Shown here: positions 1-34,092 of the stretch, in pieces
Layout: each line of letters starts with the position of its first letter
Position numbering within the stretch: the stretch's first letter is position 1
Assembly (NCBI GenBank): GCA_019429185.1
Contig: JAHYJH010000020.1
Coordinates: 1 to 34,092, forward strand
Length of the DNA: 34,092 bases
Source: Vicingaceae bacterium
GTDB taxonomy: Bacteria > Bacteroidota > Bacteroidia > Flavobacteriales_E > Vicingaceae
Direction of reading: 5' to 3'
The notes under the pieces: generated by a model
Told to the model about the DNA's origin: nothing
Seen by the model: only the letters and a program-made list of their open reading frames with translations
Database searches by the model: none
Made by a program: the position numbers and the translations under genes

Positions 1-38
1 TTGGCGATTAAAACAGTAAGTTTTATGAAAAAATAATG

Positions 39-157
39 TACATTTGTAGTGATTTAGGAAAATTGGTAAATGGGTTCTACGATTTTCTTTAAATCAAAAT
101 GAAAAAAATGAATTTTTAGAACCCACCCGTAGTAAGATAAAGAATTCTCTTTATTAC
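39..157 (+). other. Gene-free start of window with possible small structured transcript
   Basis: No ORF is convincing between 1 and 288. A TAnnTTTG-type box (TACATTTG) lies at 39-46. Downstream, 71-79 (TGGGTTCTA) is the exact inverted repeat of 117-125, with a smaller GATTT/AAATC stem nested inside. A second hairpin follows at 132-157 (ATAAAGA/TCTTTAT around ATTC). Promoter plus two stem-loops could be a small RNA or the leader or tail of a transcript entering from outside. There is no U-tract and no clear -33 TTG, so the call is weak. Confidence 0.2.
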
Positions 158-201
158 TATATCAACATATTATTAATTACACAATGGGAATACTTTCATT
201 A

Positions 202-228
202 TTGAAAGACTAAAAAATGTTATATTTG
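202..228 (+). promoter_or_regulatory. Candidate promoter of cinA
   Basis: TATATTTG at 221-228 fits the Bacteroidota -7 consensus TAnnTTTG. A TTG at 202-204 lies 16 bases upstream as a possible -33 element, a slightly short spacer. Transcription would begin near 235, about 55 bases before the cinA ATG, and would include the palindrome at 252-269. Confidence 0.45.
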
Positions 229-251
229 TAATATTATTACACCTAATAAAA

Positions 252-269
252 TCCCGATAGCTATCGGGA
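252..269. repeat. 18-bp perfect palindrome (interspersed repeat)
   Basis: TCCCGATAGCTATCGGGA is a perfect 18-bp palindrome in the cinA 5' leader. Related sequences recur at 5747-5787, 10514-10532 and, degenerate, near 30371, so this is an interspersed repeat family rather than a cinA-specific operator. Confidence 0.7.
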
Positions 270-288
270 CAAATAACTTCAAACCAAC

Positions 289-1524
289 ATGAAACTCGAC
301 ATACTTTCCATAGGCGATGAATTGCTAATCGGACAAACATTAAATACCAATGCTCATTGGCTTTCTCAACAATTGAATAAAATTGGTTTTGAGATTAGGC
401 AACACACAACTGTTAGCGATGAAAAAGCACATATTTTAACAGCACTAAATGATGCATTAGAAAATGTTGATGTAGTGTTAATAACAGGAGGGTTGGGTCC
501 AACAAAAGATGATTTAACATTAGAGGTGCTGAATGAATATTTTGGAGGCAAATTGGTAATGAACCAACAAGTTTATGAAGATGTAGAGCGATTAATTGGA
601 GGAAGAGGTTTTGAAATGAATGAACTCAACAAACAACAAGCACTAGTTCCAAACAATGCTCGGGTATTAAGAAACAAAAACGGAACAGCACCAGGAACAT
701 GGTTTGAAAAAAATGGAACTGTTGTAGTTTCCATGCCAGGTGTTCCTTATGAAATGAAAGCAATGACAACGAATACGGTTATTCCATGGTTGTTAGAAAA
801 ATTTAAACTTCCGTTTATCGTTCATCAAATGGTTTATACGCAAGGAATACCAGAATCAACTTTAGCCCAACAATTAGTGCATTGGGAAAATGAATTACCC
901 AAAAGCATTAAATTAGCTTATTTGCCATCTCCAGGTAGAGTAAAACTTAGGTTGTCAACAACAGGGAATGATAGAGCTGCATTAAATATTGCCATTGAAG
1001 AGCAAATCGAAAAAATCAAAAAAATAATACCACAATACATTTATTCATTCGAAGAAGAAGCATTAGAAAGAATTTTAGGAGAAAAGCTAAAACAACAAAA
1101 AGCAACATTATCTACAGCAGAAAGTTGCACAGGAGGTTACATTGCTCATTTAATTACAAGCGTGCAAGGAGCTTCCGATTATTTTGAAGGTTCAGTAATT
1201 TCTTACTCTAATGCGGTTAAGATAAACCAACTCCATGTGAATGTAGATGACATTGAAAAATATGGAGCAGTGAGTCAACAAGTGGTAGAACAAATGGCTG
1301 AAGGTGTTAGAAAAAAAATGAATACAACTTATGCAATAGCCACTTCTGGCATTGCTGGTCCAACCGGAGGAACAGAAGAAAAACCAGTAGGCACAGTTTG
1401 GATTGCAATAGCTTCAGAAAAAGGAGTAGTTTCCAAAAAATACGTTTTTGGTAAAGAACGAGATATAAATATAGAAAGAACTGCCGTGGCTGCTCTTGGA
1501 ATGTTGAATTTGGAGATGAGTTAA
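289..1524 (+). CDS. cinA: CinA family protein (nicotinamide-nucleotide amidase)
   Basis: 411 residues, normal length for two-domain CinA. Residues 1 to about 170 are a MoCF/MogA-like domain: the start MKLDILSIGDELLIGQ and the stretch ITGGLGPTKDD are typical, and in CinA this part is linked to ADP-ribose pyrophosphatase activity. Residues from about 258 are the CinA C-terminal (PncC) domain, with STAESCTGG at 275-283 and later SGIAGPTGG, which deamidates nicotinamide mononucleotide in pyridine-nucleotide salvage. The ATG at 289 begins exactly at the conserved N-terminus. It stands alone, with a likely own promoter at 221-228. The competence and DNA-damage link in the name comes from other bacteria and is not supported here. 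Function is known from the family; identification is secure. Confidence 0.95.
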   Translation: MKLDILSIGDELLIGQTLNTNAHWLSQQLNKIGFEIRQHTTVSDEKAHILTALNDALENVDVVLITGGLGPTKDDLTLEVLNEYFGGKLVMNQQVYEDVERLIGGRGFEMNELNKQQALVPNNARVLRNKNGTAPGTWFEKNGTVVVSMPGVPYEMKAMTTNTVIPWLLEKFKLPFIVHQMVYTQGIPESTLAQQLVHWENELPKSIKLAYLPSPGRVKLRLSTTGNDRAALNIAIEEQIEKIKKIIPQYIYSFEEEALERILGEKLKQQKATLSTAESCTGGYIAHLITSVQGASDYFEGSVISYSNAVKINQLHVNVDDIEKYGAVSQQVVEQMAEGVRKKMNTTYAIATSGIAGPTGGTEEKPVGTVWIAIASEKGVVSKKYVFGKERDINIERTAVAALGMLNLEMS

Positions 1525-1540
1525 GAAAGAAGTACTTAGA

Positions 1541-1590
1541 AGTATTTATTAGTTAATGTTTTTTTTAACTCCTAAGTATTAATAAATACT
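1541..1590. repeat. Imperfect hairpin downstream of cinA
   Basis: AGTATTTATT (1541-1550) pairs with AATAAATACT (1581-1590), and AGTTAA (1551-1556) pairs with TTAACT (1565-1570), around a T-rich loop and a 10-base bulge at 1571-1580. The CTTAG at 1535-1539 could pair with CTAAG at 1572-1576 instead, so two folds compete. It starts 17 bases after the cinA stop and may be its terminator, but no T-run follows. A similar AGTACTTA-rich stretch occurs near 33090. Confidence 0.4.
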
Positions 1591-1683
1591 CAAGCATTCC
1601 TTAATACTTTGTTGCAATCATCTAATTTTCAGAAAGTAAAAGAAATAAAAGGCAACAAGTTTTTTTTATCCAAAATAAAAACG

Positions 1684-1812
1684 CAACTTTGCAGCCGCTA
1701 CAACAAAAAGTAACGTGGCGATAACCGCCAAATTGGTCAAAAGAATATTCCTAGCGATAAGTAGTCCCGCTTTTAATAATCCTCGTACCGATTCGGTATA
1801 AAAATAATAAGA
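1684..1812 (+). promoter_or_regulatory. Promoter and long structured leader of the DEAD-box helicase gene
   Basis: CAACTTTG at 1684-1691 resembles the -7 box (first base off). Transcription from about 1698 gives a leader of roughly 115 bases. It contains short hairpins: TGGCG/CGCCA at 1716-1730, AGCG/CGCT at 1753-1771 and TACCG/CGGTA at 1786-1798, the last ending 14 bases before the ATG. Long structured leaders are known for cold-shock and RNA-helicase mRNAs in other bacteria. A regulatory role here is inference. Confidence 0.35.
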
Positions 1813-3618
1813 ATGACATTTAAAGAATTAGGTCTTGATAAGAATCTTATCAAGGCAGTAGAAGAAATGGGTTTTGAAAAACCATCACCCATTCAAGAAG
1901 AATCTATTCCTGCATTATTGCCAGGAGACAGAGATTACGTTGGTTTAGCACAAACCGGAACAGGAAAAACAGCCGCTTTTGGGTTGCCGTTGATTCAACA
2001 AATCGATACAGAATTTAGAGCCATTCAAGGCATCATTCTTTGTCCAACCCGCGAATTGTGCTTGCAAATTACCAAAGAGTTAAAAGCGTATGCAAAATAT
2101 ACCGAAGGTATTAAAATTGTAGCTGTGTATGGTGGAGCAAGTATCACCGATCAAATCAGAGAAATTAAAAGTGGTATCAACATTATGGTTGGTACACCTG
2201 GTAGAACCATTGATTTGATGGACAGAAAAGTGCTTAAATTTGATTCAGTTGCAACCGTTATTTTGGATGAAGCTGACGAAATGTTAAACATGGGTTTCAA
2301 AGAAGACATTACAAAAATTATTGAAAAAACTCCAGAAACTAAAAAAACATGGTTGTTTTCGGCTACCATGCCTAAAGAAGTAGAGCGTATTGCAAATACA
2401 TACATGGAAAATCCAATAAAAGTTACCGTGGGAACAAAAAATAGCTCAGCGGCAAACATCGAACACAGCTATTGTTTAGTAAGTGGAAGAGATCAGTATT
2501 TTGCATTACGCAGATTTATTGACTTTTCACCTGAATTGTATGGTATTGTTTTTTGCAGAACACGTAGAGAAACACAAGAAATTGCTGCGAAATTAATGGC
2601 AGATGGCTATAATGCAGATTCGTTGCATGGAGATTTATCTCAAGCTCAACGAGATAGTGTGATGAATAAATTCAGAAACAGAAACATTCAACTATTAATT
2701 GCAACAGATGTAGCAGCTAGAGGAATTGACGTAGATGATTTAACACACGTTTTTCATGTTGATTTGCCAGACGAAATTGAAAGCTACACACATAGAAGTG
2801 GAAGAACTGCACGTGCAGGAAAATCAGGAAAATCTATTGCATTGGTTAGCCCTTCAAAATCGAGCAGAATTAGATTGGTTGAGAAATTAATAGGTTCTAA
2901 ATTAGCTTTAACTAAAGCTCCTTCAGGACAAGATATTTGCGGACAACAAATTATTAATGTAATCAACAACATTAAATCGGCTGAGGTAAATGAGAAAGGA
3001 TTAGCTCCATTTATTGCTCAAATACATGAAGCATTTGCCGATTTAACCAAAGAAGAAGTAATTGAAAAAATGGTTTCTCGTGAGTTTAATAAGTTTATTC
3101 AACAATACGATAAATCGAGTGATATCAATATCGACCCGTCAAGAGTTCGTCAAGGAAGAGAAAGAGGAAACGATAGAGAATCTGGTAGAAGAGAAGGAAG
3201 AAATGATTCATCATCAAGAAATTCTAATCGTTTGTTTATCAATGTTGGAAAAATGGACGGATTTGAAAACAAAGGTCAAATTTTAGGTTTTATCTGTAAT
3301 CAATCTGGTATTGATGGTGGTTCAATCGGAAAAATTGATTTATTTGATAGCTTTGCTTTTATTGGTGTTGATGAAGGAATTGGCGAACAATTAATTGGTA
3401 GCCTTAATGGAAAAAACATTGAAAACAGAGATATTAAGGTTGAGTTTTCTAAAGATAAGCCTAGAAGTAGCGGTGGTGGATTTGAACGTAAAGAACGTAG
3501 TGGAGGTTTTGAAAGAAGAGAACGAAGCTCTTCTGATAGAAAAGAAAGATCATTCAAATCTTCTGACAACAAAAGTGGAGGAGGGAGAAATTTCAAAGAA
3601 AGACGTAGAAGAATTTAA
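1813..3618 (+). CDS. deaD: DEAD-box ATP-dependent RNA helicase (DeaD/CsdA type)
   Basis: 601 residues. All helicase motifs are visible: Q motif around 21-33, Walker A AQTGTGKT at 46-53, PTREL, TPGR, DEAD at 152-155, SAT, and the C-terminal IATDVAARGIDV and HRSGRTARAG. Residues about 473-549 resemble the DbpA-type RNA-binding domain, followed by a basic, Arg/Gly/Ser-rich tail (550-601) typical of RNA-binding tails. Family members unwind RNA during ribosome assembly and mRNA turnover, often at low temperature. The ATG at 1813 starts right before the conserved FKELGL. It is monocistronic: a long leader precedes it and a strong terminator follows 23 bases after the stop. Identification is firm; the paralogue name (deaD versus rhlE/dbpA) rests on the C-terminal domain. 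Confidence 0.93.
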   Translation: MTFKELGLDKNLIKAVEEMGFEKPSPIQEESIPALLPGDRDYVGLAQTGTGKTAAFGLPLIQQIDTEFRAIQGIILCPTRELCLQITKELKAYAKYTEGIKIVAVYGGASITDQIREIKSGINIMVGTPGRTIDLMDRKVLKFDSVATVILDEADEMLNMGFKEDITKIIEKTPETKKTWLFSATMPKEVERIANTYMENPIKVTVGTKNSSAANIEHSYCLVSGRDQYFALRRFIDFSPELYGIVFCRTRRETQEIAAKLMADGYNADSLHGDLSQAQRDSVMNKFRNRNIQLLIATDVAARGIDVDDLTHVFHVDLPDEIESYTHRSGRTARAGKSGKSIALVSPSKSSRIRLVEKLIGSKLALTKAPSGQDICGQQIINVINNIKSAEVNEKGLAPFIAQIHEAFADLTKEEVIEKMVSREFNKFIQQYDKSSDINIDPSRVRQGRERGNDRESGRREGRNDSSSRNSNRLFINVGKMDGFENKGQILGFICNQSGIDGGSIGKIDLFDSFAFIGVDEGIGEQLIGSLNGKNIENRDIKVEFSKDKPRSSGGGFERKERSGGFERRERSSSDRKERSFKSSDNKSGGGRNFKERRRRI

Positions 3619-3641
3619 GTTTCTTTTGATAGAATAGATAC

Positions 3642-3681
3642 AAAAAAAGCCCAATGAAATTTTTTCGTTGGGCTTTTTTTT
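3642..3681. terminator. Strong bidirectional intrinsic terminator
   Basis: The stem GCCCAATGAAA (3649-3659) pairs with TTTCGTTGGGC (3663-3673) with one G-U pair. It is flanked by an A-run at 3642-3648 and a T-run at 3674-3681, so it works on both strands. It lies between the converging helicase gene and the minus-strand PorP/SprF gene and can serve both. Confidence 0.9.
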
Positions 3682-3705
3682 AGATAACTTAAATGAATAT
3701 ATAAC

Positions 3706-4644
3706 CTACATTGCATAAGCAGGGCAGGTATGTGATTTTATACCACTTCCTTCACCAACTCCACCACCAGTACACTGCCTGAATCCAAACATGATTTCAT
3801 GTCCGTAATTGCCATAAATTTTGTTTAAAGGAAAATCAAAAGCATAGCCAATAGTTATGGTATCAAACAGTTTGAATTTAATTTGAGCAACAACAGCTTC
3901 GCCAACTCTATAGCCAATTCCCATTGTGAAATTTTGGCGATAAACCCAAGCCATATTCAAATCGAGAGCAGGAGGTCCAATGTTGTTTAATTTCAATAAA
4001 AATGATTTAAAAATAGTCCAATCTTGATAAACAGATTGATGCCCCATTCCAATAAAATATTGGTTTACTTGTTTTGATTCTTGACCGAGTTTGATTTTCT
4101 TGAAAAATACTTGATTAATAGAAAAACTATAATATACCTTGTTGTTATAGAGTAATAAACCAGGCATAAAATCAGGATAATGAAGTACAGAACCTCCCGC
4201 ATTTTCTAGTACAGGGTCGGGATTATTATTTCCAAAAACATTATTGATGGCATATTGTTGAATACCACCGAAAAGACCAACTCCCATAGTTAGTTTAGGA
4301 AAAACTTTTTTATGATAAGCGTAAGCTAATTTTATATACGTTCGTGATGTTAGGTGTAATCTATCTTGTTCGAGATAGATACCAATAGCGTGTTTGCCTT
4401 TGTTGGCATAATTTTTCTTGCTTAAAGCCATGTGTGCACTTGCAAAGGTAGAGCGAGGAGCATTGTCAAAGCCAACCCATTGCAATCGGGTCCCTGCTTT
4501 AAAATCAAAACATTTTGATGTCCCTGCAAAAGCTGGGTTGTAACCAAAATTATTAAATGAATATTGCGAATATTGCGGTGCTTGTTGGGCTTTTAGGGTT
4601 ATTCCCAATAACAAGAACAGTGCTATGTAAATACTATTTTTCAA
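3706..4644 (-). CDS. PorP/SprF family T9SS-associated outer-membrane protein
   Basis: 312 residues. A signal peptide (about residues 1-19, ending LKAQ) is followed by the family's hallmark start QYSQYSFNNFGYNPAFAGT and alternating beta-strand-like segments expected of a small outer-membrane barrel. PorP/SprF proteins are needed for export or anchoring of partner adhesins by T9SS, as shown for SprF with SprB in Flavobacterium johnsoniae. The gene begins 2 bases after the stop of the CHU_C protein gene (4647-5495), so the two form an operon and are probably translationally coupled. The start is a TTG (4642-4644); no ATG fits without losing the signal peptide. It ends facing the bidirectional terminator at 3642-3681. 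Confidence 0.85.
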   Translation of the reverse strand: MKNSIYIALFLLLGITLKAQQAPQYSQYSFNNFGYNPAFAGTSKCFDFKAGTRLQWVGFDNAPRSTFASAHMALSKKNYANKGKHAIGIYLEQDRLHLTSRTYIKLAYAYHKKVFPKLTMGVGLFGGIQQYAINNVFGNNNPDPVLENAGGSVLHYPDFMPGLLLYNNKVYYSFSINQVFFKKIKLGQESKQVNQYFIGMGHQSVYQDWTIFKSFLLKLNNIGPPALDLNMAWVYRQNFTMGIGYRVGEAVVAQIKFKLFDTITIGYAFDFPLNKIYGNYGHEIMFGFRQCTGGGVGEGSGIKSHTCPAYAM

Positions 4645-4646
4645 AT

Positions 4647-5495
4647 TTACCTAATAATAGAAACAGCTCCTTTAAATGTTTTAATATCACTGTTTTCGGG
4701 TTCTATTTTTAAAATGTAATAATACGTTGAAACAGGCAAGTCACCACCTAAATATTTGGCTTCCCAACCTTCAGTGTTCTTATAATTTTTTTTGTGATAA
4801 ACACGTTGACCCCATCGATCAAAAATAAAGACTTCATTTTCAGGATAAAATTCCAAGTATCTAACAAACCACGTATCATTAAAACCATCGCCATTTGGAG
4901 TAAAAACATCAAAAGGAATAGGATCAGGACAGTTAAAAGGAGGAACAACAACTGTGTTTGTGTCTGTGCAACCATTGTCGTCAGTAATAAGTACTTGATA
5001 ACTTCCAACAGGAACTGAATTGAAAAGTCCAGCATTGTTAGAGCCAATGCCTAAAAGGTTATAATTGTAAGGAGATTGTCCGCCAGAAGCTGTAATTAGC
5101 ACATCTGCAGCAGTTTGATTACATTCAAATGTTATTGGAGTTACCTCAGATGTAATAATAACTGTTTCAATAAATATACTGCTTGAGTCAAAATCTGGAA
5201 CACAACCTGTGTTGGTATTCATAAAAACCTGAACAGTTTGGTTATTAGCCAAAATATTTATGGTAGCACCTGTTCCAGCAACCGTATCACCATTAATTAC
5301 CCATAAGTAAGTTGGTGTTATTGCTCCAAATGATGGGTTCGCTGTGATTTGAATGGGTGTGTTTTTGCAAAAAGGAGCATTTGAAATATCAGGAATTGTG
5401 GTGATACTTACATTTACAGGGCATTGAGCATGAGAGGATAAACCAATTATACTTGATAATAAAAAAAATACAAAATGGGGTAATAATTTTTGCAT
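4647..5495 (-). CDS. Secreted protein with CHU_C (gliding-motility/T9SS type B) C-terminal domain
   Basis: 282 residues. The N-terminal 23 residues form a signal peptide ending SHAQ. The middle has Cys-containing Ig/SprB-like segments (about 30-185, e.g. ITASGGQSPYNYNL). The last ~90 residues are the gliding-motility-associated C-terminal domain: FDVFTPNGDGFNDTW, then FDRWGQRVYH, a conserved GW, and the end KGAVSIIR. This domain is the type B signal for export through T9SS and surface attachment. It is the first gene of an operon with the PorP/SprF gene just downstream, a small version of sprB-sprF. Ligand unknown; export route well supported by family knowledge. Confidence 0.85.
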   Translation of the reverse strand: MQKLLPHFVFFLLSSIIGLSSHAQCPVNVSITTIPDISNAPFCKNTPIQITANPSFGAITPTYLWVINGDTVAGTGATINILANNQTVQVFMNTNTGCVPDFDSSSIFIETVIITSEVTPITFECNQTAADVLITASGGQSPYNYNLLGIGSNNAGLFNSVPVGSYQVLITDDNGCTDTNTVVVPPFNCPDPIPFDVFTPNGDGFNDTWFVRYLEFYPENEVFIFDRWGQRVYHKKNYKNTEGWEAKYLGGDLPVSTYYYILKIEPENSDIKTFKGAVSIIR

Positions 5496-5591
5496 TTGGC
5501 TAAATTACAATTTATTTTAATTTGTATCTCATTTTGTCCCCATTGTCCTTAGGCTAAAGTTAAGGTATGAGTTCCCAACACTCTTTGCTTA

Positions 5592-5704
5592 GGGTCTGTA
5601 ATGAAATAAACTATACATTTAGCGTTGCTATGTCTGTGTTTTTCGTCTTATTAGCAAACAAAATAACTTCGCCTATTCTGTACACTTTATTTCATTACAG
5701 ACCC
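5592..5704. mobile_element. 113-bp MITE with perfect terminal inverted repeats and TTA duplication (copy A)
   Basis: The left end at 5592-5610 and right end at 5686-5704 are exact inverted repeats of 19 bp starting GGGTCTGTAATGAAATAA. Similarity runs on to 26 bp with 24 matches. The element is flanked by TTA at 5589-5591 and TTA at 5705-5707, a 3-bp target duplication. It encodes nothing plausible. Three-base TNA duplications are typical of IS5-family groups, so it is probably a non-autonomous derivative of such an element. Related ends occur at 28986 and 30305. Confidence 0.85.
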
Positions 5705-5707
5705 TTA

Positions 5708-5925
5708 CTTCAAACTACCTGTAGTTGGGGGGTAATTTCGATTCCGTCCCGATAGTTCCGATAGCTATCGGAATCGGGAACTATCGGAACGAACTAAAAA
5801 ATTGTAAATTACTGGTGCAGGTTGCACGTTAGCAAATGTATTAATTTTTTATTTACCACAAGCGGGACACTTGCGGCAGCGGGGGAGGAAAAAAAATAAT
5901 TTTTAAACGTAGTTTCAGTTAGATG
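5708..5925. repeat. Gene-free stretch with clustered palindromic repeats
   Basis: No gene is seen here. The 18-bp palindrome TTCCGATAGCTATCGGAA lies at 5756-5773 inside a larger nested set of CCGATAG/CTATCGG arms (about 5747-5787). GTGCA/TGCAC forms a small hairpin at 5815-5827. A GC-rich repeat, CCACAAG...CTTGCGG, sits at 5856-5876 followed by a G-run. GC-rich islands in AT-rich surroundings fit interspersed repeat insertions. Confidence 0.6.
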
Positions 5926-5962
5926 AAAAGGCTGCTTCCGTAAAAAGAAGTGGTCTTTTTTT
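5926..5962 (+). terminator. Orphan intrinsic terminator
   Basis: AAAAGGCTGCTTC (5926-5938) pairs with GAAGTGGTCTTTT (5947-5959), using G-U pairs in the middle, with loop CGTAAAAA and a T-run to 5962. It points plus, but no plus-strand gene lies in the preceding 400 bases. It may end an unrecognised small RNA or be part of a mobile repeat. Confidence 0.6.
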
Positions 5963-5963
5963 A

Positions 5964-6006
5964 TGATATTCCTCATATCAATTCTGTTGTTTTTCAGTTA
6001 ATTTTG
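5964..6006 (+). promoter_or_regulatory. Candidate promoter and operator of the cytochrome/peroxidase pair
   Basis: TAATTTTG at 5999-6006 matches the -7 consensus TAnnTTTG. A perfect inverted repeat, TGATAT-N5-ATATCA, spans 5964-5980. With a start near 6012 it would be centred at about -40, where class II activators bind. Its half-site spacing differs from the TGAT-N4-ATCA sites elsewhere in the window, so the binding protein is unknown. Confidence 0.4.
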
Positions 6007-6025
6007 GAAGAAATGTATATGTAAT

Positions 6026-6394
6026 ATGTTGTTTCGAGTTATCATCATATTTTTACTAATCTGTAGCACCTGTGCTTGCAAGTACGATGCAATAAAACCT
6101 AACACAACAGCATTACCTATCGAAAACAACATCATTATTGATGGTGTAATTACCTATAATTCGCACATAAAAAAAATTATAGATTATAACTGCAAGGCTT
6201 GTCATAGTGCCTACCCTATTAATCAAACTCCATATTTAGAAACTTATGAGGATGTAAGAATTGAAGCTATGTATGGAATATTAAAGCATCGTGTTGTTGA
6301 TGAATATCCTTCAGTAATGCCACCAAACAAAAGTCTATCAAATTATGAGAAACAACTTATCCTAGTATGGATTAATCAAGATTGTATTGAATAA
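6026..6394 (+). CDS. Small mono-haem c-type cytochrome lipoprotein
   Basis: 122 residues. A hydrophobic N-terminus (4-15) runs into Cys13, Cys16 and Cys18, suggesting a lipoprotein although the lipobox is not canonical. One haem-binding CxxCH motif is at Cys56-Cys59-His60 in a stretch like the cytochrome c-like domain seen before planctomycete/Bacteroidota PSD1-type proteins. Met98 in VMPPNKSLS is the likely sixth haem ligand. It probably carries electrons on the periplasmic side. The di-haem peroxidase gene begins 105 bases downstream on the same strand, so a shared transcript and partnership are likely. The exact partner is inference. Confidence 0.75.
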   Translation: MLFRVIIIFLLICSTCACKYDAIKPNTTALPIENNIIIDGVITYNSHIKKIIDYNCKACHSAYPINQTPYLETYEDVRIEAMYGILKHRVVDEYPSVMPPNKSLSNYEKQLILVWINQDCIE

Positions 6395-6401
6395 ATTTAA
6401 A

Positions 6402-6470
6402 CATATATGAAATAGCCATGAGCAGATTGCTCACAAAGAGTGATGAAGATAACATGGCGTATTCCATATG
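6402..6470. repeat. Nested inverted repeat between cytochrome and peroxidase genes
   Basis: The outer arms at 6402-6420 and 6453-6470 are imperfect inverted repeats (CATAT...GCCATG against CATGGC...ATATG). Inside is a perfect hairpin, TGAGCA/TGCTCA at 6419-6433. It occupies most of the 105-base gap. It could be an mRNA processing or stabilising structure. A one-off FNR-like match (TGATGAAGATAA, 6441-6452) lies within it. Confidence 0.45.
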
Positions 6471-6499
6471 ACATATAAAAAACAATTAACTATCTACAT

Positions 6500-7567
6500 A
6501 TGAAAAATTTCACACTAATTTTTATGCTTTTACTAACTTTTTTAAGTTGTAAAAAAGACAAAGATGTAATTACAACACCTATTGACCAATTTGGTACGTA
6601 TAATCCAACTTATATTCTACCTCGTGTTCTTACTTATTTACCACCTATGGAAAATCCTGATTTCAATAAAATGACGGAAGAAGGAGTTCGTTTAGGTAAA
6701 AGCCTTTATTACGACAACATTCTCAGTACAAATGGATTATCCTGTTCTTCATGTCATTTACGAGCTCAATCTTTCACTATTTCTGCAATGGGTCCTGTTG
6801 GCACTGCTGTTTTACCTCATGTAAATGTTGGTTGGCAAAAAGCTTTTGGTTGGAATGGAGGTGAGAACCACTTAGACAATGTTGCATTAGCCGATTTAGC
6901 CGAAGGAAATCCCTTTCTTGAAGCTAATAACGACAGTATTTTAAATCGTTTCAAAAGAAATAAAAATTATCAAATCCTCTTTTGGAAAGCTTTTGGAGTA
7001 AAAATAACAGAAATTACTTTGCCTGAGCGTCAAAAATACATCAGTTATTCGTTAGCTCAATTCATTAGGACTTTAATTTCTGGAGATTCAAAATTTGATA
7101 AATTTGTTCGTGGAGAAACAGCTTTAACTCCTTCAGAAATGAATGGATATAATATTTTTATGGACGACAATAGAGGTGATTGCTATCACTGCCATGGAAG
7201 TGCAGGAAACCCACTATGGACAGATAGGGATTACCATAATAATGCACTAAACAGTTCTTTCACAGGAGTTGATCAAGGTAGGTTTTTAGTTACAGGCGAT
7301 CCTGCAGATATGGGTAAATTTAGAAGCCCAACATTAAGAAATATTGCTCTTACAGCTCCTTATATGCACGACAATAGGTTTGCAACATTAGAAGATGTAG
7401 TAGATTTCTACAGCACTGGACTCCAACAATCTCCTTATGTAGATCCTTTGATGAATCATATAGCTCAAGGTGGAGCACAATTAACAGCATCAGACAAAGC
7501 TGATTTAATTGCTTTCTTACACACATTAACAGATTCTACTTTCATCAATAATGCTGCTTTTTATTAA
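6500..7567 (+). CDS. Di-haem cytochrome c peroxidase (CcpA/MauG family), lipoprotein
   Basis: 355 residues. A lipoprotein signal ends at Cys17 (LTFLSCKK). Two haem sites are visible: Cys82-Ser-Ser-Cys85-His86, with the following RAQSFT typical of the family, and Cys228-Tyr-His-Cys231-His232. The C-terminal FRSPTLRNIALTAPYMHD is the family signature, and its Met may ligate the electron-transferring haem. These periplasmic enzymes reduce hydrogen peroxide to water using electrons from small cytochromes, a fitting role for the mono-haem lipoprotein encoded just upstream. MauG-like oxidation of another substrate cannot be excluded. The ATG at 6500 starts at the lipoprotein signal. Confidence 0.88.
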   Translation: MKNFTLIFMLLLTFLSCKKDKDVITTPIDQFGTYNPTYILPRVLTYLPPMENPDFNKMTEEGVRLGKSLYYDNILSTNGLSCSSCHLRAQSFTISAMGPVGTAVLPHVNVGWQKAFGWNGGENHLDNVALADLAEGNPFLEANNDSILNRFKRNKNYQILFWKAFGVKITEITLPERQKYISYSLAQFIRTLISGDSKFDKFVRGETALTPSEMNGYNIFMDDNRGDCYHCHGSAGNPLWTDRDYHNNALNSSFTGVDQGRFLVTGDPADMGKFRSPTLRNIALTAPYMHDNRFATLEDVVDFYSTGLQQSPYVDPLMNHIAQGGAQLTASDKADLIAFLHTLTDSTFINNAAFY

Positions 7568-7580
7568 TTGAAGTATTGCA

Positions 7581-7655
7581 TGACTTAAATCATTTTTTTA
7601 AACAAGTATATACGTGTAATTTTATCAATGAAATTATTATGAATGATGTATATCA
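7581..7655 (+). promoter_or_regulatory. FNR-like boxes and promoter before the hemerythrin gene
   Basis: TGACTTAAATCA (7581-7592) differs by one base from TGAT-N4-ATCA, and TGATGTATATCA (7644-7655) matches it fully. Between them, TAATTTTA (7617-7624) resembles the -7 box. If that box is used, the first site is centred near -41, the class II activator position, and the second lies in the leader. The same geometry appears before the nar operon. Confidence 0.5.
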
Positions 7656-7685
7656 TAATATCATTAATTAAACAACAACTATATA

Positions 7686-8354
7686 ATGAAAATAATTGAT
7701 AAAGAAACTGGCAGAAGACTTAATGAAATTGACCCTGTTAAAGGAAATCCAGAAAAAGATATTTCTATCCAAGAAGATGAATTATCGCCAATGGATCCAC
7801 CAGATGCCTATTCATCTTATGCTAAAATTGAACTTGATAACACCGAATTAAATGAAAGTTTGATGCTACTCAAAGAAGAACACGAAGAAGTTATTGTTGT
7901 GTTGGATATTTTTGAAAAAGCACTAAATCAATTTAAGGAATTAAATTATGAGTTAAATGATGAAATAAATGATGGATTTAAAAAATTCTTCGATTTCTTC
8001 GATAATGAATTACTTGTTCATAATAGAAAAGAAGAAAAAACATTGTTTCCAATACTTCAAAAAGCCCTGATAGCCAATAATGAACATGGAACGGGAGAAA
8101 ACCCTGTAACTGCTGTTGATATTATGGAAGACGACCATGTGAAATTTATTCAATTAGGGGCTTTAGTGTTTAATTTTTTAGGTTTAGCTCCACGATTAAG
8201 GGATACCCAATCTAGAATATTTACCTATGATGTAGCTTTTAACAATGCCAAAGAATTAATTGAACTCATTCGTTTACATATTTTCAGAGAAGACAACACG
8301 CTTTTCCCTTTAGCACAAAAATTTATAGCTCCAGAAGATTTTAAATCAATGTGA
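7686..8354 (+). CDS. Hemerythrin HHE-domain protein
   Basis: 222 residues. After a polar N-terminus (1-55) lies a four-helix hemerythrin-like domain. Candidate di-iron ligands are His66 (KEEHEE), His112 with Glu116 (VHNRKEEKTLFP), His151 (EDDHVKF) and His198 with Glu202 (LHIFREDNTLFP). The repeated H-x3-E...LFP pattern is the HHE signature. There is no signal peptide, so it is cytoplasmic. Family members bind O2 or NO, or help repair iron centres; the ScdA-type N-terminal domain of RIC/YtfE is not seen. FNR-like boxes upstream and moaA 55 bases downstream suggest a role in low-oxygen or nitrosative conditions during nitrate respiration. That role is inference. Confidence 0.85.
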   Translation: MKIIDKETGRRLNEIDPVKGNPEKDISIQEDELSPMDPPDAYSSYAKIELDNTELNESLMLLKEEHEEVIVVLDIFEKALNQFKELNYELNDEINDGFKKFFDFFDNELLVHNRKEEKTLFPILQKALIANNEHGTGENPVTAVDIMEDDHVKFIQLGALVFNFLGLAPRLRDTQSRIFTYDVAFNNAKELIELIRLHIFREDNTLFPLAQKFIAPEDFKSM

Positions 8355-8356
8355 TA

Positions 8357-8382
8357 ATGTGTAAATTTGAAAATGTGTGAAT
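8357..8382 (+). repeat. Short direct repeat with possible -7 box before moaA
   Basis: ATGTGTAAATT is followed 5 bases later by ATGTGTGAATT. TAAATTTG at 8362-8369 matches TAnnTTTG but has no TTG at -33, so moaA may be expressed both from here and by read-through from the hemerythrin gene. Confidence 0.35.
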
Positions 8383-8409
8383 TAATAACGCCTAACTACT
8401 TATAAAATC

Positions 8410-9408
8410 ATGACCCCAACAATCACAGACCAATTTGGAAGAAAGCACGATTACCTCAGAATTTCACTTACCGAAAGATGTAATTTGAGATGCGTATATT
8501 GTATGCCAGAAAATGGAATTGAACTTTCAGAAAAAGAAAATTTGATGACGCATGAAGAAGTGATTAGTATCGCAAAAACATTTGTTGAAATGGGTGTGCG
8601 AAAAATAAGATTAACTGGAGGCGAACCACTTATTAAAAAAAATGTCGAAAAAATTATTATTGAACTTACCAAACTTCCTATTAATCTCGGAATAACCACC
8701 AATGGTATTTTACTTGATAACTATTTAGAACTCTTTAAAAAATCGGGAGTTAAAGACATTAACATCAGTTTAGATACCCTTAAAAGAGAAAAATTTAATT
8801 CCATTACAAGAAGAGATTATTTTGATAGAGTAATGAACAACATTAATCTTTACGAAGCCAATGGATTTAATATAAAAATCAATAATGTATTAATTAAAGG
8901 AATGAATGAAGATGAAATGCTTGATTTTATAGAATTTACCAAAAATAAAAATGTTGCCATCCGATTTATTGAGTTTATGCCTTTTAATGGAAATAAATGG
9001 AATACCGAAAAAGTAGTTACACTCAATGAAATTTTAGCTGCTGCTGAAGAAAGATATAGTTCTGAAAATATTATCAAACTAAAAAGCAAGAAAAACGGAA
9101 CAGCTAAAAACTTCCAAATTAAAGGATACAAAGGTTCTTTTGGTGTTATCAGTACTGTTTCCAATCCATTTTGCGATAGTTGCAACAGAATTAGATTAAC
9201 CGCCAACGGACGTATAAAAAACTGCTTATTTTCATCCACCGAAACTAATTTATTAGCTCCTTTAAGAGAAGGAAAAAACATAGCCCCTTATATTTTAGAG
9301 GGAGTTTTTCATAAATTTAAAACCCGAGGAGGAATGACTTCCGATAAAGATTTCTCTGACATTGAAAAAAACTCCAACAACAGAACAATGATAACTATTG
9401 GAGGCTAA
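8410..9408 (+). CDS. moaA: GTP 3',8-cyclase MoaA (molybdenum cofactor biosynthesis)
   Basis: 332 residues, normal length. Radical-SAM cysteines are Cys24, Cys28 and Cys31 (RCNLRCVYC). The second, GTP-binding [4Fe-4S] cluster uses Cys255, Cys258 and Cys272 in the family spacing C-x2-C-x13-C. The chain ends in the required GG. With MoaC the enzyme converts GTP to cyclic pyranopterin monophosphate, the first step of molybdenum cofactor synthesis. No other moa/mo genes are in the window. It follows the hemerythrin gene by 55 bases. Its stop (9406-9408) overlaps the stop of the converging PorP/SprF gene by two bases, leaving no room for a separate terminator. It probably supports NarG, which needs this cofactor. 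Confidence 0.96.
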   Translation: MTPTITDQFGRKHDYLRISLTERCNLRCVYCMPENGIELSEKENLMTHEEVISIAKTFVEMGVRKIRLTGGEPLIKKNVEKIIIELTKLPINLGITTNGILLDNYLELFKKSGVKDINISLDTLKREKFNSITRRDYFDRVMNNINLYEANGFNIKINNVLIKGMNEDEMLDFIEFTKNKNVAIRFIEFMPFNGNKWNTEKVVTLNEILAAAEERYSSENIIKLKSKKNGTAKNFQIKGYKGSFGVISTVSNPFCDSCNRIRLTANGRIKNCLFSSTETNLLAPLREGKNIAPYILEGVFHKFKTRGGMTSDKDFSDIEKNSNNRTMITIGG

Positions 9409-10424
9409 TTAAATCGAGCTACATTTTGAAACGGATTTACTCCTTTTTTACCAGTAACAATTAACGAAAATTCGTAAGCCCCCCTGCCACTATTATAGCT
9501 TGATAAAGATGAAGTTGTAGCATCATAACTCATTCTAAAAGTTATATTATCTTTTCTAAATCCTAAATTCATTATAAAAGCATCATCCCAACGGTAAGCT
9601 AGTCCATAAATAATATCATTCTTATCTTTTATTTTGTAAGTACCTAAAAAGCCCATATTAAGTTCTGTTGCTTTTGCTTGATACATATACAAGATATTAG
9701 GTGCAAGTGTAACCTTTTCACTCACAATAAATTTTGAACCAACATTAAAATTAAAACGCATAGGAAGATTACTTGATGTAGAAGTAATTGACTCATTTGG
9801 GCGAGTGATATGGTAAATAGAAAAGCCCACAAAAGGTTGATACCATTCTCCTTTCTCATTATAACTATAAAATATTCCAATATTTGCATCGAAATTAAGT
9901 TTACTGTTACTATTATATGCCTCGCCACTTGACATATTTTCATCTAAGGTATTTGTAGCAGTATTTAACTGACTTTCGAAAAGATAGCTATCTGGTTTTA
10001 CCGATTTATTTAATAACCCCATTTGTAAACCCGCTGTTAAAGTATGTGGAGATTGTGCATCTTCAATAATAAAATAAGAACCTGAAAGTAAAAAATTAAA
10101 TGAATTAAACCCTCCAATTCCAGAACGGTTGTTTAATAATAAAGCTCCCATTCCAAATCGATTGTGCCTCATGTCAAATCCTAACGAATATGTTTTAAAA
10201 GGTTTTATTCCTAATGAATTCCATTGCGAACGGTGGGTTAAAAAAGCTTTATAATCTACTTCATCATTTTTATCATACACAGCTGTTAATGCCGGATTAT
10301 AATACAATGTTAGCACATCAAATTGTGATACATGAAAATCTTGAGCGTACAAATTTGAGGTTTGAAGTTTGAAGTTCAAAATTAGCATTACAGCTATGAT
10401 TAATATTTTAGTTATTTTTTTCAT
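9405..10424 (-). CDS. PorP/SprF family outer-membrane protein (second copy)
   Basis: 339 residues. The signal peptide (1-28) ends YAQ. DFHVSQFDVLTLYYNPALTAVY is the typical PorP/SprF opening, and the end ARFN follows regular beta-strand-like segments. It lies 124 bases after the giant adhesin gene on the same strand, so it is the probable SprF-like partner for export or anchoring of that adhesin. Odd: between the hydrophobic core and cleavage site, the residues NFKLQTSNL are encoded by a simple repeat (10351-10384, units of TTTGAAGT) of a kind usually found between genes. The signal peptide may have been lengthened by it. The gap upstream contains a palindromic repeat unit. Confidence 0.85.
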   Translation of the reverse strand: MKKITKILIIAVMLILNFKLQTSNLYAQDFHVSQFDVLTLYYNPALTAVYDKNDEVDYKAFLTHRSQWNSLGIKPFKTYSLGFDMRHNRFGMGALLLNNRSGIGGFNSFNFLLSGSYFIIEDAQSPHTLTAGLQMGLLNKSVKPDSYLFESQLNTATNTLDENMSSGEAYNSNSKLNFDANIGIFYSYNEKGEWYQPFVGFSIYHITRPNESITSTSSNLPMRFNFNVGSKFIVSEKVTLAPNILYMYQAKATELNMGFLGTYKIKDKNDIIYGLAYRWDDAFIMNLGFRKDNITFRMSYDATTSSLSSYNSGRGAYEFSLIVTGKKGVNPFQNVARFN

Positions 10425-10484
10425 GTGTTGTGAGTTAATTTTTATGTTAATTATTCTTCCCTCTTTCAGTCTTTTTCACTCCTC

Positions 10485-10546
10485 TACGTAGCCCCTCCAT
10501 CGGAGGGAGCCTGTCCCGAACTAGATTCGGGATTGGGGAGGCTTTT
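10485..10546. repeat. GC-rich palindromic repeat unit after the adhesin stop
   Basis: Read on the minus strand it starts AAAAGCCTCCCCAATCCC, 2 bases after the adhesin stop codon, contains TCCCGAA/TTCGGGA (10514-10532) and CCCTCC/GGAGGG (10493-10507), and ends GGGGCTACGTAGAGG. Apart from the inner TTCGGGA hairpin this closely matches the unit after narC (21521-21560), in the same orientation relative to the upstream gene. It may form an mRNA hairpin between adhesin and PorP/SprF genes. Confidence 0.65.
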
Positions 10547-10548
10547 CC

Positions 10549-13500
10549 TTATCTAATTATGGCTATTTCGCCTTGTAATGTAACTTTTTCATCTGCAATG
10601 GTTACACCGGTAAACACATATACATAAGATCCTGAAGGTTGACTACTTCCTTTAAAAGAACCATCCCAACCATCTGCCTGGTCATCAGATATAAATATTT
10701 CTTGTCCCCACTCATTGTAAACCGTTAATTGATACGATTTAAAAGGACCTCCTAATATGCTGAACACATCATTTATTCCGTCTCCATTTGGTGAAAATGC
10801 TGTAGGAACAACTACGGGTTTCACATCATCTCCAATAATTTCAAAGTCATACGTTATAGTATCAACACAACCCGCTGCATTGGTCGCAATCAAAGTAACT
10901 GTAAACAATCCATTTGCTCCATAACTATAACTTGGGTTGGAAAGTATTGAGGTATCCCCATTATTCCCAAAATCCCAAAAATAGGTTGTTGCATTTTGAC
11001 TTTGATTCATAAAATCAATAACCTGATTAATGTTAAACTGACCTCCCTGAGGTGTAAAATCAGCAATAGGAAGTGGACTAATTGTTAATGTTATGGTATC
11101 GGTAACTGCATCACACAAGCCATTGTTGGTAGTTGTTAATGCTATCATTACTGTTCCATTAACTATATCTCCCGCTGATGGAATATACTGAGCATTCAAT
11201 GTAAAATTATCTGGAACAAAAGTTCCTGTTCCATCGGTTGTCCATTCTCCACCACCCGCATTAGTAATACCTCCATTTAATGATACATTTTCTCCTTCAC
11301 AAATCGTGATATTATTTCCGGCATCTGCAATTGGTGCAGGATCAATGGTAATAACAATGGTATCAGCGGCAGGAACACAAGAATTAATCGCTTCTAAAAC
11401 TAAAACAATAAAACCATTAGAAATATCTGAAGAATCTATCTGATAACTTGCATTCAAATCATTTGCTGATGGAGTAAACATTCCATTTCCAGAGCTAGAC
11501 CATACTCCTGCTCCAGTACCTCCGAACACTTGTCCATTAAGTTGGATAGAGTCATTGTTTGCACAAATAGTAGTATCGTTTCCTGCAAAAACAGTTGCTG
11601 GAGAAGAAAGGAATACTTCAACAGTATCATAAACAGCTAAACATCCTCCATTATTGGTGCTTTCAAGAATTAAGATTACACTACCATTAATTGAATCTTG
11701 TTGACTAAATGTATAAGATGCATTGAGTGTTAAACTATCTGGAGAGAATGTTCCTGTTCCCATAGTAGTCCAAGCTCCAGTTGATGAACCACCAGTAACA
11801 GAACCATTTAAAGTTGTTGTTAATGTGCCATTACAAATTAAAATATCCGAACCAGCATCTACTACAGGTGCTGGAGTTATGGTAATAACAATAGAGTCTA
11901 TAGCAGCACTACAAAATCCATTTTGGGTAGTAGTTAAATAAATAGTTACAGAGCCATTAGCAATATCATTTGTACCTGCATTATAGGTAACATTTGCACT
12001 TATAGTATCAGGAGTAAATGTGCCATCTCCAGAGGTTGACCAAACCATTCCTCCTGCATCGGCTATACTTCCTGATAAATCAACTTGTGCATTATTTGCA
12101 CATACTGAAGTATCTACTCCTGCATCTGCAAAAGGAGCAGGTAAAATTTCAATAGTGTCTGTATATGTTGCTGCTGCACAACCTCCAGAAGCTACTATAT
12201 CATTAGTTACGGCATAAACACCTGGAGAACTTGCTGATAGGTTGATTTGACCTGTGCTTGTATTTATGAAAACCAAACCTGCTGGTAAGGCACTAAATAC
12301 TCCTGCACTCGACCCAGGTGAAAATGTTGGTGTTGGATTACTTCCTGATGTACAAAAAGGATCATTGTATGAGAAAGTTGCATCAGGTGCATTAGTAATA
12401 GTAACTGTAAATGTTGCACTATCAGAACACACTCCATCTGTAGTAAAAATAACCGTATAAGTTCCCAATGTTGTTAACGCAACATCTATTTCACCTGTTA
12501 GTGAATCAACAAACACAAGCCCTGATGGTGTTGCACTAAAAGAACCTGTTGATCCGCCTGTAATTACTGGTATTGCATTTCCTCCACTCACACAAAAAGT
12601 AGCTGATGAATAACTAAAAGAAGGATCGTCTAATGGCGTAACTGTAACTGTTACTGGTGTTCTGGTTGAACTTGTACATCCATTAACAGTAGTTTGCACA
12701 TAATAAGTTGTAGTAGTACTTAAAACAGGTGTGGTAAAACTAGCTCCAGTATTTAATAATGTGCCGCCACTTGAAGCACTATACCACTCATACGTTCCTC
12801 CTGGAGCTGTTGCTATTAATGTAGTAGAAGTTCCTTCACAAATAGTATCATTGTTTGCTGTTGGAGCTGCTGGTATAGGATTAATAGTAATTACAACTGT
12901 ATCACTAACAGCAGAACAGGGTCCTGCTGGGTCATCAGTAGTTAAAATTAATGTTACAACAGTTTCAGATGGATCAGGGGTATATGTTGCCGTAGGTGTT
13001 GAATTATTGGGCGAAAATGTCCCTAAGCCTCCACTCCATGTTCCCGATGAAGCTGTTCCTCCTATTGATCCTGAAAGTGGTGCGTTATCTCCAAAACAAA
13101 TACTCATATCAGCACCAGCATTAACTGTAGGGGCTATATCAATGGTAAAAGTTGTAGAGTGAGTTGCCGAAGCACATCCTCCTGCAGCTGCAATAAAATT
13201 AGTAACTGTATATGTTCCCGGTGTAGATGTTGTTATATCAATTTCTCCTGTAGCAGTATTTACAAATACAAGCCCTGTTGGAGATGCACTAAATACACCT
13301 GCACTTGCCCCTGGTGTAAATGAAGGAAATTCATTTGAAGCACCCTGACAAACTGGAGTTGTATAAGAAAAGGTAGCATCAAATCCATTCGTTATAGTTA
13401 TATTAACCGAATCTGTTGTAGGACAAGTTCCATTAGTTGTAAAACTTACCGTATATGTTCCCAATGCACTTGCTCCCAAATTAATTTCTCCAGTAGCTGA

Positions 13501-16500
13501 ATTTACAAAAACTAAACCTGCTGGTGTTGCTGAAAAAGCTCCTGTAGATCCTCCAGTAATGTTAGGAACAGGGTTTGTTCCAGTAGCACAATAAGTTCCA
13601 GATGAATAAGTAAATGATGGGTCGTCTTGATTAAAAGTAATTATTACCGTATCTGATGCTGCTGTACAAACTCCTCCTGGACTATTTGTAGTGAGTATTA
13701 AAGACAATGAGCCTGCTAAATATTCTCCAGCTGTTGGGGTATATGTAGCATTAACCGTAGTATTATTTGGATTAAAAGTACCTGCACCACCAGACCAACT
13801 TGCACTAGTAGCAATTCCTCCAAAAGAACCATTTAATGAAACCAAATCACCTACGCAAATAGTAGTATCATTACCTGCATTTACTATTGCTGCCTCTTCT
13901 ATTACAACTGTAGTTGAGTGTGAAGCTGATGCACACCCTCCTGATGCAGCTATAAAATTAGTTATCGTATAAGTTCCAAATGCACTAGTTAATAAATCAA
14001 TTTCACCTGTGCTTGTATTTACAAAATTTAAACCCACAGGTGTTGCACTAAACACTCCTGCACTTGATCCAACAGGGAAATTAGGCAACGGATTTGTTAT
14101 AAACTGACAAAAAGGATCATTATATGAGAATGTTGCATCTGGTGCGGTAGTAATAGTTACCGATACAGATGAGGACATTGGGCAAGTTCCATTAGTAGTA
14201 TAAGTAACTGTATAAGTTCCTAAAGTGCTAGAAGACACTGTAATTTCTCCTGTACTTGGATTTATTGTTAACCCTGAAGGAGTTGAAGAAAAAGTTCCTC
14301 CAGGTGTTCCTGTAATAGTTGGAGTAGGATTTGTTCCTGTGATACAAAATGTACCTGATGAATAAGAAAAAGAAGGATCATCATTTGGAATAACTGTAAC
14401 TGTTACTGAAGTTCTTGGACTAGTACAACCTCCAACTGTTGTTTGTACATAATAAGTAGTTGTAGTTATTAAAATAGGTGTTGTGTATGAAGCTCCTGTA
14501 TTTAATAATGTTCCACCGGTAGGTGCATTATACCATCTGTAAGTTGGTCCAGGTGCAGTGGCTGTTAATGTTGCTGTATTTCCCTCACAAATGGTAACTC
14601 CATTTACTGTCGGAGCTGCTGGTATTGGGTTTACAGTAACTGTAACAGTAGTCATAGCACTTGTACATCCATTTACCGTTGTTTGCACATAATAAGAAGT
14701 TGTAGCTGTTAATACTGGTGTTGTATAAGTAGCTCCTGTATTTACAAGATTTCCTCCTGTAGGTGCATCATACCATTCATAAGTTCCTCCGGGAGAAGTA
14801 GCTGTTAATGTTGCTGTATTTCCATCACAAATAGTGGCATTACCTACAATTGGAGCCGTAGGTATAGGATTTACAACTACAATTACCATAGTTCTAACAC
14901 TTGGACAACCTAAAATGGTTGTTTGAACATAAAAAGTATCGCTAACTGTTAAAGCTATAGTAGTATAACTAGCCCCTGTAAATAATAATGTTCCTCCAAC
15001 AGCAGCATCATACCATTCATACGTTCCACCTGGAGCTGTAGCAAAAAGTGTAGTCGTTTCTCCTGCACAAATAGTATCTCCACTTACAGTAGGAGCAACA
15101 GGAGTTGGGTTAACGGTTACGGTTACTGTAGTTCTTGGTCCCGCACATCCATTTACCGTTGTTTGAACATAATAAGATGTTGTTGTAGTTAATATTGGTG
15201 TTGTAAAAGTAGCTCCTGTATTTACAAGATTTCCACCTGTAGGAGCATCATACCATTCATACGTTCCTCCAGGTGCTGTGGCTGTTAAAATTGTAGAACT
15301 ACCTTCACAAATAGTAGTATCATTTACAGTTGGAGCAGCTGGTAAAGGAATAATATTAATCGAAACAGTATCTACAACTGCAGCACATACATTTGCAGGA
15401 TTATCTGTGGTTAAAATTAATGTAACTATTCCTGCCGATTGCTCTGCTGCACTTGGAGTATATGTAGCATTTAATGTGTTAGCATTTGGAGCATAAGTCC
15501 CTGTACCTCCACTCCAAGTTGCAGTTGTTGCACTACCTCCAATAGTTCCATTTAAACTTAATGTTGCTCCCGAACATATATCACTATAAGTTCCAGCATT
15601 CACTATTGCAGCTTCATCTATAGTAATTGTAAAAGTAGCTGATGCTGAAGCACACCCTCCTGCTGCTGCAATAAAATTAGTTATCGTATATGTTCCAAAT
15701 GCACTAGTTGATAAATCAATTTCCCCGGTACTTGTATTTACAAATACTAACCCTACCGGAGTAGCACTAAACACCCCTGCACTTGCTCCTAGTGGGAATG
15801 AAGGTAATTCATTAGCCCCACTTTGGCATATTGGTGTATTATATGAAAAAGTTGCATCAGGAGCGTTAGTTATAGTAACACTAACTGAACTACTATCAGG
15901 ACAAGGTCCGTTTGTTGTAAAAGTAATGGTGTAAGTGTTTAATGCACTTGCCGACACATCAATAGTTCCTGTTGATGAATTAATAACTAAGCCAACTGGA
16001 GAGGAAGTAAATGTACCTCCAAAACTTCCATTTATAGTTGGTGTAGGATCTGTTCCTGTAATACAATACGTACCTGAAGAATAATTAAATGAAGCGTCAT
16101 CAGTTGGAGTAACGGTAACAATTACTGCTGTTCTTGGTCCAGAGCAACCATTAATGGTTGTTTGAACATAAAATGTATCTGTAGTAGTTAAAATGGGTGT
16201 GGTATAAGTAGCTCCTGTAAACAACAATGTTCCTCCTGTTAGTGCATTATACCATTCATACGTTCCTCCAGGAGCTGTAGCTGTTAAACTTGTTGAGTTG
16301 CCCTCACATATAGTTACACCATTAGTAGTAGGTGCCGCTGGTGTGAGATTTACAGTAACTGTTACGGCTGTTCTTGGCCCCGTACATCCAGAAACGGTAG
16401 TTTGTACATAGTAAGTAGTTGTAGCGACTAAAACTGGAGTAGTATAACTTGCTCCTGTAAATAATAAAGTTCCACCACTTGCTGCATTATACCATTGATA

Positions 16501-19500
16501 TGTACCCCCAGGAGCCGTTGCTGTTAAAGTAGCTGTATTTCCTGAACAAATTGTTGTGTCAGATACCGTTGGTGCTACAGGTGCTATGTTTACGGTAATT
16601 GTTCCTGTAGCATTCACTATTCCACAACCACCTGTTAAAGGTATGCTATAATTAAATGTTCCTGCTACTGTTGGTGTTCCACTTATCGTAATGGTGTTTC
16701 CTGCCCAAGTCGCGGTAACTCCTGTTGGTAATCCTGATGCTGCTCCTATACCTGTTGCTCCTGTAGTGGTGTGGGTTATGGGTGTTATCGCTACATTGAT
16801 ACACACTGTTGGCGATGATGATGCAACAGATACCGTGTTGTTTGGTGTTACGGTAATTGTTCCTGTAGCATTCACTGTTCCACAACCACCTGTTAAAGGT
16901 ATGCTATAATTAAATGTCCCTGCTACTGTTGGTGTTCCGCTTATTGTAATAGTGTTTCCTGCCCAAGTTGCGGTAACTCCTGCTGGTAATCCTGATGCTG
17001 CTCCTATACCTGTTGCTCCTGTAGTGGTATGGGTTATGGGCGTTATCGCTACATTGATACACACTATTGGTGATGATGATGCAACAGATACCGTGTTGTT
17101 TGGTGTTACGGTAATTGTTCCTGTAGCATTCACTGCTCCACAACCACCTGTTAAAGGTATGCTATAATTAAATGTGCCAAGTACTGTTGGTGTTCCGCTT
17201 ATCGTAATGGAATTTCCTGCCCAAGTTGCGATAACTCCTGTTGGTAATCCTGATGCTGCTCCTATACCTGTTGCTCCTGTAGTGGTGTGGGTTATGGGTG
17301 TTATTGCTACATTGATACACACTGTTGGTGTAGATGATGGTGCTGAAGCTGTATTAGGTGTGATTACTGTTATAGTTCCCGTAGCATTTACTGTTCCACA
17401 ACCACCTGTTAAAGGTATGCTATAATTAAATGTACCAAGTACTGTTGGCGTTCCACTTATTGTAATGGTGTTTCCTGCCCAAGTCGCGGTAACTCCTGCT
17501 GGTAATCCTGATGCTACTCCTATACCTGTTGCTCCTGTGGTGGTATGGGTTATGGGCGTTATTGCTGTATTAATACACACTGTTGGTGTAGATGATGGTG
17601 CTGAAACTGTATTAGGTGTGATTACTGTTATAGTTCCCGTAGCATTTACTGTTCCACAACCACCTGTTAAAGGTATGCTATAATTAAATGTACCAAGTAC
17701 TGTTGGCGTTCCACTTATCGTAATGGTGTTTCCTGCCCAAGTCGCGGTAACTCCTGTTGGTAATCCTGATGCTACTCCTATACCTGTTGCTCCTGTGGTG
17801 GTATGGGTTATGGGCGTTATTGCTACATTGACACAGACTGTTGGTGATGATGATGCAACAGATACCGTATTGTTTGGAGTTACGGTAATTGTTCCCGTAG
17901 CATTCACTGTTCCACAACCACCTGTTAAAGGTATGCTATAATTAAATGTCCCTGCTACTGTTGGTGTTCCGCTTATTGTAATAGTGTTTCCTGCCCAAGT
18001 TGCGGTAACTCCTGTTGGTAATCCTGATGCTACTCCTATACCTGTTGCTCCTGTAGTGGTGTGGGTTATGGGTGTTATCGCTACATTGATACACACTGTT
18101 GGCGATGATGATGCAACAGATACCGTGTTGTTTGGTGTTACGGTAATTGTTCCTGTAGCATTCACTGTTCCACAACCACCTGTTAAAGGTATGCTATAAT
18201 TAAATGTCCCTGCTACTGTTGGTGTTCCGCTTATCGTAATGGTGTTTACTGCCCAAGTTGCGGTAACTCCTGCTGGTAATCCTGATGCTGCTCCTATACC
18301 TGTTGCTCCTGTGGTAGTATGGGTTATGGGCGTTATCGCTACATTGATACACACTGTTGGTGATGATGATGCAACAGATACCGTGTTGTTTGGTGTTACG
18401 GTAACAGTAACTGCAGTTCTTGAACTTGTACAACCAGATACTGTGGTTTGTACATAATAAGTAGTTGTTGCAACTAAAACTGGAGTAGTATAACTTGATC
18501 CAGTAAATAATAAAGTTCCACCACTTGCTGCATTATACCATTCGTAAGTACCACCTGGAGCTGTGGCAGTTATTGTTGCTGTTGTTCCAGTACAAATAGT
18601 AGTTCCACTAGCTGTTGGAGCCGCAGGTAATGGTGCCGACCCAACAACTATCGTGTCTGACGCTGCAGGGCAATTAGTACTATCAGTAACCGAAACTATA
18701 TATGTTCCTGGTACACTGATACTAATAGCACTCGTTATTTGTCCTCCCGGACTCCATAAATAACTATAAGGTGCACTTCCTCCTGTTATATTTGCTGTGA
18801 GTGTAATTGGATTACCTGAACAAATAGTTGCTACGGCAGGATCAATAGCAACCTCCAAACCAGGTACTAAATTTACTCTGACAGTATCACAAGAAGTTCC
18901 CGAAGCACAACCTGTTGGTATACCACATACCTGATAATCAATAAATGCGGGATACCCTACTTGTGGAGTAACATAAGTAGTATCACAAGCTGAAGTACAA
19001 TTCAAATAAGAATTATATGTTCCAGCAGCACCTGGTGCTATTGAATTCCATGTTATTGATGATTGAACCAAACCTTCTACATACAATTCTCCAACACAAT
19101 TTGAATTGATGGTAATATCTGGAGCGGCTGAAAAAGTTCTTGATGAAGATATAGTATATGTAGGAGAGTCTCCTCCACTTTTACAAAAAACAATACAAAA
19201 ACTGGTCATTCCAGTTACACAAAGTGGAGTTCCTAAAGATGTAGGTAGTCCACAATTTACCTGATAAAAAGCTCCACCTGGAGGTGCAGGGTTTGCAACA
19301 TTAAAACTTACTTCATTTGCCCCTGGATTTATAGTAACATCGAATCGAATACAATTAGTACCTGTAGCTCCACAACACAACCCACTTCGGATACTGGTCA
19401 TCGAAAATGTAGTATCAGGATTGGCTGATAAATTAACAGGAACTGTTGTTGGTGATTCACAGGGAGTACATTGTGAATAAACACTTAACCCACTAAATAG

Positions 19501-19545
19501 TCCTAAAAAAATTAGAAAACTAGCAACGATGTATTTTTTAACCAT
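10549..19545 (-). CDS. Giant Ig-like surface adhesin with T9SS type B C-terminal domain (SprB-like)
   Basis: 2998 residues. Signal peptide 1-25. Residues 384-985 are seven tandem 86-residue repeats with two Cys each, resembling putative Ig (He_PIG) domains ([11 protein letters not shown]...[12 protein letters not shown]). Around and after them are eight ~80-residue Ig-like units with [11 protein letters not shown] and YYVQTTV signatures, then four pairs of units starting PSFSYSSGT and DATFSYN, then Cys-containing repeats with DTTIC/LNG motifs. A PKD domain lies at about 2828-2905 and the CHU_C domain at about 2913-2998 ([13 protein letters not shown], ending IAIIR). It should be exported by T9SS and displayed on the surface for adhesion or gliding. 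A PorP/SprF gene follows, as sprF follows sprB. No catalytic domain is recognised. Confidence 0.9.
16591..18396 (-). repeat. Seven tandem 258-bp coding repeats in the adhesin gene
   Basis: Seven in-frame copies of exactly 258 bp (86 codons) run from 18396 down to 16591, nearly identical in DNA. Marker changes divide them: copies 1, 2, 6 and 7 have TVAGTF, copies 3-5 have TVLGTF, and copies 4 and 5 also start ITPNT with SAPSST instead of TPNNT with SVASSS. The pattern suggests block duplication or gene conversion. Copy number is likely variable and hard to assemble with short reads. Confidence 0.95.
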
Positions 19546-19731
19546 AATTAGCGTAGATAAAATGATTGAAATGAAAAAAAATTAAACTGAAAGAAAATAA
19601 AATTAATACGTGCAAATATACGTAGTTAATTAATTATAGTTACATTGAATTTACTCAATTTATAGATTTCCTATTAAAAATCATATTTATTAAGCTATTT
19701 AAAAGGTAATTTTACTTTTAAATTAATAAGT
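19546..19731. promoter_or_regulatory. Divergent promoter region of adhesin and Crp/Fnr genes
   Basis: On the minus strand TATATTTG (19620 to 19613) is a perfect -7 box for the adhesin, giving a leader of about 60 bases; no clear -33 TTG is seen. For the plus-strand regulator no convincing box is visible (TAATTTTA at 19704-19711 is the best). TGATTGAAATGA at 19563-19574 is one base off the FNR-like pattern. Confidence 0.45.
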
Positions 19732-20388
19732 ATGGATTCATTTTTAAAACAATACTGTTCTCCCGAATGGCAAGCTTTTGTTGACTTTCATAAAGAAACT
19801 AGAGAATTTAAAGCTAATGAAATTATTTTAAATGAAGGTGACCCAGTAAATGGTTTTCTTATTATTAATAAAGGTAAAGCAAAAGTATATTCAACAAATT
19901 CAGAAGGTAAAGAAATGATTATCCGTTTAGCTGCTGACGGTTATATCATTGGACATAGAGGGTTTGGAGGAGATTGGACTTACCCTGTTTCTGCAAAAGC
20001 CTACGAAAAAACAATAGTAACTTACATTCCTTTAACAATTTTCAATCAAGTAGCTAGAGCCAATGTTGAATTTACATATCAATTAATGATGTTTTTTGCC
20101 GAAGAACTAAGACAATCTGAAGAAAAGAACAATTTAATTCCAGTTAAAAATAGAGTTGCAAAAGCAATTTTAGCAAATTATGCTGTTTTTGGTTCAGACC
20201 CAAAAGATTCATTAAAAATAAGTTACACGATTAGTCGAAAAGATTTTGCAAGTAAAGCGAATACTACTTATGAAACTGTTATAAGAGTATTAGCCGAATT
20301 AAACAAAGAAAATATTATTCAACTACAAGCTAAATCTATACGAATTTTAGACTTACAAAGACTGAAAGAAATATCAGAATTAGCCTAA
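19732..20388 (+). CDS. Crp/Fnr family transcriptional regulator
   Basis: 218 residues. The N-terminal cyclic-nucleotide-binding-type beta-barrel spans about 15-115 (LNEGDPVNGFLIINKGKAKVY), then a dimerisation helix and a winged helix-turn-helix at about 167-200. In the recognition helix, Glu181 and Arg185 match FNR's Glu and Arg, but FNR's Ser is Ile184. Only one cysteine (Cys9) is present, so it cannot hold an FNR-type [4Fe-4S] cluster. It may sense NO through haem, like DNR, or another signal. It lies 254 bases upstream of the nar operon, whose promoter has TGAT-N4-ATCA sites. The pairing with those sites is inference from position and helix residues. Confidence 0.9.
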   Translation: MDSFLKQYCSPEWQAFVDFHKETREFKANEIILNEGDPVNGFLIINKGKAKVYSTNSEGKEMIIRLAADGYIIGHRGFGGDWTYPVSAKAYEKTIVTYIPLTIFNQVARANVEFTYQLMMFFAEELRQSEEKNNLIPVKNRVAKAILANYAVFGSDPKDSLKISYTISRKDFASKANTTYETVIRVLAELNKENIIQLQAKSIRILDLQRLKEISELA

Positions 20389-20642
20389 TTCTAACTCATT
20401 CTTTTAATTATTACTTCCTGTTTACTCGTGTTTTTTCACAACACGACATCATCATCCATCTATTTATTTTTACTGTCTTTTATGATTTAAAACATTATTA
20501 CTACTCAATTTAACCTTAAAATATGACATGAATCATGTTTGTATATGATTTGAATCATTTTTAAAAAATATTAATCTATAGAATTTTATATCGTTAAAAG
20601 AACCTAATAAATAAAGTCTGATATAAATCATTAAAAAGCACA
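20389..20642 (+). promoter_or_regulatory. nar operon control region with FNR-like boxes
   Basis: TGACATGAATCA (20524-20535, one mismatch) and TGATTTGAATCA (20546-20557, perfect TGAT-N4-ATCA) have centres 22 bp apart, two helical turns. A third perfect site, TGATATAAATCA, is at 20619-20630, 12 bases before the ATG. A degenerate -7-like stretch (TAGAATTTTA, 20579-20588) lies about 32 bases after the second site, putting that site near -41. One further near-match is at 20483-20494. No gene is seen here. Confidence 0.6.
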
Positions 20643-21521
20643 ATGAAAATGAAACTAAAATTAATCGGAGCAACTGTTTCAATAGTTTTGTCTGGCATGA
20701 CAATGAATGCCCAAGATGGAGAAGCATTGTTTAAACAAACTTGTAGTGCATGTCACACTATTGGAAAGGGTAAATTAGTAGGTCCTGATTTAAAAGGAGT
20801 AAACACTAAAAGAAGTGAAGCGTGGATTATTAGCTTTGTAAAAAATGCACAAACTTTTGGTGAAAAAGATGCTGATGCAAAAGCAATGATTGCAGAATAT
20901 GGTTATCCAATGCCTAGCCAAACTATTTCAGATGCTGACATTAAAGCAATTATTTCTCATATAGAAGCAAATAGCCCAACAGAAGCTGCTGAAACAACAA
21001 CTGAGGCAGTACCTGTAGAAGAAGTAAAACAAGACCCAGCTTTAGACCCAGCAAATGCCAGTCAAGAAGATATTTTAGCGGGTATTATGTTGTTTTCTGG
21101 TGAACACCGTCTCGAAAATGGTGGACCTTCTTGTATTACCTGTCACAATGTACAACATGGAGATTTAATTGCTGGAGGCTTGTTAGCTAAAGACTTAACC
21201 AAAGTATATGAACGATTGGGTGCTGCAGGAATAAACGGAATGTTATCTGCCCCTCCTTTTCCAGCAATGGCAGCATCTTACAAAGACAGTCCATTAACTG
21301 AAAAAGAAATTTTTCAATTGTCTGCTTTTTTTAATGATGCAGCCGTAAATACTGTTTATCAACCTCAACGAACCTATAATGATAATTTGCTTTTATATGG
21401 TGGAGGTGTTGCATTTATCATTATTGCATCAATAATACTATTAATGTTTATTGAACGTAAAAGAAAATGTGTGAAAGAAGACATTTACAAAAGACAAATT
21501 AAAGCAGCGTGTTCTAAATAA
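20643..21521 (+). CDS. Membrane-anchored di-haem cytochrome c of the nitrate reductase operon
   Basis: 292 residues. Signal peptide 1-24 (ending MNAQ). First cytochrome c domain: Cys34-Ser-Ala-Cys37-His38, with Met90 as possible ligand. A Thr/Glu/Pro linker covers about 110-142. Second haem site: Cys164-Ile-Thr-Cys167-His168, with Met209 a candidate ligand. One transmembrane helix at 249-270 is followed by a basic 22-residue tail, so both haems face the periplasm. It is the first gene of the nar operon. In Thermus thermophilus the nar operon also begins with a di-haem cytochrome gene, narC, needed for electron transfer to the reductase; homology to that protein was not tested. It probably passes electrons to or from NarI or another carrier. 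Confidence 0.82.
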   Translation: MKMKLKLIGATVSIVLSGMTMNAQDGEALFKQTCSACHTIGKGKLVGPDLKGVNTKRSEAWIISFVKNAQTFGEKDADAKAMIAEYGYPMPSQTISDADIKAIISHIEANSPTEAAETTTEAVPVEEVKQDPALDPANASQEDILAGIMLFSGEHRLENGGPSCITCHNVQHGDLIAGGLLAKDLTKVYERLGAAGINGMLSAPPFPAMAASYKDSPLTEKEIFQLSAFFNDAAVNTVYQPQRTYNDNLLLYGGGVAFIIIASIILLMFIERKRKCVKEDIYKRQIKAACSK

Positions 21522-21662
21522 AAGCCTCCCCAACCCCTCCGAAGGAGGGGCTATGTAGAGGGACAAAAAATGTTAAAAGTTAAAACTAAATATAATTAAT
21601 ACAAAGGCTTTGTGCCGAGGGCTACCCTCCCCCGTCAGTTGACGGGGAGTTGGAGGGGGCTT
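21521..21662. repeat. 142-bp palindromic repeat unit between narC-like gene and narG
   Basis: It starts on the last base of the upstream stop codon with AAAGCCTCCCC and ends GGAGGGGGCTT, so its ends are inverted. Inside are two strong hairpins: CCCCTCC/GGAGGGG (21534-21550) and CCCCGTCA/TGACGGGG (21630-21647). No T-run follows either hairpin, so read-through into narG is expected. The same plan is seen at 25323-25466. Confidence 0.75.
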
Positions 21663-21681
21663 AACTTAAAAACTATATATT

Positions 21682-24600
21682 ATGAGTTGGATAGAAGACA
21701 TTATCTCACCTAAAACCCGAAAATGGGAAGAATTTTATCGTAACAGATGGCAGTATGATAAAGTGGTACGAAGTACGCACGGTGTTAACTGTACAGGTGG
21801 TTGCTCTTGGGCAATTCACGTAAAAGACGGTATAGTTGTATGGGAAATGCAACAAGTAGATTACCCACAATTTAATAAAGAAGTTCCTCCTTATGAGCCA
21901 AGAGGTTGTCAAAGAGGTATTTCGTATTCTTGGTATTTGTACAGCCCTATCCGTGTTAAATATCCAATTATGCGTGGTGCATTAATTGATTTATTTAACA
22001 TAGAAAAAGAAGCTGCTGGAGGCGATTTAGTAAAAGCTTGGGAAAACTTACAAAAAGACCCTGTAAAAAGAGCTCGATATCAAAGAGCAAGAGGTAAAGG
22101 TGGTTTTAGAAGAGTTAGATGGGATGAAGCATTGGATTTAATTGCAGCGGCTAACATCTATACTGTTCAAAAATATGGTTCTGATAGAATTATTGGTTTT
22201 GCTCCAATTCCTGCAAAAAGTATGTTGAGTTACGCTTCTGGTGCCAGATACCTACAATTAATGGGTGGTGTTAACTTAAGTTTCTACGATTGGTATTGTG
22301 ATTTACCAAATGCTTACCCTGAAATTTGGGGAGAACAAACTGATGTGTGCGAAAGTGCCGATTGGTTCATCTCTAAATTTATTGTTTCGATGGGTGCAAA
22401 CCTTGGTATGACAAGAACTCCAGATATTCACTTTTTCTCAGAAGCTCGTCATAATGGAACAAAAACGGTGGTAATGTCGCCCGACTTTAGTATGGTAACC
22501 AAACATGCCGATCAATGGATTCCTGTTCATGCAGGTTCTGATGGTGCTTTTTGGATGGCAGTTACACATGTAATTTTACAAGAATACCACGTAAACAAAA
22601 AAACACCTTACTTTATAGAATACACGAAAAGATACACTGATTGTCCTTTCTTGGTACGGTTAAATAAAGATGGTGATAAATTGGTTCCCGGAAGAATGGT
22701 TAGAGCCAACGAAATGGAACAATTTAAAAACATTACCAATGGCGATTGGAAATTCTTAAATTTCGACACAAAAACTGGTGGATTAGTTATTCCAAAAGGC
22801 TCAATGGGTCAACGTTGGGATGACAAACAAGGTAACTGGAACTTGAAATACGAAGACAGTGAATCTAACGCAGTTTATGATCCAGAATTAACATTCATCG
22901 ATAAATACGATGATGTTGCTCAAGTTGAATTTGTGGAATACGGATTAGATAAAAAAGCGATGAGAGGTGTTCCTGTTCGTTATATTACATTGGCTTCAGG
23001 CGAAAAAGTTCCTGTTGCAACAATTTATGATTTAACCATGTCGCAATATGGTGTTAGTAGAGGTTTGGCTGGTGATTATCCAACATCTTATGATGATAAA
23101 GATCAAGCCTACACTCCGGCATGGCAAGAAATTTTTACCGGAATTGGTAGAGATACCGTATTGCAATTGGCTCGTGAATGGTCTGATACTGCTGAAATTA
23201 CTGAAGGAAAATGTATGGTAATTGTTGGAGCGGCTATCAATCACTGGTTTCACGGCAATTTAATGTATCGTGCAGCTATTATGGCTCAAATGCTTACCGG
23301 TTGTAATGGTAAAAATGGTGGTGGTATGAATCACTATGTTGGACAAGAAAAATTAGCTCCAATGGATTCATGGTCAACCATAATGAGTTCTAAAGATTGG
23401 GGTACAATTCCAAGATTACAACAAGGGCCTATTTGGCATTACATCAACTCTTCACAATGGAGGTATGATGGAAATCAAAAATTCTATAACTCCGTTCCTG
23501 AAAATAAATTGGCACACACACATACTGCCGATTGGGCTGTAAAAGCGGTTCGTAACGGTTGGATGCCTTATTATCCTCAATACAACAAAAACAATTTCGA
23601 AATTGTAAAAGATGCTCAAAAAGCAGGTTTTACTACTGATGACGACATGCGTAACTACATTGTTAAACAACTAGTTTCAGGCGAATTAAAACATGCGGTA
23701 GTTGAACCAGATGAAGAAATCAACTTCCCAAGAAACTGGTTTATTTGGAAAGGTAACGCTATTGGAACTTCAGCAAAAGGGCATGAGTATTTCTTAGATC
23801 ATTATTTAGGAACGCATACCAATAAAATTGCGGATGAAGTTGCTGATGATATTGTTGAAGACATTGTTTTCAAAAAAGAAGGTGCAAGAGGTAAAATGGA
23901 TTTAGTAATTGATATTAATTTCCGTATGGATACATCAGCTTTATATTCTGATATTGTTTTACCTACTGCATCTTGGTACGAAAAAGCAGATATCAACTCA
24001 ACAGATATGCACTCGTTTATTCATCCATTATCTGCTGCAATTGACCCAGTTTGGGAATCAAAAACAGATTGGCAAATTTTTGAAGCATTAGCTGAAAGAG
24101 TAAGCGAAATGGCTCCAAAATATTTACCAGGAGTAATGAAAGATGTGGTAAACTCACCGCTATCTCACGATTCTAAAGATGAAATTACGCAACCTCGTTT
24201 ACAAGATTGGAGCAAAGGCGAATGTGAAGCAATTCCCGGAAAAACCATGCACAAAATTGCTTTTGTAGAACGTGATTATTCTAAAATTTACGACAAATTT
24301 ATTTCTCTAGGAAATGGTGTAGCTAAAAACGGCTTAGGAGCTCATGGTAATCACTATCATTGCGAAGATGTGTATGGCGAAATGTTGGAGAACAGACAAC
24401 ACATTAGTAAATGGGATGATGGTACCGAATATCCATCATTAAAAGAAGATGTGGAAGCGATTAATGCAGTATTAAAATTATCAACCTTAACCAATGGTAA
24501 ACTAACTAAACGTGCTTACGAAATAATGGGTAAAAAAATTGGTGTGGAAGCTGTTGAAAGATTGGGCGATGGTTACGAGCAAATCGAAATGGAATATCGC

Positions 24601-25323
24601 GATCTACAAGCTCAACCAAAACGATATAATTCTTCACCACTTTGGTCAGGTTTAATGCACGAAGGAAGAACCTACGCTGCTTACACCTACAACGTAGATA
24701 TGTTAGTTCCATGGAGAACATTAACCGGAAGACAACATTTTTACTTAGACCATGATGCCTACATTGCATTTGGTGAACATTTATCAACCTACAAACCATC
24801 ACCAACTCCTGAGGCTTATGGCGATTTAAGGGTAACGATTAACGATGGTAAAGCAAGAATGTTAAATTGTTTAACTCCTCACGGAAAGTGGCACATTCAC
24901 TCTACTTATGGTGATACATTAAGAATGTTAACCTTATCGAGAGGCGGAGAACCATGTTGGTTAAGTGAAAAAGATGCTGAAGAGTTAGGAATTAAAGATA
25001 ACGACCATGTAGAAGTGTATAACGACCACGGAACTTATGTAACTCGTGCTTGTGTGAGTGCTCGTATTCCTAAAGGTGTTTGTATTGTTTACCATGCTGT
25101 GGAAAGAACCTACAACATTGCCAAATCTCAAGAAAGAAGAGGTAAAAATGGAGAACCAAGACGTGGTGGTATGAACAACTCATTTACCAGAGTTCACTTA
25201 AAACCAAACTTAATGTGTGGTGGTTACGGACAATTTTCTTACCACTTCAATTATTGGGGACCTGTAGGAGTTAACCGTGATACGCATGTATTAGTTCGTA
25301 AAATGACAAAAGTAGAATACTAA
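21682..25323 (+). CDS. narG: Respiratory nitrate reductase alpha subunit NarG
   Basis: 1213 residues (E. coli 1247). The N-terminal FS0 cluster ligands are His33, Cys37, Cys41 and Cys76 ([13 protein letters not shown]). The molybdenum ligand Asp is in [11 protein letters not shown], near residue 203. The Mo-bisMGD-binding core continues through residue about 1100, and the C-terminal domain ends TKVEY. It reduces nitrate to nitrite using electrons from NarH. No twin-arginine signal is present, so the catalytic face is inferred to be cytoplasmic as in E. coli. The gene is second in the operon, with palindromic repeats on both sides. Nitrate would need a transporter, and no narK lies in the window. 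Identification is certain from the motifs and the neighbours. Confidence 0.98.
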
Positions 25324-25466
25324 AAGCCCCACCCAGCCTCCCCGAAGGGGAGGAGTATTCCCCTCTTGAGAGGGGTTAGGGGTGTGTTTAAAAACATGAA
25401 CAAAACGAAATAAATAATAAACTAAGCTCTAAATTCCTCCCCTTCGGGGAGGTTAGGAGGGGCTTT
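25323..25466. repeat. 144-bp palindromic repeat unit between narG and narH
   Basis: It begins on the last base of the narG stop with AAAGCCCCACCCAGCC and ends with the inverse GGTTAGGAGGGGCTTT. Hairpins inside: CCTCCCC/GGGGAGG at 25337-25353, CCCCTC/GAGGGG at 25360-25375, and CCTCCCC/GGGGAGG at 25436-25452. The middle hairpin with the following TTAGGGGTGTGT recurs almost identically at 27804-27830. The near-symmetric ends suggest a transposable repeat cassette. Confidence 0.78.
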
Positions 25467-25479
25467 AAACATAAAAAAG

Positions 25480-26973
25480 ATGAATATAAGATCGCAAATA
25501 TCAATGGTTTTTCACCTCGACAAATGTATCGGTTGCCATACTTGTTCAGTTGCTTGTAAAAACATTTGGACAGACCGAAAAGGTGCTGAATACATGTGGT
25601 GGAATAACGTGGAAACTAAACCAGGAACTGGTTATCCAACTAAATGGGAAGATCAAGAAATTTACCAAGGTGGTTGGGTAAAAAATGGTGATACCGTTTC
25701 ATTAAAAGGAGCTGGAAAATTAAAAGGATTGAAAAATATTTTTCACAATCCAAACATGCCAGTATTAGATGATTATTATGAGCCTTGGGCTTATCGTTAC
25801 CAAGATTTGTTTGATGCACCGGAAGGTGATGATCAACCCATCGGTAGAGCAGTATCATTAATTACTGGCGAACCAATGGAAATTCAAGCAGGTCCAAACT
25901 GGGATGATGATTTATCTGGAACACCTGATTATGCTCGTAAAGATGTTAATTTCAAACATTTAAGTCAGGCAGAACAAGAAGCCATGTTCCAACTGGAAAA
26001 AATGACATTTCATTATTTGCCCCGTATTTGTAACCACTGTTTAAACCCTGCTTGTGTTGGTTCTTGTCCTTCAGGAGCTTTATACAAAAGAGGTGAAGAT
26101 GGTGTGGTTTTAATCAATCAAGAAAGATGTAGAGCTTGGAGAATGTGTGTAACTGCTTGTCCTTACAAAAAAAGCTACTACAACTGGAATACTGGAAAAT
26201 CTGAAAAATGTGTACTTTGTTATCCACGTTTAGAATCGGCTCAACCACCAGCTTGTATGCACTCATGTGTGGGAAGAATTCGTTATTTAGGAGTAATGTT
26301 GTATGATGCAGATCAAATTCAGGCTGTTGCTTCTTGTGATGAAAATCAATTAGTGGACAGACATTTAGATATTTATCTGAATCCAAACGACCCTGCAGTG
26401 ATTAAAGCGGCAAAAGCAAATGGAATCGCTGATTCAACAATTAAAGCAGCTCAAAACTCACCAGTTTATAAGTTCGTAAAAGAATGGAAAATTGCTCTTC
26501 CTTTACATCCTGAGTTTAGAACTTTACCTAACTTATTTTACGTTCCACCATTGTTGCCTGCTATGGCTTCGGTTAGTGCGGATGGAATTTACGATACCGT
26601 TTCTGAACATTTATTAGCTGGTGTAGAAAAATTAAGAGTTCCAATTCGTTATTTGTCTTCATTATTTACTGCCGGAAACGACCAAAAAGTAATTGATGTG
26701 TTTAAAAAATTGCACGCAGTTAGGGTTTCTAGAAGAGATACAACTGTAAAAGATGTTACTGAATCTCAATTAAATACGGTAATGAACGAAGCTAATATTG
26801 ATATTCATACTGCTAACGCTATTTTTAGATTAACTTCTTTAGCAACTTTTGAAGAACGATTTGTAATTCCTGCTGCTCACCGTGAAGAAGCCATTGAAAT
26901 GCTTGAAAACACAGGTGATTACAAAGGAAGTACAGGTTTTGGATTTAAAGAAAAACCAGCGAGAGGATTATAA
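25480..26973 (+). CDS. narH: Respiratory nitrate reductase beta subunit NarH
   Basis: 497 residues (E. coli 512). The first cluster's cysteines are Cys16, 19, 22 and 26 (CIGCHTCSVACK). Further clusters lie in CNHCLNPACVGSCPSGA, CRAWRMCVTACP, EKCVLCYP and ACMHSCVGR. The Trp in CRAWRMC replaces a cysteine and gives the [3Fe-4S] cluster, as in E. coli. NarH relays electrons from the haems of NarI to NarG on the cytoplasmic face of the membrane. The C-terminal half is the NarH-specific domain (FRTLPNLFYVPPLLP). A palindromic repeat lies directly before and after the gene. Confidence 0.98.
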   Translation: MNIRSQISMVFHLDKCIGCHTCSVACKNIWTDRKGAEYMWWNNVETKPGTGYPTKWEDQEIYQGGWVKNGDTVSLKGAGKLKGLKNIFHNPNMPVLDDYYEPWAYRYQDLFDAPEGDDQPIGRAVSLITGEPMEIQAGPNWDDDLSGTPDYARKDVNFKHLSQAEQEAMFQLEKMTFHYLPRICNHCLNPACVGSCPSGALYKRGEDGVVLINQERCRAWRMCVTACPYKKSYYNWNTGKSEKCVLCYPRLESAQPPACMHSCVGRIRYLGVMLYDADQIQAVASCDENQLVDRHLDIYLNPNDPAVIKAAKANGIADSTIKAAQNSPVYKFVKEWKIALPLHPEFRTLPNLFYVPPLLPAMASVSADGIYDTVSEHLLAGVEKLRVPIRYLSSLFTAGNDQKVIDVFKKLHAVRVSRRDTTVKDVTESQLNTVMNEANIDIHTANAIFRLTSLATFEERFVIPAAHREEAIEMLENTGDYKGSTGFGFKEKPARGL

Positions 26974-27029
26974 CAAGGGGTTGAAACCCCTTGTCGATTA
27001 GAAAACAACAAGGGAGTATGCTCCCTTGT
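26974..27029. repeat. Two perfect palindromes between narH and narJ
   Basis: CAAGGGGTT/AACCCCTTG (26974-26993) begins at the first base after the narH stop. ACAAGGGAG/CTCCCTTGT (27008-27029) follows and ends 19 bases before narJ. The cores ACAAGGG are related. An A-run, not a T-run, follows, so they are not forward terminators. They may be mRNA hairpins that set relative expression or stability. Confidence 0.7.
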
Positions 27030-27048
27030 CAAAAAAACTAAAAAGAAA

Positions 27049-27780
27049 ATGAAAAATTTAGAACATTATACATTACTTGCCGAGTTGTTTCGATATCCCA
27101 AACAAGATATTAAAGCAACAGTAGTTGAAATTCAGCAATTTTTAACTAAAAATTATCCTGAAGCTGGAAAAGAATTTGTTCGTTTTTCAGAATTTATTGC
27201 TGATTCTACCTATCCTCAAATTGAAGAAATTTTTCAAAAAACTTTTCATATTCAAGCCATCTGTTTTTTAGATTTAGGTTATGTAATTTTTGCCGAAGAT
27301 TATAAAAGAGGTGAGTTTTTAGTAAATATGAAAGCTGAACAAGATAAATATCAAAACGATTGCGAACATGAATTAGCTGATAATTTACCCTATGTTTTGA
27401 GGTTACTACCCATGCACAAGAACGAAAGTTTCGTTAACGAATTGGTGGTGATGATAATGATTCCTGCACTTGAAAAAATGCTTTCGGAATTTGATGCAGC
27501 AAAAACTCAAATAAGAGAAAAGGTGTTGAACAAAAAGCAAAAAGTAATTATTATGGAAGGCATTAAAGATGGAAACATTTATAAGAATGCCATCAGTTCA
27601 TTAATCATGGTGTTCAAAAAAGATTTTGAAGATGTGGTATATGAAAAACAAGTTGAAATTATTCCAGCTTATGCAAAAGCATTTTTACACAGCGATTGTG
27701 AAGATGGTTGTAGTGTTTCAACACCCACACCAGAACAAGTTAAACAACGAGCTATGGAACAAATGGGAATACCCACCTAA
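27049..27780 (+). CDS. narJ: Nitrate reductase assembly chaperone NarJ
   Basis: 243 residues, all-helical TorD/NarJ family. The N-terminal LEHYTLLAELFRYPKQ and the central DLGYVIFAEDYKRGEFLVNM are family signatures. NarJ binds NarG in the cytoplasm and allows insertion of the molybdenum cofactor and FS0 cluster before attachment to NarI; it is not part of the final enzyme. A Cys-x3-Cys (DCEDGCS) near the C-terminus is noted without known meaning. The position between narH and narI is the standard order. The ATG at 27049 gives the expected N-terminus. Confidence 0.93.
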   Translation: MKNLEHYTLLAELFRYPKQDIKATVVEIQQFLTKNYPEAGKEFVRFSEFIADSTYPQIEEIFQKTFHIQAICFLDLGYVIFAEDYKRGEFLVNMKAEQDKYQNDCEHELADNLPYVLRLLPMHKNESFVNELVVMIMIPALEKMLSEFDAAKTQIREKVLNKKQKVIIMEGIKDGNIYKNAISSLIMVFKKDFEDVVYEKQVEIIPAYAKAFLHSDCEDGCSVSTPTPEQVKQRAMEQMGIPT

Positions 27781-27899
27781 CCAGTAACTGGCAGGTAAAG
27801 TTTCCCCTCTTGAGAGGGGTAGGGGTGTGTCCTTTAAGTATAAAAATAAAATTAAAAACAATAAATTATAAATCAGCAATCCCTAACTAGGGGCTTAAA
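27781..27899. repeat. Palindromic repeats between narJ and narI
   Basis: CCAGT-A-ACTGG (27781-27791) starts at the first base after the narJ stop. CCCCTC/GAGGGG (27804-27819) with trailing TAGGGGTGTGT is near-identical to 25360-25386 in the narG-narH gap. CCCTA/TAGGG (27881-27892) and AGGGGCTT close the region 10 bases before narI. It appears to be a partial or diverged member of the same unit family. Confidence 0.65.
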
Positions 27900-27909
27900 A
27901 CTTAAAACT

Positions 27910-28659
27910 ATGTTAGATTATTTATTATTCGGAGCCTTACCTTATGTTGCACTAGCAGTGTTTTTAATAGGTTCAATTTACAGATATATGAAAAAAGGTT
28001 TTCAAGTATCTTCATTGTCGTCTCAATTTTTAGAAGGCAGACAATTGTTTTTTGGTAGCCAGTTTTTTCACTGGGGTATTGTGATGTTGTTTTTAGGGCA
28101 CTTAATCGGATTTTTAGTACCAAGTGCTGTTATGGCTTGGAATGGCTCCCCTGTTCGGTTGTTAATTTTAGAATTTTCTGCTTTTGGTTTTGCAATATCA
28201 GCATTAATTGGACTATTGTTGTTAATTAAAAGAAGAGCAACTACCAAAAGAATTCAAATGGTATCTAATTACATGGATTATGTAGTTTATTTGGTGTTAT
28301 TTGTACAAATTGTAAGTGGAATTTTAATGGCTTATTATGGCAGATGGGGTTCCAACTGGTTTGCATCAGTAATGACACCTTACTTACGTTCAGTTTTTGC
28401 TTTCAATCCAAATGTAGATTTAATTGCACAACTTTCTACCAGTAATGCCATGGCTTTATTGATGGTAAAAACACATATTGCATCAGCTTTTTTAATTATC
28501 GGAATTATTCCTTTTACACGTTTTGTTCACTTCTTGGTAGCTCCAATCGATTACATCTGGAGAAAATACCAATTGGTTATTTGGAATTGGAATAGTAAAG
28601 AAATTAGAACTTCCAGAAATTATTTTCCCGGAAAAAGTAGAGATTTCAAAAACAATTAA
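27910..28659 (+). CDS. narI: Respiratory nitrate reductase gamma subunit NarI
   Basis: 249 residues (E. coli 225). Five hydrophobic segments are expected. The haem b ligands fit the E. coli spacing: His54 and His64 (ten apart), His189 and His207 (eighteen apart). NarI anchors NarGH to the membrane, oxidises menaquinol on the periplasmic side and passes electrons through two b haems to NarH. It is the last gene of the operon. No typical T-run terminator follows; a perfect 15-bp hairpin lies at 28788-28820. Confidence 0.96.
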   Translation: MLDYLLFGALPYVALAVFLIGSIYRYMKKGFQVSSLSSQFLEGRQLFFGSQFFHWGIVMLFLGHLIGFLVPSAVMAWNGSPVRLLILEFSAFGFAISALIGLLLLIKRRATTKRIQMVSNYMDYVVYLVLFVQIVSGILMAYYGRWGSNWFASVMTPYLRSVFAFNPNVDLIAQLSTSNAMALLMVKTHIASAFLIIGIIPFTRFVHFLVAPIDYIWRKYQLVIWNWNSKEIRTSRNYFPGKSRDFKNN

Positions 28660-28824
28660 TAAAACTGCCTATTGTTTAAAACCCTAATCATTTTTACCGA
28701 AACTAAATAACTTTTCTGAAAATGAATGTGATTTAGTTATCGAAAAAAATTAGAAATTGTAAATTTCTGTTGTTATAGGATTCGAGAAAACCTAACAGGT
28801 TTTTGAAACCTGTTAGGTTTAGCG
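28660..28824. repeat. Gene-free spacer after narI with a perfect 15-bp hairpin
   Basis: No gene is seen. A small hairpin AGAAATT/AATTTCT lies at 28752-28768. AAACCTAACAGGTTT (28788-28802) is the perfect inverse of 28806-28820 around a TTG loop. The hairpin ends five bases before the stop of the truncated copper-ATPase remnant, and the intact copper ATPase gene has a weaker related hairpin at the same place (30510-30524). It is a repeat, possibly a terminator, though the T-run is only three bases. Confidence 0.6.
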
Positions 28825-28985
28825 TTACTTCAACTTTTTAATCTTTAATCGTATAGAATTTACAACAACAATTACATCTGAGAAAGCCATTGCCAAAGCT
28901 GCTATCATAGGGTTTAAAAAACCAAGTGCAGCCATTGGAATTGTTAATACGTTTTAGAGAAAGACCCATTTTTAATGTTTTGTTA
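28825..28985 (-). pseudogene. 3' fragment of a duplicated copper P-type ATPase gene
   Basis: On the minus strand from 28950 to 28825 an uninterrupted frame encodes 41 residues including MAALGFLNPMIAALAMAFSD and ending IRLKIKKLK then TAA. It matches the last 41 residues of the intact ATPase at 30530-32647 with few changes. Similarity continues upstream through a TAA replacing the Tyr codon, a Trp codon (28966-28968) and a shared TTTTG, then stops at TTA (28983-28985), where a transposon-type end begins. The rest of the gene (about 660 codons) is gone. It is a non-functional relic. Confidence 0.88.
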
Positions 28986-29011
28986 GGGTCTGCAATGAAA
29001 TAAATTTGAAA
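28986..29011. mobile_element. Transposon-type end (copy C) abutting the ATPase remnant
   Basis: GGGTCTGCAATGAAATAAA matches the terminal repeat of the 113-bp MITE (5592-5610) with one change and is preceded by TTA (28983-28985), the target trinucleotide seen for copy A. No perfect inverted partner follows. The nearest inverted end with a TTA after it is at 30450-30475, so C could be the left end of a 1490-bp unit containing the AAA ATPase gene. Confidence 0.7.
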
Positions 29012-29013
29012 GG

Positions 29014-29046
29014 TTGTAATTTTTATTAAATTTTTTACTATTTTTG
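29014..29046 (+). promoter_or_regulatory. Candidate promoter of the AAA ATPase/DUF4143 gene
   Basis: TATTTTTG at 29039-29046 matches TAnnTTTG, and TTG at 29014-29016 lies 22 bases upstream, an acceptable -33 element. Transcription would begin near 29053, about 20 bases before the ATG. The promoter begins right behind transposon end C. Confidence 0.45.
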
Positions 29047-29072
29047 GACAGATTTAAAGTTGAACTTAAAAA

Positions 29073-30248
29073 ATGTCCGAATTAAAAAACGATTTTCTAA
29101 AAAGGCAGCTACAAGTCAAATTAGAGCGACTTATAGATTTATACAGTGTTATAGTAGTTACCGGACCGAGACAATCTGGAAAAACGACTTTGTGTAAAAA
29201 GCAATTTTCAGCATACCATTATGTTAACTTAGAAAATATAAGTACAAGAGAGCAAATACAAACTGCACCAAAAGCTTTTCTGGAACAATATTCGGAGGGA
29301 TTGATTATTGATGAAGCTCAACATTTAGTTGAATTGTTTTCATATATTCAAGTTGTTGTTGATGAAAATGAAAACGCAAAGTTTGTACTTACAGGGAGTA
29401 GTAATTTTTCGTTGATGCAAAGAATTACTCAGTCATTAGCTGGAAGAGCTGCAGTGCTTACTTTACTTCCTTTGTCATTACAAGAGTTGGGTAAAAATTT
29501 GAAAAAAGAGGATACAAATACGATTTTGCTAAATGGAGGTTACCCTGCGGTTTGGGCAAAAGGAATTCCCGTACAAGACATTAGCAGAAACTATTATAAC
29601 ACTTACATAGAAAGAGATGTTCGACAATTACTAAATGTAAAAGACATCACAAGGTTTCAAACTTTTATGAAATTATGTGCAGGAAGAATAGGAACAGAAT
29701 TTAACGCTTCAACTTTATCTAATGAAGTAGGAGTTTCTGTACCTACTATACAAGAGTGGGTTAGCGTACTAGAAGCATCATATATTTTGTTTCGATTACC
29801 TCCTTTTTTTAGAAATATAGGAAAACGATTGGTAAAATCACCCAAAATTTATTTTTACGATACCGGATTAGTTTGTTTCCTCTTAGGAATAGAGAACGAG
29901 CAGCAACTTTCTACCCATCCACTACGAGGAACAATTTTTGAAAATTTGGTGGTATTGGAATTTTTTAAAAATCGTTACAATAAAAGTAAATTACCTAATT
30001 TTTATTTTTATCGTGATAAATCACAGCATGAAGTTGATTTAATAGAAGAAAAAGGAGCAAAATTGTTTGCTTATGAAATTAAATCTGCAAAAGCATTTAC
30101 TAAAGGCTTTATTGTAGGTTTAGATTATTTAAGAAAAGTGGTTGGGAAAGATGTGATTTCTACTCAAGTAATATATGATGGAGAAAATGATATTTATAGC
30201 CCTGAAAATGGAATGGTCAATTTTAGGAATATTAGATTTAACGAATAA
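29073..30248 (+). CDS. AAA_14 ATPase with DUF4143 domain
   Basis: 391 residues. Walker A GPRQSGKT at 31-38, Walker B IIDEAQ at 78-83, LTGSSNFSL (sensor-like), and LPLSLQEL are typical of the AAA_14 family. The C-terminal DUF4143 region contains Asp322 (HEVDLI) and Glu335-x-Lys337 (YEIKSAK), a pattern compatible with a PD-(D/E)xK nuclease fold. These proteins are common, often horizontally spread, and of unknown cellular role. The gene sits alone between transposon-type ends C (28986) and B (30305-30475), next to a truncated copper-ATPase copy, which suggests it arrived with mobile DNA. Family identity is clear; function is not known and a defence role is speculation. Confidence 0.88.
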   Translation: MSELKNDFLKRQLQVKLERLIDLYSVIVVTGPRQSGKTTLCKKQFSAYHYVNLENISTREQIQTAPKAFLEQYSEGLIIDEAQHLVELFSYIQVVVDENENAKFVLTGSSNFSLMQRITQSLAGRAAVLTLLPLSLQELGKNLKKEDTNTILLNGGYPAVWAKGIPVQDISRNYYNTYIERDVRQLLNVKDITRFQTFMKLCAGRIGTEFNASTLSNEVGVSVPTIQEWVSVLEASYILFRLPPFFRNIGKRLVKSPKIYFYDTGLVCFLLGIENEQQLSTHPLRGTIFENLVVLEFFKNRYNKSKLPNFYFYRDKSQHEVDLIEEKGAKLFAYEIKSAKAFTKGFIVGLDYLRKVVGKDVISTQVIYDGENDIYSPENGMVNFRNIRFNE

Positions 30249-30304
30249 AAAATGTTCAATAACTGACAGTATTTTGCTTAACCCGAACTCGGATTTATAA
30301 CTTA

Positions 30305-30475
30305 GGGTCTGTAATGAAATAAGTTGTGCAAAAATGACACAGGTATTTTGCTCTTATACGATTTGAAATCCCGATGGCTATCAGGAGCGAATAGCACCGC
30401 TCTTTAATGTTTTTTCAAAGAAGTAGAAGAGTAAAAGAGCAAGTCAGAATGTGCAAGTTATTTCATGCCTATTCC
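30305..30475. mobile_element. 171-bp MITE-like element with TTA duplication (copy B)
   Basis: The left end GGGTCTGTAATGAAATAA is identical to copy A for 18 bases. The right end read inward is GGAATAGGCATGAAATAA: the ATGAAATAA core is at the same distance from the tip and 17 of 26 positions match. TTA flanks both sides (30302-30304 and 30476-30478). A degenerate CCCGATGGCTATCAGG palindrome lies inside. No ORF. It lies between the AAA ATPase gene and the 3' end of the copper ATPase gene. Confidence 0.65.
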
Positions 30476-30529
30476 TTAACACCACTAAAAAAATGAACTA
30501 GAGCAACCGTAACCCTTTAAGGTTTAGAG

Positions 30530-32647
30530 TCACTTCAATTTCTTTGTTTTCAGCCGTATAGAGTTCCCAACAACAATTACATCTGAGAAAGCCATTGCCA
30601 ACGCTGCTACCATAGGATTTAAAAAACCAAGTGCAGCAACAGGTATTGCCAGTACATTATAGAAAAATGCCCAGAATAAATTTTGTTTAATGGTTATTAA
30701 GGTGTGTTTACTTATCAAATACGCTTCATATACTTGAGATAAGTCTTTATCATTAAGTAAAACAATTTGTGCAGAATGAACCGCTACTTGTGTGGCTTTG
30801 CTCATAGAAATACCTACAGAAGCTTTTGTAAGTGCTGGAGCATCATTTATTCCATCGCCCACCATTACCGTTGGTGCTAGTTTTTCTAATTCATCAATTT
30901 TTGCTAATTTTTGTTCTGGAAGTTGTTCGCCATAAACCGTTTTAATATTCACTTTTGTAGCTAACTCTTCACATTTTTGCTGCACATCTCCACTTAATAA
31001 AATCGTATTTAACCCTTGTTTATTCAGTAAAGAAATGGTTTCAGGAACGTGTTGTTTCAATTCATCTTCAATATCAACCCCGGCAATAAGTTGTTGGTTT
31101 TTAAAAATGAAAATAGTGTGTTGTTTGTCTTTAGTTTGGGTTTCATCAATTCTAAAAGAACCTACTTGATAATGATTATTTTCTTTATCAAAAGCTTCTA
31201 AACCTACGCCTTTTATTTCATTTATAGTAGGAAAATCAATAAGCGTAGCATCGGGTTTTAAATAAGCTACAATAGATTGAGCAATAGGATGCGAAGAATG
31301 TTGTTCTATACTAAAAAGTATGTTTTTAAGTGCTTGTTCTTCAACAGAAGCGTATAATTTGGTTTTTTTTATGAAAAAATTTCCTGTGGTAAGCGTTCCT
31401 GTTTTGTCAAACACCATATTTTTAGCATTGGCAAATAATTCAAGTGTGCTTCCACCTTTAATCAGAATTCCTTTTTTGGCAGCCCTTCCTATTCCTACCA
31501 TTACTGCTGTTGGTGTTGCTAACCCCATGGCACAAGGACAAGAAATTACTAATACCGCTATACTTTGCATTAAGGCTTGTTGTGTACTTATATCAAAACC
31601 AAAATGAGCAATTAAAAAAGTGAGTAATGCAATAACCAACACAACAGGAACGAATATAGCACTGATTTTATCTCCCAATCGCTGAATGTTTGGTTGGTTC
31701 TGTTGGGCATTTTTTACCATTTCAATAATTTTTGAAAGGACTGTTTCGCTACCCACTTTTTCAGCTTTAAACTGCATGCTTCCATCCATCATTACTGTTC
31801 CTCCAATCACTTTGGAGCCTATTTCTTTCTCTACAGGCGTACTTTCTCCAGAAATCATCGATTCATCAATAGTTGCATTTCCTTTACTAATTTCACCATC
31901 AACAGCTATTCTATCTCCACTATTTACCTGAATAATATCTCCTACATTAATTTCATCATAACCTACAACAATTGTGGATCCATCGGGCATTATTTTTTTG
32001 GCTTCACTTTGTTGTATCTGACTTAATTCTTTAATGGCAGTAGTGGTTTGGTTTACCGAACGATGTTCCAATACATTTCCCAACAATACTAAGGTAATGA
32101 TGGTTGCAGCAGTTTCAAAAAACAAATAATTATGTGCTTCGTGTGTGCCGTGGTAGAGATAAATCCCAACAATACTATAAACAAAAGCAGCTGTTGAACC
32201 TATGGTAATCAACACGTCCATATTAGGAACGCCAGTTTTTAGTGAACCCCAAGCACTTTTTCCAAAATGAAAAAATCCAATAAAAAAAACAGGAATACAC
32301 AATGCTAATTGCACCCAACCATTATTCAACATATTGTCGTGTGGCATAAACATGTGTAAAAACAGAGGAATGGAAAAAATTAACGAAATGTAAAATTTTT
32401 TCTCAATGGATGATAATCCTTTTTGCTCTTTAGGAGTGTCAATTACTTTATAACCCAATTGGTTGATGCTATCAATAATTTCTTGCGTTTGGAGTTTGGT
32501 ATTGCCATCATAAGTAACCTCGCCTGTGGAGAAGCTTACATTTACGTTTTCTAATCCTTTTTTAACTAACTGTTTTTTAATGCCTAATGCACAATTGGCA
32601 CAGGTCATTCCTTCTACATTTAGGGTAATATTTTTTGTATTGCTCAT
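30530..32647 (-). CDS. copA: Copper-transporting P1B-type ATPase
   Basis: 705 residues from the ATG at 32645-32647; the upstream TTG at 32648-32650 would add one residue and is not needed. One N-terminal metal-binding domain has GMTCANC (Cys16, Cys19). Then come transmembrane helices, the actuator GES motif, the metal-channel Cys370-Pro-Cys372, the phosphorylated Asp414 in DKTGTLT, and GDGINDAP before the last helix pair. CPC with this layout indicates Cu(I) export from the cytoplasm, or copper delivery to haem-copper oxidases in the FixI/CtpA subtype; the sequence alone does not decide. TAATTTTG on the minus strand (32661-32654) could be a -7 box, giving an almost leaderless mRNA. A duplicated 3' end is at 28825-28985. 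Confidence 0.93.
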   Translation of the reverse strand: MSNTKNITLNVEGMTCANCALGIKKQLVKKGLENVNVSFSTGEVTYDGNTKLQTQEIIDSINQLGYKVIDTPKEQKGLSSIEKKFYISLIFSIPLFLHMFMPHDNMLNNGWVQLALCIPVFFIGFFHFGKSAWGSLKTGVPNMDVLITIGSTAAFVYSIVGIYLYHGTHEAHNYLFFETAATIITLVLLGNVLEHRSVNQTTTAIKELSQIQQSEAKKIMPDGSTIVVGYDEINVGDIIQVNSGDRIAVDGEISKGNATIDESMISGESTPVEKEIGSKVIGGTVMMDGSMQFKAEKVGSETVLSKIIEMVKNAQQNQPNIQRLGDKISAIFVPVVLVIALLTFLIAHFGFDISTQQALMQSIAVLVISCPCAMGLATPTAVMVGIGRAAKKGILIKGGSTLELFANAKNMVFDKTGTLTTGNFFIKKTKLYASVEEQALKNILFSIEQHSSHPIAQSIVAYLKPDATLIDFPTINEIKGVGLEAFDKENNHYQVGSFRIDETQTKDKQHTIFIFKNQQLIAGVDIEDELKQHVPETISLLNKQGLNTILLSGDVQQKCEELATKVNIKTVYGEQLPEQKLAKIDELEKLAPTVMVGDGINDAPALTKASVGISMSKATQVAVHSAQIVLLNDKDLSQVYEAYLISKHTLITIKQNLFWAFFYNVLAIPVAALGFLNPMVAALAMAFSDVIVVGNSIRLKTKKLK

Positions 32648-32739
32648 CAACTACAAAATTAAGAAAAAGCAGGTGCTACTTATTTTTTAAGATGAAAAAT
32701 AAAAAATAGTAGTAGAATTATTTTGTGTAAAAAAAAAAG

Positions 32740-32747
32740 TATATTTG
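32740..32747 (+). promoter_or_regulatory. tRNA-His promoter (-7 box)
   Basis: TATATTTG is a perfect TAnnTTTG box, 13 bases before the mature tRNA. A TTTTG at 32721-32725 is upstream but with a short 14-base spacer. Confidence 0.6.
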
Positions 32748-32760
32748 CCCTCTCAAAATG

Positions 32761-32834
32761 GTGGTTGTAGCTCAGTTGGTTAGAGCATCGGTTTGTGGTA
32801 CCGAGGGTCGTGGGTTCGAGCCCCATCTTCCACC
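32761..32834 (+). tRNA. tRNA-His (anticodon GTG)
   Basis: A full cloverleaf is visible: D stem GCTC/GAGC, anticodon stem TCGGT/ACCGA around TTGTGGT with anticodon GTG, and T arm GTGGG-TTCGAGC-CCCAT. The G at 32760 is the extra G-1 of tRNA-His, opposite the C73 at 32834. The 3' CCA is not encoded in full (CAT follows). In the acceptor stem GTGGTTG/CTTCCAC, the fifth and sixth pairs are U-U mismatches. Own promoter and terminator. Confidence 0.95.
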
Positions 32835-32840
32835 CATTTT

Positions 32841-32866
32841 AAAGCTGTCAAAAGACAGCTTTTTTT
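32841..32866 (+). terminator. Intrinsic terminator of tRNA-His
   Basis: AAAGCTGTC (32841-32849) pairs perfectly with GACAGCTTT (32854-32862) around AAAA, followed by a T-run to 32866. It lies seven bases after the tRNA. Confidence 0.92.
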
Positions 32867-32871
32867 GTTTT

Positions 32872-33145
32872 ATGAGTTATTTTATATTCAAAAGTTTTAG
32901 ACAACTATTACATTGGTCAAACTAATGATGTAGGTAAAAGATTAGAGCGACATAATAAAGGATATGAAAAATTTACTAGTCGGGGAATACCATGGGATTT
33001 GAAAGGATTCAAGGAGTTTTCATCAAGGAAAGAAGCAATGAAAGAAGAAAAACGAATTAAAAATTTTAAAAGTAGGAAAAAAAGTACTTATAAATACTTA
33101 GTAATTTGTCGTTTATGTGTTTCTGTGGTAGAAAAAAGTACTTGA
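32872..33145 (+). pseudogene. Broken GIY-YIG (URI-type) endonuclease-like gene
   Basis: ATG at 32872 opens MSYF, but that frame ends after 16 codons. The family sequence continues in the +1 frame from about 32876 to the stop at 33143-33145: VILYSKVLDNYYIGQTND, then RLERHNKGY and FKEFSSRKEAMKEEKRIKNF. The two parts fit a small deletion around 32884 that removed the VYIL-type (GIY) motif and shifted frame. No start codon serves the long frame. The C-terminus (KSTYKYLVICRL onwards) runs into AGTACTTA-rich sequence unlike the family's usual end. Family members are small single-domain proteins of about 80-100 residues of unclear role. A rare non-ATG start is possible but unlikely. Confidence 0.75.
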
Positions 33146-33191
33146 GAGTTGAACTATTTAGTGCCTGTAAAGTCGGAAGTCCGATGAAGAA

Positions 33192-33292
33192 CGTCATTGC
33201 GAAGCCTAAGCGTTTGGAATGGGGGTAGGAGCTGAAGCAATCTGTCTAATCGAAGGGTAGATTGCTTTGGTCGTACCTCCCTCGCAATGACG
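33192..33292. repeat. 101-bp interspersed inverted repeat (CGTCATTGCGA...TCGCAATGACG)
   Basis: The outer arms CGTCATTGCGA (33192-33202) and TCGCAATGACG (33282-33292) are perfectly inverted. The inner arms AAGCAATCT (33235-33243) and AGATTGCTT (33259-33267) are also perfectly inverted, giving a two-tier hairpin. A partial second copy of the inner arm follows at 33304-33313. Repeats of this type occur in many unrelated bacterial genomes. Nothing else is seen between 33146 and 33486 except the terminator below. Confidence 0.8.
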
Positions 33293-33361
33293 GTAACAAT
33301 GGGCAGATTGCTTTGTTTCGTTCCACTACACTTTGCTCGAAATCTCAGTTTTTTAACTTTT

Positions 33362-33396
33362 AACCGATTTAGTTTAATACCCTAAACGGTTTTTTC
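33362..33396 (+). terminator. Probable intrinsic terminator
   Basis: AACCG-A-TTTAG (33362-33372) pairs with CTAAA-CGGTT (33382-33391) with one bulged A, followed by T-rich sequence. It could end a transcript through the broken GIY-YIG gene. Confidence 0.6.
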
Positions 33397-33452
33397 TTTT
33401 TATGTTCATCTACAAAAACATTAGATTAACCGAATTTAAAAAACTTTTTATC

Positions 33453-33460
33453 TAAATTTG
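33453..33460 (+). promoter_or_regulatory. Candidate promoter of the last gene
   Basis: TAAATTTG matches TAnnTTTG, 26 bases before the ATG at 33487. No TTG stands at -33. Confidence 0.35.
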
Positions 33461-33486
33461 TTGTTCATTTATTTAATCTAAAAATT

Positions 33487-34092
33487 ATGTTGAAAAATTA
33501 TTTTCTATTAACAGTTGCTGTTTTATCATTACATTTCATAGTTACAGCACAACCTTTAACTTATCCCTCAAATCAACACCAACAAGCGTTTGATGTCGCA
33601 TATCAACAATATCCACAAGTTCCAAAAGGAATGTTAGAAGCCGTTTCATTTACCATGACTCGTTTTCGTCATATAGAAAATGAAACAAAAGGTTGTGTAG
33701 GGTTGCCATTGGTTTATGGCGTGATGGGACTAACATTGGACGGAGAAGGTTATTTTAAAAATAATCTGAATTATGTTTCCCTGTTATCAGGAATAAGTGT
33801 TCAGCAAATACAAGGCAATCCGCAACAAAATATACTTGCTTTTGCAGCAGCTTATAATGCCTTATTACAACAACTAAATGGTAATAAATCGAATATCGAA
33901 AATCATGTTTCTATTTTAGCAACTCTTAGTGAATTACCTTATAATGGGTTGCAACAAGATTTTGCGTTAAATTCACATCTATACTCAGTTTACAATTTTT
34001 TAAACGATAAAACTGCACAAGCAAAATATGGCTTTCCTCAACACTCTTTTAGTTTGGAGAAGATTTTTGGAAAAGAAAATTTAAAAATCTTA
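33487..34092 (+). CDS. Secreted protein, probable N-acetylmuramoyl-L-alanine amidase N-terminus (partial)
   Basis: 202 codons to the window edge with no stop. A signal peptide covers about 1-22 (ending VTAQ). The part QYPQVPKGMLEAVSFTMTRF followed by GLPLVYGVMGLTLDGEGYF resembles the lysozyme-like helical region before the catalytic domain in secreted amidases of Bacteroidota and Actinobacteria (VP-x-x-LL-A-x-S...SR...GYG-x-M-x-L). The amidase domain itself would lie beyond the window. A role in peptidoglycan degradation is inference from this similarity as I recall it. The ATG at 33487 precedes a clear signal peptide. Confidence 0.5.
   Translation, partial: MLKNYFLLTVAVLSLHFIVTAQPLTYPSNQHQQAFDVAYQQYPQVPKGMLEAVSFTMTRFRHIENETKGCVGLPLVYGVMGLTLDGEGYFKNNLNYVSLLSGISVQQIQGNPQQNILAFAAAYNALLQQLNGNKSNIENHVSILATLSELPYNGLQQDFALNSHLYSVYNFLNDKTAQAKYGFPQHSFSLEKIFGKENLKIL

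Follow-up and report, generated by a model that had tools for sequence, protein, structure and literature searches.

A MITE is usually regarded as the product of a recent internal deletion in a single local IS. Some groups of the IS5 family and of PIF/Harbinger produce 3-bp duplications of the TNA type, and IS1031-like or PIF/Harbinger-like enzymes leave TNA or TTA duplications too. Duplications of 3 bp are also produced by both ISAzo13 and eukaryotic Zator (PMC10045372), which have related transposase families (PMC10045372, PMC5718144). Among bacterial MITEs, MITEAba12 is short and gene-less, is present in many copies with IS-type duplications, resembles its IS in the ends only and is described as prevalent in one family, the Moraxellaceae (PMC6382973).

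Herein, we analysed a stretch of 34,092 nucleotides from a Vicingaceae bacterium (the window), which contains a MITE of 113 bp. This MITE likewise has no gene, occurs in many copies and has inverted ends shared with an IS; it differs from MITEAba12, which has 9-bp duplications and the ends GGCTTTGTTGCACAAA (PMC6382973), and its architecture spans phyla. The likeness to Zator rests on the transposase family and the duplication length, whereas Zator is eukaryotic and autonomous. With the ISAzo13 family, the MITE has in common the end motif GGNNYTGTNNNNAAATAA, the duplication of TTA/TAA and, as in several members of that family, an ACA motif immediately internal to the end. It differs from an ISAzo13 IS in having no transposase gene, in its length (113-158 bp instead of approximately 1.3 kb) and in a hairpin core that is absent from the IS loci searched. 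We consider it a non-autonomous MITE of ISAzo13 type that would be served in trans by a putative ISAzo13-family DDE transposase; judged from sequence, we give this reading a probability of about 0.85.

Structure of the element and its surroundings in the window

The original prediction described a MITE with 19-bp perfect inverted ends, a length of 113 bp and TTA on both sides, and these properties, with the coordinates 5589-5707, proved exact; its printed 18-mer end gains one further A to reach 19 bp. The perfect ends sit within 27-nt arms that are 93% complementary. The interior is non-coding, and a divergent gene pair flanks the element, which is a MITE without a gene: short, bounded by terminal inverted repeats and represented by many dispersed copies with target duplications. 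The window copy equals a 158-bp consensus from which 45 bp, lying between two TAGC repeats, are missing (Table 1). At ≤3 mismatches, the 18-bp end occurs four times in the window, compared with 0.03 expected.

Table 1. Parts of the MITE family located in the window
Feature	Position	Strand	Basis
MITE, 113 bp, 158-bp form with an internal deletion	5592-5704		covariance-model match, 90.6 bits, E 4e-17
Target-site duplication TTA, left	5589-5591		seen in sequence; consensus C-TTA-G (78 copies)
Target-site duplication TTA, right	5705-5707		seen in sequence
Left terminal inverted repeat GGGTCTGTAATGAAATAAA, ISAzo13-type end	5592-5610	+	sequence and ISAzo13 matrix
Right terminal inverted repeat	5686-5704	-	sequence and ISAzo13 matrix
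TAGC junction, site of 45-bp loss relative to the 158-bp form	5620-5623		comparison with 158-bp consensus
Solitary MITE end GGGTCTGCAATGAAATAA, TTA before it, no partner end recognised	28986-29003	+	end search, covariance model, matrix
Second MITE of this family, 171 bp and diverged, TTA at 30302-30304 and 30476-30478	30305-30475	-	full-length covariance-model match, 78 bits, E 2e-14

Other features of the window were also recorded. Positions 28824-28970, near the solitary end, resemble a stray 3' end of the copper-ATPase-like gene at 30530-32650, and an ATPase gene (29073-30248) adjoins this fragment. Palindromes around CCGATAGCTATCGG / CCGATAATTATCGG lie at 5750-5800 and at two further loci (L079 and L101), and they recur in the genome and in a congener. 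The ORF at 10549-19545 encodes a repetitive, surface-protein-like product of 2998 aa with near-identical repeats.

Copies in the genome and recent amplification

The genome to which the window belongs is a 96%-complete draft of 3.66 Mb in 232 contigs. A BLAST search of the element against it returned 145 matching pieces, and the search for further copies of the ends that had been proposed with the original prediction gave 106 matches to the 18-bp end at ≤3 mismatches, compared with 3 for a reversed-pattern control. Both boundaries could be set for at least 34 assembled copies, two of which are diverged cousins that carry different end variants; most are 158 bp and the others 70-233 bp, and many further copies lie at contig ends. 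Many contigs stop approximately 105-127 bp inside a MITE copy, as is expected because assemblers behave in this way at repeats. In 30 of the 34 copies the 3-bp flanks match; most of these are TTA or TAA, with one CTA and one ATA. Collectively, the element is a true MITE with a TTA/TAA duplication and ISAzo13-type ends, and it has been amplified recently.

The recent movement that had been predicted from the perfect ends was supported. The mean identity among twenty-two 158-bp copies is 98.1%, and the end of this GGGTCTG subfamily is absent at ≤1 mismatch from five congeners, except for one GGTTCTG variant in one of them (G005). An older GGAATTG-type end lies at the same place in the species itself and in two congeners. 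Given the 98% identity of the copies and the near-absence of their end from the five congeners, the GGGTCTG subfamily was amplified recently in this species.

Insertion left clear traces. Over all loci, the duplications in 78 copies, which were selected for matching duplications, are TTA in 38, TAA in 38 and other in 2; the base beside the duplication is C on one side in 64% and G on the other in 63%, giving C-TTA-G as the preferred target. Paralogous empty sites with a single TTA or TAA were found for three copies (C11:12904-13061, C81:9884-10041 and one Draconibacterium copy). The match to the empty site over 50 bp is identical or 98%, and longer flanks match at 88-97%, some with gaps.

Two kinds of larger arrangement were also seen. 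On one contig of the genome (C104:38576-47832; L062/L063), approximately 9.2 kb with a type I restriction hsdR-like gene lies between two inward-facing MITE-derived ends of 24 and 45 bp, whose flanks, TTA and TAA, mismatch as a duplication; this segment is possibly a MITE-bounded passenger unit. In five loci (L079, L080, L076, L088 and L089), copies of 196-233 bp contain inserted extra hairpin modules of the form CTCGCTCA-stem-CCACTGG-stem'-GCCGTG, with differing stems, which are apparently a nested palindromic repeat.

Relationship of the ends to ISAzo13 and IS5 elements

A scan of GTDB genomes with the query TWAGGRNYTGTAAHGAAATAA returned at least 103 stretches from many phyla. The solitary ends among them were considered as ends of larger IS, and of the 81 ORFs lying inside such ends only one, in L203, is a transposase. 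Its frame opens directly inside TAA-GGATTTGTAACGAAATAA and belongs to the ISAzo13 family (PF07592, E 2e-134; NF033519). In an Ignavibacteriales MAG, a separate 1.1-kb segment flanked by two MITE-type ends (L164:5900-7010) was discarded as an IS; inspection by eye showed a radical-SAM-like gene and no transposase.

ISAzo13 elements themselves were then compared, their boundaries being placed where the sequence resembled the end motif, with matching duplications given a bonus. Ten intact elements (L290, L295, L320, L321, L324, L326, L328, L331, L336 and L337) have paired ends of GGNNYTGTNNNNAAATAA or close to it and TTA/TTA or TAA/TAA duplications; in the rest of the examined set, either a clear duplication or recognised ends were missing. 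The closest, L326, whose host shares its class with the window organism, is 1279 bp long, with identical 18-bp ends GTATCTGTAACGAAATAA and a TAA duplication. Its 412-aa transposase (NF033519, E 2.5e-169) shares 55% identity with that of L203, and its inner bases TATGTACATTTG resemble ACTATACATTTAG of the MITE. When a matrix made solely from these 20 ISAzo13 ends was run over the window, the four strong MITE ends came out on top (19.4, 19.4, 19.4 and 18.7), with the next score at 12.7. From the ends and the target, we infer that an ISAzo13 transposase would mobilise the MITE in trans.

The original prediction had attributed the TTA duplication to an IS5-type enzyme, with which the duplication and the GG-rich ends are compatible. 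In addition, an IS5/IS1182-like element in a congener (L134) has the ends TTA-GGGTTTGCTGAAAAAC, which score 12.8 with the ISAzo13 matrix. However, the IS5-like ends found do not match the inner end AATGAAATAA, whereas ISAzo13 ends match through AAATAA, and the sole transposase found directly inside an exact end is that of L203. PF13586 is absent from the genome, six of the nine MITE-bearing genomes tested lack it as well, and no IS5 transposase with MITE ends was found in this or related genomes. We therefore regard an IS5-family MITE as highly unlikely.

The expectation of an active transposase elsewhere in the genome was not supported either. The 96%-complete draft contains no PF07592 gene, and its six matches to PF01609, tried as another possible parent, are not bounded by MITE ends. 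PF07592 is also absent from the genus and the family; it was found in 2 of 199, both related only at the level of class. The mobilising enzyme may either have been lost from the genome or be unassembled, and its absence from the assembly is explicable because multicopy IS easily drop out of draft metagenome bins. A MITE need not share its genome with a cognate transposase and may persist after its source is gone. A parent IS would carry the MITE end GGGTCTGTAATGAAATAA; no ISAzo13 element among those examined has the exact AATG version of the end, and because ISAzo13 ends vary, the MITE was not traced to one specific ISAzo13 parent. PF07592 is present in 13 of 24 MITE-bearing genomes from several phyla vs 17 of 395 Bacteroidota, an uncontrolled comparison in which the phyla differ.

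A hairpin core shared across phyla

Among the matches listed, paired ends mark elements of strikingly constant length, mostly 155-161 bp, with further classes of 179-180 and 196-199 bp, and the hosts include Bacteroidota, Lachnospiraceae and other Clostridia, Lentisphaeria, Phycisphaerae, Desulfobacterota (Desulfobulbus), Campylobacteraceae, a gammaproteobacterial MAG, SAR324 and Omnitrophota, although most cross-phylum records are MAGs and single ones may be misbinned. Copies in the cyanobacterium Stenomitos are shorter (125-141 bp).

Nineteen divergent copies were alignable end to end. In a structure drawn from the window organism's own copy, 84.5% of cells pair vs ≤49.8% in slid controls; the tested structure therefore leans towards that copy, but the slid controls are far lower. 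In the central hairpin, both sides had changed in a compensatory manner at 16 of 17 interior pairs, and the interior covariation score was 0.472 (slid controls, ≤0.173; shuffled, ≤0.217). An RNA consensus fold of the plain alignment recovered the outer 8 bp only. A covariance model built from these copies finds others outside its training set, such as those in SAR324 (L207), Lentisphaeria (L166), Eubacterium (L249) and Omnitrophota (L248), and has no match in the ISAzo13 elements searched.

Covariation of interior stems across phyla is what a cellular function of the core (a regulatory RNA, a terminator or a protein site), with incidental ends, might produce. Against this stand the insertion duplications and empty sites, the lack of an Rfam match for the element or hairpin at the gathering score, and the positions of the copies: 23 of 24 testable copies sit outside long ORFs, and the genes flanking 24 copies are near random in orientation (5 convergent, 5 divergent and 14 tandem). 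A cellular function is thus very improbable.

A second alternative, which is compatible with an ISAzo13 MITE, holds that the core is unselected and that template switching homogenised the arms of the inverted repeat, leaving compensatory changes without function. The correction of quasi-palindromes is an established mutational process, and several cores folded weakly by themselves; compared with shuffles, several did far better and others did not. Yet the internal loops that separate the stems retain unpaired letters that are conserved in part (many copies have GCGTTG and CCTTG), and the length holds near 158 bp across phyla, which homogenisation by itself would not predict. We treat this alternative as a serious one, short of probable. 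Equally tentative is the view that a single non-autonomous lineage, with a selected, folded body of approximately 158 bp, might have endured and spread across phyla by borrowing ISAzo13 transposases, its core aiding transposition or host tolerance.

Discussion

In the mechanism that we propose for the ISAzo13-type MITE, a DDE transposase of the ISAzo13 family, acting in trans, would bind the MITE ends over approximately 18-30 bp and insert the element at CTTAG/CTAAG, duplicating TTA/TAA. The 158-bp form was amplified recently in this species, and the window copy lost its 45 bp later, probably by slippage between the TAGC repeats. The interior is a conserved nested hairpin common to similar MITEs of many phyla, with no recognisable IS-gene remnant, which suggests a non-autonomous lineage of its own. 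Such a family may have spread with the help of any ISAzo13 enzyme able to recognise its ends.

The MITE end strings were absent from the mobile-DNA literature searched, and a limited search of literature naming ISAzo13 returned no report of such MITEs, which are hereby linked to that family. Given a common length, common ends and a covarying core that is found in MITEs of distant phyla but not in the IS searched, the existence of an old non-autonomous lineage in its own right becomes testable, as does the role that the folded body may have in transposition.

Follow-up and report, generated by a model that had tools for sequence, protein, structure and literature searches.

Control of a nitrate respiration operon in an environmental member of the Bacteroidota

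This locus raises the question of what switches on a nitrate reductase (nar) operon in an environmental member of the Bacteroidota, organisms in which the control of anaerobic genes is poorly described. An earlier note on the window (the whole stretch of DNA that was analysed, 34,092 nucleotides) had claimed that paired FNR-like boxes, 22 bp apart, stand before the operon at 20524-20557. Both boxes proved to be exact matches on the + strand, with a start-to-start distance of 22 bp, and the operon behind them is a genuine nar operon, in which narG, narH and narI exceed their NCBIfam cut-offs and narJ has a weak match. The features are as follows.

19732-20388, + strand: Crp/Fnr-family regulator of 218 amino acids (Pfam cNMP_binding and HTH_Crp_2), with one cysteine and no cluster
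20524-20535, + strand: distal Crp/Fnr-type box TGACATGAATCA, exact match, predicted centre near -63.5
20546-20557, + strand: proximal Crp/Fnr-type box TGATTTGAATCA, exact match, predicted centre near -41.5
20581-20588, + strand: -7 element GAATTTTA, a variant of TAnnTTTG, at offset 24 after the proximal box
20619-20630, + strand: third box TGATATAAATCA, predicted centre near +32
20643-21521, + strand: c-type cytochrome gene (Pfam Cytochrom_C), the first gene of the nar operon
21682-25323, + strand: narG (TIGR01580, 1430 bits; cut-off 1084)
25480-26973, + strand: narH (TIGR01660, 662 bits; cut-off 524)
27049-27780, + strand: probable narJ (TIGR00684, 24 bits, below the cut-off of 59), sitting between narH and narI
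27910-28659, + strand: narI (TIGR00351, 120 bits; cut-off 106)

Geometry of the nar promoter

The boxes sit in the 254-bp gap between the Crp/Fnr gene and the cytochrome gene, and the third box and the -7 element were found there in addition to the two boxes noted earlier. GAATTTTA matches 4 of the 6 consensus letters of TAnnTTTG, which we take to be the Bacteroidota -7 motif, and predicts a transcription start near 20593. The distance from the centre of the proximal box to the first base of this element (20581) is 29.5 bp, so that, if 20581 is position -12, the box would be centred at about -41.5. This geometry, reckoned to the -7 element and a predicted start, fits the claim that the second box lies near -41 of a plausible start, and the spacing of 22 bp bears out the claim that both boxes face the same side of the DNA two turns apart.

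Single boxes and pairs compared with chance

Single FNR-type boxes are at chance level in the window and in the genome. Allowing two mismatches, TTGAYNNNNATCAA had 143 matches in the window vs 124 (sd 13) expected, and the box core with one mismatch had 82 vs 72 (sd 11); the genome-wide counts for the strict single box ATGAYNNNNATCAT were 17/17 vs 14/15 for the control. A search for a regulon by single boxes is therefore unusable as evidence. The pair TGAN6TCA-N10-TGAN6TCA was found at 4 places in the whole genome (3.66 Mb), and its reversed control at none. When the 254-bp intergenic stretch was shuffled 20,000 times with its dinucleotides preserved, the 22-bp pair arose in 4 shuffles, and three TGAYN4RTCA boxes, which the real stretch carries (at 20524, 20546 and 20619), arose in none.

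Conservation across nar loci

We gathered nar loci through their similarity to the NarH and cytochrome proteins, independently of the boxes, which gave 16 distinct loci (the window, L047-L052, L054, L056, L058-L063 and L080; L079 and L081-L083 duplicate records already counted, and the distant nar of G031 was left out). The exact 22-bp pair is present in 11 of the 16, and two more (L060, L063) have the proximal box together with a distal box at 5 of 6 letters. The exceptions are three: L059 and L061 show a single box close to the gene, and L058 has no box. Comparison of the eight nearest nar promoters revealed that all 12 letters of the half-sites are invariant and that the 22-bp spacing is kept, as is 7/8 of the -7 element, while the spacers drift, with 2 of 10 and 3 of 23 positions invariant. 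The promoters thus have the conserved TGA...TCA half-sites that mark the class II type.

A fixed layout in related genomes and across the phylum

We scanned 41 related genomes for two boxes with any gap from 0 to 30. A core spacing of 22 accounted for 49 of the 91 distinct two-box places and any other spacing for at most 6; some of the 49 are homologous to one another and so cannot be taken as independent, which is true of many of the counts given here. Past the proximal box, TAnnTTTG (at least 5 of 6 letters) was looked for in 81 oriented items: it begins at offset 24 in 36 of them, and no other offset has more than 3. The items are the intergenic pairs of the fetched loci with a gene start no more than 320 bp away (divergent gaps were entered in both directions and pairs inside genes were excluded). 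Single boxes with a free gap in the seven near genomes behaved likewise, with the -7 element at offset 24 in 41 of 76. The 29.5 bp between box centre and first base of the -7 element fits class II geometry in such promoters. A distal box is missing from most single-box promoters of the near genomes, so the layout itself does not depend on a pair.

In a phylum sample of 395 genomes, the pair followed by 23 bases and TAnnTTTG, with at most one mismatch, occurred at 217 sites in 54 genomes, vs 39 sites in 27 genomes when the spacing was set to 23; a single match to the reversed pattern was seen (G059). The window's own class contributed 191 sites in 47 of 98 genomes, vs 28 sites in 17 of 98 for spacing 23. 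Outside the class seven genomes match, two of them (G310 and G345) with 10 and 11 sites. Arrays of three boxes with 22-bp steps were found at two loci (L174 and L179). We propose from these patterns that two boxes at spacing 22, 23 bases and TAnnTTTG make up a promoter type of the class Bacteroidia for anaerobic genes.

Genes behind the layout

In the window's own genome, which belongs to the Flavobacteriales, a benzoyl-CoA reductase subunit C gene stands behind a 22-bp pair (contig C67, L149:5306-6526; 440 bits, NCBIfam cut-off 421). On contig C152 (L150:937-7114), divergent genes for a ferredoxin/pyruvate:ferredoxin oxidoreductase and a 2-oxoacid oxidoreductase share one common pair, with a perfect TACATTTG at offset 24 in both directions. 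The pair on C46, one of the four in this genome, is without a sensible target. Genes similar to benzoyl-CoA reductase also follow pairs in G008 and G031; for G005 this holds of the promoter only. G005 also has the promoter of the own-genome pyruvate:ferredoxin oxidoreductase.

Elsewhere, narK lies behind pairs in G001-G004 and G036 (two of these proteins were scanned, and both fall below the NarK model cut-off). Further pair targets are a B12-dependent ribonucleotide reductase (G029), an iron-sulphur repair protein (G036) and universal stress proteins (G013, G027, G028 and G030); universal stress, heat-shock and moeA genes were assigned by inspection. The layout also occurs with a single box, before genes for copper nitrite reductase (352 bits, cut-off 296), tryptophanase and cytochromes and before several crp/fnr genes.

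A tandem activator array and its alternatives

We consider it very probable that the boxes form a tandem Crp/Fnr class II activator array that switches cyt-narGHJI and that the promoter is of the Bacteroidia anaerobic type. A dimer on the proximal box, at about -41.5, would replace the -33 element and contact RNA polymerase at GAATTTTA, as in class II activation. A dimer on the distal box, at about -63.5, would lie 22 bp or two helical turns behind it on the same face, and could steady the first dimer or touch the polymerase from upstream. The array would thereby switch the operon on without oxygen, with nitrogen oxides, or both. Binding, activation, the signal and the help between dimers are what we infer from the sequence. 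That the layout recurs before anaerobic genes in many relatives suggests a common switch that responds to oxygen or to nitrogen oxides. Counting against the array are the imperfect match of GAATTTTA to the consensus, the three nar loci with a single box or no box, the many single-box promoters that lack a distal box, and the C46 pair with its lack of a sensible target.

Two other explanations of the boxes were weighed against an activator array. That they are palindromes arisen by chance in AT-rich DNA, or a hairpin of the terminator kind, would agree with single boxes being no commoner than expected, but is contradicted by the pair statistics, by conservation limited to the half-sites and by the fixed -7 offset; we regard it as scarcely credible and have rejected both versions on the counts of spacing and offset and on conservation. 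Repression, either by the boxes in general or by the third box at +32 looping with the pair, we hold to be improbable, if less so. It draws on the recurrence of a downstream box, 73-77 bp from the proximal box, at nar, at two narK types and at nirK, but in most such promoters the proximal box is at the predicted activating -41.5 position, and the majority of them have no downstream box. The third box is 73-74 bp from the proximal box in six of the eight nearest nar promoters, and the distances at the two narK types and at nirK are 75 and 77 bp. Among the 126 listed promoters, 13 have a downstream box at 45-111 bp, 11 of these at 73-77 bp, and nar homologues make up six of the 11. Such a box may serve repression or a second signal.

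Beyond activation of this operon, there is a wider reading that we offer as a conjecture with the chances against it, namely a Bacteroidia anaerobic code of two to three Crp/Fnr dimers at exactly 22 bp, placed 29.5 bp from TAnnTTTG, with divergent readers and an override box. Its readers would be cysteine-cluster FNR-like proteins, cluster-less proteins and receiver-domain-fusion Crp/Fnr proteins, and the box 73-77 bp downstream at nitrate and nitrite genes would let a second signal override the first.

The strict layout (22 bp, 23 bp, TAnnTTTG) is legible from sequence and predicts both the responding genes and the start base. It would join nitrate respiration with benzoyl-CoA reduction, with carbon metabolism linked to ferredoxin and with stress proteins in a single network, in organisms mostly represented by metagenome bins. 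The identity of the reader protein and the part played by stacked dimers thereby become directly testable in cultured relatives.

The downstream box of nar, narK and nirK promoters, 73-77 bp past the proximal one, was noted at 20619-20630 and at L047, L048, L049, L050, L051, L252 and L259.

The neighbouring regulator and its paralogues

The Crp/Fnr fold of the regulator at 19732-20388 is clear from its sequence. As the earlier note had stated, the protein lacks iron-sulphur cysteines: Cys9 is its sole cysteine, the four cluster-binding cysteines of FNR were not found in it, and the frame upstream of it holds neither a start codon nor a cysteine. It scores 59.5 bits with the NCBIfam Fnr model PRK11161, below the cut-off of 228. 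The Glu and Arg described as FNR-like in its recognition helix are indeed present (Glu181, Arg185), but they are common to CRP and FNR and so do not mark it as FNR-specific; the other contact positions are Tyr180 and Ile184. Its best match among solved sequences is 2gau (E 9.8e-16, low similarity), presumably a Porphyromonas-type Crp/Fnr structure, for which we know of no regulon.

Three Crp/Fnr paralogues with N-terminal cysteine clusters are encoded in the same genome (contigs C186, C25 and C47), and the C186 and C25 proteins have the same E[ST]xIR core as the regulator. The C186 protein carries cysteines C13, C16, C27 and C64, the ligand set of a putative iron-sulphur cluster, and scores 96.8 bits with PRK11161, under the cut-off of 228; its gene has a class II box of its own and adjoins moeA. 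In a tree of 59 Crp/Fnr proteins from the fetched loci, the regulator falls in a clade (n = 12; support 98/92) without a cysteine cluster. The sister rows L087-L091 have a differently spaced C-x4-C-x2-C-x2-C, which the tree labelling scored as cluster absent, and most members of the next group, which includes the own-genome C47 protein (L262), have clusters. The simplest reading is that the clade of the nar-linked regulator lost the cluster ligands.

In the hand-entered set of 78 pair sites, 29 have a Crp/Fnr gene within 8 kb, and a receiver-Crp fusion is one of the kinds found near pairs; the layout may thus serve more than one kind of Crp/Fnr protein. Proteins of about 351 amino acids were noted near paired boxes at L154:6529-7584, L173:15525-16583, L176:6432-7490 and L179:6412-7467, and the L154 protein, when scanned, proved to be a Crp/Fnr protein fused to a receiver domain. 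At L248:465-902, L049:3121-3351 and L050:3849-4151, short proteins that resemble cNMP-binding domains but have no DNA-binding domain adjoin an FNR-like gene, with paired boxes lying between the two genes. Directly before the regulator gene, on the - strand, there is an open frame of 2998 codons (10549-19545).

Which protein reads the pair

At least three Crp/Fnr proteins with a matching recognition core are candidate readers: the boxes would be bound by the cysteine-poor neighbour, by FNR-like paralogues with a cysteine cluster, or by both kinds. The neighbour alone could be a dedicated reader that, like DNR and HcpR, responds to nitrogen oxides or some other signal with no need of an iron-sulphur cluster, and we give this roughly one chance in three. 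In 8 of the 16 nar loci its gene immediately precedes cyt-nar, in other loci it adjoins moaA and a hemerythrin gene, its clade has probably lost the cysteine cluster, and in G002-G004 the gene has a box of its own at the class II position. Against this, L054, L056 and L062 keep the pair before nar though the orthologue is not adjacent, and pairs precede other genes in genomes without a close homologue (e.g., G030 and G013). Somewhat better placed, at a little under an even chance, is a cysteine-cluster paralogue (C186, C25 or C47) as the oxygen-sensing reader, with the neighbour modulating it in the manner of Pseudomonas ANR and DNR. The CxxC...C clusters and shared E[ST]xIR core of the C186 and C25 proteins favour it, as do the class II box of the C186 gene and its position beside moeA, but no direct link of the three genes to the nar promoter was found, and presence across genomes did not single them out; indeed, comparing the presence of pairs with that of Crp/Fnr proteins separated no single candidate.

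Comparison with known systems

ANR of Pseudomonas is a cysteine-cluster Crp/Fnr protein and DNR a cluster-less one that senses nitric oxide by means of haem. As there, cluster and cluster-less proteins could share a box type at denitrification genes in the genome studied here; unlike there, the phylum and the promoter type are different, and joint action on the boxes is only conjectured. DNR is covered in PMC1274295, as is HcpR2 of Bacteroides and Porphyromonas, a cluster-less Crp/Fnr regulator of nitrogen-oxide genes in the Bacteroidota. HcpR2 carries Pro, Ser or Gln as residue 181, and its motif, GTAACnnnnGTTAC, is of the GTAAC type. The regulator at 19732-20388 resembles HcpR2 in being a cluster-less Crp/Fnr protein of the Bacteroidota. 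Its identity as HcpR2 was rejected, given Glu181 and TGAN6TCA half-sites instead.

In Escherichia coli, 23 FNR-activated promoters have a start that is known, and 19 of them carry the box at about -41.5; narGHJI has one FNR site, as do 89% of FNR peaks (PMC3688515). The class II FNR promoters of E. coli (narGHJI, narK, dmsABC) are like the present one in having an FNR-type box, which the predicted start would place near -41.5 here too, before nar; unlike narGHJI of E. coli, the present promoter has two boxes at exactly 22 bp, a -7 element of the TAnnTTTG type and a further box downstream. Class II FNR activation at -41.5 is well known. Searches of the open-access literature turned up no account of a strict tandem Crp/Fnr layout with 22-bp spacing in the Bacteroidota.

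Other promoters in the window

Two single-box promoters were found elsewhere in the window.

5964-6006, + strand: single-box promoter of the same layout, with a box at 5964-5975 and TAATTTTG at 5999-6006, before a 122-aa frame at 6026
7581-7655, + strand: hemerythrin-moaA single-box promoter, with a box at 7581-7592, TAATTTTA at 7617-7624 and a downstream box at 7644-7655

The offset of TAATTTTA is one base long, and the orthologous promoters in L251 and L080 have offset 24. The downstream box of the hemerythrin promoter lies at 63 bp. The cluster of hemerythrin and moaA genes that follows (7686-9408) adjoins the regulator gene in several relatives.
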